The translations under genes were made by a program, and so were the position numbers. From IMG/VR virus record IMGVR_UViG_3300027754_000039, positions 62,001 to 126,000 of that record: a DNA stretch of 64,000 nucleotides. One strand, written 5' to 3'. Position 1 is the first letter of the stretch. Every line of letters starts with the position of its first letter. Of the stretch, positions 1 through 64,000 are shown one piece after another. The DNA is from a virus. The notes under the pieces were generated by a model that saw only the letters and a program-made list of their open reading frames with translations, had not been told where the DNA came from and made no database searches.

Positions 1-632
1 TATTCAGAAAATACAAAGTTATCATATATACTTTGCTCTGTGAATTTCTTTTTGAATTGTTCATAATTTGCATAAAGTCCATTTTGTTCTATTTGTTGAA
101 GTGAGTCTAACACCAATCCATTGTACTTTTCAAAAGCAGCATCGTTTTGATAAAAGTCAAATACATCTAAAAATCTTTGAGAGATAGCTTGCGCCTTTTC
201 AATGTGCTTGGAAATAGGAATGATAGTATTTAGATTATTGAAGTTTCCAAAATTTCTAGTAAAGAACTCGTGTGCTGGAGTTTCAAAGTCGTCTTCAATT
301 GGTTGATTGTTATAAAAATATTCAACCATACTCATATCAATTAAGTTATCAGTATTTAAAAACTTCTTGAATCGCTTTTTGTTGTAAACGAATAAATTTT
401 TATCTTTAGGAAATTGCTTTAGAAACTCTATTGGAAGTGATAACCCTTCAGTGTGATTGAATACTACAAGTACTTCTTTATCCAAGTTAAGTACATACAC
501 GTATATAATAGATATCGAGTCTGTGTATACTGGTCTGCTTCCGTTGCAATAGGTTGGAACTATTAACCAATCATAATCCTTACTTTGCTCTAGGAATGAA
601 TCAAACTCTTTTATGGTTTCTATTATCTTCAT
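1..632 (-). CDS. DNA polymerase, family A-like, N-terminal part (runs off left edge)
   Basis: This is an open frame from an ATG at 632 to the window edge, about 210 residues, with no stop. The first 150 residues look like a degenerate 3'-5' exonuclease domain of a phage replicative polymerase, with the segment YDWLIVPTYCNGSRPVYTD. The last visible part is a helical segment (LQQIEQNGLYANYEQFKKKF, then SIYDNFVFSEY) of the kind that precedes the YxxYTxTGRPSN block in phage family A polymerases. That catalytic block itself lies outside the window. The gene follows the baseplate hub operon by 21 nt. A motif variant, ATATTTAC, sits just upstream of its ATG. The family call is an inference from the N-terminus only. 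Confidence 0.5.
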   Translation of the reverse strand, partial: MKIIETIKEFDSFLEQSKDYDWLIVPTYCNGSRPVYTDSISIIYVYVLNLDKEVLVVFNHTEGLSLPIEFLKQFPKDKNLFVYNKKRFKKFLNTDNLIDMSMVEYFYNNQPIEDDFETPAHEFFTRNFGNFNNLNTIIPISKHIEKAQAISQRFLDVFDFYQNDAAFEKYNGLVLDSLQQIEQNGLYANYEQFKKKFTEQSIYDNFVFSE

Positions 633-653
633 AACCTAGTAAATATAAGTTAT

Positions 654-1301
654 TTATTTAACATAACCAAATATATTTTTTATATCGTCTTTAACTACAG
701 GAGAATATATAGAAAATTCAATATAGTCTGTTAAATAATCTTTTAATCCTGGCATATCAAAATCTTTTAAAAGAACCAATCTTTCATTGGTATCATAAAC
801 TCCATACTCAATATTAGTTCCTGAATTGTTATCATTTACTGGGCCTGTTAATTTCCATTCTAATATTAATGCTTGATATAAGGTCTCATCAATGCCGGCT
901 TGGTTCTTTCTCCAAAGTTTATATTGGGGTTGGTTAATCTCAATAATATCTTGATATGTAGTATAATTTCTTCTTCTTAAAAAATATCTAATAAAAGATC
1001 CATTTCGATAATCGTCTATTACTGGAATTGGCAAAGAATGTTTAGGAGATATAAATTGTTTTTTAGTCTTTAAAGAATTGTAAATTATATTTTCCGGCTG
1101 AAGTATCTGATTAATATATGGTATTAGCGTTTTAGACTCTGTACGATTAAACACAGCTCCTGAAAGAACTTTACCGTCTATATACTTATGATAATATCCG
1201 ATATACTCTTTACCGTCTATAAACATCCACTCCTTTCCAAAAGTATGTAAGTTATTAACAATGTGAGTTTTAGGATAATATATTTTATTTCTTAATGCCA
1301 T
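654..1301 (-). CDS. conserved phage protein, probable baseplate component
   Basis: The product is 215 residues with no signal peptide or membrane segment. The start is fixed by a TAATG overlap with the hub gene upstream, so the two are translationally coupled. Around residues 28-47 it reads KEYIGYYHKYIDGKVLSGA, a YxGxYHxxxDG pattern that I associate with small proteins next to baseplate genes in T4-like environmental phages. The middle is rich in basic and aromatic residues. Position at the end of the hub-gp53 operon suggests a virion or baseplate role. No enzymatic motif is visible and no T4 counterpart can be named with confidence. Confidence 0.6.
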   Translation of the reverse strand: MALRNKIYYPKTHIVNNLHTFGKEWMFIDGKEYIGYYHKYIDGKVLSGAVFNRTESKTLIPYINQILQPENIIYNSLKTKKQFISPKHSLPIPVIDDYRNGSFIRYFLRRRNYTTYQDIIEINQPQYKLWRKNQAGIDETLYQALILEWKLTGPVNDNNSGTNIEYGVYDTNERLVLLKDFDMPGLKDYLTDYIEFSIYSPVVKDDIKNIFGYVK

Positions 1302-3169
1302 TATACAAATCTACAAACTGTGTTTAATGTTGTTGTCCAATCTCCGCTAGCAATAGTATGTTCTACTGTAGTAACTGTAAATGCAATATCGTCTCTTTTA
1401 TATTGAGCTGGTAAATAATTAGTTGTAATTGCATTTCCAAAAGTAAATCCTTCTATTCCGTCCAGAGTACAAGAAAAATCTAATGGAAATAATGGCTTAG
1501 CAGTTAGGCCTAATTTACCAATTAATTCTGCTTTGATAGCAGCTTCTAAATCTGTAACGTTTTCAGGAGTAAGCCCGTCACTCGCTACTTTCTTTTTAAC
1601 AGCTACTAAAGCTTCGGGTATAGGTTCCTGTGCTTTATCTTCTTTACCCGTCAATAACCCTTGGCCCGGGCTTAATGTACTTTGAGCTTTAATAAATGCT
1701 TGCGCTGCCATTTCTTGAGGTATCTTTGCTGTCAATGACATAGTGCGAACTATACCATCTTGATCAACTGCTGATATAACATACGGTTTAATTTTTTCGT
1801 CTGAATATTCAGAATCGACTATTACCAATTCAGTTTCTTTTTCGGGATTGATAACTAACGTTAGTTTAAATAACTGAGCGCTATTTTTATAAATCATCGT
1901 AAATATATCATTTAAAAACTTAGCTATTGACATATCTGGAGACCGTTCTCCCTTCTCATTAACAGTTCCTAAATTTCTAAATACATCATTAATATATCGA
2001 ACATTAATCATAATTTTACTAGCATCTCCTGTTCCGTTTTCACCTTTAAATGCAGCATCAGTATCTCCAAATGTAAATACTTTACTTCCTGGAAAATTGC
2101 CGGCGCCGTCGCCATAGTCAGCGAACCCCGGAAATATACATTCTCCCGGATTTGCTGATACAAAAGCAACTAATGTAGGTATCGAAACTTTAGTCCAATC
2201 TTTATTACATTGTATTACAATTTCTTTAAATTTATAATCTTTTGCTATCTTTGCTTTAGCTCCTGATGCATTTTTATATAATTTATTAATAATAAATACT
2301 AACTTTTCCAATGTAATGTAATATTGAGCGGTTGCTTCTTGTGCTGGCTTATCCGCAGAAGCTTCTTGATTTTCTTCTTCTTGCACTGCTGGCATATGAG
2401 CCCAATCGGTTGGAAATTTAATTGCGCCAATTCCATACGTCTCATTAACTGAATCTACTACTGGTTCTGGGGTTGATGCTAATTGCACAAACCCATTAAC
2501 ATTTTGACATATAGTTAATGCTGGAAATATTTCTTCGTCTGCTCCCTTAATTGTAATATCGCCTGCACTGTCGGCCGCTTTAGCACTACCGCCTAACGGA
2601 TTTAATCCTTTTCCCATAGCTTGGCAACTGCAATCAAATCCTCCATTTTCATTAACGGTATAATTAAAATTATATATAGTTCCTGTAAAATTGCCTGGAG
2701 GGCCAGACGCTGCTGACGGTATTGACCATCCATAATATAACGTTACTTCATTTCCTAGAGTTAAAAATGGTATGTATGTATTTAATTGTGCTATGGAATA
2801 TACCGTAAATGTTAAATCTGCTTTTTTAATAGTACCAAAATCTCCATCGCTTGAAATATGTACTGTATTGATGTGTGGCTTAGGTATATATCTGCCGCTG
2901 TCTACTGAAGTAACTGTTCCTGTTCCTTGATATAAACCACTTGATCCTTTTTGTATATGACCAGCTTTATTTTTTTTAGAAAATGATAATCCACCACCTT
3001 GAGGCGGAGATAATGATATTCCTTCACATTTAGCAGTAGCTACTGCCATTTTTTTCAGCAACCAATTATGTGCCGATTGATCACGAACTTCGGCATTGTA
3101 ATATGCTTTACGTGCATTTAAGGCACTTTGAACGTTACCCGGTGTTGGTGTGAAAAATACTGTTGCCAT
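1301..3169 (-). CDS. baseplate hub protein (gp27/late-control-like)
   Basis: The product is 622 residues. The C-terminal part, including FPLDFSCTLDGIEGFTFGNA and then a TTVEHTIASGDWTTTL segment, matches the end of hub proteins of contractile tails, where the phrase 'tvteVsHtI..gdWtT.l' recurs. The N-terminal third contains beta-rich stretches with Gly/Ser. The start is fixed by TAATG overlap with the LysM gene, and its own stop overlaps the next gene in the same way. Order (tape measure, tube-cap-like, LysM/gp53-like, hub) fits a hub-and-spike assembly operon. A separate lysozyme-spike gene is not seen in this window. T4 gp27 is much shorter, so homology is at the level of the hub fold and is inferred. 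Confidence 0.65.
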   Translation of the reverse strand: MATVFFTPTPGNVQSALNARKAYYNAEVRDQSAHNWLLKKMAVATAKCEGISLSPPQGGGLSFSKKNKAGHIQKGSSGLYQGTGTVTSVDSGRYIPKPHINTVHISSDGDFGTIKKADLTFTVYSIAQLNTYIPFLTLGNEVTLYYGWSIPSAASGPPGNFTGTIYNFNYTVNENGGFDCSCQAMGKGLNPLGGSAKAADSAGDITIKGADEEIFPALTICQNVNGFVQLASTPEPVVDSVNETYGIGAIKFPTDWAHMPAVQEEENQEASADKPAQEATAQYYITLEKLVFIINKLYKNASGAKAKIAKDYKFKEIVIQCNKDWTKVSIPTLVAFVSANPGECIFPGFADYGDGAGNFPGSKVFTFGDTDAAFKGENGTGDASKIMINVRYINDVFRNLGTVNEKGERSPDMSIAKFLNDIFTMIYKNSAQLFKLTLVINPEKETELVIVDSEYSDEKIKPYVISAVDQDGIVRTMSLTAKIPQEMAAQAFIKAQSTLSPGQGLLTGKEDKAQEPIPEALVAVKKKVASDGLTPENVTDLEAAIKAELIGKLGLTAKPLFPLDFSCTLDGIEGFTFGNAITTNYLPAQYKRDDIAFTVTTVEHTIASGDWTTTLNTVCRFV

Positions 3170-3489
3170 TATCGAGAATTATTTGCATCTTGAAATTGAA
3201 CTAAAGCATCTTGATAATCTCTAGGAACTCTTACTTGAATGCCTGGCTCTAAATAAACCGAATCTCTTCGTAAGCTAGGATTTGCAGCTGCTATTATCCA
3301 CCATAAATTAGCATCTTGATAATATTTAGAAGCTAGCAAATCTAATCGCTCTCCAATACTCGTAACGACATATACATCATCTGTTGATCTTTCAATTGTA
3401 GGATCAATTAAGGTTGCATAGTATCTTTTTTTATTATCAACATCTAAACTAGTGTTTTGGTTGAATAAGTAGTTTTCGTATCTTGACAT
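3169..3489 (-). CDS. LysM-domain baseplate wedge protein (gp53-like)
   Basis: The product is 106 residues. From about residue 38 it carries a LysM-type module: DVYVVTSIGERLDLLASKYY, then the WWIIAAANP segment and a final PGIQVRVPRD. This is the pattern of T4 gp53, where the LysM-like fold holds adjacent baseplate wedges together. The first 35 residues (RYENYLFN...KKRYYATLI) resemble the gp53 N-terminus. It sits between the tube-cap-like protein and the hub, and its stop overlaps the hub start. No signal peptide is present, so it is a virion part and not a secreted wall-binding protein. Confidence 0.75.
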   Translation of the reverse strand: MSRYENYLFNQNTSLDVDNKKRYYATLIDPTIERSTDDVYVVTSIGERLDLLASKYYQDANLWWIIAAANPSLRRDSVYLEPGIQVRVPRDYQDALVQFQDANNSR

Positions 3490-3557
3490 TTATAATATAT
3501 ATTAAATTCTATTGGTTATCTTAAAAGTATTTTGCAGTTGCAAATCCTCCATTTGTA

Positions 3558-5954
3558 CTATTTAGCGAGGAAAAAATAACCAGTGGTGGACATTTTTAAT
3601 ACAGGAGCTGCAGCTCTTGTTTTTGGTTTATCTGCTTCCGTTTTAGCTTGTTTTGCTTTCTTTTCTTTACTAACTTGAGTAGGCTCTGCATCTGAAAGCC
3701 AATTTCCTGGCTTCGTACTTCCACCAAAAGGAGATAAACTATATACACGGCCTTTAAGCTGAGGACGATAATCGCCAATTACTTTAAACGTCATTGATAC
3801 ATCCATAGACAATGGCAATTGCTTTGCATTTGCATTTGTACCAGAATCTTCTGCTATATCCCAAGTAGTTTCGTCAGGTATAGTGTATGTAAGTGATTCA
3901 ATAAATCCTGGAGTTTGTTGAAATAAACTACCTATAGTAATACGCATAAATGGACCTCCTGGTTTGGTTCCTGAAGAAGTAAAGTCGGGCATTGTATATG
4001 AAGCTAAATAATTTAATTTACGCCACATAGGTACCATTTCTGCTCTTGATAAAGCATTTACTGTAAAATTAAATGATACAGACCGTTCAAATGAAGTATA
4101 TAAATAAGCTCCGTCAGGTCTACCCATTATATCAATACGATTCCATCCTGGAGAAAATGAATCTGAAAATCCGTTCATAGTACATCTAAATACCATTACA
4201 TTAGATCCAATATCACCATCTTCAAAATAAAATTTTATAAAATCTTCAGCTCCTGTTTTATAAACATTTTCCTTTGCTACATCTCCTATATCATAAGCAT
4301 TAACTTTATCTCCACGAAATCCTTTTTCATCAATTAAAATAGTTCTATTTTTTCCTAGATATTTATCTCCCGGAATTATATAATTGCTTGGATCGGTTCT
4401 GTCAGCTCCTATAGCTCCAGGAGTTCCAAATCCATATTTAGCTTCTAAATTATTTTTTGTATAATAATCTTTATTAGTGCCAGTACCTAAAATACTTTTT
4501 TCTTGAGTAGTCTTAGCATCAATATCATTACGAAAATCTCTAAATGACTTTTCGCCTTTATTTTTAGGTATTTTATTATACGCTAACGTTAGATAACTAT
4601 TAATATCCGTAGAAGGAGCATCTTTATATGCCTTTTCTCTAGAAGTAGACGTTGATAAATCTACTTTAGTAGAATTTAATTGGGCACCTGGTGTATAATT
4701 TGCTGTTTCTAATTTAGTTGCTAAGGTTTTAAGTTTAGACTGCGGTTTTATTCCTAAATCTATAGAGCTTTTAGTTCCTCTTAATGTACCAGCATAATTA
4801 TTTAAGTTACTTGAAGGATTAATTTTAGAAGCTTCTTGTACATTTTCAATTGAATTAGGTGTTGATACTGTATGCCTCTTAATATTTGTAATGCCAATTC
4901 CATACACAGATTGTGGGCCGGACAAACCTGATAGTGATAATATCGGCATTCCTAGCTGTACTAATGAAATCGCTGATATTGGTATTAAATTATCTGTTGC
5001 TCGGTTGTCTAATCCTAATTGTCTGCGTAATCCAATTAATCTATTCCCTGGCTGAGTTATCCCCGTTGGGTCGGCTACTGAATATGTTAATAACCCATTT
5101 TTAATTTTAGACACATTTTCATAGCTAGCTAATTCATTTGCAAACGGAATTCCATGACGAGTAAAGTGTAATCCTAAAGCTGTACCTGGAACTGATAATA
5201 GCGAAGCTACTCCGGTATGTATTCTTGTTTGTCGAGTTAATGGCCCTCCAATAGTTTCTACTTTAGGATTGGTTAAGCCTAAACCTATTTGTTTAACTAT
5301 CCATAAAAGACCTTTAGGCGAAGCCATAAATTTAGCAATACGTGCTGTATCTGCTACAATTCTATCTGCAACAGTTACTGCACCGCCTCTAATCAATCCA
5401 TCGTCAAATCCTGACTTAGATCCAAACCCCCAATATTGAGGTTTTTCATTTCCTTTACGCTGAATACCTCTTAAGATGTAAGGCTGTTGCATATACGTGG
5501 TATTATGCGACTCATCTCTTAAATTGTATTTTTTATATTCCTCGTCAATAGCTGATGGCGAATTTTGTTCCGTAGACTTAGCATATAAAAGACTTTTATT
5601 TGATTGACCAGATATACTAGCAACCACGCTATTGTATGTGTTAGAAGTACTATATCCTTGTACAGAGAATATTTTGCTGGTTAAAGCATTATTTTTTAAA
5701 TATCTAAACGGAGACCCATTACCTAATTGATTAATTAATGTAGCAGTACCAATAGCAAATTTGCTATTACCCATAGATATTTCTTTTTTATAATCAAAGG
5801 TATCTAACTTAGAAGGTCTAGCTCCATTAGCACTGAACTCTGCAGGTACTTCGTCGATATTATATTTCGAAGCATTAACCTTGTTTTCTAAAGACGGAGT
5901 TTTGAAATCCGAACGAAATTTTGATAAATCAGATTTTATATCTATTAATGCCAT
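3558..5954 (-). CDS. large baseplate/tail-tube-associated protein
   Basis: The product is 798 residues. The N-terminal two-thirds are Ser/Asn/Thr-rich without obvious motifs. Residues from about 580 onward (EDFIKFYFEDGD, VMVFRCTMNGFSDSFSPGWN, then GRPDGAYLYTSFERSVSFNF) form a beta-rich tube-like domain of the kind found in proteins that cap or initiate the tail tube (gp48/gp54 position). The C-terminal tail is Lys/Ala/Thr-rich. The gene lies 16 nt after the tape-measure gene and 68 nt before the gp53-like gene. That place in the operon fits a tube initiator or hub adaptor. The exact T4 equivalent is not established. Confidence 0.6.
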   Translation of the reverse strand: MALIDIKSDLSKFRSDFKTPSLENKVNASKYNIDEVPAEFSANGARPSKLDTFDYKKEISMGNSKFAIGTATLINQLGNGSPFRYLKNNALTSKIFSVQGYSTSNTYNSVVASISGQSNKSLLYAKSTEQNSPSAIDEEYKKYNLRDESHNTTYMQQPYILRGIQRKGNEKPQYWGFGSKSGFDDGLIRGGAVTVADRIVADTARIAKFMASPKGLLWIVKQIGLGLTNPKVETIGGPLTRQTRIHTGVASLLSVPGTALGLHFTRHGIPFANELASYENVSKIKNGLLTYSVADPTGITQPGNRLIGLRRQLGLDNRATDNLIPISAISLVQLGMPILSLSGLSGPQSVYGIGITNIKRHTVSTPNSIENVQEASKINPSSNLNNYAGTLRGTKSSIDLGIKPQSKLKTLATKLETANYTPGAQLNSTKVDLSTSTSREKAYKDAPSTDINSYLTLAYNKIPKNKGEKSFRDFRNDIDAKTTQEKSILGTGTNKDYYTKNNLEAKYGFGTPGAIGADRTDPSNYIIPGDKYLGKNRTILIDEKGFRGDKVNAYDIGDVAKENVYKTGAEDFIKFYFEDGDIGSNVMVFRCTMNGFSDSFSPGWNRIDIMGRPDGAYLYTSFERSVSFNFTVNALSRAEMVPMWRKLNYLASYTMPDFTSSGTKPGGPFMRITIGSLFQQTPGFIESLTYTIPDETTWDIAEDSGTNANAKQLPLSMDVSMTFKVIGDYRPQLKGRVYSLSPFGGSTKPGNWLSDAEPTQVSKEKKAKQAKTEADKPKTRAAAPVLKMSTTGYFFLAK

Positions 5955-5970
5955 AATATTATATTAATAA

Positions 5971-8900
5971 TTATCCAAAGGCGCTATAACCTCTATCTGT
6001 TTTTGTAGTGTACGTTTTCTTCAATGAAGTTTGTTTTTCTATTTCATCCATTACACGGCCGCCAATATTAAAGTGAACTGGTTGATCGACTTTAGCTATT
6101 AATTGTTTCAATAGCGAAGCTATTTCAGAGCTTCCTCCACCACCGCCGGCGCCTTTGGCTCCGCCTTCTAAATTGGTACCTGCCATTATTAAATCGCCTT
6201 TATCAAAAGTTACTGGAGGTTGGCCTGGACGAATTAAAGCGTCTTTAACTGCTAATGCTTTAGGTGCTGCTGCCTTTGCCGGAGACTTTGCACTTCCTCC
6301 TAAAGCCATGTTTCCTAATCCTGACAATGCGTCATTAGGTATTAATTCAAGTAAATGATCTGTTACCCATTTTATTGGAGACCACCCAAACATACCTAAA
6401 ATTCCGTCAGCAATACTAATAGCAGTACCAAATCCTGGTATAAAATTTATTGCGCCGTTAACTATCGGATAAGCAGCTTCTTTTAAAATATCTTTACCTA
6501 ATTTACCAGAATCGACTTTTTTACCTGAAGCTTGCGATTCTCTTGCTGAAGAAATTAAATTAGCTACTCCGCCAATGGATTGTGCTATAGCTAAAATAGG
6601 TCCTAGAAATTTACCAATTACTTTTAGTGGGGCGCCTAATTTACCTAATAGTCCAGATTTTCCAGCACCGCCTGCTGCTGCTCCAGCTCCTTTAGCTGCA
6701 ACTTTACTACCTCCACTTACCGTTGCCTTTACTCCTTCAGCTACACCTTTAATTCCTCCAGATACGCCTTTAACTCCGCCTTTAATTTTATCTATCATTC
6801 CACCGGAGCCTATTCCCATTGCAGATTTAGCTATTCCTTTAATTCCGCCAGATTGTTTAAACATTCTGCCGGCGGATTTCATCAATCCTTTAATTCCACC
6901 TTTCTTAAAAGCTTTAAATAAACGTTTAGCTCCTTTAAGACCTTTTTTAGCTTTACCGCCTATATCATCTTCATCTCCGCCTTCTCCTCCTCCTTCACCC
7001 ATTCCTCCTCCTCCTTTTAAATTTTCAACAATCGTATGTGTTGGATTTCCTTTTTCTCCTAATTTTGCACCAAAAAATTCTTTAACTTTCTTAAAAGCGG
7101 CTTTTACTGCAATTGCTCCAACTCCAATACCTACAGCAGCTTTCATTATTCCTCCCGATCCTTCGGGCATAAAGGTTTTAACAAATTTTTTGATTCCGCC
7201 TACCATTTTACCCATAAACTCAAATGCTTTGCCCAATCCACTAACTAGCATTTCTATAGGGCCTGAAGCTATTTGATCGAATAATGTATACATTTTATCA
7301 ATCATTGTATTCATTTTCTCTTGCGCGGAAGCAGCTTGTTCATCTCTAATTCCTTTGTCAATTTCTTCTTGAGACATGATTTTTTGAGTAACTAAGCGCT
7401 GCTGTTCTGCTTTAGATAAATTTTTTAAACTCTTAACACCGAACATTGAATTCATTTTTTCAAGCTGGCCTGCTTTCATTATTTGCTCAACTGTCATACC
7501 AGCTGCGTCTGCTACTGCTTTTTTCTGCAGTACATCCATTTTCTGAAATTTATCAAATGAACCTGCTTGCTTAAGAGCTTCAGCAGCAGCGCCGGCTGTA
7601 TCTCCCATCAATGCTAATTCTCTGGCTTTATTCATATTAATATGCTGACCAGTCATAACACTTGCTTTCATTTCAGCTTCAATGCTAGATTCAAAGTCTA
7701 ATAGGCTATTAGACACTGCTTCTGTCTCTGCCATTGTCATACCTAATTTTTTAGCTTGAATTACTGCTCTTGTTAATGCAGTGACATCTCCTTTATAGTT
7801 AGCTAATGTAGATTTTGAAGATTTAGCAATGTCTTGTTGAATTTCTCTTACTGATAAAGAGTCTCCTGAGAGTTTATTATATTCTTCTACAGATCCTTTA
7901 ATATGCATTAAATTTTCTTCCGCGGACTTACCAGTGCCAATAGATGTCATTTGAAACTCTTTAGCTTCGTCATTTGACATACCAAATTGCTTTGTTAAAA
8001 GTACTTGAGAATCTAATATTTTTTGTTGATTTGCTACATTAGTACCCATTGTTCCTTCCAATGCACTAAATGCTTCATTATAATCTTTTTGATTAGCTCC
8101 TAAAACTTTACTTGCCATTGAAGCGTCTTGCAATGATGTATGTATGTCATGAGCTTTGTCAGATGTAACTCCTAAACTACGTTGCATATCAACAAGCTCT
8201 TGATTAAGATGCATCGCTCTTTTAATACCTAATCCAATACCAGCAACAATACCTAACTTAATACCTGAAGTTGCTATTTCCATTATACTCTTTTTAGGAG
8301 CGGCTAATGAAGCATTAAATCGTTTTCCAATAGATTCCTCCATGGACGATCCTAATTTTTCAAAAGCTTTTAAAGGATTTTTTATAGCATCTGTAATACT
8401 TTTAAATGTTTTTAATCGTTCTGCAGCTACTTTATTAAGTTTTTGTGATTCTTTAGTTTGATCTTGTAATCCTTTATATTGATTTTTTTGATTTCTTAAT
8501 TGATCTAATTGTACTTTAAGCGTTTCTTCATCTTTTGCATTGCCACTTTTTCTAGCTTTTGTAATATTTTGTGCTGTATCTAAAATTTCACTGTCAATAT
8601 CACTTATTTGACCTTTAACGTCAAGTTCTTTATAAAGTTCTGTTCCGTAAGATTTTTCATTTTTTAATCTAACTTCCGAAGCTTTAATAAATTCTTTGTT
8701 TCGTTTAGCTATATTTTCATTAATAGCTTCTTGGTCTTCTTTTGCTTTTGAAATTTCTTCTTCAATTTCAAATGATCTTTGCTGTTTGTCTAAAGCGTCT
8801 TCAGCAGCTTTATCTCGCTTTGCGTCAGCTTCTTCCCATAATTTTGAAACTGTTTTAATGTACTCAGCATCGTTTTTTGATTTAGACGAGTCTTTTGCTG

Positions 8901-9000
8901 CAGCTGGTTTACCGGGTTGTTTACCGGTTCCCATTGATTTTATTAAATTATGAATAGATTTAGTTAAATCTTGAATATCTTTTGAACTTGCAGCTGCCAT
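5971..9000 (-). CDS. tail tape measure protein
   Basis: The product is 1009 residues. Residues 1-220 are highly charged and predicted coiled coil (AKRDKAAEDALDKQQRSFEI). Helical segments continue to about residue 640, followed by a Gly/Lys/Ala-rich hydrophobic stretch with repeated GGIKGxxKSA and KGGVKGVSGG units, and a hydrophobic helix near GPILAIAQSIGGVANLI. The end, VHFNIGGRVMDEIEKQTSL, is typical of phage tape measures. Length sets tail length, so a tail on the order of 140-150 nm would be expected if the usual helix ruler applies (inference). It follows the chaperone genes as in most contractile-tailed phages. A long proline-rich reading frame on the other strand is only the shadow of the Gly-rich part. 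Confidence 0.85.
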   Translation of the reverse strand: MAAASSKDIQDLTKSIHNLIKSMGTGKQPGKPAAAKDSSKSKNDAEYIKTVSKLWEEADAKRDKAAEDALDKQQRSFEIEEEISKAKEDQEAINENIAKRNKEFIKASEVRLKNEKSYGTELYKELDVKGQISDIDSEILDTAQNITKARKSGNAKDEETLKVQLDQLRNQKNQYKGLQDQTKESQKLNKVAAERLKTFKSITDAIKNPLKAFEKLGSSMEESIGKRFNASLAAPKKSIMEIATSGIKLGIVAGIGLGIKRAMHLNQELVDMQRSLGVTSDKAHDIHTSLQDASMASKVLGANQKDYNEAFSALEGTMGTNVANQQKILDSQVLLTKQFGMSNDEAKEFQMTSIGTGKSAEENLMHIKGSVEEYNKLSGDSLSVREIQQDIAKSSKSTLANYKGDVTALTRAVIQAKKLGMTMAETEAVSNSLLDFESSIEAEMKASVMTGQHINMNKARELALMGDTAGAAAEALKQAGSFDKFQKMDVLQKKAVADAAGMTVEQIMKAGQLEKMNSMFGVKSLKNLSKAEQQRLVTQKIMSQEEIDKGIRDEQAASAQEKMNTMIDKMYTLFDQIASGPIEMLVSGLGKAFEFMGKMVGGIKKFVKTFMPEGSGGIMKAAVGIGVGAIAVKAAFKKVKEFFGAKLGEKGNPTHTIVENLKGGGGMGEGGGEGGDEDDIGGKAKKGLKGAKRLFKAFKKGGIKGLMKSAGRMFKQSGGIKGIAKSAMGIGSGGMIDKIKGGVKGVSGGIKGVAEGVKATVSGGSKVAAKGAGAAAGGAGKSGLLGKLGAPLKVIGKFLGPILAIAQSIGGVANLISSARESQASGKKVDSGKLGKDILKEAAYPIVNGAINFIPGFGTAISIADGILGMFGWSPIKWVTDHLLELIPNDALSGLGNMALGGSAKSPAKAAAPKALAVKDALIRPGQPPVTFDKGDLIMAGTNLEGGAKGAGGGGGSSEIASLLKQLIAKVDQPVHFNIGGRVMDEIEKQTSLKKTYTTKTDRGYSAFG

Positions 9001-9011
9001 TTAAAATTATT

Positions 9012-9359
9012 TTAGTATTTCAATGGTTTTGTTGATTTTAATGTACGCGTATTTTTTGAATCTTTATCTCCACGAGTTAATTTATCATATTGATCTTGCA
9101 ATTTTTTAGCTTTTATTGCTAATTTTTTTTGTAATGAATCTATTTCTTTAATTTTAGCTATAGATGCTTTGTACTCTGGAGTATTGCGCATATTAACAGC
9201 TGACATATGTAAAAATGGACCTAAAATAGCATCTACTAACATATCAATTAATCCTTCAGAAAGTAGTGAAGCTTTTAAAGCAGATTTTTGTTCTTCAAAT
9301 CGGTCGATTTGTTTTGTCGTGATTGTTAACTCACGCAATATTGATTTAGTAGAATTCAT
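9012..9359 (-). CDS. small coiled-coil protein before tape measure
   Basis: The product is 115 residues and almost entirely helical. It is charged at both ends, with a central hydrophobic patch (GLIDMLVDAILGPFLHMSAV) that is not long enough to be a clear membrane segment. The C-terminus is Lys/Thr-rich. The start ATG is preceded 13 nt upstream by an ATATTTAT element. It lies between the chaperone reading frame and the tape measure, a position often held by tail assembly factors. I do not recognise the family. A role as an assembly partner of the tape measure is inferred from position only. Confidence 0.65.
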   Translation of the reverse strand: MNSTKSILRELTITTKQIDRFEEQKSALKASLLSEGLIDMLVDAILGPFLHMSAVNMRNTPEYKASIAKIKEIDSLQKKLAIKAKKLQDQYDKLTRGDKDSKNTRTLKSTKPLKY

Positions 9360-9372
9360 ATAAATCTTTTAT

Positions 9373-9380
9373 ATAAATAT
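9373..9380 (-). promoter_or_regulatory. ATATTTAT element, 13 nt before the 9359 start
   Basis: The coding strand reads GATATTTATATAAAAG upstream of the ATG. It is one of the repeated leader elements discussed in the findings, with promoter function inferred. Confidence 0.5.
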
Positions 9381-9389
9381 CATAAACAG

Positions 9390-9686
9390 TTATTTCTTAT
9401 TAACTATTGGAGGAGAAGCCAGTCTCTTACTAGACTGTTCTTTAGAATTAGGATTTGCAGCTTTCTTTTCTGCTTCACGAGTTTCAACTAGTTTTTTAAT
9501 GTAAAACTTCCTTAGCCATATAGGCATAGAATATACATCATTCCAGTTAAATCCGCCGTGTGAATGATAAATTAAAGTAAAGATTTCTTCGTGAAGAACG
9601 GGCTTATAGCTAGGCTCCAGGCCAAAAAAACTGGGTCGTAATGGGAAACTCCTCTTCTGCTTCGTGGCCGCAGTGAGGACATTCAA
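9390..9686 (-). CDS. tail assembly chaperone extension frame (probable frameshift product)
   Basis: The open frame overlaps the end of the gp26-like gene by 77 nt. The coding-looking part starts at about the T7 run (9624-9630): FFGLEPSYKPVLHEEIF, then GGFNWNDVYSMPIWLRKFYI. The first 18 residues from the ATG at 9686 overlap the conserved zinc-ribbon coding sequence of the other frame and look like non-protein sequence, so that ATG is probably not the real start. Losing one T, or a +1/-2 ribosomal shift, at the run CAG-TTT-TTT-TGG would fuse the gp26-like protein in frame to this segment. This mirrors the frameshifted tail chaperones found upstream of many tape measures. Independent translation from 9686 remains possible. 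Confidence 0.6.
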   Translation of the reverse strand: MNVLTAATKQKRSFPLRPSFFGLEPSYKPVLHEEIFTLIYHSHGGFNWNDVYSMPIWLRKFYIKKLVETREAEKKAANPNSKEQSSKRLASPPIVNKK

Positions 9687-10476
9687 AACTATAATTCAAT
9701 GGCATATCAGGTGCTACTTCTTTAATTTGTCCACGAAGTATTCTAGAGTCAGTAGCAAACAATTCATTATCAACAAAGTTATTAATATAGTCTTGAGTGG
9801 TGTTCTCATCAACTGATACTATTAATCGTTTCAATCTGGTAGTTAATTCTGTATCGACAGTGTCTTTCTTAGCTGTCTTTTTCATAGCTGTTAATTGTTT
9901 GTCAATTTCATTATCAATACCTTGAGTTAAAAGTTGAAATATAACTTTTCTTTTAGTAGCTGGCAATTCAATTTCAAAACGATTAGGCGCTATCATTTTA
10001 GCTAGTCCATCTACAGTAACTTCTTTAGGAGTTAATGTCGTTAAATCAATAACATGATCTGACGAACGTTCACAACTTGGGCAAGACATACTAAATTCAT
10101 AGTCTTTACCATATCCTAAAACTCTAGCTGCAACCATAATAGCATTTTTGTCTCCTACTACAATATCATTGTAATTAATAGGTGATATTATCATTGATTG
10201 AAATAACTTATCCAAAACAATTCCTTGACGAATTAAATTTTGAGAAGTTAAAATATCTTCTTCACGAGCAGTCATGTATTTCATTTCTATCTTACCCGAT
10301 GCTAATGGATGACCTTCAGGATATAATACTCCTTTAGAAGGCAAATCTATAACCTCTGTTGGGAAGTTAGTTTTTTTGATTTCTTGCTGCTTGTAGTTTT
10401 GAAGAGCTAATTGTTTAATTTGCTCATCGGACATTTCCATGTCCTTTTTAGGGTAATTGTCGTTAACCGTTGCCAT
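9610..10476 (-). CDS. T4 gp26-like baseplate hub/tail assembly chaperone
   Basis: The product is 288 residues. It has an N-terminal helical region, then EVIDLPSKGVLYPEGHPL, a phrase typical of the gp26-like family in T4-like phages. Two zinc-ribbon halves follow: CPSC near residue 130 and CPHCGHEAEEEFPI near the C-terminus. The protein ends in FFWPGA at 9610. A T7 run precedes the last codons and the next frame continues with plausible protein, see the separate entry at 9390-9686. An ATATTTAT element lies 22 nt upstream of the ATG. Members act in assembling the central baseplate hub; the exact role here is inferred. Confidence 0.65.
   Translation of the reverse strand: MATVNDNYPKKDMEMSDEQIKQLALQNYKQQEIKKTNFPTEVIDLPSKGVLYPEGHPLASGKIEMKYMTAREEDILTSQNLIRQGIVLDKLFQSMIISPINYNDIVVGDKNAIMVAARVLGYGKDYEFSMSCPSCERSSDHVIDLTTLTPKEVTVDGLAKMIAPNRFEIELPATKRKVIFQLLTQGIDNEIDKQLTAMKKTAKKDTVDTELTTRLKRLIVSVDENTTQDYINNFVDNELFATDSRILRGQIKEVAPDMPLNYSFECPHCGHEAEEEFPITTQFFWPGA
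9624..9630 (-). other. candidate slippage site (T7) in tail chaperone
   Basis: The coding strand reads CAGTTTTTTTGG with frame-0 codons CAG TTT TTT TGG. A loss of one T or a +1/-2 shift leads into the 9390-9686 frame. Frame 0 stops 12 nt later at 9610-9612. Confidence 0.5.
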
Positions 10477-10498
10477 AAACTATATTATTTAATTTATT

Positions 10499-10506
10499 AT
10501 AAATAT
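10499..10506 (-). promoter_or_regulatory. ATATTTAT element, 22 nt before the 10476 start
   Basis: The coding strand reads ACATATTTATAATAAA. It is upstream of the gp26-like gene and downstream of the small 74-residue gene's stop. Confidence 0.5.
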
Positions 10507-10547
10507 GTAATCAGTAAAAAAACTCTTATTGCTAAGAGCTTACTTAA

Positions 10548-10772
10548 TTATTTTTTATCTAAAGTAGGTTTAAGTTCTCGTGTTAAAGTACTTAAAGCTT
10601 TTTTAGCATTTGAAGACATTGAGCTATATAATTTTGATTTTTGTATGCCGGTCCAATCAGCTATACCTTGCAAAATAGAATCTTCAATTCCTTCATAGGT
10701 ATGATCTAATTCTTCTTTAAGCGACTTTTTAATTTCTTGACGAATTAAATTTTGCAATTCTGATTGTTTCAT
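10548..10772 (-). CDS. small protein with head-targeting-like N-terminus
   Basis: The product is 74 residues. It begins with an amphipathic helix ending in EIKKSLKE followed by E, similar to the L-x-E prohead-protease sites seen on other proteins here. The remainder is helical, with a conserved-looking GIADWTGIQKSKL segment. Its own ATATTTAT element lies 13 nt upstream. It stands between a homing endonuclease gene and the tail chaperone gene. I do not recognise the family. A head-internal role is suggested only by the N-terminus, and the tail-gene setting argues against it. Confidence 0.55.
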   Translation of the reverse strand: MKQSELQNLIRQEIKKSLKEELDHTYEGIEDSILQGIADWTGIQKSKLYSSMSSNAKKALSTLTRELKPTLDKK

Positions 10773-10785
10773 TATATACTTTATT

Positions 10786-10793
10786 ATAAATAT
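10786..10793 (-). promoter_or_regulatory. ATATTTAT element, 13 nt before the 10772 start
   Basis: The coding strand reads AGATATTTATAATAAAG and then the ATG. It immediately follows the stop of the homing endonuclease gene at 10795, overlapping the TAA by position. Confidence 0.5.
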
Positions 10794-10794
10794 C

Positions 10795-11655
10795 TTATTT
10801 AATAATTTCCATTAAATTTTTAACTACGTCAAATCGATTAGTTTTAATGTCATGTTCCCAAAAGCGTAAAAGCTGATATCCATTATCTAATGCAATTTTA
10901 TTTTTAGTTAGATCATGCTCAATAGTATGCTTTTGTGATTCATATACGGGTTGTATATTTAATGTTGGATTGCAGTGCCACCAATCTCCGTCAACTTCTA
11001 TTAATATGTTTTTATCTGGAATATAGAAATCATAATTATATCCATTAACTGTATACTGAAATATATACGAAACTCCTAAGCCATTTAGAATAGCTTGAAA
11101 TTCTTTTTCTAACTTAGTTTCATTTTTAATTAAATGAGTGCTCATATACTTAGACCTTCGAACTCTCTGAGCATCTCGATTTTCTTGATTACTCCAATAT
11201 TTTTGTCTATCAGTCTTAATCTTTGCAATATGCTCTGGCGATTTCTTTTTGCCTTTTAATCCGTCTGATATTTTCTTTCTGCGTTCTGAATTTTGTGCTG
11301 CTTCTACACAAGCTTTCATTTGCACATCCGTTTTAGATACTCCTTTATTCCATTGAATTCGTTCTCCAGAAGCAAATTGGTCTCTGCGAGTTTCTGCTGA
11401 TTTTTCTAGTCCTTTTTCGGAATAAAATCCTCCATTTATTCTTGCTGCATGTCCTCTAATATAATCTCCAAATCTACCTCCTTGAAAATTTAGTTTTTCC
11501 ATACAGCCACATTTACATAAAGGCCACTCTCCGTTTAAATTAAAATTTACATAGGTTTGAGCTCCAGATATTTTATGTATTCTAGAATTATGAGTTTGAA
11601 GACTTTTAAGACTATTAAAGTCTTTATTACATTGATTACAATTAAATTTTGTCAT
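10795..11655 (-). CDS. homing endonuclease, zinc finger + NUMOD3 + Vsr-like nuclease
   Basis: The product is 286 residues. Domains in order are: a C2H2 zinc finger (C6, C9, H22, H27); a second Cys cluster (CKCGC near residue 48-52); a NUMOD3-type DNA-binding motif near 128-146 (KKISDGLKGKKKSPEHIAKI); and a Vsr-like PD-(D/E)XK domain from about residue 180 with NYDFYIPDKNILIEVDGDWW, H and a final GYQLLRFWEHDI. This layout is typical of free-standing EDxHD homing endonucleases. The gene lies in the tail-tube/chaperone interval on the same strand as the structural genes. It has its own hairpin and ATATTTAT leader. It is probably a mobile gene with no structural function. The target is presumably tail-tube DNA in relatives lacking it (inference). 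Confidence 0.85.
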   Translation of the reverse strand: MTKFNCNQCNKDFNSLKSLQTHNSRIHKISGAQTYVNFNLNGEWPLCKCGCMEKLNFQGGRFGDYIRGHAARINGGFYSEKGLEKSAETRRDQFASGERIQWNKGVSKTDVQMKACVEAAQNSERRKKISDGLKGKKKSPEHIAKIKTDRQKYWSNQENRDAQRVRRSKYMSTHLIKNETKLEKEFQAILNGLGVSYIFQYTVNGYNYDFYIPDKNILIEVDGDWWHCNPTLNIQPVYESQKHTIEHDLTKNKIALDNGYQLLRFWEHDIKTNRFDVVKNLMEIIK

Positions 11656-11660
11656 AAAAA

Positions 11661-11690
11661 AATTCCTTATATAAATAAATATAAGGAATT
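11661..11690 (-). terminator. hairpin terminator after tail tube gene, motif in loop
   Basis: An 11-bp perfect stem (11661-11671 with 11680-11690) is followed on the minus strand by a run of T directly ahead of the endonuclease ATG. It lies 52 nt downstream of the tail-tube stop. The ATATTTAT element occupies the loop side. Confidence 0.7.
11675..11682 (-). promoter_or_regulatory. ATATTTAT element, 19 nt before the 11655 start
   Basis: The element lies inside the loop and inner stem of the terminator hairpin at 11661-11690, so a terminator and a candidate promoter for the endonuclease gene share the same bases. Confidence 0.5.
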
Positions 11691-11742
11691 CTTTTGTAAC
11701 TATTAAATTTGATAAAGTATTTTTACAATTATTTGATAAAAA

Positions 11743-12231
11743 TCAAAATTGCAAAATTGCATAATCATATTTCAATGTCAATTGAATATTGATTGCATCT
11801 TCTGTTCCCCAATCAAAGTCACCAAAGTTAGCGTCTCCGATAAATGCACCTTTTAAAGTCCATTCTTCAACTTTATCACCTACAGGTCCTAAAGCATTGA
11901 AAGTAATGTCTTTCTTGTAAAAGTCAGAATAACCATCACGACCAGTTACAGACTCATGAGATAAACGAACCCATTCCATTACAGCTTGAGCTGCTGACGG
12001 AACTACTGGATCATATAAAGTAATAGATACATCGTTCCAACGACCTTTACCTTTTAATTTTCTTTCTACGTTGATATGCTCTATTACCACATCACCGAAA
12101 GCGATTCCAGGACGATTTGTCGCTTTGATTAAGTATGCAGGGATACCTTCAATATACATAATGAAACGGTTTGCTACTTTTGGTTCAAAAGCGGTAAACA
12201 TTATTTCGGTTGGGTCTAATAATTCAGCCAT
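11743..12231 (-). CDS. 19: tail tube protein (gp19)
   Basis: The product is 162 residues, the usual length of T4 gp19. Recognisable are the N-terminal KVANRFIMYIEGIPAYLIKA, the central GRWNDVSITLYDPVVPSAAQ and the C-terminal DWGTEDAINIQLTLKYDYAI, all conserved in tail-tube proteins of T4-like phages. The protein forms the inner tube through which DNA passes. It lies downstream of the sheath gene, as expected, but a plus-strand homing endonuclease gene now separates the two. No ATATTTAT element is seen in the 130 nt upstream of its ATG. The nearest one in its orientation is at 13875, beyond the inserted gene. Confidence 0.93.
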   Translation of the reverse strand: MAELLDPTEIMFTAFEPKVANRFIMYIEGIPAYLIKATNRPGIAFGDVVIEHINVERKLKGKGRWNDVSITLYDPVVPSAAQAVMEWVRLSHESVTGRDGYSDFYKKDITFNALGPVGDKVEEWTLKGAFIGDANFGDFDWGTEDAINIQLTLKYDYAILQF

Positions 12232-12326
12232 TTTATTTTAAATTTAAAGATTAATATTTCTTTCAATAATAACTACCATTTGTATTTATTTTCTTTTAAA
12301 AGTATAATGGTTTGTAAAAGATTTAT

Positions 12327-12334
12327 ATATTTAT
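12327..12334 (+). promoter_or_regulatory. ATATTTAT element in plus orientation, 28 nt before the 12363 start
   Basis: The plus strand reads ATATATTTATTATAGG. It is the only copy associated with a plus-strand gene and points the same way as that gene, which supports a direction-specific function. Confidence 0.5.
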
Positions 12335-12362
12335 TATAGGAATTGAACCCTACGTAGAAAAT

Positions 12363-13805
12363 ATGCCTAGACCTAAACAACAAAGACAATTGAAAAAATG
12401 CAAAATGTGTGATGTGCATTTTGAGCATTTACCATCATGGAATAAACAATATTGCAGTAAAAAATGTGCAAATGCAGACCCCAAAGTTAAACAAAAACAA
12501 CGCGATGCTTTACAACTAATATGGGATGCAAAAGGACATCCTATGACTCACAAAGACATTCAGAAGAAACATAAATTAACAATGACTTTGAAATATGGAG
12601 TTGAGCATGCATTGTGTAGCAATGACATTTTATCTAAATCTAAACAAACTAAATTGAAAAAATATGGAAATGAAAATTTCAATAATTTAGATAAAGTACA
12701 TGCAACTAAATTGAAAAAATATGGAAGTGCTACTTACAACGGTCCGGTGAAACGAATGATAACTAAATACAATGACATATTAATAAAATGGAAACATGTC
12801 GTTCCTATGTTTACTGAATTAGAGTATAATGGAGTTGATAATACTCAATATTCATTTCAGTGCAATGAATGCTTTAATGTTTTTCATTCATCAATTGACA
12901 ATGGCATTATTCCAATATGCCGAGTATGTATTCCTACTCAAGCAGTAACTCAATCAAAAGGAGAAAAAGAATTAATAGAGTATATACGATCTCTAGCCCC
13001 TAACTGCGTAATTATTGAAAATGATCGTACAATATTATCAGGAAAAGAATTAGATATTGTGCTACCTGAATATAATATAGCTATTGAGTATAATGGATTG
13101 TATTGGCATTCAGAAAGTAAATTAAATAGCAAAAAATATCATTTAAACAAGACTAAACAGTCTATATCCGCAGGTTATTCATTGATACATATATTTGACT
13201 ATCAATGGCATCAAAAGCAAGACATTGTTAAATCAATTATATCTACCAAGCTTAAGTGTAATACTACTATCCCGGCAAGAAAATGTGTCGTTAAAGAAAT
13301 TAAATCAAAAGTTAAAAATGATTTTTTAAATAAAACTCATTTACAGGGTTCGTGTAATTCCAGAGTGAATTTAGGATTGTATTACAATGACAATTTAGTT
13401 GCTGTATGTACTTTAGGAAGAGCTCGTTATACTAAACAATATGAGTGGGAGCTTATAAGATTTGCTTCAGAATTGAATTGCACCATAGTTGGTGGCTTTT
13501 CTAAATTACTATCGTATTTTATTAAAACGTATAATCCAAAAAATATATTTACTTATTGCGATAGGGCAATAAGCAATGGAAATGCCTATTTTAAAAGTAA
13601 TTTTAAATTAATAGGCGTTACTTCATCTAATTATTTTTACTTTAAAGGAGCTAATGTATACTCACGGGAGCTATTTCAAAAACATAAATTACAAAGTAAA
13701 ATTGCAATATTTGATAATACAATAACTGAGTATGAAAATATGTTGATTAATGGATATGATCGGTATTGGGACTGTGGTAATTATAAATTTTTATATACTC
13801 CTTAA
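12363..13805 (+). CDS. homing endonuclease with Vsr-like (EDxHD) domain, opposite strand
   Basis: The product is 480 residues and the only convincing plus-strand gene in the window. The N-terminus has a treble-clef-type zinc finger (KKCKMC...QYCSKKC, residues 13-38). Repeated LKKYG segments (TMTLKYGVEHALC, TKLKKYGNENFNN, TKLKKYGSATYNG) are DNA-binding repeats common in phage homing endonucleases. A second Cys cluster is near residues 165-195. The nuclease core reads GEKELIEYIRSL, then GKELDIVLPEYNIAIEYNGL and YWHSE, the Vsr-like EDxHD family. A C-terminal region of about 190 residues (VNLGLYYNDNLVAVCTLG, FTYCDRAISNGNAYFKS) is also found in such proteins. It interrupts the sheath-tube gene pair. 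Confidence 0.85.
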   Translation: MPRPKQQRQLKKCKMCDVHFEHLPSWNKQYCSKKCANADPKVKQKQRDALQLIWDAKGHPMTHKDIQKKHKLTMTLKYGVEHALCSNDILSKSKQTKLKKYGNENFNNLDKVHATKLKKYGSATYNGPVKRMITKYNDILIKWKHVVPMFTELEYNGVDNTQYSFQCNECFNVFHSSIDNGIIPICRVCIPTQAVTQSKGEKELIEYIRSLAPNCVIIENDRTILSGKELDIVLPEYNIAIEYNGLYWHSESKLNSKKYHLNKTKQSISAGYSLIHIFDYQWHQKQDIVKSIISTKLKCNTTIPARKCVVKEIKSKVKNDFLNKTHLQGSCNSRVNLGLYYNDNLVAVCTLGRARYTKQYEWELIRFASELNCTIVGGFSKLLSYFIKTYNPKNIFTYCDRAISNGNAYFKSNFKLIGVTSSNYFYFKGANVYSRELFQKHKLQSKIAIFDNTITEYENMLINGYDRYWDCGNYKFLYTP

Positions 13806-13874
13806 AAGTTATCAATTATATTGGCAGTAACACCTACACACATCAACGTATTCAGTCAATCTATTTGTTTTAAT

Positions 13875-13882
13875 ATAAATAT
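13875..13882 (-). promoter_or_regulatory. orphan ATATTTAT element in minus orientation
   Basis: It follows the sheath terminator on the minus strand, but the next minus-strand start (tail tube, 12231) is 1.6 kb away beyond the inserted endonuclease gene. It is probably the original tail-tube element, displaced by the insertion. Confidence 0.4.
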
Positions 13883-13903
13883 ATACTATCGTAAAACCAA
13901 AAG

Positions 13904-13929
13904 AAAAGCCCCAATTTCTTGAGGCTTTT
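13904..13929. terminator. hairpin between convergent endonuclease and sheath genes
   Basis: A 7-bp stem, AAAAGCC/GGCTTTT, has further T on both outer sides, so it could stop transcription from both directions. It lies between the plus-strand stop at 13805 and the sheath stop at 13947. Confidence 0.65.
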
Positions 13930-13946
13930 TCTATAAAAATAATTTA

Positions 13947-16391
13947 TTACGCTCCTGGGAATGCAGCGCCTGTCGGTAAAATGTTGAAGTCAATAATAAT
14001 GAATTCAGCGGTCTTGGCAGGTTGCAAAAAGATTTGACCATACATAATGTTACGATCAATTACATCTGGAGTGTTATTTGACTCATCCATTACAACACGG
14101 AAAGAATATAAACCTTGACGTTGTTGTACTGATTCTAAATATGGATTACAAATATTTAAGAAACGGTTACGAGTTGCAGCGGTATTTTGTTCAAATACTA
14201 AATACTTAGTTGCTGATGCAATGTATTTCTTAACTGCAATTAATAAACGTCTTACATTGATTCTATCCAAAGCAGACGGCTTAGCTTGAAGTGTTTTCTG
14301 ACCCCATACACAAACACCTTGACCAGGGAAAGTAGCAATAGGATTAACACGGCCTTCATATAATTCATCTCTTTCAGCGTGAGTTAAACGAGTATAAGCG
14401 TCTATTACAGAAGTTAAACCACCACGATTTAAACCTGCAGGTGCATACCATTCAGCAGCTACCCTATCATTAAATGCTAACACACCCGGAATAACAACAC
14501 TTGGTGGAACCCATACTGGCTTATTAATACCAGCGTCTAGGATTTTAACCCATGGATAGTAAGTAGCAGCATAATTGTTATCAAAAGTGTCTACCTCTCC
14601 TGTTACAGTTGCAATATTAGCAGTTAAACCTGCAGCGTCAAATACAAAGAAAGTATCTCCTCTGTCTAAACACATATTAGCAGCGTAGTCAATTACGGCT
14701 GAGTGATATTGCTGAATAACACCTGGAAGAATTAACATATTAATATCTAATTCGTCAGGATTGGAAACAGCATCAATAGCATTTTTATACACTGAATAAT
14801 CTTTGGCTGTATTAGAACGCAAATCATATCCTTGAGTATTTGCAGCTACGATATCAGCTCCTACTAAAATTCTACGATTAGGCTGAACACCATCTGCACC
14901 TCCTTGAAAAGGAACAATAAATTTACGAGAATCAATTACGGTATTAGTCGTTAAGTCAATTGAACCAGAATAAGGTGCAGCTGCTGTTGGGTAGCTTGCT
15001 CCAGCTTCTTGATTGAAATTGGTTAATAAGAAATTAGCATTGGATCCTGTAGTTGCGCTTGTCTTAGGAGTTGGTTTTAAATAATTAATATTATCTGTTC
15101 CAGCAAAATCATAATCAAATCCAAAGAATTTACGTTTATTGTAAGTACCATTTATAGTCTGAGCAGCTACGAAGCTAGCAGTTGGTACATTTGTAAATGC
15201 TGAAGGAGTTGGATTATATAAAGCAGCAAATCCGAAAGGAACTAACTCTACAGAATAAACACCTTTAGATACGTTGTCGTCGACTTCTACATACACGTAT
15301 TTAGATTTACTTGGATAATCGCCATTAGCTATAACCTTTCCAGATTCAAAAGTTAAATAACGGTCACCAATTACTCTAGAAATGAATCTAGTTGAATTAG
15401 GGTCTAAATTTACATTGTCAAAAGATTCTAATACATTAGCACGAACATCTGAATCTTGAGTGCTATATGGAGAGCCTACTGCTGTTAATTTAGTTTGATC
15501 AACTGCACGAATAGTTACGGTAAATGATCCATATTCTGAACCTGCTACTGTACCTGCTGCTTTGATGTTTGAAATTGCAACTTTAGTTTCATAATTAGCG
15601 TGAACTCCGTCAGCGTGTGTATGAAGTTTAAATAGATTTTGACTTACTCCATTTACTTTTTGTGAAATGATATATGGAGTTTGAGCTTCTAAATAAGCAT
15701 CAGAGAAATTAAATGAACCTGATTGCAATGTTATTGTACAAGCCGGGTCAGCTGCTAGCGAAGCAGATGCTGCTGTTCCAAAGAATGTATATAAATAAGC
15801 CGGAGTGGATGATACATTAGCTTGCTTACTAAATACCTTAGACATATAGTTTGCGCTTAAGCTAGACAATGAAGCGCTATAAATAGCACTTGAAGGTCCT
15901 TTTGCATTAGGGAATGCAGCGGTGTCTACTGTATAAGATCCTGAAATTTGAATTACAAACGATCCACTAGTATTAGCGGTTACTACTGATTGATGAAACA
16001 AGTTTGTCGTTGCATCATAAAATGCATCTGTTTCAGATAACACTTGAGAAGGGTGAAGTAAAGCAATTTGTCTACTTCCGAACGATCCTGTAGCTACTAC
16101 TGCAATTGGATTAGCTAAGCTATATCCGTCATCATGTAATGTTCGAACAACTGTTAATTGTCCTGAATTGTTTAAATACTCCTTAGCGGTGTAAGGTAAG
16201 TATAAGTTTGGATTTGTGTCTCCGAAAATTTGCACAAACTCTCCATAGGATGTTACTGAAATTGGCACCATTGCCGGTCCTTTAATTGTCGGACCAATAA
16301 ATGCTGCGCCAATATTGGCAATACCTTGAGGTAAGAAAGACAAATCTTTTTCTTCAGTAAACACACCGGGGCTAACGATTTTTTCTGCCAT
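13947..16391 (-). CDS. 18: tail sheath protein (gp18)
   Basis: The product is 814 residues, longer than T4 gp18 (659). The N-terminus IVSPGVFTEEKDLSFLPQGI and GAAFIGPTIKGPAMVPI is the classic sheath start. The C-terminal third carries the conserved sheath fold: ERDELYEGRVNPIATFPGQG, VWGQKTLQAKPSALDRINVR, then RLLIAVKKYI and the final TAEFIIIDFNILPTGAAF. The extra length is in the middle (about residues 150-450), a Ser/Thr/Ala-rich insertion that would form outward-facing domains. The sheath contracts on infection. An ATATTTAT element lies 43 nt upstream and a strong terminator follows. Confidence 0.95.
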   Translation of the reverse strand: MAEKIVSPGVFTEEKDLSFLPQGIANIGAAFIGPTIKGPAMVPISVTSYGEFVQIFGDTNPNLYLPYTAKEYLNNSGQLTVVRTLHDDGYSLANPIAVVATGSFGSRQIALLHPSQVLSETDAFYDATTNLFHQSVVTANTSGSFVIQISGSYTVDTAAFPNAKGPSSAIYSASLSSLSANYMSKVFSKQANVSSTPAYLYTFFGTAASASLAADPACTITLQSGSFNFSDAYLEAQTPYIISQKVNGVSQNLFKLHTHADGVHANYETKVAISNIKAAGTVAGSEYGSFTVTIRAVDQTKLTAVGSPYSTQDSDVRANVLESFDNVNLDPNSTRFISRVIGDRYLTFESGKVIANGDYPSKSKYVYVEVDDNVSKGVYSVELVPFGFAALYNPTPSAFTNVPTASFVAAQTINGTYNKRKFFGFDYDFAGTDNINYLKPTPKTSATTGSNANFLLTNFNQEAGASYPTAAAPYSGSIDLTTNTVIDSRKFIVPFQGGADGVQPNRRILVGADIVAANTQGYDLRSNTAKDYSVYKNAIDAVSNPDELDINMLILPGVIQQYHSAVIDYAANMCLDRGDTFFVFDAAGLTANIATVTGEVDTFDNNYAATYYPWVKILDAGINKPVWVPPSVVIPGVLAFNDRVAAEWYAPAGLNRGGLTSVIDAYTRLTHAERDELYEGRVNPIATFPGQGVCVWGQKTLQAKPSALDRINVRRLLIAVKKYIASATKYLVFEQNTAATRNRFLNICNPYLESVQQRQGLYSFRVVMDESNNTPDVIDRNIMYGQIFLQPAKTAEFIIIDFNILPTGAAFPGA

Positions 16392-16434
16392 TGTAATTTA
16401 TGATTAATTGATTGTTAAAGATTTTTATCTACTT

Positions 16435-16442
16435 ATAAATAT
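16435..16442 (-). promoter_or_regulatory. ATATTTAT element, 43 nt before the sheath start
   Basis: The coding strand reads CATATTTATAAGTAG. It lies between the stop of the 91-residue gene (16455) and the sheath ATG. Confidence 0.45.
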
Positions 16443-16454
16443 GATTTAGTTGAC

Positions 16455-16730
16455 TCAAACAGATGGCGTAAACTCACCAGTTTCAATGTTAATTTCACCT
16501 TGGCCATATTTTTTAGTAACATCTTCTGCAAATTTAATTTCTTCTGTTTGAATAGTTAAATAATCATTTGAAAATGTTTGCTCTAACTGAGCTAAACGAT
16601 TAACTTGAGAATTTAATAGAATTTGTTCTATTTTTAACTGACCTAATTTAGCTGTGATATCAGCATATTTGGTTTGAAGACTATTGATAGCCTGAATCTC
16701 TTCTGGAGATATTTTGATTGGATTTGCCAT
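16455..16730 (-). CDS. small coiled-coil tail-region protein
   Basis: The product is 91 residues and helical, with a heptad-like centre (KYADITAKLGQLKIEQILL). It ends KKYGQGEINIETGEFTPSV. The 'KYG.G.(I/L)(N/D)..tGef.P' ending recurs in small proteins of T4-like environmental phages next to tail genes. The start codon follows a long AT tract. It lies directly ahead of the sheath gene. Function is unknown; a tail or scaffold-type structural partner is an inference from position. Confidence 0.65.
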   Translation of the reverse strand: MANPIKISPEEIQAINSLQTKYADITAKLGQLKIEQILLNSQVNRLAQLEQTFSNDYLTIQTEEIKFAEDVTKKYGQGEINIETGEFTPSV

Positions 16731-16830
16731 AACTAATTTATATTATTATTATATATTATATATTATATATTATAATTAATATTATTTATTAATATATTAT
16801 ATATTTAATATAATTATAGTATAACCATTT
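16731..16830. other. very AT-rich tract with TATATTA repeats
   Basis: About 100 bases are almost pure A/T, with repeated TATATTA and ATTAT units and only three G or C bases near one end. It precedes the 91-residue gene. It could be a promoter region, an easily melted site or simply a leader. No exact ATATTTAT copy is present in it on the minus strand. Confidence 0.4.
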
Positions 16831-16863
16831 CAAACATTGACTATGACTGAAAAATTTATTGTT

Positions 16864-16968
16864 CTAAACCAATCTTCTCCTGACAGAATAGGTTGTACCT
16901 TCCCATTGAACATATGTTTTTTGTTCATCAACTAATTTTCTAACTGGTTGTATTAAAGTTTCTAGCAC
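16864..16968 (-). CDS. 34-residue C-terminal segment, likely reached by frameshift at A4
   Basis: In the frame next to the 63-residue gene, 34 codons from a GTG at 16968 give a plausible protein end with QPVRKLVDEQKTYVQWEGT and TYSVRRRLV. No ATG precedes it in frame. Skipping one A in the AAAA run at 16972-16975 of the 63-residue gene joins INEELSK directly to EVLETLIQPV without a break. It may be a programmed shift, a decayed or sequencing indel, or a small overlapping gene with a GTG start. Confidence 0.4.
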   Translation of the reverse strand: MLETLIQPVRKLVDEQKTYVQWEGTTYSVRRRLV

Positions 16969-17131
16969 TTCTTTTAGATAATTCCTCGTTAATAAATTTA
17001 ATGTTAGCTTGGTTTTGTTCAATGATTGCTAATGAATCATAAACTATAGCCTTTAATTCAATTATTGAATAGTCTTCAATTGTTTTTTCCGTTGCAACTT
17101 CATTAGCAACTTCTATGTTATCTGGTTTCAT
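16940..17131 (-). CDS. small helical protein of phage operon
   Basis: The product is 63 residues. The core, YSIIELKAIVYDSLAIIEQ, matches a pattern (ELKAxxYDxLxxIEQxQ) that I know from small uncharacterised proteins in Bacteroidota and marine phages. Its start overlaps the stop of the preceding gene (TAATG). An AAAA run near its end could send ribosomes or polymerase into a further 34 codons (see 16864-16968), giving an 88-residue product. No function is recognised. Confidence 0.6.
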   Translation of the reverse strand: MKPDNIEVANEVATEKTIEDYSIIELKAIVYDSLAIIEQNQANIKFINEELSKRSARNFNTTS

Positions 17132-17340
17132 TAGTTTTCAAAGTTTTCAGGAGTTTCAGTCATAACAGCATAGCCTTTTACGCCTTCTGCAATTTCAAAT
17201 TCAAGGATATTACCTACTATAATTGGGTTAATTAAAATGTCAGCTCTTTCAGCTAAGAAAGTTTGTACGTCATCTGTAAGTTGACTGATACCAATATTTG
17301 TTGGGCAGTCAGGTTTGTTAAAATAAATTAGTGTTTTCAT
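17131..17340 (-). CDS. small protein of unknown function
   Basis: The product is 69 residues, counted from the ATG at 17340 (MKTLIYFNKPDCPTNIGI). A longer in-frame version from 17412 is unlikely because it would overlap the end of the fibre gene and start with a sequence lacking protein character. An ATATTTAC variant of the leader element lies 10 nt upstream of the chosen start. It contains a single Cys and no known motif. It is coupled to the next gene by a TAATG overlap. The position after a giant fibre suggests a fibre-associated factor, but this is speculation. Confidence 0.55.
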   Translation of the reverse strand: MKTLIYFNKPDCPTNIGISQLTDDVQTFLAERADILINPIIVGNILEFEIAEGVKGYAVMTETPENFEN

Positions 17341-17362
17341 GTTTTTTTTTGTAAATATAATA

Positions 17363-20300
17363 TTAAAGAAGAGTGTATTCAAATTTGATAACAGTATTTG
17401 TAGATACCGCACTAGTATCCATTATAATTTCAGTGTTAGTAGCAGACGCAGTTATTGTAAAACCGATTGTCGAAGTATCTCCAATGTCTTGAGATTTTGT
17501 ATCTGTTATATTAAAAGAAGATCCAGCGTTATTTCTTACTGCCATAAGAGTACCCGCTCTCATATTTGCATAATTTTGCATTACCGGTGGGCCAATACTC
17601 CATAACACATATTTTACAAAAATTGCATGATGAGTATATGCGGAGAAGTCGGCTGTAATAACTGAATTAGTGCCTGGAGCAAACGTTCCTTCATTTGCAA
17701 ATGTCTTAGAAACATTTCCAATATTTGTATACGTCGAAGCTTCAACATAAGACCCAGATAAAGTTGTACTTACTACAGAGTTCAATCCAGTAACATTGCT
17801 AGATAAAGCTAAGCTGTCTGTGGACTCGACAACTAAATTAGTACCAGCTAAGTCTGTTAGTAAATCACCATAGGTAATGTATTTGCTAGCTCCGTCATTG
17901 ATATAAAATTGATCTGAAGATGTTAAATCTGATACACTTGTATTCGGGAAAGCAGCAGTAATTCCTGTTAAGCCAGTACCATCACCTTTGAAAGATCCGG
18001 TAATTCCTCCCGTGTCTGCATTGATAGTTCCTAGTATAGATAAAGATCCTGTAATATTTACATTTCCTGTTACACTTTGATTTCCTGCAAAGGTATTCGA
18101 ACCTGTTGTTGCAAATCCTGTCGTCGACGTCGATAACGCGTAGTTAGTTAATGAAGAAGTTAAAGCATAAGACCCAGCGTTTAATCCACCTAATCCATTT
18201 GAATCAGTTACAGCTCCAACTACATTAGCTCCAGCTACATACGAAGCCGTAGACGCTAAAGTTGCATTAGTAGCCCAACTAGAAGTTCCAAATAATGATC
18301 CTGTAAATGAAGAAGCATTTACACTTCCTGTTACAGTTAAATTTCCATTTAGTATTCGAACACTGCCACTAAATCCAGCAGCATAGTTATTAGTAATTGT
18401 TGCATTAGTTCCTGCTGTTGCTGCTTCTACGTATAAACCGTAAACATTTGTAGCAGTACTAGCACCAGTAAAAGCAAGTGTATTAGAACTAAAGTAATTG
18501 AAGTATTGAGTAGTTAAAGTCCCTGTTAAAAATGTTTTAGTAGACCCTGTAATTTTAAAATAAGGCGCATTTGTACTTGCTACTTGATTTAAGTCTGCAC
18601 CGCAAGTAAAAGTAAATGGAGTATTTGAACCTCCATTTTTTAATGTAGGTGCAAAAGTTACAGTATTAATATCAAACGTATGTAAAATATTACCATTAAT
18701 TAATAATTGTATTCCAGACTTGCCATTCAAATAAGTATTACCTACTGTTTGATGTGCTGATAAAGAATAATTAGTCGTGTCAGGAGTTGTTGTATTTAAA
18801 TAAATAGCTGCCCTAGCTGTACTTCCTGATTGTGAACCAATATCAATCCACGCTGTATCTTGACCTATCCTAACTAATCTTTGTGATGCAGTTACAGCAT
18901 TTCCAATGTTTACAAAATCACTTCCGGTAACTAATGCTCTTATTGAACCTGTTACGACTAAACTACCAGTTATAATAGCATTTCCGGTGTATGGAAATAC
19001 AGGAGCATATGTTGAAGCGTATGAAGCTGTTATTGAATAAGATGCAGAAATTGAATTTTGCGACTGCGAAGATGAAATAGCGTAAGAAGCGCTTATAACA
19101 CTACCACTATAATAAGATGCAGTCGTAGCGTATGATGCACTTACAGCTTGAAAAACATACGAAGCGGTTTGTGAGTTTGAAGCACTTAATGCTAGATTTC
19201 CATTAGTAAATATAGATCCTGTTATAAATGAAGCTGTACCAAGTAATGAACCTGTAATCCCACCGGTTACGTTTAATGAACCTGTTACATTTAAACCACC
19301 TGTTAGTATTTGAACACTACCACTAAACCCAGCAGCGTAATTGTTTGTTATTGTAGCATTAGTTCCAGCAGTAGGGGCTTCTACGTAGAGACCATAAACA
19401 TTGGTGAATGTGCTTGCTGCTGCCGCAGCCAAAGTTGTGGTCTTTAGCCACCAGTCACGATGATTTGTTACAGCTCCAGTTGCGTAAGTTTGAGTTGAGC
19501 TATCTTGTTGTAAAGTTGGTGTTTCTGTACTCGCAGTTATTCCAGTTTGATTTGCTGGGGTAAATAAAAATCTAGGAACTGCTCCACTTGATGTTGCTCC
19601 AGTTACTTTAAACCTTACTGCGCTATCAGTTATGAATGATATTTGCTTAGTTGCTTGACCTATACCAACGGTAGCATCTGCAGTTGATGATATTGATGCG
19701 TTCGCAATGCCGCCGCCGCCGTAAAACTTAGCAATTAAATTAGAATCATCAATGGTAAATGCGGTGTAACCTGCGCTATTTATTATTTTAAATAATGTTA
19801 TTCCTGTTGCTGAATTAGTTTGACCATTAATAACTAATCCAGTCTGGCTGGCTATTGGAGTTAGTATCAACCCACCATTAATGCCCATTCCATAATTATT
19901 AGTTATAGTTGCATTAGTCCCTGCTGTTGATGCTTCTACATATAGACCATAAACATTAGTCGCTGTACTCGCTCCAACAAAACTAACCGTGTTAGCACTA
20001 AAGTAATTGAAGTATTGAGTTGCTAAAGTTCCTGTTGCCCATTGCTTATTCGCTCCTGTTATTTTGAAGTTTGGTATGTTAGTTGATAAGGTTTGGTTGG
20101 TATTGGCTGCGTTTGTAAAAGTAAATTGCGTTATAGCCCCTGATGCAGTAACGGCTTGTTTAAAAGATGTTGCATTTATTGTGAATCTTGCTTTTTCGCT
20201 TCCTGAACCATATCCTCCTGCTGTTAATACCCATCCACCTGTTGCATTTTCATTTGTTAAAAATGACAAAGTTGGTGAGTTAGTTGCAACACCTGCTGTA

Positions 20301-21928
20301 TTATTATCATAAAAAGTTCCTACACCACCTGCCGTATTAAAAGCATTTAATGAAGAATAAGTTGTATTATTATCACCTAAAACTTCTATAAATGAATATC
20401 CTGTTGCATTTGTGTTTTGAATATTTGCGCCAACATAACTTGCAGGTACACTTTTTATTAAATCAAAATCAAAAGCAGGAGAAGTTGTGCCTAATCCTAG
20501 TCTATTATTCACTTCATCATAAGCAGAAGTTCCAAATAGTATTTTGCCCTTAGTTGCATTTGAAGTTGATGCTAAAGTTAAAGTTCCACTTGCTGTACTT
20601 GCTCCGTTAACTAATGGACTAAATATTGAACCTGTTACGACTAAACTACCACTTATAATTGCACTGCCTGTAAATGGAAATACAGGAGCATATGTTGAAG
20701 CGTATGAAGCTGTTAATGCTTGTAATGCATAGGAAGAAGTTGTTGAATATGAACTACTTACTGCTTGCAATACATATGACGCAGTAGCTACAGACATTGA
20801 ACTAGTTGCAATTGTAAGTACATAATTAGGTGCTAATGATGCTGTTAATGCATAACTACTACTTAATGATTGGTTAGTATAACTAGCTGTACCTTGTAGT
20901 GATCCAGTAAATGAAGTAGCTTCTATTCCTCTAGGAGCTACTAATCTACCATTATTTTTAAATTCCCATAAATTAAATAGTGAGCTTGAGTTTGTTGTTA
21001 TATACACACTAAAATCATCAACGTTAACAGAAGATGATTGATTATATGATAGTAATTCAACAAATCCACCCGGTGCTCCTGCTACAATATCAATATATCC
21101 AGGATAAGCATTGCCGTAATAAGTTGATGTTATTCGAGCTCCACTAGCAAATGTTATTGAACCGCTTATTATTTGATTACCTATCACAGTTAATCCTGAA
21201 CCTGATATTAACAATGATCCTGTAATTATTGCACTTCCTGAGTATGGAAAAGTAGGTGTTGAAGAGGCATTTACTGCATACGAAGCTGTTAAAGCGTATG
21301 ATGCACTTACTGCTTGTAAAACATAACTAGCTGTTTGAGCTGTTGTAACGTAAGATGCTGTATTAGCTGATGTAGCAAATGAACTACTTACTGCTTGTTG
21401 AACATAAGAAGCTGTAGTTGACGTTCCAAATAATGATCCTGTAAATCCTAATGTTGAGATAGTTGATCCTGTTATAATTAAACTTCCTGTTATAATTGCA
21501 TTTCCGGTGTATGGAAATGAAGAAGCGTTAGCAACATAAGATGCAGTCGTAGCGTATGATGCACTTACAGCTTGAAAAACATACGAAGCAGTTTGAGCAT
21601 TTTGAGCATAACTTGCAGTTTGAGTTAATACTACATAAGATGCGGTTGCTGCAAACGATGAACTTATAGCTTGTGTAGCGTATGATGATGTACCTTGTAA
21701 TGAACCAGTTATACTTGGTATATTTACACTTCCTGTTACTTGTAAACTTCCTGTTATAATTGTTCTACCATTTATTGTTTGATTACCATTAAATGTATTT
21801 GAACCAGTAATTGCAAATGAACCGGTGTCAATTGTTATTCCACTACTATTTAAAGCAAATGATGCAGTTTGTGCATAACTTGCACTTGCAACACTACCTG
21901 ATATTTGTCTTCCTGCTATTAATGACAT
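17363..21928 (-). CDS. giant repeat tail fibre/adhesin
   Basis: The product is 1521 residues, the largest protein here. Much of it is built from short repeats such as QAVSASYATTASYVANAS and GNAIITGSLIITGS, in which ASY and GS(L/V) recur at near-heptad spacing. This is expected of a trimeric beta-structured or coiled fibre shaft. Three larger modules share NVYGLYVEAxTAGTNATITN. The C-terminal 150 residues lack the repeats (SLALSSNVTGLNSVVSTT, then INTDTKSQ-type beta strands) and may form the tip. No peptidase S74 or collar motif is visible. It follows the neck operon with 1 nt spacing. DNA-level repeats lie within it (separate entry). Confidence 0.8.
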   Translation of the reverse strand: MSLIAGRQISGSVASASYAQTASFALNSSGITIDTGSFAITGSNTFNGNQTINGRTIITGSLQVTGSVNIPSITGSLQGTSSYATQAISSSFAATASYVVLTQTASYAQNAQTASYVFQAVSASYATTASYVANASSFPYTGNAIITGSLIITGSTISTLGFTGSLFGTSTTASYVQQAVSSSFATSANTASYVTTAQTASYVLQAVSASYALTASYAVNASSTPTFPYSGSAIITGSLLISGSGLTVIGNQIISGSITFASGARITSTYYGNAYPGYIDIVAGAPGGFVELLSYNQSSSVNVDDFSVYITTNSSSLFNLWEFKNNGRLVAPRGIEATSFTGSLQGTASYTNQSLSSSYALTASLAPNYVLTIATSSMSVATASYVLQAVSSSYSTTSSYALQALTASYASTYAPVFPFTGSAIISGSLVVTGSIFSPLVNGASTASGTLTLASTSNATKGKILFGTSAYDEVNNRLGLGTTSPAFDFDLIKSVPASYVGANIQNTNATGYSFIEVLGDNNTTYSSLNAFNTAGGVGTFYDNNTAGVATNSPTLSFLTNENATGGWVLTAGGYGSGSEKARFTINATSFKQAVTASGAITQFTFTNAANTNQTLSTNIPNFKITGANKQWATGTLATQYFNYFSANTVSFVGASTATNVYGLYVEASTAGTNATITNNYGMGINGGLILTPIASQTGLVINGQTNSATGITLFKIINSAGYTAFTIDDSNLIAKFYGGGGIANASISSTADATVGIGQATKQISFITDSAVRFKVTGATSSGAVPRFLFTPANQTGITASTETPTLQQDSSTQTYATGAVTNHRDWWLKTTTLAAAAASTFTNVYGLYVEAPTAGTNATITNNYAAGFSGSVQILTGGLNVTGSLNVTGGITGSLLGTASFITGSIFTNGNLALSASNSQTASYVFQAVSASYATTASYYSGSVISASYAISSSQSQNSISASYSITASYASTYAPVFPYTGNAIITGSLVVTGSIRALVTGSDFVNIGNAVTASQRLVRIGQDTAWIDIGSQSGSTARAAIYLNTTTPDTTNYSLSAHQTVGNTYLNGKSGIQLLINGNILHTFDINTVTFAPTLKNGGSNTPFTFTCGADLNQVASTNAPYFKITGSTKTFLTGTLTTQYFNYFSSNTLAFTGASTATNVYGLYVEAATAGTNATITNNYAAGFSGSVRILNGNLTVTGSVNASSFTGSLFGTSSWATNATLASTASYVAGANVVGAVTDSNGLGGLNAGSYALTSSLTNYALSTSTTGFATTGSNTFAGNQSVTGNVNITGSLSILGTINADTGGITGSFKGDGTGLTGITAAFPNTSVSDLTSSDQFYINDGASKYITYGDLLTDLAGTNLVVESTDSLALSSNVTGLNSVVSTTLSGSYVEASTYTNIGNVSKTFANEGTFAPGTNSVITADFSAYTHHAIFVKYVLWSIGPPVMQNYANMRAGTLMAVRNNAGSSFNITDTKSQDIGDTSTIGFTITASATNTEIIMDTSAVSTNTVIKFEYTLL
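18950..21600 (-). repeat. duplicated segments inside the fibre gene
   Basis: A roughly 50-bp stretch starting at about 19113 recurs essentially unchanged at about 21540. A roughly 80-bp stretch at about 18952-19030 recurs with few differences at about 20636-20714. A further module is present three times (about 18360-18510, 19320-19410, 19875-20035). These point to internal duplication or recombination. Confidence 0.65.
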
Positions 21929-21929
21929 T

Positions 21930-23093
21930 TTATATGAATTTTCCTATTGCGACTATTTCGTCTGTTAATGCTAATGTGAAACCTAATTGTGCTACATCAA
22001 TAATTAAAGTACTTACATTACTACTTTGAGTAAAAGATACTATTGCTGTTCTTTCTAATAAAACTCCATTGACATAAAATATAAAATTATCTATACTTGT
22101 ATTTGGTAATGATGACGGAGCTGCTAACCAACCAGAAGCAAATGTTGCTGAAGTAGTTGAAGTAACGGTTCCTGTTTTTTGTGTATTTGAATTAATATAT
22201 ACCAACGCAGCGTTAATATTTGCTGGATTTGCAGATTGACTTCCACCTGGTATACTCGGTCCCGACAAAACTGTCATAGGGCTTAATCCCGTACTCGATG
22301 TTGTCGTTTCAAATGTCATATCAACTTCAAACGCAGTTACAATTTTATTAACTGGATTAAGTTTATACATTGCAGGAGCATTAGGCCCATGAGTATTTAA
22401 TATATGAGCCTTTGTTCTCATTCCCATAGTAGCTCGCACAATTCTATCATCTCCATTGGCATTTACAGATTCAAATGAAGGAGGGTCAATGTGAGTTATA
22501 AATTTATGAGCATCACCAAATGCTTTACCATCAAACCAAATTAATTGCTCTACAACTTCATTTAATTGAATAGAGTTATTAGTCCAAATTAAAAGCTCAT
22601 ATTCTATTTGCACAAATTTTGGAACGTCTATGGAATAAAATTCTTTAATAGGCGAAGTTTGAGATAAAGAAAACCTATCATATCTATTTGCCTTAGTATA
22701 CTTTCTTTCAAAAGTAATTCGAGCGTCTGCAGTTTCTAAAACTTTTAAATCTTGAATGTCTTCTCTTTTAGATACTGAATTTCTTTTAATCATAATCATT
22801 GGAGTAAGTATTCTTCCTTGATTATCTCTTAAATATCCATGCTTTTGTACTGACGCCCATTTCTCTCCTGCTGCAAATAAAATAGGCACTGTAATAACAG
22901 AATTATCTTCTATACATGTTGGATTGATAATATTTTCCAAATGCCATTTAACTGCATAGTCGACGTCATATAAAGCAATAGACACATCTTTAACTGTACC
23001 ATCTCGCTTCCAATCTTCGCCTGTAGCATTACGTTTTACTTCTTTATTGGAAGAAAAAGTAGATTCTGTCTTATTTGGTTTAAGTGGCCTCAT
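21930..23093 (-). CDS. tail completion/sheath-stabiliser-like protein (gp15-like)
   Basis: The product is 387 residues. It has the N-terminal DVSIALYDVDYAVKWHLEN and INPTCIEDNSVITVPILFAA, then KHGYLRDNQGRILTPMIMIK, and KEFYSIDVPKFVQIEYELLI. These belong to the gp15-type terminator of T4-like tails, which caps the last sheath and tube ring. From about residue 275 on there is an additional beta-rich, Ser/Thr-rich domain not present in T4 gp15. The order gp13-, gp14-, gp15-like is conserved. It overlaps the gp14-like stop by TAATG. The assignment rests on order and pattern. Confidence 0.6.
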   Translation of the reverse strand: MRPLKPNKTESTFSSNKEVKRNATGEDWKRDGTVKDVSIALYDVDYAVKWHLENIINPTCIEDNSVITVPILFAAGEKWASVQKHGYLRDNQGRILTPMIMIKRNSVSKREDIQDLKVLETADARITFERKYTKANRYDRFSLSQTSPIKEFYSIDVPKFVQIEYELLIWTNNSIQLNEVVEQLIWFDGKAFGDAHKFITHIDPPSFESVNANGDDRIVRATMGMRTKAHILNTHGPNAPAMYKLNPVNKIVTAFEVDMTFETTTSSTGLSPMTVLSGPSIPGGSQSANPANINAALVYINSNTQKTGTVTSTTSATFASGWLAAPSSLPNTSIDNFIFYVNGVLLERTAIVSFTQSSNVSTLIIDVAQLGFTLALTDEIVAIGKFI

Positions 23094-23623
23094 TATAGAT
23101 TTTTAGGTAATATTTTATTTTTAATTGTTTCTGAATTACCAAATCTAGTTTTAACAATATTAAGTTTAGATTGACGAGTCATATGTGCTTGACATATAAT
23201 AGACACGCTATAACCATGAGTTGACCCACCAAACCAATTGTCAGGATTTTTACCTGCAAAATTTTGGTTTTCTTCAATTCCATCAATTTCAAAAAATCTT
23301 GAACGATATTCTAAAGTATCTCCAATTTCTATTGAAATATCTAAATCAACTAAATCATCACGAAGAAAAGCAAATGTTGCTGTTTGAGTAACGTCGGATC
23401 CATAATCTTCAGAAGTCCATTGTTGAGCGTCTACATTAGCTAAACATGGAATTAATGTCGGAGCATCATAAACCTTATTATCAGACTCGTCATATAAATT
23501 AGTATCCGTAGCTACTAAGTTTATTTTGTAAACTAGCACCTCGGTATCTATGATACGATGAATTAGTTCTTTATTTATATTTCTAAATAAAGATATGTCT
23601 CTTTCTCCTCCAAATAATGCCAT
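23093..23623 (-). CDS. neck protein (gp14-like)
   Basis: The product is 176 residues. The N-terminus LFGGERDISLFRNINKELI and then RIIDTEVLVYKINL, followed by TNLYDESDNKVYDAPTLIP, is the signature of the gp14-type neck proteins of T4-like phages. The segment IEENQNFAGKNPDNWFGG near residue 130 is also typical. Neck proteins close the head after packaging and provide the tail attachment site. It is shorter than T4 gp14 (256). It overlaps both neighbours by TAATG-type junctions. Confidence 0.75.
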   Translation of the reverse strand: MALFGGERDISLFRNINKELIHRIIDTEVLVYKINLVATDTNLYDESDNKVYDAPTLIPCLANVDAQQWTSEDYGSDVTQTATFAFLRDDLVDLDISIEIGDTLEYRSRFFEIDGIEENQNFAGKNPDNWFGGSTHGYSVSIICQAHMTRQSKLNIVKTRFGNSETIKNKILPKNL

Positions 23624-24780
23624 TATCCTATATAAATTACCATTGGTACCTTATTTAATTGAGACTGCATATTGTCTGCTTCCTCTGTCATTTTAGCTAA
23701 TTGTGATTGACGAGATACTGCTTCTAGGTTTTCTCTTATTTGAGTAACCAACGCTTCTTTTTCCGTTTGCCCCTGTGCTATTAAATCAGCTCCATTTAAT
23801 GTAACTTCTGCTCCTGGTATAGGAACAGTGCTGTATTTATTGCGTATATTGCCTAACACTTCCTTAGCTAGTGCCAGGGTATACTTGAATATCCACTGCT
23901 TGCCCGCTGGATTAATGTTGGCGTATGTATGTAATTCGTAGGGTGCATTTGAAAAGTCTCCTACTACATTTGACCCGGATGCAAAGGCATAAGCTTCTGC
24001 CGCTCTGTCTTCTGTAGTGATATATTCAATATACATTGTATAATCATACGTCGGTACCGGAAATATTTTAACTCGAGTCCCAGCTACTTGAAAACTATAA
24101 GCTGACTTGCGAATCATATCATTAAACTCAATAGCCTGAAGTCTTAATAAATCGGCATATATGGGCATCATCATAAATGATACGCCTGGTGAATAGTTAC
24201 CCCAACCAAAATTTTCTAACATTGTTTGAGAGCCTAATCCAGTACCTATAAACGGGTCAAAGTATCTAGTAATAGCAGGAGGATTGTCATGAAAGATTTT
24301 TTTAATCTCTACAGTCTTTGTGCTGTCTCCGGCTCCTTCATATACAAAATTAGCTAGATCGTATACTTGCTGCCCAGTCGTAACTGCTACTGAAGCTGAC
24401 TTGTAAATTAAATATCCACCCGATCCTGCTTCTGTTCCATAGTTCTTAGATATATTAATTAATCTATCCAAAGTAGGATTAACAGGTTTTGCTGTTAAAT
24501 TAGTACCTGTCTTTGTTCCTTGTAAATTAAATAAATTATCTCTAATAGCATATTGATTTAATTGATTAGAATATTCTAACGTGGCTTCTTCAAAACAAGC
24601 ATAGAAATGTTTAGATTGAAGTTCAATATCACTTAAAGGCCATCCTAATCGAGTCCCACACCATGATGCAACTTTATCTGCGTGTATTGCAAATGTCGCA
24701 TCTGTATCAAAAAATTGAAACGGAGTTGATCCTGTAGTAAAACTACTAGAACCCGGCCATATTGGAATTTGTACTGCCAT
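23623..24780 (-). CDS. neck protein (gp13-like)
   Basis: The product is 385 residues. The C-terminal part WIFKYTLALAKEVLGNIRNK, then YSTVPIPGAEVTLNG and QGQTEKEALVTQIRENLE, ending VPMVIYIG, is a strongly conserved block in T4-like marine phages at the gp13 neck position. The N-terminus (FQFFDTDATFAIHADKVASW) resembles the same family. It starts the neck operon. The ATG is preceded 18 nt upstream by ATATTTAT and by the endolysin terminator. T4 gp13 is shorter (309), so the name rests on order and on the family pattern. Confidence 0.65.
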   Translation of the reverse strand: MAVQIPIWPGSSSFTTGSTPFQFFDTDATFAIHADKVASWCGTRLGWPLSDIELQSKHFYACFEEATLEYSNQLNQYAIRDNLFNLQGTKTGTNLTAKPVNPTLDRLINISKNYGTEAGSGGYLIYKSASVAVTTGQQVYDLANFVYEGAGDSTKTVEIKKIFHDNPPAITRYFDPFIGTGLGSQTMLENFGWGNYSPGVSFMMMPIYADLLRLQAIEFNDMIRKSAYSFQVAGTRVKIFPVPTYDYTMYIEYITTEDRAAEAYAFASGSNVVGDFSNAPYELHTYANINPAGKQWIFKYTLALAKEVLGNIRNKYSTVPIPGAEVTLNGADLIAQGQTEKEALVTQIRENLEAVSRQSQLAKMTEEADNMQSQLNKVPMVIYIG

Positions 24781-24798
24781 GATAGTATATCTTTATTA

Positions 24799-24806
24799 AT
24801 AAATAT
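24799..24806 (-). promoter_or_regulatory. ATATTTAT element, 18 nt before the neck operon
   Basis: The coding strand reads TGATATTTATTAATAAAG. It lies 13 nt downstream of the terminator stem at 24820-24843. Confidence 0.55.
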
Positions 24807-24819
24807 CATTACAGTAAAA

Positions 24820-24843
24820 AAGGTCCAAAAACAATTGGACCTT
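24820..24843 (-). terminator. intrinsic terminator after endolysin
   Basis: A 9-bp stem AAGGTCCAA/TTGGACCTT with a 6-nt loop is followed on the minus strand by a T-rich run (CCTTTTTTAC). It lies 21 nt beyond the endolysin stop. Confidence 0.85.
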
Positions 24844-24864
24844 CTCACTTAATATGTATTAATA

Positions 24865-25464
24865 TTATACTAGTAAAGAATAATATTCTTTGAAATGTTT
24901 AATACGATCAGGTAATCCAATTGTACCGCCATTAACTCTTTTAGTTACTGCAGTTACGGTAGCGTCGTCTGCTCCTTTATCACAAATTAACCAAAGATTA
25001 TTGTTGTTGAAAAAGAATGCTGCTGAAGCTAATGGATATTTAGTAGCTACTAAATCTGGGTTTGATAAAATATCATCTTCAACCGTTTTGTCAAATAATG
25101 AATAGTTAGATTTACCCGTTAATTGTATATATCCACGACCTCTGAATTTGAATCCTTCTCCTGAAGCTTCATCTCCATTACCCATTCTAGCTGAATAAAC
25201 TTTATTAGCTATTTTTTCTGGATTGCGAGCATATCCAGCTGCTGTAGTAGCATTGAAATATTTACCAAAGATTTTAACTAAACCATCTGCTGAATAATTT
25301 AGATTTTCAGATACCGCTTTAAAGCCACCACTTTCATGACCACATTGAGCTAAAAAATGAGCTAAACGTAAAGTGTTAGTGATATTAAACTTTGCTGCTG
25401 TGTCTGGAATTTGTGCAATAACTGCATCAGGAATATGTCCTTTAAGTTTGTCTGGTGTTATCAT
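24865..25464 (-). CDS. endolysin, GH19 chitinase-like muramidase
   Basis: The product is 199 residues, a single catalytic domain. HFLAQCGHESGGF places the catalytic Glu at about residue 44. The segments VSENLNYSADGLVKIFGKYF and YARNPEKIANKVYSARMGNG, then FKFRGRGYIQLTGKSNY, are classic for the glycoside hydrolase family 19 lysozymes of phages. It cleaves peptidoglycan to release progeny. There is no signal peptide, so it needs a holin or other export route. Possible spanin-like genes are at 37681-38365. The upstream neighbour is the HAD phosphatase gene, 5 nt away, and a terminator follows. Confidence 0.92.
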   Translation of the reverse strand: MITPDKLKGHIPDAVIAQIPDTAAKFNITNTLRLAHFLAQCGHESGGFKAVSENLNYSADGLVKIFGKYFNATTAAGYARNPEKIANKVYSARMGNGDEASGEGFKFRGRGYIQLTGKSNYSLFDKTVEDDILSNPDLVATKYPLASAAFFFNNNNLWLICDKGADDATVTAVTKRVNGGTIGLPDRIKHFKEYYSLLV

Positions 25465-25469
25465 ATTAG

Positions 25470-26102
25470 TTAAAATTTAATGTGTTCTGCTTCTGTTGTG
25501 TGTATAACCTTTAAACTAATCTCGGGATATTGTGACTGAAGCGCTTCAACCGCTTTTATATTTTTATAAGAGTCGTCAATAAACACAATGTCATTGTATC
25601 CTTTCTTTATTTCTTTTTCTATGTAGTCTGCTTTTTTCTGTGGATTACCGTCCCCTAAAGGAACTACATACACGTCTAAATTATATAATTTCTTTAAATA
25701 TCTTTTTACTGGATATCCTAATAGTCTAGCAGTTAATATCGTTGTCTTAGTCGTTGAAGACTCAGCAGCTTGTTTAAGTAGCTTTATATTTGCTTGAATA
25801 GGTACTGCAGTTTTAATAACAGTATTGAATTCTTTAAAATTAAATACATCTCCTTTTTTAGGTTTATATACTGCAAATTCTGCAGGAGTTAAAGTAAATT
25901 CTTTTCCGTTATTTTTAACATATATATTTGATTTCACTTTTGCCAAAGTATCGTCAAAGTCAAATATACGAAGTTTCTTAACTGCTGGTCCTTCATTAAT
26001 TGATTTAAACGTGTCTTTAAACGTGTATACTTTACCTAATTCATATTTAGGTAGATACTGTTGCATTGCCGCTCCAAAGTGATTATCTAATATGTCTGCC
26101 AT
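25470..26102 (-). CDS. HAD-superfamily phosphatase
   Basis: The product is 210 residues. Motif I is IFDFDDTLA at residues 46-54 (nucleophile Asp48, general acid Asp50), motif II is the TILTAR segment near residue 137, and the late motif NDIVFIDDS near 185 supplies the metal-binding acidic pair. These are all the HAD motifs needed. A polynucleotide 3'-phosphatase-like or nucleotide phosphatase role is possible. The substrate cannot be told from sequence. It is coupled to the PhoH gene by TAATG overlap. Confidence 0.8.
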   Translation of the reverse strand: MADILDNHFGAAMQQYLPKYELGKVYTFKDTFKSINEGPAVKKLRIFDFDDTLAKVKSNIYVKNNGKEFTLTPAEFAVYKPKKGDVFNFKEFNTVIKTAVPIQANIKLLKQAAESSTTKTTILTARLLGYPVKRYLKKLYNLDVYVVPLGDGNPQKKADYIEKEIKKGYNDIVFIDDSYKNIKAVEALQSQYPEISLKVIHTTEAEHIKF

Positions 26103-26785
26103 TATGAATTATATTCTTTATATACATTTAATATTTCCGGAACAATTGGATGTCTGTGGTTTTTAAGTAAAGTAATTACCTTTACCCCTGGTACTCGTGC
26201 TTCTAGCGTTTTAAAGAAATCAATGCCAGATTCTTTTTTATTCCTTAAATCAATTTGCGAAGTATCTCCACAAAAAATCATTTTAGAATTTAAACCCAAA
26301 CGACCTACAATCATTTCTGTTTGATTGCCATTAACATTTTGTGCCTCGTCTACTATAACCACTGCGTTAACAAATGTCCTTCCCCGTACAAACGCGAACG
26401 GCAGAATCTCAATGTCTTGGCTTTCGACCATCTTATCGACTGTCTCTTTATTGTACAACATGTATAAGTTGGCATAAATTGGAGCTAACCATGGATCCAT
26501 TTTTTCTTTTAAACCTCCTGGTAAATACCCAATGTCATCGGCCGCTGCAACGACAGGACGAGTTATAATAATCTTTTCAACTTGACGAGTAAAAAACATA
26601 TCCAATGCTATTTGACACGCCAATAGTGTTTTTCCGGAACCTGCTTGACCTTTTAATAAAGTAACGGTATTATTTAATATGTCTGCCTTAGCAGTTTTTT
26701 GTTCTTCATTTAATGTTAAATGAAATTTAACTGGCCCTTTTGGTTTTCTCTTTTCTGAATTGTTTAATTTACTAGGTGATTCCAT
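26102..26785 (-). CDS. phoH: PhoH-like P-loop ATPase
   Basis: The product is 227 residues. The Walker A GQAGSGKT is at 46-53, IIITRPVVAAADDIGYLPGG follows, and the Walker B AVVIVDEAQN is near residue 141. FCGDTSQIDL and NHRHP occur in the C-terminal half. This is the PhoH ATPase domain, found in many marine and T4-like phages. The role in infection is unsettled; RNA metabolism has been proposed for bacterial relatives. It lies after the capsid gene and a small gene, in one unit with a HAD phosphatase and the endolysin. Confidence 0.92.
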   Translation of the reverse strand: MESPSKLNNSEKRKPKGPVKFHLTLNEEQKTAKADILNNTVTLLKGQAGSGKTLLACQIALDMFFTRQVEKIIITRPVVAAADDIGYLPGGLKEKMDPWLAPIYANLYMLYNKETVDKMVESQDIEILPFAFVRGRTFVNAVVIVDEAQNVNGNQTEMIVGRLGLNSKMIFCGDTSQIDLRNKKESGIDFFKTLEARVPGVKVITLLKNHRHPIVPEILNVYKEYNS

Positions 26786-26808
26786 AATATAACCTTTTAA
26801 TATAAAAT

Positions 26809-27063
26809 TTATTTACTTTGATCTTCTACCATGTATTCATGTACACTATTAATATAATCTGATGCCAATGTAATATATGCTGATACCCATCCTGATAATT
26901 CCTGCCCTTCTTGTATCATTTTATATAATGTGGCTCCGTTAGTTATCATAGCACGCAATTCTGCTTTGGCCATTGCAGCTTCATGATCATGTTCCTTCGC
27001 CGGTAACATATTGCTCATTTCTTCTTTTACCATTTTTTGAACGGCTTTTCTAAGTTTATCCAT
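26809..27063 (-). CDS. conserved small helical phage protein
   Basis: The product is 84 residues, helical, with a basic-acidic N-terminus (KLRKAVQKMVKEEMSNMLP). The conserved-looking segment is LYKMIQEGQELSGWVSAYIT, then LASDYINSVHEYM. This pattern recurs in small proteins encoded near the capsid gene in T4-like cyanophages and relatives. It lies immediately after the capsid terminator and 15 nt after an ATATTTAT element. Function is unknown. Confidence 0.7.
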   Translation of the reverse strand: MDKLRKAVQKMVKEEMSNMLPAKEHDHEAAMAKAELRAMITNGATLYKMIQEGQELSGWVSAYITLASDYINSVHEYMVEDQSK

Positions 27064-27078
27064 AATAAGTTATTTCTA

Positions 27079-27086
27079 ATAAATAT
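27079..27086 (-). promoter_or_regulatory. ATATTTAT element, 15 nt before the 27063 start
   Basis: The coding strand reads CTGATATTTATTAGAAA. It lies 25 nt beyond the capsid terminator. Confidence 0.55.
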
Positions 27087-27110
27087 CAGGATCGTTCCTT
27101 TTAATCAGTA

Positions 27111-27139
27111 GAAAAGGGGCTAATTACTAACCCCTTTTC
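27111..27139 (-). terminator. strong intrinsic terminator after major capsid gene
   Basis: A 9-bp perfect stem GAAAAGGGG/CCCCTTTTC with an 11-nt loop lies 25 nt past the capsid stop. The T-rich arm is the last part transcribed. It probably insulates high-level capsid transcription. Confidence 0.85.
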
Positions 27140-27164
27140 AAACTTAACGATTAAGCCTCAGCGA

Positions 27165-28862
27165 TTACACTAAGTGTAAACCATGAACTTTAACAACGCC
27201 ATAAAATTCGGGTCTAACCATTTTCTTAGCATAACGAGTCATAACACCTTTACGTGGAGTAAAGTTAGTCGGATCGTACACTAATGGAGTCATAATTAAT
27301 GGAATGTATGGAGCATATACAGCGCCAGTCTCTAAGAATTGAGAACCACGGTAACCTAATAAAATAACGTTTTCAGTCATATATGGGTTTTTGTATACAG
27401 TGAAGCGGCTATTTAATAAACCTACTTTTTGTACACCCATTGCAAACTGCATTTTGTCGCCATTAGTATCAGCAGCATATCCTGGGATAGATTCTAATAT
27501 AGTAGCAACATCAGGAGAACAAACCATAAAGTTTGCACCACCACGCATTGTCTTTTGGTGAATTTTGTTTGATACCTTTTGTAACTTAGTACCTAAAGTT
27601 TGAAACCAAGTGTTTTGAGTATAAGCTTGAGCAGCAGCGTTGCTAGAAGCAGCAAAATTGTCTGTCGAAGAGTTATATTCAAATCCTAATTGTGCAGACC
27701 AAGATTCAGTAGTCACTGCATTTTGGATTAACATATCTAAAATTTCTAAGTCAATCTCTTGAGAGATATATTCAGATAACATAGAAGTCAATTCAGCTTC
27801 AGCATCAATTGAATGGTAAGCATTTAAATCTTGAGCAAATTCTGGAGACCAAACTGCTTTTAACTTACGAGTTTTAGCAACAATAGCTTCAGATTTCAAT
27901 TCAACATTAATTTCTGGAATATTGATGTCTGTTCCTGTTCCTGCAGTATCTTCAAAGTCACCACGAGCAGCTGCTGTTGGTTGTTTTTGATATTGTACAT
28001 TAACTGCGGCTAATGCAGCGGTAGCTACAATAGAACCAGATACAATAAATGTAAATGTAGTGTCATTTACGTTTTTAGTAAACTGTGGGAAATAAGCAGC
28101 AATATGACCAACACTAGAACCTGATAATGCGTAAGCACGAACACCTTCTAAATCTGGGTTAGTTAAAGCAGCAGCAGCAACAGTGATTTTCTTGAATGCA
28201 CCAGCAGCAATTGAAGCAGAATAAGCTGCAGTAAATTTGCTGTCATAGTTAAATTCATCAGAATCTAAATCAGCAGTCATGCTTAAAGCAGAGCTAATTT
28301 TGATTTTAGTAGCGTCTGGAGAATAAGATCCAGAAGCGTCAATAGTAGCAGTGGTTTTGTTAATTGAATAACCGAAACGACCAGCACCATATAAACCTTG
28401 GCTTGGATCTGAAGTTGTGTTAGTTACACCGAATACAGAGTTATTTTGGTAACCTGAATCAGGGCTAGATAATGAGTTACTATTACCAGAAGTTGAGTTA
28501 ATGAAACCAGGTTGAGCTGAACCATATTTGAAGTCCATGTAAAATACTAGACCTGATGGTAAATTCATTGGCTGAACAGATACGAAGTCTTTAGCTGCGA
28601 TTTCAGCAAATACTCTACGTACTAAAGGTAAAGCAACGCCTGACCATTGTTCTGAGTTAGTTGCTGTACCAGTTGAGTTAGCTTCTGTTACTAATTGTTT
28701 AGCTTGATTTTCAAGCATAATGGCCATACCGTGTCTATCGTACTCGGTAGTGATGCCTTCTAACAAACCGGTTTTTGCCCATTTGCCTACTAGGCCTTTG
28801 GTCTCGTCCATTTGTTTACGAACAGCTGATGTGCTTTCGTTTAAAATTGAATGTAATGACAT
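27165..28862 (-). CDS. 23: major capsid protein (gp23)
   Basis: The product is 565 residues. It has the N-terminus SLHSILNESTSAVRKQMDET, then VALPLVRRVFAEIAAKDFVS and VQPMNLPSGLVFYMDFKYG, and the C-terminal half with TMRGGANFMVCSPDVATILE and YNPYMTENVILLGYRG-like segments. These are the HK97-fold gp23 signatures of T4-like phages. SILNE at residues 5-9 and later LLE and MLE sites are candidate cuts for the gp21 protease that matures the prohead. No ATATTTAT copy lies directly upstream, so it is probably co-transcribed with the scaffold gene. A strong terminator follows. Confidence 0.95.
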   Translation of the reverse strand: MSLHSILNESTSAVRKQMDETKGLVGKWAKTGLLEGITTEYDRHGMAIMLENQAKQLVTEANSTGTATNSEQWSGVALPLVRRVFAEIAAKDFVSVQPMNLPSGLVFYMDFKYGSAQPGFINSTSGNSNSLSSPDSGYQNNSVFGVTNTTSDPSQGLYGAGRFGYSINKTTATIDASGSYSPDATKIKISSALSMTADLDSDEFNYDSKFTAAYSASIAAGAFKKITVAAAALTNPDLEGVRAYALSGSSVGHIAAYFPQFTKNVNDTTFTFIVSGSIVATAALAAVNVQYQKQPTAAARGDFEDTAGTGTDINIPEINVELKSEAIVAKTRKLKAVWSPEFAQDLNAYHSIDAEAELTSMLSEYISQEIDLEILDMLIQNAVTTESWSAQLGFEYNSSTDNFAASSNAAAQAYTQNTWFQTLGTKLQKVSNKIHQKTMRGGANFMVCSPDVATILESIPGYAADTNGDKMQFAMGVQKVGLLNSRFTVYKNPYMTENVILLGYRGSQFLETGAVYAPYIPLIMTPLVYDPTNFTPRKGVMTRYAKKMVRPEFYGVVKVHGLHLV

Positions 28863-28888
28863 TTTAAATTTTGTTTTAAGTTAATTAA

Positions 28889-29773
28889 TTATTTTAATCC
28901 TGCTAGTTTTTTGAAACGATTAGCTAATTCTGTACCTTCAGAAATTACTTGCTTTGCAGGTTTGGTAGATCCTACCGGTTTTGAAGCAAACGATTCTTTA
29001 ACTACTCTCTTAGTCGATGGCATTTTAAAGCCTTCAGCTAAAGTCGAATATACTAACTTAACTTCACGTAAAGTAAAAGCTCTATCGAAGTTTTCGATAA
29101 CTTTCATTTTCTGACCTTCGTTTAAAGTGAAATTACGGAATAATTTATTAGAATATAAAAGTTTAGCATTTAATAAATTTACTTCATTAATTTTACCTTT
29201 TAGGAAACGGATAACATTATACGCTTCTTCTAGATCTTCGCTTGACTCTTCTTCTTTTTCATCTTCTTCTTTCATTTCTTCTTTTTCTTCAGTCTCGTCT
29301 TCTTCACGTAAAGATTTGATAATTTCTTCAATATTGATATCTTCATCATCATCAGACATTTCTTCGCCTTCTTCCATAGAATCATCCTCTTTAGGTTCTT
29401 CCATTGCGGGCTCTTCATCGCCTTCTAATTCTCTGATAATAGATTCTAAATCTAAATCATCTTCTTCGCCTTCCATGTCCATGCCTTCTTCAGTCATTTC
29501 TTCTTCTGGCATTTCTTCTTCATCGTCTTCGCCTTCTTCAACTGGCTCTTCTGCAGGCATTCCTTCATCACCCATTTCTTCTCCTTCTGTTGGCATCTCT
29601 TCTTCAGCTGGTTCTTCTTCGTCTTCTTCAGACATTTCTTCAGCTAATTTAGCAGACAACATAGATTGAAGTCTTGGAGTGAAAGCTTCCTCAAGAGCAA
29701 GTTTAGCGTTGGCTAAGGCTGTTTCTCTTACGGCTTTTGCATCAGCAATTGCCTCTTTTAATAGGTCTTTCAT
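28889..29773 (-). CDS. 22: prohead scaffold/core protein (gp22)
   Basis: The product is 294 residues. It starts KDLLKEAIADAKAVRETALA. A long extremely acidic stretch (about residues 45-180, Glu/Asp/Met/Pro-rich) follows, then a helical part, and the end reads ELANRFKKLAGLK, the usual C-terminal tag of gp22-type scaffolds. It forms the core on which the shell assembles and is then degraded by gp21. The LKE near the N-terminus is a likely cleavage site. Spacing is 26 nt to the capsid gene. An ATATTTAT copy is 53 nt upstream, between two hairpins. Confidence 0.9.
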   Translation of the reverse strand: MKDLLKEAIADAKAVRETALANAKLALEEAFTPRLQSMLSAKLAEEMSEEDEEEPAEEEMPTEGEEMGDEGMPAEEPVEEGEDDEEEMPEEEMTEEGMDMEGEEDDLDLESIIRELEGDEEPAMEEPKEDDSMEEGEEMSDDDEDINIEEIIKSLREEDETEEKEEMKEEDEKEEESSEDLEEAYNVIRFLKGKINEVNLLNAKLLYSNKLFRNFTLNEGQKMKVIENFDRAFTLREVKLVYSTLAEGFKMPSTKRVVKESFASKPVGSTKPAKQVISEGTELANRFKKLAGLK

Positions 29774-29826
29774 TGTCCTTTTATTGTTTTTTAATTGGAA
29801 ATAAGATTATTGGAAATCTTAATAGA

Positions 29827-29834
29827 ATAAATAT
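29827..29834 (-). promoter_or_regulatory. ATATTTAT element, 53 nt before the scaffold gene
   Basis: It is the nearest copy to the scaffold-capsid transcription unit. It lies just after the small hairpin at 29843-29862. Confidence 0.45.
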
Positions 29835-29842
29835 TTTCTAGC

Positions 29843-29862
29843 ACCTTATATAGAGATAAGGT
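29843..29862 (-). terminator. small hairpin in scaffold leader
   Basis: A 7-bp stem ACCTTAT/ATAAGGT with a 6-nt loop lies between two ATATTTAT copies. It may be a terminator remnant or a leader RNA structure that protects the capsid mRNA. Confidence 0.45.
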
Positions 29863-29878
29863 ATTGTGCGTTATATCA

Positions 29879-29886
29879 ATAAATAT
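29879..29886 (-). promoter_or_regulatory. second ATATTTAT element of scaffold leader
   Basis: It overlaps the last bases of the 8-bp hairpin stem at 29883-29914 and is 105 nt upstream of the scaffold ATG. Confidence 0.4.
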
Positions 29887-29914
29887 GGGCATGCTTAAGT
29901 AAACACGCCCATAT
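29883..29914 (-). terminator. hairpin upstream of scaffold gene
   Basis: An 8-bp stem ATATGGGC/GCCCATAT with a 16-nt loop is followed on the minus strand by TTTATT. It would end the upstream prohead-protein operon. Confidence 0.55.
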
Positions 29915-29937
29915 GAATGAAATATTTTTAATAAATT

Positions 29938-29997
29938 TTAAGCAGCTTTAATTTCTGCTTGATGTTCTTTAATATGTGCTATAGGTGCTAATTTCAT
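29938..29997 (-). CDS. possible 19-residue peptide
   Basis: ATG at 29997 gives MKLAPIAHIKEHQAEIKAA and a stop at 29938. It starts 1 nt after the stop of the preceding gene, which favours translation by coupling. Too short to judge by composition, so it may be chance. Confidence 0.3.
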   Translation of the reverse strand: MKLAPIAHIKEHQAEIKAA

Positions 29998-29998
29998 A

Positions 29999-30733
29999 TT
30001 ATTTCTTAGCTACTGTCTTAACACCTTTGTCTTTGCTAGGTTCTTCCTTAGCTACGTAATTTTTATCTACCCAATTGAAAAATTTCTTTTTATCTCTAGG
30101 AGTTTCTAAATCTGAAGGTTCTTGAATTTTAAACTTCTTCATTGCTTTTGAAAAGAACTTTTGATAATCATCTCCCGAAGCCGCTTCAGTAACCATTCCA
30201 CCTACATCATAATACTTATTTAAAGTACCTCCGATATCTTCATAAGCAGACTCTAAACGTTGCTGAAGTACTGACATTTCTTGAGAAGTCTTTTCAAATA
30301 TCTTATATGCTTCACCTAAATGCTTCATATGACGATTAACTGTATTAGCGTCAAACCAATCTTCAGTTTCAGACAAAGTTAAATGATGAGCAGCTTCGAT
30401 AAGCTCTCCTAAATATTGAGAAGTTTCTTTTAAAGAATGAGGTCTATAAATAGAGTCTGAATGTTCAGCAAATTTATATACAGCTTCTAAAAAAGCTTTC
30501 TTTTGCTCAGTAGTCATACTTTGAGTTAAATCTTCACCCTCTTTTAGTAAGTCTGCTAATTTAATAGATTTGTTTGTTTTCATATTTTCTTTTAATTTCA
30601 TTTCATGCATATGTAACGCAGCTAAATACTTTTTCAAAGCTTCTTTAGTACCTTTAGTAGCACCTACTCGCTTTCCACCATCTTTTTTATAGACAACGTA
30701 TTTATCTCCTTCTTTCTTATAAGTATAAGGCAT
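29999..30733 (-). CDS. prohead/virion protein with internal head-targeting motif
   Basis: The product is 244 residues. Residues 1-44 form a compact basic domain (YTYKKEGDKYVVYKKDGGKR, ending LKKYLAALH) that recurs in T4-like environmental phages. From Met51 the sequence reads KTNKSIKLADLLKEGED, the same IKLxDLLKE phrase found at the true N-terminus of other proteins here. Translation may therefore also start at Met51 (30583), or the protein may be a fusion of two modules. The remainder is helical, with a Lys-rich tail. It lies between the protease and scaffold genes, so a prohead role is likely. Confidence 0.65.
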   Translation of the reverse strand: MPYTYKKEGDKYVVYKKDGGKRVGATKGTKEALKKYLAALHMHEMKLKENMKTNKSIKLADLLKEGEDLTQSMTTEQKKAFLEAVYKFAEHSDSIYRPHSLKETSQYLGELIEAAHHLTLSETEDWFDANTVNRHMKHLGEAYKIFEKTSQEMSVLQQRLESAYEDIGGTLNKYYDVGGMVTEAASGDDYQKFFSKAMKKFKIQEPSDLETPRDKKKFFNWVDKNYVAKEEPSKDKGVKTVAKK

Positions 30734-30734
30734 A

Positions 30735-31142
30735 TTAAGAAGCTACGTTTACAGTGGTTGAAGTATTGAATCTTGATTTAAACTTACCGTCTTGATACCA
30801 GATAGTACCAATATCTCTTCCGTTAGATCCTGCTCCTGGATGAGTATAATTAATTGACACGTTGAATATATATCCACCTACTGAATTAGTTAAAGTAGAG
30901 CAAGATACATCTAACGTCATAGAGTTAAATAAAGACTGAAGTACTGGTGTACGTATCTCTTTAGATAAATCAGACATATAATATAATATCTCTGGTTTCT
31001 TTTTATCTAAACCCAATACAGCAATAATACCAGTTTTCATTTTAAGTTCTTTTTGAACTCCTTTGATAATTTGCTCTGACGGCTCAACTACTTCTTCGTT
31101 AAGTCTTCCTTTTTTGAATTCTAATAGATCTTTTAATTTCAT
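30735..31142 (-). CDS. head-region protein with targeting N-terminus
   Basis: The product is 135 residues. The start MKLKDLLEFKKGRLNE ends in an L-x-E site, as in proteins cut by gp21. The body is a mixed alpha/beta domain (GIIAVLGLDKKKPEILYYMS, then beta strands YIFNVSINYTHP and DIGTIWYQDGKFKSRF). I do not recognise the fold. Head-decorating or internal protein roles are both possible. The start is coupled by TAATG to the 43-residue gene. Confidence 0.65.
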   Translation of the reverse strand: MKLKDLLEFKKGRLNEEVVEPSEQIIKGVQKELKMKTGIIAVLGLDKKKPEILYYMSDLSKEIRTPVLQSLFNSMTLDVSCSTLTNSVGGYIFNVSINYTHPGAGSNGRDIGTIWYQDGKFKSRFNTSTTVNVAS

Positions 31143-31273
31143 TATCCTTTGTATTTTTTAGGAGTTACGTCGACATTCAATTTTGAATTGTCTTTGGCCT
31201 GTTTAGTTTTTTGGCTATAAGCCTTTGGCTTTGTATTATTAGTACTAGCTTTGTATTTTTCTTCTAAATTCAT
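31142..31273 (-). CDS. 43-residue basic protein between protease and next head gene
   Basis: ATG at 31273, 8 nt after the protease stop, opens 43 codons: MNLEEKYKASTNN, Lys/Gln-rich, ending DVTPKKYKG. The stop overlaps the next ATG (TAATG), like most junctions in this operon. The strongly basic composition and coupling favour a real gene, perhaps a small core protein. No family is recognised. Confidence 0.55.
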   Translation of the reverse strand: MNLEEKYKASTNNTKPKAYSQKTKQAKDNSKLNVDVTPKKYKG

Positions 31274-31281
31274 GATTTGGT

Positions 31282-31896
31282 TTATTTAATGTCTGACAAT
31301 ATATCTGTAATTAAACGATTTACTTTTTCATATTTAGCTGGCTTAATTAAACCATGCTGTACTGACTCATGCATTGCAGTTGGTTTTAGGAAAGCTCCTT
31401 GAGTTGATGGATTAGACACAAAGTCAAATGCAATTAATTCAAAGTCGTCTTGCACTTCTACAGACCCTTCTCCTAATTGCTTAACAGATCCTAATCCACG
31501 AGAACTAATACCTAATTTAATACCACACTTAAATAACTCTTTTAATATGTTACCTGACGGTGTTGATAAAACTTCTACAGTTCCAACTAAATCATTTTCT
31601 TCCCAATGCATTTCTGTTATATTGTGAGAAACATTATTTAGATTTACTACTGAAGAATCTGGATGATCTAATTCTCCTAAAGCTCTTCTTTCTTTTATAT
31701 TAACGTCAGCATATTTTTTAGCTTCACGCATTAATATATTTCTAGGATAAACTCGTCCATTTTGGTTTTGAGCATCTGCTCTTTGCAATACTCCTTTAAC
31801 CATTAGACGGCCATTATTCTTTTCCATAGACTCACTAATCATTTCCGGAGAAATGTTAAATGTAATATAGTCTACTATTAATTTCTTATTTTCCAT
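31282..31896 (-). CDS. 21: prohead core protease (gp21)
   Basis: The product is 204 residues. It is a serine protease of the herpesvirus-assemblin/T4 gp21 type: the catalytic His is in ALGELDHPDSS (His78), the Ser is in LGISSRGLGS (Ser131 or 132), and NGRVYPRNILMREAKKYAD and LIAFDFVSNPSTQGAFL are conserved segments. It cleaves scaffold, capsid and targeted internal proteins after L/I-x-E sites before packaging. Neighbours are the prohead proteins on both sides, with 1 nt to the preceding gene. Confidence 0.93.
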   Translation of the reverse strand: MENKKLIVDYITFNISPEMISESMEKNNGRLMVKGVLQRADAQNQNGRVYPRNILMREAKKYADVNIKERRALGELDHPDSSVVNLNNVSHNITEMHWEENDLVGTVEVLSTPSGNILKELFKCGIKLGISSRGLGSVKQLGEGSVEVQDDFELIAFDFVSNPSTQGAFLKPTAMHESVQHGLIKPAKYEKVNRLITDILSDIK

Positions 31897-31897
31897 A

Positions 31898-32431
31898 TTA
31901 AGACGCTAATTCCTTTAATTGTTTTGATACTCTCAATAAACGCTCACTAATTTTAGAGAGATTTTCACGAGACGATTTCCAATAAACATTGTTGTCTACA
32001 CCCATTTCTTGCTTTAAACGAACATTATGGTTAACAACTTTTTCAATTTCTTTTAAACCTCTATTAATGTAATTAATTGAGTTATTTATTTTTGCCTTAG
32101 GCGATGCTATAGGATCTTTTCTATATTCATTATATGAAATTTCATTAAGATAAAGTTCTTTTGAAAGTCTCATAAACTCAGATTCTTTAACCGGTTTCTT
32201 AACTTCTTTTTTAACTTTCTTAACTTTTTTATATCCTAACATTTCAATAGTGTCATCACCTAACTCACCAAAAGCATTAGGAGTTTCATATCCACCTGCA
32301 CCTGCTGACGTCGACATTTCTTCCATGTCGTCTAATTGAAAGTCGTCTTCCTCATCATCTATTAAGCGAGAATTATCTTCGGGCTCTCCGGATTCTTTAA
32401 GGAATTTTTTAAATGTAGTTGTATATGACAT
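31898..32431 (-). CDS. prohead core protein with L-x-E N-terminus
   Basis: The product is 177 residues. The N-terminus SYTTTFKKFLKESGEP contains the LKE cleavage pattern and an acidic stretch (LIDDEEDDFQLDDMEEM) follows. STSAGAGGYETPNAFG is a phrase that recurs in head-region proteins of T4-like environmental phages. A Lys-rich segment (YKKVKKVKKEVKK) and a long C-terminal coiled coil come next. It is probably a scaffold-core component processed by the neighbouring protease. Coupled with gp21 by a 1-nt gap. Confidence 0.7.
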   Translation of the reverse strand: MSYTTTFKKFLKESGEPEDNSRLIDDEEDDFQLDDMEEMSTSAGAGGYETPNAFGELGDDTIEMLGYKKVKKVKKEVKKPVKESEFMRLSKELYLNEISYNEYRKDPIASPKAKINNSINYINRGLKEIEKVVNHNVRLKQEMGVDNNVYWKSSRENLSKISERLLRVSKQLKELAS

Positions 32432-32440
32432 AAATTAATT

Positions 32441-32764
32441 TTAATAATTGTATAATATAGTAATATCACCTGCATCAGATGCAGATACATATCTTAAGCT
32501 AATTGGAAATATTTGATGATTTTGACTTGGCTCGTGAAAATCAGCGCCAACATATCCTGTGCCATTTGATGCTGATATGAGTAAACTTCCGGTATTCATA
32601 ATAAGAAACCCTGCAGGGTTTAAAAATGACCCTGTTGCTATAAACGGATTATTAGTTGTAGCAGTTACGCGAACTGTACGAGAATACGTTGCATTAATTT
32701 TTGATGAATTATATGTCGCTGCGGGAGCTGAGTAAGGTCCGCATATTGGATTTTCGTTTGCCAT
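32441..32764 (-). CDS. small beta-rich virion protein
   Basis: The product is 107 residues, Ser/Thr/Asn/Gly-rich, with strand-like segments (TYSRTVRVTATTNNPF, GFLIMNTGSLLISASN, SLRYVSASDAGDITIL). No signal peptide is seen. It is in the head operon between a core protein and the gene after the portal. It may be a head decoration or head-completion protein. Family unknown. Confidence 0.6.
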   Translation of the reverse strand: MANENPICGPYSAPAATYNSSKINATYSRTVRVTATTNNPFIATGSFLNPAGFLIMNTGSLLISASNGTGYVGADFHEPSQNHQIFPISLRYVSASDAGDITILYNY

Positions 32765-32766
32765 TA

Positions 32767-33612
32767 TTATACTTTCTTAAGTTCTTTTACTAATTCATGA
32801 TAACGTAACAAACTTAATATATGAGTATCTTTAACTGTTTTAGCAGATGCTATCTTACTTAATAAATTAGATACTTCAGTTAATTTAATTTTAACTACTT
32901 TATCATCAACCTTTAAAGTCAATGATTTAAGTGACTTTTGAAGTTTAAAAACTTCTTCTCCTATAAAAGATTTCAATTCAGTTCCTTCTGACACTGCATT
33001 AATATAATTTCTTAATATAGATTTCTGTCCTTCATTTAAATCAGAATATTTTTCATTGAATCTATCAACTAAAATTTTATATGATAATAAACGAACTTCT
33101 TTGTCTTGTTTAATAAAAGAAGACATTTCATTTAAAGGAGCAATCTTCTTAACGTCTTTACGAGTTATATGCTCAATTAATGTATATCTATTATTAACAG
33201 ACTCTACAGGGCTATCAGCTATTGTATATTCAAATAACTTATATATAGCAGCTAGAGTTTTATAATTACTAACTTTTGTTTTAAAGAAATCTTCTAATAC
33301 ATAAGTATTTTTAATTTCTTTAATTAAATTATATTTCTGTCTGTTTATAACGGTTTGGTTCAATTTCGCTTTGGCAGCCGATACAGCATCTATTAAATGA
33401 CCTGCTTTATCTTCTTTAGCAAATTTTTCTTTTACAAGAGTTTGGTACAGGTTTAATTCTTTTGCTAATTCCGTAGATTTAGCAAAATACTTTTTAATAA
33501 TTGGAATCGCCTTTGAATCATTATTGTTCAAAGTATCCGATGCAACTTGACGTACAAGAAGTTCGAATAGAACACCCGTGTTTTTAAACTTTGAATGCTT
33601 TAAATTTTTCAT
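32767..33612 (-). CDS. conserved prohead-associated protein next to portal
   Basis: The product is 281 residues, almost all helical, Lys-rich. The N-terminus LKHSKFKNTGVLFELLVRQV is a phrase that I associate with a conserved protein between portal and protease genes in T4-like marine phages. A role in head assembly is likely from position. The biochemical function is unknown. ATATTTAT lies 25 nt upstream of the ATG. Confidence 0.65.
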   Translation of the reverse strand: MKNLKHSKFKNTGVLFELLVRQVASDTLNNNDSKAIPIIKKYFAKSTELAKELNLYQTLVKEKFAKEDKAGHLIDAVSAAKAKLNQTVINRQKYNLIKEIKNTYVLEDFFKTKVSNYKTLAAIYKLFEYTIADSPVESVNNRYTLIEHITRKDVKKIAPLNEMSSFIKQDKEVRLLSYKILVDRFNEKYSDLNEGQKSILRNYINAVSEGTELKSFIGEEVFKLQKSLKSLTLKVDDKVVKIKLTEVSNLLSKIASAKTVKDTHILSLLRYHELVKELKKV

Positions 33613-33637
33613 TAATAGGCTTTTTGTTTTCTTAATA

Positions 33638-33645
33638 ATAAATAT
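33638..33645 (-). promoter_or_regulatory. ATATTTAT element, 25 nt before the 33612 start
   Basis: The coding strand reads CCATATTTATTATTAAG, just after the portal stop at 33666. Confidence 0.5.
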
Positions 33646-33665
33646 GGTACTATTGTTCTTTTACT

Positions 33666-35573
33666 TTATTCTGGGATAATATTTGTTTCATCTAGCAATT
33701 TACCTTCAGACTCATTTAATACCTTTGGTTTCTTAGAAGTATACTTAGCTAATCCATACTTTTTAATAGTATCCATAGCTGATTCATTTCTAGAGTTCTT
33801 CCAAGCTACTTTTCCAATGGGATCATATCCTCTAGGATGCTCGTGAGTATTATATTTCATACCTTCTTTTGGGCGACCGGCTCCTGGCCAACCTCCTGCA
33901 GGTGTTTGTTTTTGTCTAGCTTTTGTATCGTATTTTTTCTGAAGAGATTTATCTACGCCTTCTTCTTTAGTAGGTTCTTTTTTCTCTTCCTTGCCGCCGG
34001 CAAATGGATTTGCTCCTTTTTCTTCGCCACCTTCTTCTTCTTCACCTCCTCCACCAAACGGATTTGCTGATTCTTCACCACCTTCTTTTTCCTCTGGCTC
34101 TTGATTTTTAGGGTCTGCTGGATCTTTACCTTCTTCTCCAATTTTAGTAAGACGGAAAGTATCTTTACCATCGGTGATTAAACCTGATTGTATTTCTGCC
34201 GCTTCATCCAACGTAAAATTAAATATATTTTTATATATCCATTCTTTAGACATTATTTTCTTTTCAATCATATCGCCTGCTAAAGTTACTTTAGTAGCGT
34301 ATAAAGTTAATTTCTCTTGTTCGTAAATTGTCGACGGAGAAGTCATTGTCAATTCAAAATCAACTAATTCTGCATTTGCAAATCCTTGAGCATATAAATG
34401 CACAATAGCAATTTTATGTAATTCAGAAATTACAATTCTTTGAATTCTTTCAATGGTTCTAGCAAATCGAACATCTTCAGCAGCTAGTGTAGCCTTTCCT
34501 GAAATTCCTTCTTCATATCCTAAAAATGCTTTGGGAACTTTTAAAGCTGCCATCATTTTATTACGAAGATATTCAATATCGTCAATACCTGTAAATTCCA
34601 TACCTGCTAAAGTATCAATTTCGGTTCCTGAAGACCCACCCCTTACTGGTAAGAAATAATCTTCAAGCATATTTTGCATATTGAACTTTAAATTATAATC
34701 TCCTGTCTGAGGGTCTACATAAGGTACCTTTTTCATTTGATTAATAATTTTTTGCATGTAAGCGTCAACTTCTTGAGGAGGAATATTTCCTACGTCTACT
34801 TTAAATATACGTTTCTCAGGAGCTCTCATTACACGATGAATTAACATCGCATCTTCCATTAACGTTAATTGTTTCCAAACTTTTCTAGCTCCTTCAAGCA
34901 TAGACTTACCATAGGGTAAGAAGTTTGAGTCATTAATTAAACGAAAATGAGCAATCTCAAAGTTTTCATATATAATATTTCCTCCACCTAACTGCTTGAA
35001 TTGCACGTGGTATGGATTGTCTAATGTCATTCCTTCTTCACGGATAATTTCATATGCAGACATCGGAGTAACATTTACAATTCCAATTTCTTCTTGAATG
35101 TCTAAATGCAAAAATAAATCTCCATATTTACACATATTACGAACCCATGGCCATAAATTAAATTCAATGTTTAAAACATCATAAAATAAATTATGTAGTA
35201 TTTTTTTAATATTTTCATTGTCACTGGTAATGCGCAATACATCACCAAAGTCATCTTTCATAACTGTTTCGTCTGCATAGATATCTAATGCCGATGATAA
35301 AATTGCGTCTTGATCCATAACTTCATAATCTGTATACAATTCAGTCTTAGATGAAAAGTAATTGTAATTTGGATTATATGTATTTAATGAATTAGGACGA
35401 ACCCCATGCAACCTAGTAAATCGATCAATAAATTTTGAGTTATGTGCGTTACCCATTGATTGTAAATGATCATTATCAACTACTTTAAGTTGATTCTTAC
35501 CCACTTTACGCACGATAACATTGGTATTAAAGAGACGCTTTAATCGACCGTATAATGTTTTATCTGCTGCCAT
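33666..35573 (-). CDS. 20: portal protein (gp20)
   Basis: The product is 635 residues. Recognisable blocks are YTDYEVMDQDAILSSALDIY, ADETVMKDDFGDVLRI, KYGDLFLHLDIQEEIGI, HFRLINDSNFLPYGKSMLEG and EEGISGKATLAAEDVRFART, all typical of T4-like portals. The portal ring is the DNA entry channel and the docking site for terminase and neck. The C-terminal 150 residues are an acidic low-complexity extension with two ANPF repeats (SANPFGGGGEEEE, GANPFAGGKEEKK). ATATTTAT lies 20 nt upstream. Confidence 0.95.
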   Translation of the reverse strand: MAADKTLYGRLKRLFNTNVIVRKVGKNQLKVVDNDHLQSMGNAHNSKFIDRFTRLHGVRPNSLNTYNPNYNYFSSKTELYTDYEVMDQDAILSSALDIYADETVMKDDFGDVLRITSDNENIKKILHNLFYDVLNIEFNLWPWVRNMCKYGDLFLHLDIQEEIGIVNVTPMSAYEIIREEGMTLDNPYHVQFKQLGGGNIIYENFEIAHFRLINDSNFLPYGKSMLEGARKVWKQLTLMEDAMLIHRVMRAPEKRIFKVDVGNIPPQEVDAYMQKIINQMKKVPYVDPQTGDYNLKFNMQNMLEDYFLPVRGGSSGTEIDTLAGMEFTGIDDIEYLRNKMMAALKVPKAFLGYEEGISGKATLAAEDVRFARTIERIQRIVISELHKIAIVHLYAQGFANAELVDFELTMTSPSTIYEQEKLTLYATKVTLAGDMIEKKIMSKEWIYKNIFNFTLDEAAEIQSGLITDGKDTFRLTKIGEEGKDPADPKNQEPEEKEGGEESANPFGGGGEEEEGGEEKGANPFAGGKEEKKEPTKEEGVDKSLQKKYDTKARQKQTPAGGWPGAGRPKEGMKYNTHEHPRGYDPIGKVAWKNSRNESAMDTIKKYGLAKYTSKKPKVLNESEGKLLDETNIIPE

Positions 35574-35593
35574 TTTTAATTAAACTATTTAAA

Positions 35594-35601
35594 ATAAATA
35601 T
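35594..35601 (-). promoter_or_regulatory. ATATTTAT element, 20 nt before the portal gene
   Basis: The coding strand reads AGATATTTATTTTAAAT. It lies between the terminase C-gene stop (35627) and the portal ATG. Confidence 0.5.
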
Positions 35602-35626
35602 CTATTTTCCTAATAACCAAGCTTTT

Positions 35627-36805
35627 TTAAAGAAGCCACGTTAAATCTTCGTCTTCGCCTCTTTTACCGGTGTCCATAGACCATCCAGTTTCTTTTCTCA
35701 TTCCAGCAGTATTACTGTAAACGCCTCGTCCATTACCAAAATAATCTAAAGTTTTTCTATTTAGATCCATTCCTTGCTGTCGAAGCTTTAAGGCAGTGTC
35801 TCTTATCCATAATCCAATAGAAAACGCCATTACTAAATCGTCGTTATAACCATGCTGTGCTTCAGGTTTTGACCCATTCCACACAAAAACATACAACTCT
35901 TCTATTAATCGTCTAGAGTGAATTACAGGAACTCGCTCTCTCATGTAAGTATCCAATTTGGAAATTACTAAAGGGCGAGTGCGAGATGAAGTTGTAAACC
36001 CAGCTGTCATTGCAGAAGTGTCTCTTAAATCAACATATCTAGCTAATTGTTGAGATACATCTGACAATCCACTATCTTTAGAAGAATAGTATAAATTTTT
36101 ATAGCCTCTGTCAATTGCTACTTGAATTGAAGCCCAACCCACATTAGCATTTTCAATCACTAGCAAAGCGTCATTGTACTCTGTTGCAATATTCACTAAC
36201 ATATTTCCATATTCTTTAGTGGATATTTGTCCTTTATATTCAGCTACTTGCGTTACAGATTCTACATCAATAACATGAAATGCTGAGTAGTCAGCTCCGT
36301 CACCTCGAGCAACGTCAGCTACAACTACATAATCTCTTTGGTAATTTGCTGGTTCCCATATCCATAAATCTCCACTATTTCTAGTTTCAATAGGATCTTT
36401 AATATGAGTTGTTTCATACCATTTTAATACCTGACCTTCAATTACAGAATGACCTGAAGTGATAAAGTCGCAGTTATGTGATACAATTCCATCTACTATA
36501 AAAATATTTCCGCGATCGACTTCTATAATATCATATAACTCTATAGGCTGAGTTTCGATATTAATATCAATAACGGTCACGATATTATTATCAATTGAAT
36601 CTATAATACTACCTATTTGAAGCTTGTTAGCCTCTAATTCTAATCTATTACCAATAAATTTATGTGTTTCAGAACATCTTAATATAATATTTGATGATAA
36701 TGTAATTACATAAATTTTATCTTTTCGTAACTTACGTACGCCGGCAAAATCTTGATACCCATTAGGCGTCAATATTTCAAATCTTGTATTGCGTTTTATT
36801 TGCAT
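35627..36805 (-). CDS. 17: split terminase large subunit, C-part: C-intein + nuclease half (gp17-C)
   Basis: The product is 392 residues. Residues 1-111 are the C-half of a split intein: FEILTPNGYQDFAGVRKL, the block B-like ILRCSETHKFIG, and the end ELYDIIEVDRGN, then IFIVDGIVSHN followed by Cys112. The terminase part begins at Cys112 (CDFITSGHSVIEG). It has the RNase H-type nuclease: VVADVARGDGADYS (Asp164), LLVIENANVGW (Glu218) and a late HGYNDDLVMAF (Asp). It lies 14 nt downstream of the N-part gene. Joined by trans-splicing with the N-part, the enzyme would be 528 residues: the packaging ATPase-nuclease. Confidence 0.93.
   Translation of the reverse strand: MQIKRNTRFEILTPNGYQDFAGVRKLRKDKIYVITLSSNIILRCSETHKFIGNRLELEANKLQIGSIIDSIDNNIVTVIDINIETQPIELYDIIEVDRGNIFIVDGIVSHNCDFITSGHSVIEGQVLKWYETTHIKDPIETRNSGDLWIWEPANYQRDYVVVADVARGDGADYSAFHVIDVESVTQVAEYKGQISTKEYGNMLVNIATEYNDALLVIENANVGWASIQVAIDRGYKNLYYSSKDSGLSDVSQQLARYVDLRDTSAMTAGFTTSSRTRPLVISKLDTYMRERVPVIHSRRLIEELYVFVWNGSKPEAQHGYNDDLVMAFSIGLWIRDTALKLRQQGMDLNRKTLDYFGNGRGVYSNTAGMRKETGWSMDTGKRGEDEDLTWLL
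36473..36805 (-). other. C-intein (111 residues) of atypically split TerL intein
   Basis: It starts at the gene's own ATG and ends with SHN before Cys+1 (codon 36470-36472). The block B His (SETH), block F (LYDIIEVDRGN) and block G (His-Asn) are all present, so it looks active. There is no room for a homing endonuclease domain. Similarity in layout and wording to the AceL-TerL C-intein is clear to me from memory. Confidence 0.9.
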
Positions 36806-36819
36806 TTTATTGTTTAATT

Positions 36820-37668
36820 CTAATAGCTATCTAAATAATCTAAATTATATAAGTCTTCTAATGTTATTTTAAATTCTTCATTAGTTAGCTTATCTCGTAC
36901 CGTTACTTTTGATTCGCCCCATAAACAATCACATTCTTGAGCTGCTCCTTTAACTCCTAACAATTCATTTTGCTTATCTCTCCATATTTGATCTCTGTCA
37001 GGATGAACGTCCCAGCGAAGACGAATAGTATTAAACCTATTTCTACCTTCCTCAGCTCCTACCCATGTTTGATGAAAAAAGTTACCGGTGCCATTAGGAG
37101 TGGATAATATAATTGCTCCTCCTCCCGTTGCTAAAGTCTGTTGCGATGATATCCAAATTTCTTCTACATTGGAAATAAACGCAGCCTCATCTATTATTAA
37201 TAAAGACAATGCTTCTGAACGTCCAGAGTCTCCTGACGATGAAGTTGCTTTAATTTGAGAACCGTTATTAAGACGTAATGATAATTTATTATCTTCTGTT
37301 GCTGGCAATTTAAGCCATGAAGGTAAATTTTCATACATGACTTTTACCTTTAATACTAAATTTTTAGCTACTTCTTGTTTAGTAGCGATAACTAGAATAT
37401 TTTTATCCCCAAAAAACGTCATAAGCCAAAGAGCATAGCCGGCACTTAGAGTTGATATACCTAATTGCCTTGATTTTAGTATGACGTTATAATCGTGATC
37501 TCGTAGGTTTCTTAAGGTCTCCTCTTGAAATGTATATAAATGAAAAGGTATTTTTCCTTTTTGAGGATGTTGAATTTGGCAAAACTTTTTCATGAAGTGA
37601 ACAGGATCTGTTAAACATTTCTTGTACTCTTCTTTTATTATTTCTTTTAATGTCTTTGCTTGACTCAT
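36820..37668 (-). CDS. 17: split terminase large subunit, N-part: ATPase half + N-intein (gp17-N)
   Basis: The product is 282 residues. Residues 1-247 are the ATPase half of TerL: the adenine-side segment PFHLYTFQEETLRNLRDH, the Walker A-like SRQLGIST (66-73; Ile in place of the usual Lys), Walker B LLIIDEAAF (156-164) and the coupling motif ILSTPNGTGN (187-196). Cys248 starts a 35-residue N-intein. The terminase sequence otherwise stops in mid-fold just before the nuclease, which the next gene supplies. Both genes form one unit. The enzyme drives DNA into the prohead and cuts the concatemer. Confidence 0.93.
   Translation of the reverse strand: MSQAKTLKEIIKEEYKKCLTDPVHFMKKFCQIQHPQKGKIPFHLYTFQEETLRNLRDHDYNVILKSRQLGISTLSAGYALWLMTFFGDKNILVIATKQEVAKNLVLKVKVMYENLPSWLKLPATEDNKLSLRLNNGSQIKATSSSGDSGRSEALSLLIIDEAAFISNVEEIWISSQQTLATGGGAIILSTPNGTGNFFHQTWVGAEEGRNRFNTIRLRWDVHPDRDQIWRDKQNELLGVKGAAQECDCLWGESKVTVRDKLTNEEFKITLEDLYNLDYLDSY
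36823..36927 (-). other. N-intein (35 residues) of atypically split TerL intein
   Basis: It begins with Cys1 (codon 36925-36927) in ...QECD-CLWGES and continues KVTVRDK, then FKITLEDLYNL, which is the block A pattern. The fragment contains only block A. Block B lies in the partner gene, hence the atypical split position. Confidence 0.9.
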
Positions 37669-37680
37669 AACTTAATTAAT

Positions 37681-38097
37681 TTAGCGTGCTACAAACCCAA
37701 TAACAGTGGATGTAATTAGAATTCCTGTAACTATTTTAAATATTTTATTTCTTTTCTTTTCTTTCTTAACGTCTCTTTCCAATCCAGTAATTATATCCAC
37801 ATACTTAACTTCTTTTTGTCTATATAAATCAATTTGAGAAGAATAATTAGCTACTTTACGTACGTAAGTATTAACTAATCGTTCGTTTGTGAAATTTTTT
37901 AATTCTAACTCATGCACTAATATTTTAGTTTCAGTTAATTCAGCACGGGTCGAATCACCTCTTAATAAATCTTTTGCTACTTTCTTTACAATACTATCTG
38001 GAAAGCAGTGTATTTGAGTTTTATTTGTAACGGTTTGTGAAAAAATCGCCAAGCTCATCATGAGTAGCGGTGTCAATAGCTTTAATTTTATTTCCAT
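37681..38097 (-). CDS. membrane protein, possible spanin-like partner
   Basis: The product is 138 residues. The N-terminus KLKLLTPLLMMSLAIFSQTV is a signal peptide or first membrane segment without a lipobox Cys. The middle, CFPDSIVKKVAKDLLRGDST, then a coiled coil, leads to a C-terminal membrane segment (IFKIVTGILITSTVIGFVA). It overlaps the preceding small membrane gene by 77 nt in another frame, an arrangement that recalls Rz/Rz1 pairs. Lack of a lipobox speaks against a classical outer-membrane spanin. A role in lysis or envelope disruption is an inference. Confidence 0.6.
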   Translation of the reverse strand: MEIKLKLLTPLLMMSLAIFSQTVTNKTQIHCFPDSIVKKVAKDLLRGDSTRAELTETKILVHELELKNFTNERLVNTYVRKVANYSSQIDLYRQKEVKYVDIITGLERDVKKEKKRNKIFKIVTGILITSTVIGFVAR

Positions 38098-38365
38098 AAT
38101 AATTTTGGATTTGTGTTATTTTATGTTTTGTCGAATCTATTTGACGATCCATAATCATCAAATTATCTTTGTATTGAGTAATAAGACTGTCATACTTTAA
38201 TTGATCTTTTTTCAAAGCTTCAATCATTTTAGATAAGCTATCTATTTCGCTTTTTTGCTTTGCATACTTATCTACTTCAACTGAATTAGGTGAAGTCATG
38301 AATATAACTGCAACTAAAATTGCAATTATAATTAATAATGTTCCTGAAAGTTTATTTATTTGCAT
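38021..38365 (-). CDS. single-pass membrane coiled-coil protein (i-spanin-like)
   Basis: The product is 114 residues. It has a short cytoplasmic N-terminus, a membrane helix at about residues 8-24 (GTLLIIIAILVAVIFM), then a long periplasmic coiled coil (KQKSEIDSLSKMIEALKKDQ) and the end DELGDFFTNRYK. This N-in, C-out topology with a coiled coil is what inner-membrane spanins look like. Its 3' end overlaps the next gene. The endolysin is 13 kb away, so the link to lysis is not proven. Confidence 0.6.
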   Translation of the reverse strand: MQINKLSGTLLIIIAILVAVIFMTSPNSVEVDKYAKQKSEIDSLSKMIEALKKDQLKYDSLITQYKDNLMIMDRQIDSTKHKITQIQNYYGNKIKAIDTATHDELGDFFTNRYK

Positions 38366-38381
38366 ACCTGCCTTATATCTT

Positions 38382-38389
38382 ATAAATAT
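38382..38389 (-). promoter_or_regulatory. ATATTTAT element, 16 nt before the 38365 start
   Basis: The coding strand reads CTTATATTTATAAGATA, with short inverted flanks. It lies between the 82-residue gene (stop 38403) and the spanin-like gene. Confidence 0.5.
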
Positions 38390-38402
38390 AAGACTAGTAA
38401 TA

Positions 38403-38651
38403 TTATACTATCGTAGCGGGGGCTGAAGGGGTTACTGTCGATCCAATTACTGGCACCGTGCCACCGCCAGCTCCGGAAATTACTTGTCCCGGAGGAACGA
38501 TAATCGTAGCCGTTCTAATATATAAGTCAATAGCTGTCGCTAAATCTTTTGCTAGCTCTCTTTGAGCAGTTTCAGTGTCTTTAGCAGTTGCTTGTAACTT
38601 TTTAAAAGCAGCGTATATTTGTTGTTCGAGTAAAGGTTTAATTAATGGCAT
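38403..38651 (-). CDS. small conserved virion-region protein
   Basis: The product is 82 residues. The helical N-terminal half contains ELAKDLATAIDLYIRTATII and then VPPGQVISGAGGG, ending in a Gly/Ser/Pro-rich, hydrophobic tail. The 'AIDxYI..A.v..PPGQ' phrase recurs in small structural-operon proteins of many tailed phages. No function is assigned; it could be a head or neck accessory protein. It follows the preceding gene with 1 nt. Confidence 0.6.
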   Translation of the reverse strand: MPLIKPLLEQQIYAAFKKLQATAKDTETAQRELAKDLATAIDLYIRTATIIVPPGQVISGAGGGTVPVIGSTVTPSAPATIV

Positions 38652-38652
38652 A

Positions 38653-38874
38653 TTATATTGCAGCTTTAACTTTATCTAATAAGCCAGCTTTGATAAGCAT
38701 TTTAACAGCTAGCTTTTTTTCTTGAGTTGATTTAATTTCACGAAATGTATTTAATAAATGAGTAATAGTTTGTGCTGTTACAAACTCTAAATCACGTCCT
38801 TCAAATTCATCTACTAACTTTTTAAAATTGTCAAAGTCAATGGATTCATTAAGTATATCACGCAATTTAATCAT
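38653..38874 (-). CDS. small helical protein with head-targeting N-terminus
   Basis: The product is 73 residues. It starts MIKLRDILNESIDF, with LNE as a candidate gp21 cut, so the mature part would be about 63 residues and helical. The start is coupled to the preceding gene's stop (end at 38875). It is part of a run of genes (38653-41172) in which each product begins with the same kind of peptide. It is probably an internal head protein. Function unknown. Confidence 0.65.
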   Translation of the reverse strand: MIKLRDILNESIDFDNFKKLVDEFEGRDLEFVTAQTITHLLNTFREIKSTQEKKLAVKMLIKAGLLDKVKAAI

Positions 38875-39399
38875 TTATTTTTTATCTTTAACAGGACCGC
38901 CTACTATCCAAGCATTGCAAGTACGAGACCCAGCACATTTGAATTTGTGCATTGTGCAGTATCCTAATTTTCCAGCTTCAATAGTATCCCAAGCGTCCTT
39001 TTCAGCTCCTTCTGTATCGTCTGTTTCTGGTTCTGCAGTTGGTACTACTGGCTCTTCTGCTTCAGCTACAGGAGCTTCTTGAGTTGGTTCTGCTTTTGGA
39101 CCTGGTTCGGTAGAAACTAGTCCTCCTTCAATACAACCTAAAATTCTTGATGTGATATTAAATGCGGCGCAATTATTACAACGAGATGATTTAGCTTCAT
39201 CTATAGTAGCCATTTTCCATTGCGCAGCTTTTGCTTTCCAAAATTTAATATTTGGATTGTTAGGATTTAAAGGACCATATCCGTATTTATCAATAGCAAT
39301 TTGACGATGAGCCAAATTAACTTCGATATTTTGAGTAGCTACAGGACATTTAGGAGTTTCTCCTTCTGCTTCCTTTAATAAATCAACTAACTTAATCAT
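38875..39399 (-). CDS. cysteine-rich head-targeted protein, metal- or Fe-S-binding candidate
   Basis: The product is 174 residues. It has an N-terminus MIKLVDLLKEAEGE with an LKE cut site, then KYGYGPLNPNNPNIKFWKAK, RCNNCAAFNITSRILGCI, an acidic Pro/Ala/Glu linker (about residues 97-133) and the C-terminal KLGYCTMHKFKCAGSRTCNA. The Cys spacing (CxxC, then C, GYC, C, C) suggests a metal or iron-sulfur site, in loose resemblance to high-potential iron-sulfur proteins. Proteins with the same two Cys blocks occur in other marine T4-like phages (memory-based). It is a candidate internal or ejected protein. Confidence 0.65.
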   Translation of the reverse strand: MIKLVDLLKEAEGETPKCPVATQNIEVNLAHRQIAIDKYGYGPLNPNNPNIKFWKAKAAQWKMATIDEAKSSRCNNCAAFNITSRILGCIEGGLVSTEPGPKAEPTQEAPVAEAEEPVVPTAEPETDDTEGAEKDAWDTIEAGKLGYCTMHKFKCAGSRTCNAWIVGGPVKDKK

Positions 39400-40463
39400 T
39401 ATTTTTTAACTTTGATAATTGTATTGGTAAGCATGGTATCTAATCGTTTATTAACAGATTCTTTTGCATATGGAGGTCCTACATTAATATCTCCTTGACC
39501 TTTTCCTCCTAATTTACTTTTAATAGCACTTAATTCAGGTCCGCCAACTTTTGGATCGAATTGAGGCATATCTTTACGTGCTGGAGCATCTGGGTTATTA
39601 GGCAAATTGCTTAAATTTTCTCCTATTTTTTCTGCAATTGCAAGTCTTAATGCATAAATAGCTTCTGGAGTGCTAGGTTTTCCAGGTCCTACTTTATCCG
39701 TTACTCTATCTCCTAAATCTCCAAGCCATTTTAATACAATATTAATGTCTTTATTAGCTCCTGCAGTTAAATCTTCCATCATTTTGTCATTAAGTAGTGC
39801 CCCGGGCGCTCCTTTATCTGTTTGCTTATTAATATTAGACATAATCATTTTAGCTATATCTCCAGCTCCTTTACCCATGATGTTAGTTTTAAATCCTTCA
39901 GATTGAGATGGAATATCTTTACCAGGGCCTAAATCAGCAGCAATTGCAATTTGTGCCGCTGCTAGTTTTTCATTAGTGCCTTTGCCAGGCCAATTAACAT
40001 TAGTTCCTGAAATTTTAGCTTTGTCTCCTCCAATTGAAATAGCACCTGACCATCGATGATGTCCGTCAATAATTAAATCTCCGGAAGTTACAACTCCTTG
40101 AGCTGTTGGTCCCGAAGAGATAGCATCCGTAAGCGTTTTAGCTGATCCTAATGGATATGACACTGATTTCATTAAATCAATTTCGCTTTGTGTTGGTTTA
40201 TAACCCATTGCCTGTCCGCTAGCTGTTGACGTAGCGACAGTATCGTCTGTATTTGATCCGTCTGTTTGTGGATTTAGTAAAATATCTTTACGTACGATAT
40301 CAGATTTACCTTCAGGGGTATCTAAAAATGCTCTAGTAGCTGCAGGGCCTGTTTGAAATGCTTTGTTTAATTCAGCAGCTAATTCTTCTTTAGATTTAGC
40401 TTCTTTTAAAATACCCGCTAACTTTTGTAATCTAGCGGCTTCTGTAATTAATTCTTGTTTCAT
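39399..40463 (-). CDS. head-targeted protein with ParB/Srx-like DGHHRW motif
   Basis: The product is 354 residues. A helical N-terminus ends in AGILKE followed by A, a candidate gp21 site at residue 21. Further on, SGDLIIDGHHRWSGAISIGG (about residues 128-147) is the signature DGHHRW of the ParB/sulfiredoxin-like superfamily, which includes ParB N-domains, nucleases and small-molecule kinases. The rest is Gly/Pro/Lys-rich and helical. TAATG-type coupling to the next gene is present. Which activity it has cannot be told. If packed in the head it would reach the host with the DNA. Confidence 0.65.
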   Translation of the reverse strand: MKQELITEAARLQKLAGILKEAKSKEELAAELNKAFQTGPAATRAFLDTPEGKSDIVRKDILLNPQTDGSNTDDTVATSTASGQAMGYKPTQSEIDLMKSVSYPLGSAKTLTDAISSGPTAQGVVTSGDLIIDGHHRWSGAISIGGDKAKISGTNVNWPGKGTNEKLAAAQIAIAADLGPGKDIPSQSEGFKTNIMGKGAGDIAKMIMSNINKQTDKGAPGALLNDKMMEDLTAGANKDINIVLKWLGDLGDRVTDKVGPGKPSTPEAIYALRLAIAEKIGENLSNLPNNPDAPARKDMPQFDPKVGGPELSAIKSKLGGKGQGDINVGPPYAKESVNKRLDTMLTNTIIKVKK

Positions 40464-40484
40464 TTTAATTTATATTATAATATA

Positions 40485-40751
40485 TTACCACATTCTACAT
40501 GACCAATAATTTGCTTTCCATCTAGGTCCTGGATTTTCACAATGATGCCTAGCTCTATAAGATTTTCTACGAGCCGGAATAGATTTTTTAATTCTCATAT
40601 TCGGGTCTCCAAATCCTACTTTAACTACATTACCTTTGTCATTTGTTACGTATACAGCACGTTTTCTAGGGCCGCCTGGAGTGTAAAATGGCTTTCCTAA
40701 TTTAACTTTACGTCCGTGATATTCTGCTTCCTCTATTTTTGTTTTAGAATC
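40485..40751 (-). CDS. C-terminal 88 codons read by slippage at A10 (conserved basic domain)
   Basis: This frame directly follows the A10 tract at 40752-40761 and has no start codon of its own (an upstream stop, then no ATG before the middle of the domain). It encodes 88 residues: KIEEAEYHGRKVKLGKPFY, KRAVYVTNDKGNVVKVGFGD, PNMRIKKSIPARRKSYRARH and a terminal KANYWSCRMW. This is clearly real protein, a domain that I recall from head-region proteins of other T4-like phages. With one A dropped it fuses to the 142-residue gene upstream, giving about 228 residues. Confidence 0.7.
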   Translation of the reverse strand, partial: DSKTKIEEAEYHGRKVKLGKPFYTPGGPRKRAVYVTNDKGNVVKVGFGDPNMRIKKSIPARRKSYRARHHCENPGPRWKANYWSCRMW

Positions 40752-41172
40752 TTTTTTTTTTCGATTCTTTAAGCTTCTTTAAATCTCCTACTACTAAATC
40801 TGTTGAAGAAGTTTTTGGCATCTTTGCCTTTTTATCATAGTCTGCAGTATCAACACCTTTTTGCTGCTTCTTAGTTCCATTAGCCATCATATCTAACTCA
40901 GCTTCAGATTGTCTATAATCTTCAGTTTCATTGTCAAACCAACCTTCCATAGTCGCTGCTCTATTTAAAGCAGTTGCAACTACATCTTGATCTTGTTCCG
41001 CAAATTCATCAAAAGCTAATTCATAAAACGCGTCCCAATCATCATCTTCATAATAATTTTTTAATTTGGCTTTATTCTTACCAAAGAATTTAAACACAGC
41101 TTCTTCAGAATATTCTGGCTTTTCAATTTCTGTAGCTTCTTTTAATTTTAATAGATCTTTTAACTTAATCAT
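40744..41172 (-). CDS. head-targeted acidic protein, frame-0 product ending at A10 tract
   Basis: The product is 142 residues. The start MIKLKDLLKLKEATEIE has a candidate LKE cut. An acidic helical domain (NYYEDDDWDAFYELAFDEFA) follows, then a linker and a Lys-rich end at the A10 run (KESKKKRF, stop). The true full-length protein probably continues into the frame at 40485-40751. Coupled by overlap with the 118-residue gene (TAATG). The function is unknown; a head-associated role is inferred from its N-terminus and neighbours. Confidence 0.7.
   Translation of the reverse strand: MIKLKDLLKLKEATEIEKPEYSEEAVFKFFGKNKAKLKNYYEDDDWDAFYELAFDEFAEQDQDVVATALNRAATMEGWFDNETEDYRQSEAELDMMANGTKKQQKGVDTADYDKKAKMPKTSSTDLVVGDLKKLKESKKKRF
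40752..40761 (-). other. A10 slippage tract
   Basis: Ten consecutive A on the coding strand (TCG-A10-GATTC). Frame 0 stops 8 nt later at 40744. Loss of one A (or gain of two) opens the 88-codon extension. It is a candidate for transcriptional slippage or programmed frameshifting. Confidence 0.6.
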
Positions 41173-41528
41173 TATTTCTTTCTTTTAAGAGATTTGATAG
41201 ATTCCTTAACTATTTTGCGAACTCTCATTCTAACTACATGCTCTTGAAGTTTATGATCAAGTAAATCTTGAACATCTTCTTCAGGCTCTGAAGATAATAT
41301 GCTATGGAAATTAACATCTGCTTTGTCAGCAGCTGCTTCTACAGTTTTAAGTATTTTATGTTGCATGATCAAAGCTTTTTTCAACTTCTCACGCTTTACA
41401 GGATCGGACTCGTTAACAAATGCAGTTTTAAGTTTAAGCATTTTAGCTTCTTCAGCTTGCATTTCAAGCATTTTAGCTTGAAGGTCTTCAGTTGCTTTCT
41501 TTAGCTCCTTGGATATTTTTGGATTCAT
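41172..41528 (-). CDS. coiled-coil protein of head operon
   Basis: The product is 118 residues, wholly helical and charged (KELKKATEDLQAKMLEMQAE, KLKKALIMQHKILKTVEAAA). The C-terminus is basic (VRMRVRKIVKESIKSLKRKK). It overlaps the preceding zinc-ribbon gene by 41 nt and the next gene by TAATG. No family is recognised. The lack of the targeting N-terminus sets it apart from its downstream neighbours. Scaffold or assembly partner roles are possible. Confidence 0.6.
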   Translation of the reverse strand: MNPKISKELKKATEDLQAKMLEMQAEEAKMLKLKTAFVNESDPVKREKLKKALIMQHKILKTVEAAADKADVNFHSILSSEPEEDVQDLLDHKLQEHVVRMRVRKIVKESIKSLKRKK

Positions 41529-42123
41529 ATAAATCTTGTGTTAGTTTATTTATAAAATTTTCTTTAAATAAGTTAAATTCATTCTCTATTTTATCGGCTA
41601 GCTCTTCACCTGTCATACCGCCAGACCAATTTTCAATGGTGCCGTCTGCATTGGCAAATGTCAATGGATTACGAAACGCAGTAGCTAATTCTTTAGCTTC
41701 TTGCTCTGCATCCTTTAACCAATTCTCTGCATTAGCTAACATTCTTTGCTTTTCATACTCTTCATATTTTCCTTCAATACGAAGATTATGTTCAAGTTCT
41801 ACTTGACAATCGAAACAATGTTTTTCTAATGCCCAAAACTTTTTATCTAAACGCTTTGCCATTGCTTGGTTACATTTAGGGCACGCAGCAGGCATTTTTG
41901 TTTTTGCTAGCATTTCACGCAATTCATCAAGTTTACCTTTTTGAATTTTAAACCCATTTCTTTGTTCCCATTCAACTCCATGAATGTCTAACCAAGTTTC
42001 TCCAACTTCACGCTTTTGTTCCGTACCTTTACCTCCCGCAAATCCTATAGTTTGTTTGGTTTGCGTTTTATGAGTTCCGTCTAACATTTGTCGGACAGCT
42101 CTTATATTTTGTAATTTTGCCAT
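41488..42123 (-). CDS. zinc-ribbon protein of head operon
   Basis: The product is 211 residues. It has a basic N-terminus with FAGGKGTEQKREVGETWLDI, then a zinc ribbon formed by CPKCNQAM and HCFDCQVELEH (about residues 81-107). A long helix and NWSGGMTGEELADKIENEFN at the C-terminus follow. Four Cys in two CxxC pairs imply one structural Zn. Proteins with this order are encoded near head genes in other T4-like phages (memory-based). Nucleic-acid binding is possible, but function is unknown. Confidence 0.65.
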   Translation of the reverse strand: MAKLQNIRAVRQMLDGTHKTQTKQTIGFAGGKGTEQKREVGETWLDIHGVEWEQRNGFKIQKGKLDELREMLAKTKMPAACPKCNQAMAKRLDKKFWALEKHCFDCQVELEHNLRIEGKYEEYEKQRMLANAENWLKDAEQEAKELATAFRNPLTFANADGTIENWSGGMTGEELADKIENEFNLFKENFINKLTQDLYESKNIQGAKESN

Positions 42124-42142
42124 AACTTTTATATATAATTAT

Positions 42143-44908
42143 CTACTTTCTAAAAGAACTGGCTAATCCACCTAATATAAATTTTCCGGTAATTTTAAAG
42201 GGTTTGGCGTAAATTGATTTATCTCTGATGACAATTCCTTCATGATCTGATACAGGTCCTAAAGGCGAATCTAACTTTTCTAATACAGCATCTCCTAATT
42301 TCATAGTAGCTAAATAAATAATATATCCATCTATTGCTGCTTGGAAGTCTTTAGGGTTTGCTACAAACTCACTTAATGGTATACCATCGGAAATTTTAAT
42401 TAAAACTTCTTTGGATAAAGCTGATATTGTTTTGCCGTCAACAGTCTTAATAGTCACGTCTGGTACCTGTGCTTTTGCTAGCCATTGAGAAAGAGTTTTA
42501 GTTTCTTTTTCAGCTGCTGTTCTAGACACTGTATATTTTTTACTTAATTCTCCAGCTAAGTCAGGTTCTCCTTTTAAAGTCGTCGGAATAGATCCTAAAA
42601 CTTCATAGCCATTTTTATTAGCTACTACAGCTAGATTATTTAGTAAATCTTGCATTGCTGCTTTGTTAGCTGACTTTTCTTTAGTAGCTCTTTTAGTTGG
42701 AGTTACTTGCTCTATTTCTAATAAACCATGAACTGCTAGAAAATTCTTATTGTAAGACAACACATTGGTTGAACCTGCTACATACTCTATATTAAATAGA
42801 ATATTTGGGTTGTCCCATAATCCTAACTTTTTCAATGCCGGAGTACAAGCTGGTATTGAATCGTTAAAAATATCTAATACTTTTCCGCCTACTTTAATCA
42901 TTCCATGACCAGCTCCAAATCTATCTGTTAATTCTGCTTTGGTAATTCCTTTAACATCTAATGGTTTATTAGAACCTCTATCCATTACAAAGACTTTTTT
43001 ACCATCTAAAGTAATTAAACGAATAGAAGCATTAACTCCATCTATTTTAACAGACGCAGGTCCTTTCTTTAAATAATTTACTGATTGTTGAAATACAGTT
43101 ACTAAATCTTTTCCTGTCTTTACCCAATCAATATTAAATGGATGCGCCATATGTCCTCCAGCTCCTCCTTCTTTTAAAAGAGATTCTTGAGTAGGCATTT
43201 TAACTCCGAATACTGTTTTAGAAAATACATCAAAGTCATATTCAAATTCACGACCAATGTTTGAATCTAAAAATGTTTTAAGTTTGTTAATTTTTTCATT
43301 ATGAGCTTTTAACTGCTCTGGAGACATAGAACCTTCAGAAACAGATTCTGGAACACAATTAGGAACTTTTTTAGATCCTTTCTTTTTCATTCCAACTTGA
43401 TGATATCCTGACCAACATGGATCGTTTTTATCTTCTTTAATAGAAGTAACTGTCGGCTTACCATAAATTCGTTTAACAATTGATTTGTCTACTTTAGATA
43501 ATTTTCTTTTATAATAACCATCTTTCATCATTTCTAAACTTTTATCTCCGGCAACTCCTTTAATAACAGTCTCGTCGGTTACTACATCGATATCTGATCG
43601 TTTCGCAAGTATTTCTTCCATTTTCATAGAAGCTTCTATATACCAACTTTTAGTTTTTAATAAATTAAATAATTTAGATATTAATTCTTTTTTAGCTTCT
43701 TTTTTATTATTGGTACCTAACAATGAAATTTTATTTCCAAAAAGTGTTGGTTTGAATATAATAAATGCATCTGCAATAGTATCAGCATCTACATCTTCTA
43801 AATAAACTGCTTTGTATTTTGTTTGCAATTCTGTGGCATCATTAGCTGAAAAATCTAATCCTGCTTTAGAATAAGTATCCGAATACATACTCCATACAAT
43901 GTCCATATCTTCTTTTGATAAAGCAGCTAAATTGAAATCTTTCCATGTATTTGGTTTCAATGCAGCTTCTTTCATAAATGCTGAAGGAGTAATATACTTT
44001 TCTGCTTTTATCATTTTAATTAGAAATCCTGCAATCAAGCCTCCCGGTGCAATAGCTATGGTAGTTAATCCAATAGCCTTTAAAATGTCTTTCATTTGCT
44101 CGCCAATTTCAGATTTTTGAGCATCTGTTAATTCTATTTTACCCATTGCTGCTTTTGCTAATAAAGAAAAAGCTTTTTTGGTTTCAGTGCCTTCTTGTTT
44201 TAAAGCTGCAATGAATTTTTTAAATTTCATTTTTAATTCATTCATGGACACTGCTTCCGTTAACTCTAACGATTCTCTCCACCAATGTTTGGAAAATAGA
44301 TTTGACTCTTTAATTCCTTCTATTTTATCAAATACCATATCAGCTGTCTTTTTATCATACCAACCAAATACAGCTTCGAATTGTTTAACTTTTTTATCTC
44401 TAGGTATTTTAGCTCCTAAAGCTTTTCTCAATGTAGTACCTGACATTTCTCCATATCCAGGAATGGTTATGCGAACGTGAGGAGCTACTACTAAATATCC
44501 ATGTTTATCAAATCCTTGAAGACTTGATTTATTTTTTTTATAATCTTGAAAATATGAATCCCCGCCGCTAACTTTTTTTCCTATTTTAAATCTAGGATCT
44601 TCTGCCATATCTTTTGCTCCTACCATAAACACTACTGCAGTGTCTTTAGGATTTAATTTAGATAAAATCTCCTCCGATTTATATGGATTCTTTACCTGTA
44701 CAAGTCGATCGTCGAAACCATAATGTCTTATAATGTCTTGCTTATCTTTGAAAGAAAAAGGGCTCTTTGGGGGTTGTACGACGTTTGACGTTACGATGTA
44801 AGCGTTAGCAGCTCCAAACTCTTTTTGAAGCCATTTGAATGCCGCAGCATGATGTTGACCAAAAGGTTGAAACCTGCCAGGGTATATTGCTATTATATTT
44901 TTTATCAT
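42143..44908 (-). CDS. nucleotidylyltransferase-ligase fusion protein
   Basis: The product is 921 residues from the ATG at 44908, 1 nt after the upstream stop; a longer frame from 45052 overlaps another gene and is rejected. Residues 1-170 are an NMNAT/cytidylyltransferase-type domain: YPGRFQPFGQHH (8-20) in place of GRFxPxHxGH, and MSGTTLRKAL at 155-164 for the ISxTxxR motif. The middle includes PCWSGYHQVGMKKKG and VPNCVPE, a phrase found in T4-like head proteins. The C-terminus is a nucleotidyl-transfer ligase-like domain: KIDGVNASIR (Lys about 621, motif I), NILFNIEYVAGS (IIIa), HEGIVIRD (about 889, IV) and AKPFKITG (V). Substrates are unknown; RNA repair or NAD-linked chemistry are possibilities. 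Confidence 0.75.
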   Translation of the reverse strand: MIKNIIAIYPGRFQPFGQHHAAAFKWLQKEFGAANAYIVTSNVVQPPKSPFSFKDKQDIIRHYGFDDRLVQVKNPYKSEEILSKLNPKDTAVVFMVGAKDMAEDPRFKIGKKVSGGDSYFQDYKKNKSSLQGFDKHGYLVVAPHVRITIPGYGEMSGTTLRKALGAKIPRDKKVKQFEAVFGWYDKKTADMVFDKIEGIKESNLFSKHWWRESLELTEAVSMNELKMKFKKFIAALKQEGTETKKAFSLLAKAAMGKIELTDAQKSEIGEQMKDILKAIGLTTIAIAPGGLIAGFLIKMIKAEKYITPSAFMKEAALKPNTWKDFNLAALSKEDMDIVWSMYSDTYSKAGLDFSANDATELQTKYKAVYLEDVDADTIADAFIIFKPTLFGNKISLLGTNNKKEAKKELISKLFNLLKTKSWYIEASMKMEEILAKRSDIDVVTDETVIKGVAGDKSLEMMKDGYYKRKLSKVDKSIVKRIYGKPTVTSIKEDKNDPCWSGYHQVGMKKKGSKKVPNCVPESVSEGSMSPEQLKAHNEKINKLKTFLDSNIGREFEYDFDVFSKTVFGVKMPTQESLLKEGGAGGHMAHPFNIDWVKTGKDLVTVFQQSVNYLKKGPASVKIDGVNASIRLITLDGKKVFVMDRGSNKPLDVKGITKAELTDRFGAGHGMIKVGGKVLDIFNDSIPACTPALKKLGLWDNPNILFNIEYVAGSTNVLSYNKNFLAVHGLLEIEQVTPTKRATKEKSANKAAMQDLLNNLAVVANKNGYEVLGSIPTTLKGEPDLAGELSKKYTVSRTAAEKETKTLSQWLAKAQVPDVTIKTVDGKTISALSKEVLIKISDGIPLSEFVANPKDFQAAIDGYIIYLATMKLGDAVLEKLDSPLGPVSDHEGIVIRDKSIYAKPFKITGKFILGGLASSFRK

Positions 44909-44909
44909 G

Positions 44910-45182
44910 TTAACTAAACGAACTTGATTTATAGCTGGTACCATTGTAAATGTACAAATAATTTGTGCTAGTATTAAAATATATAGATCCTGTAACTGGC
45001 GTAGTAGGAACGTTAGTTGTAACTGTAGTAGCGGAACCAGTAACACTTCCAATTAAATTAAATCCAGTTAAATTAGTTACTTGCGTTCCTGTACCATTAT
45101 ATATCTGACCAGAACTTGATACTTGCATTAAGTTCTGAAACGATGATGATATATACTGGGTTGTTAAATTTGAAATTGCCAT
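44910..45182 (-). CDS. short fibre-like protein
   Basis: The product is 90 residues, Ser/Thr/Asn-rich. The end, TGSIYFNTSTNYLYIYNGTS, is the common 'GsiyFNtstn.lyiYnGt.w' motif near tips of phage tail fibres and collagen-like proteins. The N-terminus (TTQYISSSFQNLMQVSSSGQ) is helical and may attach to a larger fibre. Own ATATTTAT 14 nt upstream. It is probably a virion accessory fibre. Confidence 0.65.
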   Translation of the reverse strand: MAISNLTTQYISSSFQNLMQVSSSGQIYNGTGTQVTNLTGFNLIGSVTGSATTVTTNVPTTPVTGSIYFNTSTNYLYIYNGTSYKSSSFS

Positions 45183-45196
45183 TTCTATCTTTTGTA

Positions 45197-45204
45197 ATAA
45201 ATAT
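45197..45204 (-). promoter_or_regulatory. ATATTTAT element, 14 nt before the 45182 start
   Basis: The coding strand reads AGATATTTATTACAAAAG. It lies between the SET-domain gene stop (45212) and the short fibre gene. Confidence 0.5.
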
Positions 45205-45211
45205 CTAAATT

Positions 45212-45577
45212 TTAATTAAAATTCGTATTGTAATTATATGTTATTTCTTCACCGGGCTGAATATCTTGTATTGAATATAGTTCTATTACTGATTTTTGTA
45301 TATTTGAATTACAAATAGCGTTAGGATATATAGAATGATTGTATATACATCCATATCCTAACGCAAGTATATATGTGTTTACTGTTATTTTATTTGGCCA
45401 TGGCATAACTCTTTCTTTTAAACTACTATAATTAATATTGTTAATATTAAACTCATTTAACTTAAAAAAATGGCATTCCTCAATTAAACTGCCCGAATTA
45501 ATTAACGCAGAAGTAAATACACCTCTTCCATGTATTAATGAATCGTCGACATATATATTAGGATTCTGATAAAGCAT
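45212..45577 (-). CDS. SET-domain protein, putative protein-lysine methyltransferase
   Basis: The product is 121 residues. It carries the SET-domain signatures in order: DSLIHGRGVFTSALINSGSL, then LALGYGCIYNHSIYPNAICN (the N-H-S-x-x-P-N-A motif binding S-adenosylmethionine) and LYSIQDIQPGEEITYNY (GEE.TY.Y motif with the catalytic Tyr). It is of near-minimal length, with no pre- or post-SET cysteines. It overlaps the glutaredoxin-like gene by 20 nt. The target may be a virion or host protein; nothing in the sequence says which. Confidence 0.85.
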   Translation of the reverse strand: MLYQNPNIYVDDSLIHGRGVFTSALINSGSLIEECHFFKLNEFNINNINYSSLKERVMPWPNKITVNTYILALGYGCIYNHSIYPNAICNSNIQKSVIELYSIQDIQPGEEITYNYNTNFN

Positions 45578-45920
45578 TATATAAGATTAATGTATTTTTA
45601 ATATGCTCTTGTGCCGCTGCATTATATTCTTCTTGTGTATTGTAAATAATTTCGCTTTGTCGTATTAATTCATTAATATATGGATATCCAAAGTGAAAAA
45701 TTAAAGATTGGCTAGAATCACGAATTATAATGTAAGGAGTATAATAATTTCTTCCGGATATATTACGTATTTCATCATTATTATTACGATTCCGATGTAA
45801 ATCTTTTGTAATAAAGCTAACTCCTAAATCAGTTAGCATTTGTCTAAGTATTCTACATGTAGGAGCTCCCGGAGATCCTTCACAATAAACAGTATCGGTA
45901 AAAAAATAAACTGTATTCAT
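45558..45920 (-). CDS. glutaredoxin-like thioredoxin-fold protein
   Basis: The product is 120 residues. It starts with a beta strand and VYCEGSPGAPTCRILRQML, in which the usual CxxC is replaced by two Cys 9 apart (C13, C22). The later YYTPYIIIRDSS provides the cis-Pro loop and FGYPYINELIR the glutathione-side helix. The fold is therefore glutaredoxin-like with an altered active site. It may reduce disulphides, or use Cys22 alone. It overlaps the SET gene; the pair looks like an accessory module behind the fibre gene. Confidence 0.7.
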   Translation of the reverse strand: MNTVYFFTDTVYCEGSPGAPTCRILRQMLTDLGVSFITKDLHRNRNNNDEIRNISGRNYYTPYIIIRDSSQSLIFHFGYPYINELIRQSEIIYNTQEEYNAAAQEHIKNTLILYNALSES

Positions 45921-45929
45921 AAATTAAAA

Positions 45930-48425
45930 TTAAATTGCTGTTGTTGATAATAAGCCGGCGTTGCTGACGTCAATTCTATATACGGTACCATTGGGTGAGT
46001 TTAATGCAAGACTACCAGAAAATAGTGGAACTACCGAACCTCCATAATTAGTTACTGACTGCAACCGCCATCCCGAGTCTCCTGGAGCGAAAGCGTAGCG
46101 TCCTCCCGGTGCACATTCTAACATATCATTGTAATTATTTGGGCATACATTAAAAAGTGGATTAGGGTCAACATAATATGCAGGGTTGTCTCTACTCACA
46201 GTATAAGAGTAACTTGCCCAATCATTAACTTCATATGTAATTCGACTACGTAAAGATCGTCGTTTACCTAATGTATCGACAGTGGGTAGTCCTGGAGGTG
46301 GAGTTATTGATGTAGCGTCACTAAACCACGCAGAACCGCTGCCAGCATCGTCTCCATTAAATACCCATTGGGTGCCGTAACCGCCGCCTTTTATGGGTAT
46401 ATTGTATTGTACTGCGTAAACGTTATCATAAAAGTTGCCAACTGCATAATAATTTCCAACAGAAATACGGTTAGCCTCTATTAATACATTAGCTCCTAAA
46501 GAAGATGTAGTTGTACACCCCGATCCTAGTATGCCGGTATTATATGCCGGGCCATACGTTTCAATTATAACTTGACCGTCATACCCAAAATCTGCAGGAG
46601 TTATTATTCCAGCTATTGGGGCAGCTGGATTAACAAAAAATCTTACATACATTGCAGAAAATCCGGACCAATTGTTACTAGACGGGCCAGTAATTCCAGC
46701 TAAATTTAATATCGTATACGCCTTTCCACCATCATAAAAATATTTAAAATATGAACCGGAATTAGTATTATTAACAACTATTTGTCTGTTAGCAAAAAAG
46801 TCAGCATATGATACATTTTTTAATATCATATTACTAGCAGTAACGTTACCGGTTACTGATACGGAAAAATTAGAAGCTGATATTTGTAACTTTCCGTCCG
46901 AGCCTGATATAAATGTTCCTGTAGTACTTCCTAAAAAGAATGTATTTGTTTTAATATCTAATATACCACTACCAGACGACGCGTATTTAAAATAAGATGA
47001 TGTATTAGCTACTAATTCTAATCCTACTCCATTATATGATTCTGCTGATCCTAAAATAGATTGCACTGAACCTGAATAAATTACAAATCCAGAATAAGCT
47101 CCGCCATTGTTTGTAATAGCATTTTGAAACCCTTGATATCCTAGAGACCTAATCATTGCAGATTGTGCTTTTCCTGTAATTTCAACGCCAGTTCCCGTAG
47201 CTCCTGCGACAAATAAAGATCCTGTTAGTAAATTATCATTTCCTCCTATGTAAGTATTACCTCCTAAAAATAAATTATTTAAAAGTTCTACGTACTGTGC
47301 GGAAACTAAACCTACAGGATTAACAAATTCAAATTTGAAATCTAATCTATCATTTCGATGTACCGTTGGCAAAGCAAATGAAGCTGTTACTACATTTGCC
47401 GTAAATCCTAACTCATCAGCTTGTTCTGAAATATTTGTTTCATTTGATAACACATATTCTCCTACTCCTGAAGATTTTACATACGATCTAATTTTATTAA
47501 CAACTCCTATTTGAGGTTGAAGTCCTGTAAAAAATACCGTAGCTACATTAAATGTATTTTGTGTTGGAACTGAAGCTAATGAAGCAGACTGCTCGTAAGT
47601 AATTGTAGCTGTTAAAGCTGCATAAGTTGGAGCATAGTCTGAATTACTATTTTGTAATGGAAATATTAACGGGTTTGATAAAAATGCAATTCCATCTCCA
47701 CTAAATGAACTAATGCTTGACGTAAATATTAACGACGCTGACACAGTACCTTGAGGTGACGGATTAACTGAGCTAATAGAAGTATATGGAATTGACACGG
47801 CAGCTGCTAATGCAGAGCCACTGAATCCTGCTCCTGCTAAAGAGCTAGTAGTTAAAACTGGAGTATTATTATAATAGTAATATTCTAAATTACTTACTGA
47901 TTGTGATATTATTCTTGTGCCACCAGCATATCCTAAATTGGTATATGACCCCGTCGAAGCTGATATTGTAGCTGTCGGTAGAGATTCAAATATAATTTCA
48001 GCGTTGTTTTCTTTGGAAGGATCTATATAGACAAGAGTTGACCAACGTACATTAAGTAATTTAGTATCTAAAAAATTACCTGCTGCATCTTTTGAAGCAG
48101 TTCCACAAATTGTTATAAGACCATTTCCAGGAGTTGTATCTTGGTTTACAAATACTGTAATTACGGCTGCTTGCGATTCTGATTCTCTATCTAATCCAAT
48201 TTCATAATAAATTGGGTCTCCATTAGAATCTAATACCTCTATATAAACAGGAGATCCTTCATTAAATAAATTAGGATTTCCTTTGAACTTTAAAATATTT
48301 CTACCGGAAAAGAATTCGGAAGGTATGTTAGTGACTCTAAAATAATCTGGCGATGATATAGAGTTGTCCTCAACTAATACATTTAAATCAGCAAGCCCTT
48401 GATAAATTATTTCTTTTTTAGCCAT
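45930..48425 (-). CDS. large tail fibre/virion adhesin
   Basis: The product is 831 residues. The N-terminus (GLADLNVLVEDNSISSPDYF, then PVYIEVLDSNGDPIYYEIGL) looks like an attachment domain found on baseplate-bound fibres. The middle is Ser/Thr/Gly-rich beta sequence with GS repeats (GNDNLLTGSLFVAGATGTGV). The C-terminal 150 residues carry a Cys-containing domain (CPNNYNDMLECAPGGRYAFA), possibly the receptor-binding tip. It forms its own unit with two overlapping ATATTTAT copies upstream. Host contact is the likely role (inference). Confidence 0.7.
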   Translation of the reverse strand: MAKKEIIYQGLADLNVLVEDNSISSPDYFRVTNIPSEFFSGRNILKFKGNPNLFNEGSPVYIEVLDSNGDPIYYEIGLDRESESQAAVITVFVNQDTTPGNGLITICGTASKDAAGNFLDTKLLNVRWSTLVYIDPSKENNAEIIFESLPTATISASTGSYTNLGYAGGTRIISQSVSNLEYYYYNNTPVLTTSSLAGAGFSGSALAAAVSIPYTSISSVNPSPQGTVSASLIFTSSISSFSGDGIAFLSNPLIFPLQNSNSDYAPTYAALTATITYEQSASLASVPTQNTFNVATVFFTGLQPQIGVVNKIRSYVKSSGVGEYVLSNETNISEQADELGFTANVVTASFALPTVHRNDRLDFKFEFVNPVGLVSAQYVELLNNLFLGGNTYIGGNDNLLTGSLFVAGATGTGVEITGKAQSAMIRSLGYQGFQNAITNNGGAYSGFVIYSGSVQSILGSAESYNGVGLELVANTSSYFKYASSGSGILDIKTNTFFLGSTTGTFISGSDGKLQISASNFSVSVTGNVTASNMILKNVSYADFFANRQIVVNNTNSGSYFKYFYDGGKAYTILNLAGITGPSSNNWSGFSAMYVRFFVNPAAPIAGIITPADFGYDGQVIIETYGPAYNTGILGSGCTTTSSLGANVLIEANRISVGNYYAVGNFYDNVYAVQYNIPIKGGGYGTQWVFNGDDAGSGSAWFSDATSITPPPGLPTVDTLGKRRSLRSRITYEVNDWASYSYTVSRDNPAYYVDPNPLFNVCPNNYNDMLECAPGGRYAFAPGDSGWRLQSVTNYGGSVVPLFSGSLALNSPNGTVYRIDVSNAGLLSTTAI

Positions 48426-48446
48426 GAATTACGTAAAAATACTTAT

Positions 48447-48460
48447 ATAAATATAAATAT
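48447..48460 (-). promoter_or_regulatory. double overlapping ATATTTAT element before fibre gene
   Basis: The coding strand reads ATATTTATATTTAT, two copies sharing two bases, ending 21 nt before the fibre ATG and abutting the gp47/46 stop. Confidence 0.5.
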
Positions 48461-51400
48461 CTAAATGTAATAGATCTTAGAATTTCCGTTGGTTTTAACA
48501 ATTTCAATTAATTTATCAACTACATCTCTCATGGAATCTATATGAGATATAACTAACATAAAAGAGAATTGAGTTTTAAGATACTCAAATAAATTAAACA
48601 TAGAGTTTAAATTGTTAGAATCTAAAACTCCAAAGCCTTCATCAATAGCTAGGAAATTAGGTCTAGGTAGTGATGATATATTTATTAACGCAGTTCTAAT
48701 AGCTAAAGACGATATAAATTTCTCCATACCAGAAGTTAATTCTATAGACCAAAAATTATCTTGATCGTAAACAATATAACAATTAATATTTTTACCATCC
48801 ATTTCCAGCATTATACTAAAATCAACTAACTGAGTTAGGATGTTATTTATTTCCTGTTCTATAAATGGTACAGCGGTGGTAATTAAATCGTAAGGAACTC
48901 CGTCACGATTGACTGCTATTAAATAATATTCGTAAAATTTATATTGTTGAGTTAAATCTTTTAGTTTGGCAATAGACTCTTCAGATTTTTCTTTATCTTT
49001 TTGAGCTACTAGTAAATTGGAATGGCAAGTTAAAATTAAATCATTTACATCACTTAATTCATCTTTAAGTACATCCATTGTAGTATTTAGTAAAGATATA
49101 GAAGTTCTATTTTCTTTATTCTTTTTAATTACAGCTTCTTTAGTATAATACTCATCAACCTTTCTTTGAGTTTCTAGTAATTTAGTTTCTGCTAGCCCAC
49201 GTTTAGTTTTTAAATCATTAATCGTAGATTCGGTATTATTTTTATTAGTATTAGCTTGAGTTAATTTCCTTTGTAATTCATAATACGTTTCTTGTTCAGT
49301 AACTGACTTTGACAACTCTGTCATTTTATCAACTACTTCCTGCAGCTTAGCATTTAAAGATACTAGACCTTCTTTATCATCTTGTATTGAAGATTTTGTA
49401 GCAATAGCATCTTTAACAAAAATATTATCCATACAATATGAACAATTCTCATCATACTTAAGATCATTAAGCTTGGCCATTTTATCTTCTTTGATACGAA
49501 TCTCTGCCTTGCGTTTTTCTATTTGTCCATGAAATATTAATTCTGAATTTTTCAATCCATTATAAACGGCTATACGTGCTTTTATCTCTACAATATTATA
49601 ATTTTCTAATTCCTTTTCAATTTTATCTACAGCAGCTTTAGCTTCAGACAGTGAAATGTCATTAGCGTTTAACTGAGTATTGATTTGATCTAATAACGCA
49701 TTGCATTTAGATACTAAAGTTTCCAATTCAAATATATTTTCAATTGAAGAATCAATTGGTACTAAATCTGAAGTTAGATTTAATATTTGTGCATGGATAT
49801 CTGCAATTTTAGTATCTAACTCTGCCTTGTCCATTAAATGACCTTTATGCTGTTTAGAGTAAGTATCAATGTTAATTAATGCTCCTGACAATTGAGTAGC
49901 AAAGTCTTGCTTTTGATATTCTTTAACTAGCGTAGCTACTTCTTTAATATCTTCATTTGCTATTTTATTTAAGTCTTCAAATATATTAATGTCTAGAAAC
50001 TGTGCTAGTAAGTCTTTACGATCTTTTTGAGCCATATCAATAAATCCAGTATTGTTATTTTGTACTGACAATGCAGTTAAGACAAAATCTTCATAGGTAC
50101 CTAGCAAATTTCTAATGTGATCATTTGTTTCACTTCGTTCTTTTCCATTTAAAGATTCTTTATTTCCTAAATCATCTATACAATAAAAATCAACATCAAC
50201 TCGAACGTGTTCACCTCTTCCTTTAGTTCCTGTTTTTTCAATAAAGTAATCTCGACCATCTAATTCAAAATTAAATTTACATTTAAACGAACCTGATTTA
50301 TTATTTAATACACTTGAAGCTTTAGATGTTCTTCCACATTTGTCAAATATACAATAAGTAATTGAATCTAACATGGTAGACTTTCCAGAGGCATTAGGTG
50401 CAAATATGCCTAGCACTCCTTGCATATTTGTAAAGTCAATTACATTATCTACACCGTAACTAAACATATTTGAAAATTCAAATTTCTTAGGAATCCACGA
50501 TACATTTCTAGAAATTTCTAAATGAGGCAATCCTGAATTAACTGTTCTATTAACGTGACGAATGCCGTCGAGTATATCATCATCTAAAGCAAATTTATTA
50601 TCTAGATATTTAGTAATAAGTTCATTTTGATATTCTACATCTCGAACATCACCTATATTAATTTTATGAACTCGTGTATTATTTTGACTGAAATCATTTA
50701 TTTTTTGAATTGTATATTCTTCAATATCATACTGAGACTTAATGTCAGCTAATATCGTTTTTAAATCTGCTGATTCAGTATTTTTAACTTTAATACGCAA
50801 TCGAATCTTTTTATCTAATACAACTGGCAATATTGGAGCATGTACACCATTGTCAATTTCCAATGTATAATAACAAATGTCATTTGCAATTTCTACAAAG
50901 TCAGCTTTGCAAGTTGCAGTATCCCATACTAACATTCCATGTATTAAAGCTTCTGCATAATTTTGTTGAATTAACGAACCACAATATGCAATAGTCTTTT
51001 CTTGATTGAGGTATTGAGCTGGTTTATGAATATCTCCTAACAAAGTTAATTTATATCCTTCAAATGTATCAATGTCTACATGATCATTTTGCAATCTAAA
51101 TCCAATATCAGTCATTGCATTATTTACAGCTCCGTGATGTAACGCAATTTTAAAATCTCCTTCAAAACTATTTGCTTTGATGAAATCTTTAGGCTTATCA
51201 AAAACAGACATAACTGTAAAGTGTTTATCGGATATATGATATACCCCTGACTCTTTGAGATAATGTAGATTTGGGTGATTAAGTGCATTGACAATAGGAG
51301 TTAATGCATCTAACCTAGACATATTGTTTAAGTTGCAATCGTGATTACCTGTAATTAATATTGTAGGAGCAATATCTGCAAACATTTTAAAGAATTCTTG

Positions 51401-51619
51401 CACTGATTGAATCAACTCAGGCGTCATATCAGTCTTAGCGTGAACAATATCTCCTCCTAAAAAGATAATATCATTTGGCCCTACTGTCTTTTTAATAGCT
51501 TCAACAGTTCTTTCAAATACAGTTTTATATTCTTGATGCCTTTTTAAATTTCGAATGTGAATATCAGCTACGTGATATATTTTTTCAATGTGATTTATTC
51601 CTATTTCTATTCTATTCAT
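48461..51619 (-). CDS. 47-46: fused recombination nuclease-ATPase (gp47 + gp46, SbcD-SbcC/Mre11-Rad50)
   Basis: The product is 1052 residues. Residues 1-350 are a calcineurin-like nuclease with all motifs: VADIHIR (D19, H21), FLGGDIVH (D57), ITGNHDC (N92, H93), ALHHG (H161/162) and LLGDIHK (H198). Residues 376-1052 are an SMC-type ATPase: Walker A FAPNASGKST (406-415), long coiled coils, a zinc hook ENCSYCMDN near the middle, the signature region LTSGMEKFISSLA, and Walker B NFLAIDEGFGVLDS with ISHID. In T4 the two are separate proteins forming a complex that resects DNA ends for recombination-dependent replication. It is coupled by TAATG to the primase gene. Confidence 0.93.
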   Translation of the reverse strand: MNRIEIGINHIEKIYHVADIHIRNLKRHQEYKTVFERTVEAIKKTVGPNDIIFLGGDIVHAKTDMTPELIQSVQEFFKMFADIAPTILITGNHDCNLNNMSRLDALTPIVNALNHPNLHYLKESGVYHISDKHFTVMSVFDKPKDFIKANSFEGDFKIALHHGAVNNAMTDIGFRLQNDHVDIDTFEGYKLTLLGDIHKPAQYLNQEKTIAYCGSLIQQNYAEALIHGMLVWDTATCKADFVEIANDICYYTLEIDNGVHAPILPVVLDKKIRLRIKVKNTESADLKTILADIKSQYDIEEYTIQKINDFSQNNTRVHKINIGDVRDVEYQNELITKYLDNKFALDDDILDGIRHVNRTVNSGLPHLEISRNVSWIPKKFEFSNMFSYGVDNVIDFTNMQGVLGIFAPNASGKSTMLDSITYCIFDKCGRTSKASSVLNNKSGSFKCKFNFELDGRDYFIEKTGTKGRGEHVRVDVDFYCIDDLGNKESLNGKERSETNDHIRNLLGTYEDFVLTALSVQNNNTGFIDMAQKDRKDLLAQFLDINIFEDLNKIANEDIKEVATLVKEYQKQDFATQLSGALINIDTYSKQHKGHLMDKAELDTKIADIHAQILNLTSDLVPIDSSIENIFELETLVSKCNALLDQINTQLNANDISLSEAKAAVDKIEKELENYNIVEIKARIAVYNGLKNSELIFHGQIEKRKAEIRIKEDKMAKLNDLKYDENCSYCMDNIFVKDAIATKSSIQDDKEGLVSLNAKLQEVVDKMTELSKSVTEQETYYELQRKLTQANTNKNNTESTINDLKTKRGLAETKLLETQRKVDEYYTKEAVIKKNKENRTSISLLNTTMDVLKDELSDVNDLILTCHSNLLVAQKDKEKSEESIAKLKDLTQQYKFYEYYLIAVNRDGVPYDLITTAVPFIEQEINNILTQLVDFSIMLEMDGKNINCYIVYDQDNFWSIELTSGMEKFISSLAIRTALINISSLPRPNFLAIDEGFGVLDSNNLNSMFNLFEYLKTQFSFMLVISHIDSMRDVVDKLIEIVKTNGNSKIYYI

Positions 51620-52566
51620 TATGCAAATAATTTATATTTCATAAATTGTGTAAAAGTCAATGCAGGTGTTTCCTTAATCAACGTACACATTCGTTCAAAA
51701 CCAATTTCAGCAGGATCTTTTTCTTGCAAATCTACAAAATACACTTCTACTCCATTATTCATAAAGTATTCAGCGTGTTCTAGAGCTTGCTTTTGAGCGT
51801 CTTTATCAAGACAAATATATAATTTAGTAACTTTATTTTCAATAATCTTTTTACGTAAGTCTTCTGATATAGTCTTTCCGAATAATGGAATGGAATTGCG
51901 CCTAACTGCTATTGCGTCAAAACTACCTTCAACTAAAACGATTGGCAAAGTCCAATTAATAAACAATTCAAAGCCAACACAATTTTTAGACGTGTCTGGA
52001 TTTTTATGTTTAAATGATTCCGCTTCATAATATGCTCTTCCTACAAAATAATTCAATCTACCCATCTCATCATACGATGGAATTATAATCTTTTTAGAAT
52101 ATTCTCCAGATTCGCAATAGCCAATATTATACTTTACTATTTCAGATAGTGTAATTTTTCTTTTAGAACGTAAATAATGCATTACATTTTTATATTCTGT
52201 AGTATCTGAAGTTTTGTAAAGTGGAATAAACTCTTTAGGCAGGTCGAGTACTGTCGTATTTGAATGTAAACTGTCGAACTTACCGGAGTTATATTTGGGT
52301 TGGATGTTAAGTATACTGTATAGCTCCGTTAGTCTATCACGGCTTACGTTTAAGGCTTTAAATAAGGTAGATAGCTTTTTTCCTGATTTATTACAAACCC
52401 AACAATGCCAAGGGTTTTCTCCTTTTTCATTAGTTAAAGATTGAACTTCTAATTTTCTTCTAGGGGATTGGCAAAAAGGACAATGATGTGCAATGTTACC
52501 TTTGTTTGTAGTTTTACCTTTACCTAAAACAGATTCTATTAAATTAGTCAGTTTACTATTTATCAT
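51619..52566 (-). CDS. 61: DNA primase (gp61-like, zinc + TOPRIM)
   Basis: The product is 315 residues. It has an N-terminal zinc site with C29, C32, C55 and C58 (HHCPFCQSPRR, WHCWVCNKSGK), then a TOPRIM fold: LPIVLVEGSFDAIAVRR with the catalytic Glu, and KLYICLDKDAQKQALEHAEY with the DxD. The size and layout match T4 gp61 (342). It makes primers for lagging-strand synthesis. The helicase partner is not in this window. It is followed by the gp47/46 fusion with a shared base. Confidence 0.9.
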   Translation of the reverse strand: MINSKLTNLIESVLGKGKTTNKGNIAHHCPFCQSPRRKLEVQSLTNEKGENPWHCWVCNKSGKKLSTLFKALNVSRDRLTELYSILNIQPKYNSGKFDSLHSNTTVLDLPKEFIPLYKTSDTTEYKNVMHYLRSKRKITLSEIVKYNIGYCESGEYSKKIIIPSYDEMGRLNYFVGRAYYEAESFKHKNPDTSKNCVGFELFINWTLPIVLVEGSFDAIAVRRNSIPLFGKTISEDLRKKIIENKVTKLYICLDKDAQKQALEHAEYFMNNGVEVYFVDLQEKDPAEIGFERMCTLIKETPALTFTQFMKYKLFA

Positions 52567-52606
52567 ACTCGATTAATATAGTATATTTATTTCAATATAC
52601 CAAATA

Positions 52607-53011
52607 TTATACTAACCAATCTTCCGGTATTATCTTGTCCGCAAATTTAAAGTTATACTTGATACACCAATCTGCATAAGTAGTCTTAGATGCTTTACTA
52701 ATTTTTGTTTTTGAATTTTGAAATAAAAAGCGAATATCTAACTCAGGATGTTGAGCTTTGATTAAGATATGTTTCTTTCGATCGTCAGTTAAAAATCTTC
52801 CTTTGGTTTCTACAAAAATACCATTAGGCAATTTGAAGTCAGGATGATATTTGTGTTTAGTCTCTGGTTTGACATATTCAATAATATGCTTTTCATAATC
52901 ACCGTCTATCCCTTTAGATTTAAGTGATTCGTCAATTTCCATTTCTAAGCCACTACGGAATCCGTACTTAGCCGCAACTGCTTTTTTACTATAAGGATTT
53001 CTTCTAGCCAT
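52607..53011 (-). CDS. T7-type endonuclease I (Holliday junction resolvase)
   Basis: The product is 134 residues. FRSGLEMEI (Glu23), YHPDFKLPNG (Asp58) and IFVETKGRF (Glu68, Lys70) give the four active-site residues of the T7 gp3 family. The end KTTYADWCIKYNFKFADKII and PEDWL is also typical. It cuts four-way junctions so that branched replicating DNA can be packaged. T4 itself uses the unrelated gp49, so this is a swap of resolvase type in a T4-like setting. Confidence 0.93.
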   Translation of the reverse strand: MARRNPYSKKAVAAKYGFRSGLEMEIDESLKSKGIDGDYEKHIIEYVKPETKHKYHPDFKLPNGIFVETKGRFLTDDRKKHILIKAQHPELDIRFLFQNSKTKISKASKTTYADWCIKYNFKFADKIIPEDWLV

Positions 53012-53029
53012 AACTTTTATTTTATATAA

Positions 53030-54802
53030 TTATATGTCAAATCGAACTATTAAGTTCAAATCAACGTTGTCTCGTTTTTTAATTGGTGTTCCTAGTTTTC
53101 CTATCGCTACTAACTCTCCGAAAGATGTATATAGTCCAACGGTTGTAATGTAAGGAGCAAATTCACTATTAGAAGTAATTGGTTTTGGAACTTCTGACGA
53201 AGGATCATTGTCTAATCTAATCGTCGGATTAGAAGTAAAGTTAAATTCATCTTCTTTTAATTTACAAATATATTCATGCTCATAAAGAGTTACTGTTGAA
53301 TTATATTCTAAATAAAAATCATCTATATAAGCAGATTGAGTTACTGACGAAAGATAATTATAAACTCTATCACTGAATGGTCTATATTGTGAAGTACCAT
53401 ATTTAGGTCTAGGATCTGATAAAACAATCATTCCATGCTCATAAAATACATTACCTACGGCATTGGTATTAGTAACCATTAAATTTTCAGAGCCTGTATA
53501 TGATAATTGGGTAATTTCACTTTGGCTTAATCCTTTATTAAATATAAAAAATTCGTCGATGTCGCCAAACATTCCATTAACAGCTTTTCCGTCTTTATCA
53601 ATTCCTAAAGATCCAATAAAGATATCAGCTTCATTGTATATATTTCCTAAACTAGGAGTAAAGCCTACATCAGCTAAAGCTCCATTTATATACAATTCAA
53701 ATCTAGAACCTGTTTTATTTACTAATATATGTGCTGATGATGTAGTTGCTAAGTTTGATGAGATAGATACCGTTTCTGCACCTGTTGATTGATTTGCGAA
53801 TACCGTTTTCGTTACAATATTATACGTTATATCAAATGGATATTGAGAAATATTATAATTTATATCTCCAGTGTCATAAACTCCTGTTTTTGAATTAAAT
53901 ACAGTTCCCGTACCTGTCGTTCTTTTTGATAATAACGATACAATTCCAGAACCCGTAGTAGCCATATTAGCCCAAAATGAAACAGCATAATTTTGACTTT
54001 GTTTAAAATTAACATCTTCTCTATTTGGTAAACGAATATATCCTTCTCCTGCAAATGTAGCAGCGTTACCCCATTTAGTAGCTCCGATAGTAAGTAAAGG
54101 ATTAGGTGTTATGCTAACATTTTTACTATTAACTAAATACTCAGGTATTAAAGTGTCTACGTAAATATTATTAATTTCATTTCTAGTATTTAATTCGGTA
54201 GATAATAATGATCCCGTGTTATATACGGTGTCTAAATAAGTTCTGGAATATGTAGATGAATTAAACCCTAAGTATAATATTTCTCCTGACACGGAAGCAC
54301 TTAATGCAGAATCAATTAAATTTCCTTTACCGTCATCATACAATGACATTGTAACAGTATTTAATTGAGTATTTTTAAAACGCAATTTAACAGTACCTGG
54401 TTTGATAGTTTCTCCAAACTTTTTTTGCGGAATAGATATAACTGAAGCTTCATTAAATATAGTTCTTTCAATAGCCTGTGGGTCTGCATATCCAAATGTT
54501 TCAAAAGGCTGACCTGCTCTCTTATAATATAAATGATTTAAGCTATACCAAATCATTGAAGCTTCTTTATTATTAGCTATATTAACTAATAGTGAAGAAG
54601 AATCTAATTGTCGTTGCCAAGTATCTAATGTAACTTTATTTCCGGAATATAATGCTGGATTAGGTTTGATTGCTACTAATCGATCAATGTTATCACTATC
54701 TAAACTAGATGTAGTATCATACCTCCAAGATTTATAAACCTTGAATGGCGTGATAGTCTTATCCTGACCGTCAATTCTTTTAAATACTCCTGGTTTCCCC
54801 AT
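53030..54802 (-). CDS. virion protein with LamG-like domain (baseplate/adhesin)
   Basis: The product is 590 residues from the ATG at 54802 (MGKPGVFKRIDGQ); 11 extra residues upstream in frame would begin inside the terminator hairpin and are rejected. The centre is a concanavalin/LamG-like jelly roll: KWGNAATFAGEGYIRLPN, NYAVSFWANMATTGSG, RFELYINGALADVGFTPS and GMFGDIDEFFIFNKGLS. The last 75 residues (DEFNFTSNPT, YITTVGLYTSFGELVAIGK, LGTPIKKRDN) match the end of the upstream neighbour, a shared assembly module. It is probably a carbohydrate-binding virion protein. Confidence 0.75.
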   Translation of the reverse strand: MGKPGVFKRIDGQDKTITPFKVYKSWRYDTTSSLDSDNIDRLVAIKPNPALYSGNKVTLDTWQRQLDSSSLLVNIANNKEASMIWYSLNHLYYKRAGQPFETFGYADPQAIERTIFNEASVISIPQKKFGETIKPGTVKLRFKNTQLNTVTMSLYDDGKGNLIDSALSASVSGEILYLGFNSSTYSRTYLDTVYNTGSLLSTELNTRNEINNIYVDTLIPEYLVNSKNVSITPNPLLTIGATKWGNAATFAGEGYIRLPNREDVNFKQSQNYAVSFWANMATTGSGIVSLLSKRTTGTGTVFNSKTGVYDTGDINYNISQYPFDITYNIVTKTVFANQSTGAETVSISSNLATTSSAHILVNKTGSRFELYINGALADVGFTPSLGNIYNEADIFIGSLGIDKDGKAVNGMFGDIDEFFIFNKGLSQSEITQLSYTGSENLMVTNTNAVGNVFYEHGMIVLSDPRPKYGTSQYRPFSDRVYNYLSSVTQSAYIDDFYLEYNSTVTLYEHEYICKLKEDEFNFTSNPTIRLDNDPSSEVPKPITSNSEFAPYITTVGLYTSFGELVAIGKLGTPIKKRDNVDLNLIVRFDI

Positions 54803-54813
54803 AATGTAAAAAT

Positions 54814-54841
54814 GGCTCTTTAATATAAATATCAAAGAGCC
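54814..54841 (-). terminator. intrinsic terminator with ATATTTAT in loop
   Basis: An 8-bp perfect stem GGCTCTTT/AAAGAGCC with a 12-nt loop is followed on the minus strand by ATTTTTAC. It lies 27 nt past the stop of the 424-residue gene. Confidence 0.8.
54825..54832 (-). promoter_or_regulatory. ATATTTAT element, 22 nt before the 54802 start
   Basis: It is located entirely in the loop of the terminator at 54814-54841, so stop and start signals overlap. Confidence 0.5.
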
Positions 54842-54868
54842 AATTTAATAGGTTTATTTTAAGTACTA

Positions 54869-56143
54869 CTAAAAATCTAACTTAACTTTTATTAAAGCTT
54901 CGTTACTAAATGATTTTTGTATTGGTTTAGATAATTTTGCTACTGCTAACAATTCTTGACGATCGTTATACATACCAATTGATGTAATATACGTCTTAGG
55001 GTCTCCGATAAATGTTGGTTGCAAAAGCTCTCCTACTGAACCGGTAGTAAATGTTGGGTTATTTGAAAAATTATATTCACCATTTTTAACTCGAACAAAA
55101 AAGTGAGTCGAAGTTACTGTTTCTTCATTACGTGCTGAGAATGCTAAATTTGGTAGACTATTTCCAACCCCATAAGCCAATCCTCCTGAAATTGAAGTAA
55201 ATAATTTCCAAGCATTATCTCCAGCTATATTTGAACCTGTTACTGTATTAAATGACATTGAAGTGTCTAACGCTAATCCATTTAAAATTAAAATACCCAT
55301 ATCAGGATAAGCTAATCCATAATATTTAGGATCGGTTGAGTTAAAAACTCCTCCGGTAATAGATCCAGATACAACATTAAATACTCTACCTCCGGTAGAT
55401 AAATTTGTTTCTTGAGTTTGACCTGAATCATCTATTAATGAAATAAAATTGGTATTTAACGGTTTTACATTTGATCCAGTATGAGTATTATTAGTAAATC
55501 CTGAACCACTTAAATTAGTTAAAGTTAATTGCCAGTTACCTGGGTCTAATTTATCTTTAATTCTTGCGCGATTGAAATTCAAAGCATATATTGAATCTGA
55601 AGATTGACTACCACCAAAGGTAAATGTCGTGTCTCCTGGATTTAATAATAGCAAACGATATTGAGAATATACTGCTCTTGCCGGAGAATCATTTAATGTT
55701 CCAGCAGCTGAAGATCCTGAACCTAATCTATGACCATGAGCTACTGCAAATTGAACTTCTGAAGTTGAAAGAGCAGGATTGGCATTTAACATATCATAAT
55801 AATATGTTTTAGATGCTGTAGATTGAGCTGAGCTAGAATAAGCTAATGACATTGTAGCTGCATTACCAGTAAATAAACCAGTCGTTACAAATGTTTTTTG
55901 ATTTTCAATGATATCAGATGCAACGTCAAAGCGAGTAAATACTCTTCCACTTGAAGCTACTTGAGATTGTCTAGCTACTTGTGCTACCATTTCAGCTGCA
56001 ATAGCACGAGCTCGAGTTTCAATTTCGTTCACTAAATTAGCGTTTGAATTTGGTAATGTAACTGCTTGTATATTTGCAGCTGCAGCTGCTCTAGGTGCTG
56101 CCGCTAAATTATTTACCACTAATGGTGTTCTAATTACTCCCAT
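54869..56143 (-). CDS. virion/baseplate protein sharing C-terminal module with neighbour
   Basis: The product is 424 residues. The N-terminus is Ala-rich and helical (LAAAPRAAAAANIQAVTLPN, ARAIAAEMVAQVARQSQVAS), likely a coiled anchoring part. The middle is beta-rich. The end EYNFSNNPTF, KTYITSIGMYNDRQELLAVA and KLSKPIQKSFSNEALIKVKL is a module that I know from structural proteins of T4-like cyanophages and that also ends the downstream protein. The place between gp6-type and fibre genes suggests a baseplate wedge part. Confidence 0.7.
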   Translation of the reverse strand: MGVIRTPLVVNNLAAAPRAAAAANIQAVTLPNSNANLVNEIETRARAIAAEMVAQVARQSQVASSGRVFTRFDVASDIIENQKTFVTTGLFTGNAATMSLAYSSSAQSTASKTYYYDMLNANPALSTSEVQFAVAHGHRLGSGSSAAGTLNDSPARAVYSQYRLLLLNPGDTTFTFGGSQSSDSIYALNFNRARIKDKLDPGNWQLTLTNLSGSGFTNNTHTGSNVKPLNTNFISLIDDSGQTQETNLSTGGRVFNVVSGSITGGVFNSTDPKYYGLAYPDMGILILNGLALDTSMSFNTVTGSNIAGDNAWKLFTSISGGLAYGVGNSLPNLAFSARNEETVTSTHFFVRVKNGEYNFSNNPTFTTGSVGELLQPTFIGDPKTYITSIGMYNDRQELLAVAKLSKPIQKSFSNEALIKVKLDF

Positions 56144-56156
56144 GTTATTTTTTTAA

Positions 56157-56834
56157 TTATTGTGCGTTAGTTATTGAAGTATTTGAAGCTGTCGCTAATT
56201 GTACTTTTTTAACAGTTAAATTAACAGTTACTCTACCACCAGTTTCATTTCCTATAATAGTGATAGTAGCTACAGAGTCTGCAACTAATTGCTGCTTAGC
56301 AATGATATTAAAGCTAAATCCAACTGCTGATACAGTTTGAGCTGATTCAGAATCTCCAATAAATCTTGGTACTGTAGGACTAACACCTGCATTAACAGGT
56401 TGCACTACTTGAAGTGTTGCTGTGTCTGAATTAGATAAAATTGCAGTGTATCCTAATGTAGCATTTCCAGAAGTAAAGTTTGTCGTTGTCGGATTAATAG
56501 TCGACTGTTGACCTGGAGATGTTAGCGTTATTGAAGATTGACCAACTTGAATAACTGGTATTCTTGCTGTTTTCTTTGGCAATGTTACTAATTTGTAACG
56601 CATTACATTTGATTCATCTGCACTAGCTTCTACTAATGGCATATTCTCAATGATAATGCCATAATAATCAGACCCTAATGGGTGTGCAGGGTTCCACAAA
56701 TCATAATCAATCTCATCATCTGCTACTGCAAATTGAGTGATTTTAAATTCATCTTTTCCGCGAGCTAGCAATTCTCTTCCTTTTTTAGTAAGAATTGCGT
56801 CAACGGTTATTGTACTATTATTTAAGTATCCCAT
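56157..56834 (-). CDS. conserved virion protein, baseplate region
   Basis: The product is 225 residues. The first 80 residues are a conserved block: ITVDAILTKKGRELLARGKD, EFKITQFAVADDEIDYDLWN, then PLGSDYYGIIIENMP. It is present in structural operons of other T4-like environmental phages (memory-based). The rest is a Ser/Thr-rich beta domain. ATATTTAT lies 18 nt upstream and the gene after it follows at 13 nt. No T4 name can be assigned. Confidence 0.7.
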   Translation of the reverse strand: MGYLNNSTITVDAILTKKGRELLARGKDEFKITQFAVADDEIDYDLWNPAHPLGSDYYGIIIENMPLVEASADESNVMRYKLVTLPKKTARIPVIQVGQSSITLTSPGQQSTINPTTTNFTSGNATLGYTAILSNSDTATLQVVQPVNAGVSPTVPRFIGDSESAQTVSAVGFSFNIIAKQQLVADSVATITIIGNETGGRVTVNLTVKKVQLATASNTSITNAQ

Positions 56835-56852
56835 CTTGTTTATACCTTTTTA

Positions 56853-56860
56853 ATAAATAT
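56853..56860 (-). promoter_or_regulatory. ATATTTAT element, 18 nt before the 56834 start
   Basis: The coding strand reads CTATATTTATTAAAAAGG. It lies between the 1391-residue gene's stop (56900) and the next start. Confidence 0.5.
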
Positions 56861-56899
56861 AGACTATTGAAAAATTCAGATTTATATTTAAGAATCATT

Positions 56900-59800
56900 T
56901 TATCCAATCCTGGAGTTTGTAGATCTACCTGATGTTGCTCTGTCTATTGTTGTTAATTGATTATTTGCAAACACTACTTGATTTGGATTTACTTGCGTCA
57001 CTTTAACTACAGGTCCTCCGTCGACAGTTTGTCTTGAATTTGCGTTAACTGCCGATCCTACCAATTTAGAACCGTTTAATCTAGCATTTGCATATCCAGT
57101 TCCTTGAAATTTATTTCCTAAACTAGCAGTTACCGGATATGGAATTAATGAACTACTATATGAAGTTACAGATTCGTATATATAAATGTCGGCAATTTCT
57201 ACGTCTTTGATAGAGGTAATTTTATTTTTTAGTGTAAATTTAGGTCCGGTTAATGTAACCGCGTTTGTGGTTTGATATGTTCCCACGCCATTAATAGGTA
57301 TATTTGCTACTATTGAAGTAGTAGCAAAATCTATCACATCTATACTTACCGGGTTACCTGCAAATGAAGTTACTTCAAAATAACAATACAGTGATCCTGT
57401 ATACGTGGCTGGCATTGTAAAAGTTACTTTATCTCCTGGCATTAAATAAGCTACCGTAGCATCATACAATCGCTGTACCAAGGCAACGCTACTGCTAACA
57501 TTTGTATATGAAGAAGTAAATGAATATTGTCCAAACGGTCTTTGATCGTATATAGTAGTTTGAATAGGCTTATAAGATCCTGATTCTGTTATTTTATATT
57601 TATCTATGTATCTATGCTGAACCCATGAAGTTCCTAGCTTATCAATGTCTGTGGTATTATTTTCAATAAGACCGGCATAAGATTGATATTCAGAAGTCAT
57701 CGCTAACGAGCTACTCATTACTCCTGTTAAATTAGGAAATATACTAGAGTCTGCAACGGTTATTGGTTGAGTAATTAATCCATTTAAGTTTTGATATACT
57801 CCAGAAGCTGATACGTCATTAACTGCATTTAAAGTTACATCGTGCTTTAAATTTTCAATTACAGGGTTGTTAATAAGTTTAACTTTACTTCTTTCTAAAA
57901 CATTTGGCTCTACAACTAATCCTACAATTGCATTTGCTCTTTTAGGAAGTAGCTGCTTAATATACTTAAATAAAGTAAAGTCATAAATTTGAAGAGCTCT
58001 GAAATACGCTTCAAAGTCATTTCTATTTTCATACTTCTTCCAGTAATTAATTGCAAAGTTATTTAGCTTTGTATAATTGTCATTTAAAATATCTCCTGGG
58101 TCTCCGATATAATCGTCAATTTCAAAATATCCTAATTGATTGAATATGTCTTCATTGATTGCAGTTTGAGGGGAGAAATAAACTCCTACTCTATTAGAGT
58201 CTAAAGAGTATCTGTCAAATGATGATTTCTCAATTCTTGTTTTAGTATTTAATCTTTTATTAACATCTAAACTAGCAGATTCAATTCTTACTTTGTTTGA
58301 ATATAAACTAGAAGCTCCTAACGAAGGAGATGGTGTGTAATATGTTTCTTCAAATCCTTCAAATACTATTGACCCTGAACTACTTCCAAATCCATTGAAG
58401 AAAAGTGAACCTGTATTAATAGTTTGATTAGGGTGAGTTGACGATTGATAAAATGAACCACTCTTTATTGTTTTATCTGATAAAGTAAATCTTTGCAATA
58501 AATGATCAAATGGCTTAGCAGCTTCTTCTCCGGTTGTTAATAAAGTTCTATCAACATTATAAGTGTATGTATTTGGGGATGCTGCATGCTCTTGAATAGT
58601 AGCGTTATTTAGCGACCCAGACCATAAACGAATTTCTTGAAAGTGACCATGAAACTTACCTAGAGAAGATATAGTAGTGCTATTAACAAATACTGGAGTT
58701 ATTGCTCTAGATCCTGACGCAAATGTTATAGTCGATTGCTTAAATGGATTAGGCGCTCCAATTACACTAGCAGATACATTATATATTGTATTGCCGTATA
58801 AAGATTTTACTACATTCAATGAAGAAGTTAAGTTGTTATTATTAATAACGACGCTAATCCAACTATTGTCAAATATTTCTAAATTAGATGCTGTAATAGC
58901 TTGACCAGTTATACCATTAAATAATGTAATAGTACCTTGATTATCATCATTGGTTTCTTTGTTAAGAATTAAATTATAAACATCGTCAATTGATCCACTT
59001 TTAATAGATAAAATGTTATAAGGAGTTCCTACACCATAGATATAGTTATTATCCGTTTTAAACCGGAATTCCAAGGTGTTAGCATAAACATAAGTCTTAG
59101 CACCATTTATGAATTGGCCGGCTGTTAAACTTAAGCTACCAGTTTGAGAAAGCCATGCATAATGGTATTTGTCATGCACATATTCAGGATAATGATTATT
59201 ATCAGTGAATGTGCTAGGACCGCCATATTCTTTAATCGTTAATACGGTAGAAGGTATTCCATAACAAGCCAATAAAGCTTTTATAGATCTAGAAGTACCC
59301 TTTGATTTTAATATATAAGGAAGATTGTTTACAATTCTTCTCCAAATTTCTTTAGTATTTTTTTCATCAGTAATCGTAGTAATATTATTAACGCCACTTT
59401 CCAACGCTACGCCATTTTCATCAACAGCTAAAGCATATTTCCAAAGCTCAGAAGTTGATTTGCCATTTAATAAATCAAATCCTAAAGATTTAGCAACATC
59501 GTACAGCAAATTATCTGGCATTCCATCTTTTGGATTTTCTTCTCGAGAATGTATTGACGTAAGTGCTTTAATATATGTCCATAATATATCAAAATGTTGC
59601 CCCATCATATTAATAAAGAGCAAATACTCTTCATTATCTGTAGATTCCTTTATATATAAAGGAACAGTTTCTATTAATTTATGAATATTATTATAATCAA
59701 AAATTTCAGCAATCTCTAATAAATCATTATAATATATCTGCCCGGTGTTAGAAGTTGAAGAAACTTGAGTTGCAAAATATCCATAAGGGTCAGGTGCAGC

Positions 59801-61075
59801 TCCTAGTGTCCATTGAGTAGCTGCCGTACTCCACATCGTAAAAGCTTCGTTCCATTTCAATGCAGTCGGAGTTGTCTTTGGCCATGGATTAACTATTCTA
59901 GGAGTATATGACCCCGTAGTTTCATTAACGTGTGTATATAAAGCACTTCCCGTTGATTCGAAAAATAAATATTTTTCAAAATCATCAAATCCACTAACTA
60001 CACGATTTCGTTTAATGTAAATATCAGCTAAATTAATTTGAGTTATATCTCCTCCATTAACTTGAGATATAGTTTGAACTTGAGCTGAATAATATTCAAT
60101 TAATTCTAATTTATACTTGAAGTTTTTAACTCGTTCAACGGCAGAGCCATAATGAATAAAACTATCAAATATTCTATGATTGGTATTTAATTTTATTCCT
60201 GCTAATGAACCGGAAAAGTAATTGTCGATTAATTGCTGCGATGTTTGTACATTTTCAGTAAGTAAATTATTCCAATTTTTAAAGCTAGTAGCTACCGAAC
60301 CTCCATCAAATTCTTCTAATTCAAAATTAGGACCAGCTAATGCTGTAACTGGATCTGGAATATGCTGTGGTATAATCGATACCGTATCTAATACTGATTC
60401 AATTATTTCTTCTGAAACCCATAATCTAGATTTCTCTCCATACTTAGCTGGTAATGGGGCATACAATCTAACAATAATTTCAGGCGTTGGCCCAAAAGTA
60501 TCAAATCGCATATTAATTATTTGATACGTTTCATTAAAACCAAAGTTTAATAAAAATGAATCAAATACATCGTCATTGGTTAGTAAATCATTCCAACGAT
60601 TACGAAAAGAATTTAATTGATCACGTAAAGTGATGCTTTCATTATCAGATAATTGAATTCTTAATTCTCGTCTAGACGGAGAAATTTCTTTAATCCAAAG
60701 CTTTTGACCTTTATAAGAGCCTAATAAATTATTAAATAAATTGTATACTACTTTATATTGACCTCTATGTATTCCTAAGCCATCTAATTCAGTATTAGTA
60801 TCAACTGATAAATGTTGGTATGTTAATGAACTAGTACCGTTAAAATCAACGCTATAATGAGTATCGTGATTACCTGTTAAATAAACACCGTCTGGAGTAT
60901 ATACATGTAATTCTAAATCCGCAGTTGAATTAAGATTGGTCTCACCGGTTGATTTAAACTTAATAGCAAACTTTCTAGTATCTAAAAGTTCTTTATCAAC
61001 AGACTCTAATCTAGATACCTTTATAGTATTAGTTGAGTTTAATAAATCTTGCTGATTAGTATATACTGATAACAT
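56900..61075 (-). CDS. very large baseplate/tail protein with tail-protein-I-like and LamG-like parts
   Basis: The product is 1391 residues. The N-terminal 300 residues are a structural region (KFAIKFKSTGETNLNSTADL, WIKEISPSRRELRIQL). Around residues 470-640 lies a helical part, LFINMMGQHFDILWTYIKAL and then WRRIVNNLPYILKSKGTSRS, IKALLACYGIPSTVLTIKEY, resembling P2 gpI-type baseplate proteins. Residues of about 660-830 are a LamG-like jelly roll (TLEFRFKTDNNYIYGVG, GHFQEIRLWSGSLNNATIQE). The C-terminus is beta-rich. The position next to gp6 matches gp7 of T4 (1032 residues), so a wedge role is likely but the gp7 name is not proven. ATATTTAT is only 8 nt from the ATG. Confidence 0.7.
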   Translation of the reverse strand: MLSVYTNQQDLLNSTNTIKVSRLESVDKELLDTRKFAIKFKSTGETNLNSTADLELHVYTPDGVYLTGNHDTHYSVDFNGTSSLTYQHLSVDTNTELDGLGIHRGQYKVVYNLFNNLLGSYKGQKLWIKEISPSRRELRIQLSDNESITLRDQLNSFRNRWNDLLTNDDVFDSFLLNFGFNETYQIINMRFDTFGPTPEIIVRLYAPLPAKYGEKSRLWVSEEIIESVLDTVSIIPQHIPDPVTALAGPNFELEEFDGGSVATSFKNWNNLLTENVQTSQQLIDNYFSGSLAGIKLNTNHRIFDSFIHYGSAVERVKNFKYKLELIEYYSAQVQTISQVNGGDITQINLADIYIKRNRVVSGFDDFEKYLFFESTGSALYTHVNETTGSYTPRIVNPWPKTTPTALKWNEAFTMWSTAATQWTLGAAPDPYGYFATQVSSTSNTGQIYYNDLLEIAEIFDYNNIHKLIETVPLYIKESTDNEEYLLFINMMGQHFDILWTYIKALTSIHSREENPKDGMPDNLLYDVAKSLGFDLLNGKSTSELWKYALAVDENGVALESGVNNITTITDEKNTKEIWRRIVNNLPYILKSKGTSRSIKALLACYGIPSTVLTIKEYGGPSTFTDNNHYPEYVHDKYHYAWLSQTGSLSLTAGQFINGAKTYVYANTLEFRFKTDNNYIYGVGTPYNILSIKSGSIDDVYNLILNKETNDDNQGTITLFNGITGQAITASNLEIFDNSWISVVINNNNLTSSLNVVKSLYGNTIYNVSASVIGAPNPFKQSTITFASGSRAITPVFVNSTTISSLGKFHGHFQEIRLWSGSLNNATIQEHAASPNTYTYNVDRTLLTTGEEAAKPFDHLLQRFTLSDKTIKSGSFYQSSTHPNQTINTGSLFFNGFGSSSGSIVFEGFEETYYTPSPSLGASSLYSNKVRIESASLDVNKRLNTKTRIEKSSFDRYSLDSNRVGVYFSPQTAINEDIFNQLGYFEIDDYIGDPGDILNDNYTKLNNFAINYWKKYENRNDFEAYFRALQIYDFTLFKYIKQLLPKRANAIVGLVVEPNVLERSKVKLINNPVIENLKHDVTLNAVNDVSASGVYQNLNGLITQPITVADSSIFPNLTGVMSSSLAMTSEYQSYAGLIENNTTDIDKLGTSWVQHRYIDKYKITESGSYKPIQTTIYDQRPFGQYSFTSSYTNVSSSVALVQRLYDATVAYLMPGDKVTFTMPATYTGSLYCYFEVTSFAGNPVSIDVIDFATTSIVANIPINGVGTYQTTNAVTLTGPKFTLKNKITSIKDVEIADIYIYESVTSYSSSLIPYPVTASLGNKFQGTGYANARLNGSKLVGSAVNANSRQTVDGGPVVKVTQVNPNQVVFANNQLTTIDRATSGRSTNSRIG

Positions 61076-61083
61076 CCTTTAAT

Positions 61084-61091
61084 ATAAATAT
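61084..61091 (-). promoter_or_regulatory. ATATTTAT element, 8 nt before the 61075 start
   Basis: The coding strand reads AGATATTTATATTAAAGG then ATG. This is the shortest spacing seen. If it is a -10-type promoter, the mRNA would be almost leaderless. Confidence 0.5.
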
Positions 61092-61114
61092 CTTAAATAG
61101 ATATTCTAGGTATC

Positions 61115-62128
61115 TTAAGTGCCATAGCTAGACCAAACAACATTTGACCCATCATATAAATTTAATATACCTGAGTCTGTTAATTGAATTCTTGCTTTTG
61201 ATGAAATGTTTCCAACAAACACTCCCCAAGTACGTTTGAACGGTGTAGATACGTTATTATAATCAACTCTAACTACTTCTAACAATCCATTACTTCCAGG
61301 AGTTATTTTTAATCCCATAAAGCGGCCCGGGCCATCTTGTTTGCCGTCATAGCCTCTGCCCCAAACTATAGATTCTTCGCCAAGCGCATTTCCATTATAA
61401 TCATAATTACCAGTGCGTATTATAAAATTACCATCTCCTTGCATTATACCTTTTGCCATTCTATTTCTAGATAATAGTATATTTCTAATACGATCTCCAT
61501 TAGCACCGGTTTGGTTAGAATATAATTCACTTCCAGCTACTAACGTATCACTAACGATATTATCTCTGCCCGGGTCAACTGCTAATGCTAATTGATCTCT
61601 TAATGAAGCTATTTGTGCATTTAACTCGTCTATCTGTGTAGTTAAAACTGCTTTATCTGCTCGATTACGCTGAGTACCTGATTCTAATGAAGCTACTTTA
61701 TTTTCTAAAAATGCTAGAGTTGAGTCTAAATCTTCCGTAAACTCCTGTATCACAGCATCAATTACTTGATTAAATTTGACATTGGATGTTTTTGAAACAT
61801 TTAAACTAATTAAAGTTTTTTGATTAGTTAAATCTTTATTTTTATCAATTAATACAGTTCCATTAGAACTTCTATCAAACGGTTTGTATAATAATGGATC
61901 TATTTGGTCAGGGTTTATTTGACCAGTAACGATTTTATCGGGATCAAATTCATGTAATTCATAAATCCTATCCGGTGCAGGTTTAGGTGCTTGTGCAGGT
62001 TTAGGTGCTTGTGCAGGTGGCACTTCAATTAATTGAAAAGACTCTACTAAAGATTTAGGTGCTTGTGCTGATACGACCTGCGCAGAATTGACAATTTGAT
62101 ATTCAGGAGTTTTTGAGATCGTTCCCAT
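61115..62128 (-). CDS. bulb-type (mannose-binding) lectin domain protein
   Basis: The product is 337 residues. The N-terminal 60 residues contain tandem AQAPKP units. A central coiled coil follows (LAFLENKVASLESGTQRNRA, TQIDELNAQIASLRDQLALA). The C-terminal 140 residues are a B-lectin-type beta-prism: AKGIMQGDGNFIIRTGNY, ESIVWGRGYDG, and the final SGILNLYDGSNVVWSS. Such domains bind mannose-like sugars. As a virion protein it would help adsorption to surface glycans. It overlaps the DNRLRE gene by one base (TAATG). Confidence 0.75.
   Translation of the reverse strand: MGTISKTPEYQIVNSAQVVSAQAPKSLVESFQLIEVPPAQAPKPAQAPKPAPDRIYELHEFDPDKIVTGQINPDQIDPLLYKPFDRSSNGTVLIDKNKDLTNQKTLISLNVSKTSNVKFNQVIDAVIQEFTEDLDSTLAFLENKVASLESGTQRNRADKAVLTTQIDELNAQIASLRDQLALAVDPGRDNIVSDTLVAGSELYSNQTGANGDRIRNILLSRNRMAKGIMQGDGNFIIRTGNYDYNGNALGEESIVWGRGYDGKQDGPGRFMGLKITPGSNGLLEVVRVDYNNVSTPFKRTWGVFVGNISSKARIQLTDSGILNLYDGSNVVWSSYGT
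61976..62020 (-). repeat. 18-bp tandem repeat encoding AQAPKP units
   Basis: Two direct copies of an 18-bp unit (GGTTTAGGTGCTTGTGCA on the plus strand), with a third degenerate copy about 40 bp further on, lie in the lectin gene. Confidence 0.75.
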
Positions 62129-63246
62129 TATTTAATTATTTTAAATGTAAAGTCCGATGCATTGAAATATTCAGTTATGTCGGAAAATTCTGCTTTAATT
62201 TCAAATTTGTAATATCTTTCCGGATACAACATTGTCGTGTAAAAATCAAAATAAGCTCCTGATACATTAGTATTAACTTGCGTAAATGAACTATACGGTA
62301 TAACTATTTGATCGTTATGCGCGTCTTTGATTTGATAATATGAATTTCTAGGCAAAGCTTTTTGAGTAGCAAATGAAGAATTTTGTGCAAATGAAGGTCT
62401 AGGATATCTAGGTCGAGACCCTAATAATATTCTAGTTTTTTTGTCTTTTATCAATTCTCCTTTAAATGCTCTAGTATATAGTATTGGGCTGTCTTCGTAA
62501 GTTATTAAAGACATTGATCCTGTATTGTAAGTAATAGATCCTGTCCAACTAATATATAATTGAGGTTCAAATACTGTATTAGTATCTGAAGAGTAAAATT
62601 GAATTAGCGTTTCTGGATAATTACTAGATGATATAGCTGTATTATTAAATGTCAATACAACTCCATTATTAGTGTATACTTGATTATACCAATTTTGTAC
62701 AATATTAGTAATGTTGATATCAACAGTGTCTGTAGTTTTATATGCAAATGACTGACTTACTGTAGACCCCGTAATAAAAGTTCCGCCACCTGGATACGTT
62801 TTATCATTAAATACTATTTGAGAATTAGCTGCTAATGACGCAGACCATGTCGTAGTTCCGTAGCCGGCTGTCGACATCCAAGTAGCTCCGTCGGTAACTG
62901 CTGTGCTAGCAATTAAACCCACAGGCGATGCTGCATATCCTGAACCGTTTTCCCAGTTAACTGACACAGGTTTAGCTTCGACAGTATATGATTTAGGTAG
63001 CTGTGATTCTTGAACCGTATATAATTTTAAGCTAGCTGATACGCTAGTAATTGGTATACTATTTTCAGATAATATTGATGATAGGGCTGTTAAATCAAAC
63101 TTAATTAAAATTCTAGATTCTGTTAAATCTGCAGTTGTCACGTCTCCTTGTTTACGGAGTTCTAATATCTCATCTAATCCTGAATTTCTGTACGGATCTT
63201 TTTCGTATATTGTTGCGTCTTGTAATGCTGGTATTGACCAAATCAT
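62128..63246 (-). CDS. DNRLRE-type beta-sandwich virion protein
   Basis: The product is 372 residues. ALQDATIYEKDPYRNSGLDE, RILIKFDLTALSSIL, SVSASLKLYTVQ and VDINITNIVQNWYNQ with NNGVVLTFN are the marks of DNRLRE domains, secreted or surface beta-sandwiches often tied to carbohydrate binding. The C-terminal 150 residues (AFKGELIKDKKTRILLGSRP, RYYKFEIKAEFSDI) look like a second beta domain for attachment to the baseplate. It follows the gp6-like gene at 11 nt and overlaps the lectin gene. It is a candidate wedge-associated adhesin. Confidence 0.7.
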   Translation of the reverse strand: MIWSIPALQDATIYEKDPYRNSGLDEILELRKQGDVTTADLTESRILIKFDLTALSSILSENSIPITSVSASLKLYTVQESQLPKSYTVEAKPVSVNWENGSGYAASPVGLIASTAVTDGATWMSTAGYGTTTWSASLAANSQIVFNDKTYPGGGTFITGSTVSQSFAYKTTDTVDINITNIVQNWYNQVYTNNGVVLTFNNTAISSSNYPETLIQFYSSDTNTVFEPQLYISWTGSITYNTGSMSLITYEDSPILYTRAFKGELIKDKKTRILLGSRPRYPRPSFAQNSSFATQKALPRNSYYQIKDAHNDQIVIPYSSFTQVNTNVSGAYFDFYTTMLYPERYYKFEIKAEFSDITEYFNASDFTFKIIK

Positions 63247-63257
63247 AGTTAATTATT

Positions 63258-64000
63258 TTAAAGTGATACTACCTTACCAATTATATCTCTATTTAAGTTT
63301 TTAATTTCAAAAATACTAGGGTCCAATGAAGGATATATAACTCCTGCTTTTGTAGCAGCGGCGATGTCATACACATTTCCAGAGTAGCCTTGAGTAGCGT
63401 TATATAAATTAACAATTTTTATCGAAGGTACTGACTGAACTCCTTCAACTCTATCTAAATCTGTATATATTTTTGATAATATTATAGGCTGATTAATTTG
63501 CCATATTTTAGAGTTAAAACTAGTTTTTAATTTATCAATACATTTTAATAAAACTTCATTTGAATTATATTCTGGAAGAGTAATTATTTCAAACTGCAAT
63601 CCTATATTAATTATATGCGCATTTTTAATATTTACTGCATCGGTTAATATTCTATAGCTATTAAGATAAGTTTTTAAATTTTCTTTTACTGCATCATTTA
63701 AAACTGTTAAGCTTCCATTTAAATCATATCCTAATGTATATAAATTTAATGCCAATGGGTTTGGAATCATTTCTTGACCGTTATCTGGATTAAGTTGCTG
63801 ATCCTGTATGATATATGCTTTCGCAACCGAACCAAATCTAGACGGCATTGAATAAGCTCTAATAATATAATCTTGTGCTGTTACTGCACGCTGCTGTGAT
63901 GCAAAGGTAGCCATTGCATTTTGCCTAATCTCTTCAATAGACTCTTCACTCTTACCGCCTATTGCTGGTAGTGGGTTTGTGCACGCTACAGACGCTTTAA
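63258..64000 (-). CDS. 6: baseplate wedge protein, gp6/baseplate J-like, C-terminal part (runs off right edge)
   Basis: The frame stays open to the window edge, about 246 residues visible, so the internal ATG at 63914 is not the start. The visible N-terminal part reads NPLPAIGGKSEESIEEIRQN, then TFASQQRAVTAQDYIIRAYS and MPSRFGSVAKAYIIQDQQ. This is the conserved core of gp6/J-type wedge proteins, where GGxSxESxExIR and QxRAVTxxDY are hallmarks. The C-terminus (LKCIDKLKTSFNSKIWQINQ, IYTDLDRVEGVQSVPSIKIV) is also typical. It forms the iris-like ring of the baseplate. T4 gp6 has 660 residues, so perhaps two-thirds lie outside. Confidence 0.85.
   Translation of the reverse strand, partial: KASVACTNPLPAIGGKSEESIEEIRQNAMATFASQQRAVTAQDYIIRAYSMPSRFGSVAKAYIIQDQQLNPDNGQEMIPNPLALNLYTLGYDLNGSLTVLNDAVKENLKTYLNSYRILTDAVNIKNAHIINIGLQFEIITLPEYNSNEVLLKCIDKLKTSFNSKIWQINQPIILSKIYTDLDRVEGVQSVPSIKIVNLYNATQGYSGNVYDIAAATKAGVIYPSLDPSIFEIKNLNRDIIGKVVSL

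What the first reader, a model, noticed from the sequence alone, without database searches (positions are those of the whole stretch)
35627..37668. Large terminase split by an atypical natural split intein, with genes adjacent
Two consecutive genes encode ATPase half + 35-residue N-intein (block A only, Cys248) and 111-residue C-intein + nuclease half (block B SETH, end SHN, Cys+1). The exteins join as ...QECD/CDFITSG..., restoring a 528-residue TerL. The arrangement matches the known AceL-TerL class of atypically split inteins (25-residue N-intein), but this N-intein is longer. The two genes are only 14 nt apart, without the homing endonuclease gene that sits between halves in several fractured phage genes. 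An essential packaging enzyme would thus depend on trans-splicing, which could act as a timing step.
Basis: partly seen in the sequence, partly recalled or inferred. Interest (0 to 1): 0.95.

Follow-up and report, generated by a model that had tools for sequence, protein, structure and literature searches.

The report
Phage packaging motor split by intein
A phage's DNA-packaging motor is encoded as two separate proteins that a split intein should splice together, and comparison with relatives suggests the intein jumped in recently with a DNA-cutting enzyme gene that was later deleted, leaving a 20-base remnant.

Summary
A T4-type TerL is encoded by two genes 14 nt apart: ATPase half + 35-aa N-intein (Cys1), and 111-aa C-intein (SETH, SHN, Cys+1) + nuclease half. 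Joined, the exteins give 528 aa. It belongs to the known AceL-/GOS-/Cat-TerL kind of atypically split intein (C-intein vs solved Cat, E 4e-11). The 35-aa N-intein is ordinary: relatives span 28-37 aa, and GOS-TerL has 37.

New here is its history. (1) Near relatives of this TerL (92-94% DNA identity) have no intein, while the intein is 94-98% identical to copies in TerLs only 78-80% identical (dS 0.045 intein, 1.08 extein). It therefore moved horizontally, recently. (2) Its sister copy still has an endonuclease-like ORF between the halves, overlapping the C-half start. The window lacks that ORF but keeps its last 20 nt, so "no HEG" is a deletion. Other loci show the same scar. (3) Losing the ORF did not reunite the gene, probably because the C-half leader lies inside the ORF's tail.

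Trans-splicing is inferred, not shown; nothing supports a timing role. Relatives include TerLs in three pieces with two split inteins. Verdict: new member of a known kind.

The parts
36928..37668 (-). N-extein: ATPase half of TerL (247 aa, ends ...GAAQECD)
   Evidence: PF03237 Terminase_6N 47.6 bits, above cut-off; phrog_5989 2.5e-43 and phrog_2 3.8e-34
36823..36927 (-). N-intein, 35 aa, block A only, Cys1 codon at 36925-36927
   Evidence: Translation; 98.0% DNA identity to L004 N-intein; 28-37 aa in relatives
36806..36825 (-). Scar: 20 nt TATTAGAATTAAACAATAAA identical to the 3' end of the intervening endonuclease-like ORF of L003. It now gives the last N-intein codon (TAT), its stop (TAG) and the leader of the C gene
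   Evidence: DNA of L002, L003, L004 side by side
36473..36805 (-). C-intein, 111 aa; SETH at 36662-36673, SHN at 36473-36481
   Evidence: TIGR01443 19.5 bits, above cut-off; PDB 6dsl_B (Cat) E 4e-11; alignments A1 and A3
35630..36472 (-). C-extein: nuclease half of TerL (281 aa), begins with Cys+1 (codon 36470-36472); stop codon at 35627-35629
   Evidence: phrog_24361 6.5e-12; T4 gp17 structures 3cpe/3ezk E about 2e-8
33666..35573 (-). Downstream neighbour, 635-aa ORF; portal-like by position only (context)
   Evidence: ORF list; matched in the same place downstream of TerL in related loci; no profile search was run on it

Best explanation
The TerL gene carries a naturally split class-1 intein of the AceL-/Cat-TerL type. 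The ATPase half with its 35-residue N-intein and the nuclease half with its 111-residue C-intein are translated separately from adjacent genes. They associate to form a HINT fold and trans-splice QECD to CDFITSG, giving a 528-residue motor. The element arrived by horizontal transfer as N-intein, endonuclease-like ORF and C-intein, inserted between the ATPase and nuclease domains. The ORF was later lost by a deletion of the homing-cycle decay type. The gene stayed in two pieces because the C half's start region lies inside the ORF's 3' end, so most deletions must keep that tail and cannot restore a single frame. Shown by sequence: anatomy, conserved catalytic residues, horizontal transfer, ORF loss with scar. 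Inferred: that splicing happens, that packaging needs it, that the lost ORF was an active homing endonuclease, and why the split persists.
For: Anatomy. Cat match, E 4e-11. The catalytic positions Cys1, S45..H48, H110, N111 and Cys+1 are all present, and H48, S109, H110, N111 and C112 are invariant in alignment A1. The contiguous relative L149 folds as an intein (pLDDT 94; matches gp41-1, VidaL and Cat), and by alignment the window's break falls just after its first short helix. Intein under constraint: dN/dS about 0.33 against L003 and L004. Transfer: C-intein DNA 97.9% and 93.7% identical to L003 and L004 while extein DNA is 78-80%; intein-free L005 and L006 are 92-94%. dS against L003 is 0.045 for the intein and 1.08 for the extein. 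Scar: the window reads ...GATAGCTATTAGAATTAAACAATAAAATG. L004 has ...GATAGCTA before its remnant, and L003's ORF ends ...TTTTATTAGAATTAAACAATAAAATG. The window's copy and L003 (ORF present) are sisters, 100/89 support. Independent parallel: L150/L152 keep the ORF and L151/L153/L154 lack it, in phages 96-99% identical. Endonuclease assignment of the ORF: invariant E/D/H residues and a weak fold match to I-Bth0305I.
Against: No protein data: neither a spliced TerL nor intein fragments have been seen. Cat-type inteins are sensitive to the extein residues next to the junction (PMC11766414), and whether C-D at -2/-1 suits this intein is untested. The endonuclease assignment of the lost ORF rests on conserved residues and a sub-threshold fold match (Foldseek E 0.14), with no sequence-profile hit. 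The direction of transfer (into the window's lineage rather than out of it) is the simpler reading, not proven.
Confidence: 0.9

Rival explanations
1. The two halves work as a non-covalent two-subunit TerL and the intein pieces are dead remnants.
For: ATPase and nuclease are separate domains and the break lies between them. Genes in pieces that work without splicing are known in phages (a ribonucleotide reductase case is cited in PMC10448857).
Against: All catalytic positions are kept. dN/dS is about 0.33 in the intein after recent transfer. N- and C-intein are kept together in dozens of distinct loci. Dead intein parts should decay.
Confidence: 0.05
2. Assembly or sequencing error: really one contiguous intein in one frame.
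For: Contiguous inteins exist at this site or 2 residues upstream (L039, L149, L167).
Against: A second record is identical over 13 kb. The sister loci have an ORF of about 250 aa, or a remnant of it, between the halves. The spacer contains stops and the shared ORF tail.
Confidence: 0.01
3. An RNA-level device (intron or programmed bypass) joins the halves.
For: TerL introns are known in phages, for example ICP1 (PMC10448857).
Against: No Rfam family passes its threshold anywhere in the window. The intervening coding sequence is a conserved intein, not an intron.
Confidence: 0.01
4. Split intein as above, but the state without an intervening ORF is ancestral and the ORF invaded other copies later.
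For: Loci with and without the ORF are interleaved on the tree, at least 6 changes. The scattering alone does not fix a direction.
Against: The window, L103, L117, L145, L151 and L174 carry tail codons of the ORF at the same place. L004 carries a partly deleted one. In the window the scar also replaces the N-intein stop.
Confidence: 0.04

Closest known systems
AceL-TerL, GOS-TerL and the engineered consensus Cat (atypically split TerL inteins)
   Same: Host gene TerL, N-intein of about 25-37 aa, C-intein of about 104-115 aa, homologous C-intein (Cat 6dsl_B, E 4e-11), Cys+1; Cys1 as in AceL and Cat.
   Different: N-intein is 35 aa (AceL 25, GOS 37, Cat 30; PMC11766414), which is within the natural range of 28-37 seen here. 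Extein context is QECD^CDF. Activity is untested.
Fractured genes with split inteins and an intervening endonuclease gene (Dassa et al. 2009, known here only from citations and memory)
   Same: Sister locus L003 and most relatives have an ORF between the halves.
   Different: The window has lost that ORF and keeps only its last 20 nt.
VidaL and gp41-1 inteins
   Same: HINT fold of the contiguous relative L149 matches 6vgv and 6qaz.
   Different: Low sequence identity (21-26%); split position and host gene were not compared here.
EDxHD/Vsr-like homing endonuclease I-Bth0305I (for the lost ORF)
   Same: Best endonuclease match of the predicted fold, 3r3p, probability 0.91; invariant E, D, E, H, D residues.
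   Different: Foldseek E 0.14 and no profile hit: a resemblance, not membership.

Membership tests
Atypically split TerL intein (AceL/GOS/Cat kind) | C-intein homologous to Cat | tested here: met
   PDB 6dsl_B, E 4e-11 with the C half and 1.2e-11 with the two intein parts joined
Atypically split TerL intein (AceL/GOS/Cat kind) | Host protein is a T4-type TerL | tested here: met
   PF03237 above cut-off; terminase PHROGs for both halves; T4 gp17 structures
Atypically split TerL intein (AceL/GOS/Cat kind) | Short N-intein with block A only, break after the first short helix | tested here: met
   35 aa, within 28-37 in relatives; helix 23-28 in the model of L149, break placed by alignment A3
Atypically split TerL intein (AceL/GOS/Cat kind) | Class-1 catalytic residues: Cys1, block B His, penultimate His, Asn, Cys+1 | tested here: met
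   C-intein positions and Cys+1 invariant in A1; Cys1 in the N-inteins listed
Atypically split TerL intein (AceL/GOS/Cat kind) | Same insertion site as AceL-TerL | not tested
   AceL extein sequence not retrieved; a relative with a QEFE^CEFIG site exists (L164)
Atypically split TerL intein (AceL/GOS/Cat kind) | Trans-splicing activity | not testable with these tools
   Needs co-expression or mass spectrometry
Fractured gene with intervening homing endonuclease gene | Endonuclease gene between the two intein halves | tested here: not met
   14-nt spacer; no homologue of the ORF found in the 181,588-bp record. Sister L003 has the ORF
EDxHD/Vsr-like homing endonuclease (the lost ORF, in relatives) | Fold and sequence of the family | tested here: inconclusive
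   3r3p probability 0.91 but E 0.14; DUF559 E 0.064, below cut-off; no PDB sequence hit

The most novel reading that the evidence does not exclude
Fracturing by a split intein plus an endonuclease gene works as a one-way ratchet. Once the endonuclease gene has inserted inside the intein, its loss leaves the host gene in two pieces that depend on trans-splicing, because the downstream half starts inside the lost gene's tail. Repeated at a second site, this gives a TerL in three pieces with two mutually distinct split inteins (L051; L179/L180, which carry two intervening ORFs), i.e. an essential enzyme assembled by two trans-splicing reactions.
Probability: 0.4. Interest if true: 0.65.

Novelty: new member of a known kind. 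Interest (0 to 1): 0.45.

Why it matters
The window itself adds one member to a known class. Its relatives give a near-complete natural series: empty site, split intein with the intervening ORF, decaying ORF, deleted ORF with scar, and contiguous intein, with empty and filled alleles in closely related phages. That makes the homing-cycle idea testable for split inteins, and it offers many new short-N-intein pairs for protein labelling. Cultured phages with the same kind of fractured TerL exist, so trans-splicing in a real infection can be tested; no such test was seen in the papers searched here.

Tried and rejected
Searched the rest of the record for a second intein or for the missing ORF: only this intein passes and no homologue of the ORF was found (no positive control, so weak). 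Tested for an intron: no Rfam hit. Tried to place the ORF by Pfam, PHROGs and PDB profile: nothing above cut-off. Asked whether contiguous relatives (L039, L149, L167) are the ancestral state or re-fusions: they sit in three places among split copies and L167 keeps a split-type N-tail, but without a root this stays open. Looked for an identity gradient (co-conversion) around the site between the window and L005/L006: no usable pattern. The timing-step idea: no evidence either way.

Full report
OBSERVATION. The window lies in a 181,588-bp IMG/VR virus record. On the minus strand, 36820-37668 encodes 282 aa and 35627-36805 encodes 392 aa, 14 nt apart. The first is a terminase ATPase domain (PF03237, 47.6 bits, cut-off 22) that ends QECD and continues for 35 residues, CLWGESKVTVRDKLTNEEFKITLEDLYNLDYLDSY. 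The second starts with 111 residues ending GIVSHN and continues CDFITSG... as a TerL nuclease domain (T4 gp17 structures). The C-terminal intein motif passes NCBIfam's cut-off (TIGR01443), and the C-intein matches the solved Cat intein, PDB 6dsl, with E 4e-11. Exteins of 247 and 281 aa join to 528 aa. Intein-free relatives read through QECD-CDFITSG in one frame.

NOT AN ARTEFACT. A second record, L002, is identical over 13,176 bp. L004 and L023 have the same two-gene layout, and many further relatives are split at the same place.

FAMILY. From the retrieved loci, 51 distinct TerL inteins were extracted with both parts (or, for a few, as one contiguous intein). N-inteins are 28-37 aa where no endonuclease is fused in frame, so 35 is ordinary. 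A review gives 25 (AceL), 37 (GOS-TerL) and 30 (Cat) (PMC11766414). Two neighbouring sites occur, QECD^CDF (as here) and QE^CDCDF, plus a third in the ATPase domain near Walker B. A contiguous relative, L149, was modelled with an alignment that includes the window's C-intein: pLDDT 94, intein (HINT) fold, matches among the best eight being gp41-1, VidaL and Cat. By the alignment, the window's break falls in the loop after its first short helix.

HORIZONTAL TRANSFER. DNA identity of the window to L003 is 97.9% in the C-intein but 78.3% in the extein that follows. To L004 it is 98.0% and 93.7% in the N- and C-intein but about 80% in the exteins. To L005 and L006, which have no intein, it is 92-94% in the exteins. 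Synonymous divergence between window and L003 is 0.045 in the intein and 1.08 in the extein; window against L005 and L006 exteins it is 0.28-0.37. So the intein copies share an ancestor more recently than the TerL genes that hold them, and more recently than the split from the intein-free relatives. At least one transfer happened; transfer into the window's lineage is the simplest reading but the direction is not proven. In the intein dN/dS is about 0.33, so it has been under some constraint since.

THE MISSING ENDONUCLEASE GENE. L003, the sister of the window's intein (100/89 support), has an ORF between the halves that ends ...TGTACTTTTATTAGAATTAAACAATAAAATG; the ATG is the C-half start. L004 has a remnant of about 160 nt, with the N-intein ending ...GATAGCTAATATA. 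The window reads ...GATAGCTATTAGAATTAAACAATAAAATG. The window thus equals the L004-type left side joined to the ORF's last 20 nt, with a 2-nt (TA) overlap at the join. The N-intein's last codon (TAT) and stop (TAG) now come from the ORF tail. Five other loci without an intact ORF (L103, L117, L145, L151, L174) show tail codons of the same kind. A separate pair of phages 96-99% identical differs by the presence (L150, L152) or absence (L151, L153, L154) of the ORF. On the intein tree, loci with and without the ORF are interleaved, with at least 6 changes forced by well-supported branches.

WHAT THE ORF IS. About 240-295 aa, with a cysteine-rich middle (CxCG...YCRxCP) and a C-terminal domain with invariant E186, D197, E208, E211, H214 and D224 and nearly invariant D210 (numbering of L049). 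No Pfam, PHROG or PDB sequence match passes. The predicted fold (pLDDT 87) matches the catalytic domain of the homing endonuclease I-Bth0305I with probability 0.91 but E 0.14, and Vsr more weakly. EDxHD/Vsr-like endonuclease is the best guess, not a demonstrated membership. In the two cultured-phage cases scanned, a Vibrio and a Providencia phage, the corresponding segment is GIY-YIG-like (PF01541 28.6 bits; PF19835 26.8 bits; both above cut-off).

MECHANISM. Shown: two genes, conserved catalytic residues, a fold compatible with a class-1 intein, constraint, recent transfer, ORF loss with scar. Inferred: the halves are translated separately, associate through the intein pieces and trans-splice; packaging depends on this; the lost ORF drove the transfer. 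In the homing-cycle model (PMC3229294) loss of the endonuclease leaves a mini-intein. Here it leaves a split one. The likely reason is that the C-half leader and start overlap the ORF's 3' end, so a deletion must keep that tail. Whether the contiguous copies (L039, L149, L167), which sit in three places on the tree, are re-fusions or survivors is open. No Shine-Dalgarno motif precedes either half, as in almost all genes tested in this window (2 of 36 have one), so the leader's role is judged by position only.

CULTURED RELATIVES. Vibrio phages 1.255.O, K469, VP-1 and EniLVp02, Providencia phage PSTRCR_127 and Serratia phage 92A1 carry TerL in two parts with the same kind of C-intein. In most of them one or more of these parts is annotated as hypothetical or coil-containing protein. 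These offer a direct laboratory test.

THREE-PIECE TerL. L179/L180 encode TerL as piece 1, ORF, piece 2, ORF, piece 3 in overlapping frames; the exteins add up to 527 aa, 62% identical to the window's TerL. The two inteins are only 31% identical to each other. L051 has the same three pieces with the second ORF gone. If active, the motor needs two trans-splicing reactions.

JUDGEMENT. The window's feature is a new member of a known kind. The added value lies in the reconstructed history and the relatives.

Noticed in passing
L179 (about 1476-5885) and L180 (1881-6236): TerL encoded in three pieces with two different split inteins and two endonuclease-like ORFs, all in overlapping frames; two records from different metagenomes, 99.5% identical. 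Not found in the literature searched.
   Followed up: partly
L051:3675-7185: A related three-piece TerL (61% identical to the window's) in which the second intervening ORF is gone but the first remains.
   Followed up: partly
L157:10-3862: TerL with a split intein near Walker B and a contiguous intein at QE^CDADF in the same protein.
   Followed up: no
L085 (Vibrio phage VP-1, MH363700.1), 1837-5179: A contiguous intein inside the Walker A region (QSGK^TT) plus a split intein at QEYD^C, with a GIY-YIG-like domain fused in frame to the N half; annotated simply as terminase.
   Followed up: no
L082 and L083 (Vibrio phages 1.255.O and K469): A GIY-YIG endonuclease domain is fused in frame to the N-intein, so the N half ends in an endonuclease and splicing would release it.
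   Followed up: partly
window, 36 genes tested: Almost no Shine-Dalgarno motifs (2 of 36) and AT-rich leaders, as in hosts that do not use them; nearest cultured TerLs are from Flavobacterium and Microcystis phages.
   Followed up: no
L142:1776-3983: TerL with what looks like a further large intein at the ATPase motif III region (ILS^C) in the same ORF as the N half.
   Followed up: no
window 12363-13805 (+): A 480-aa ORF on the plus strand in a window whose other long ORFs are nearly all on the minus strand; not examined.
   Followed up: no
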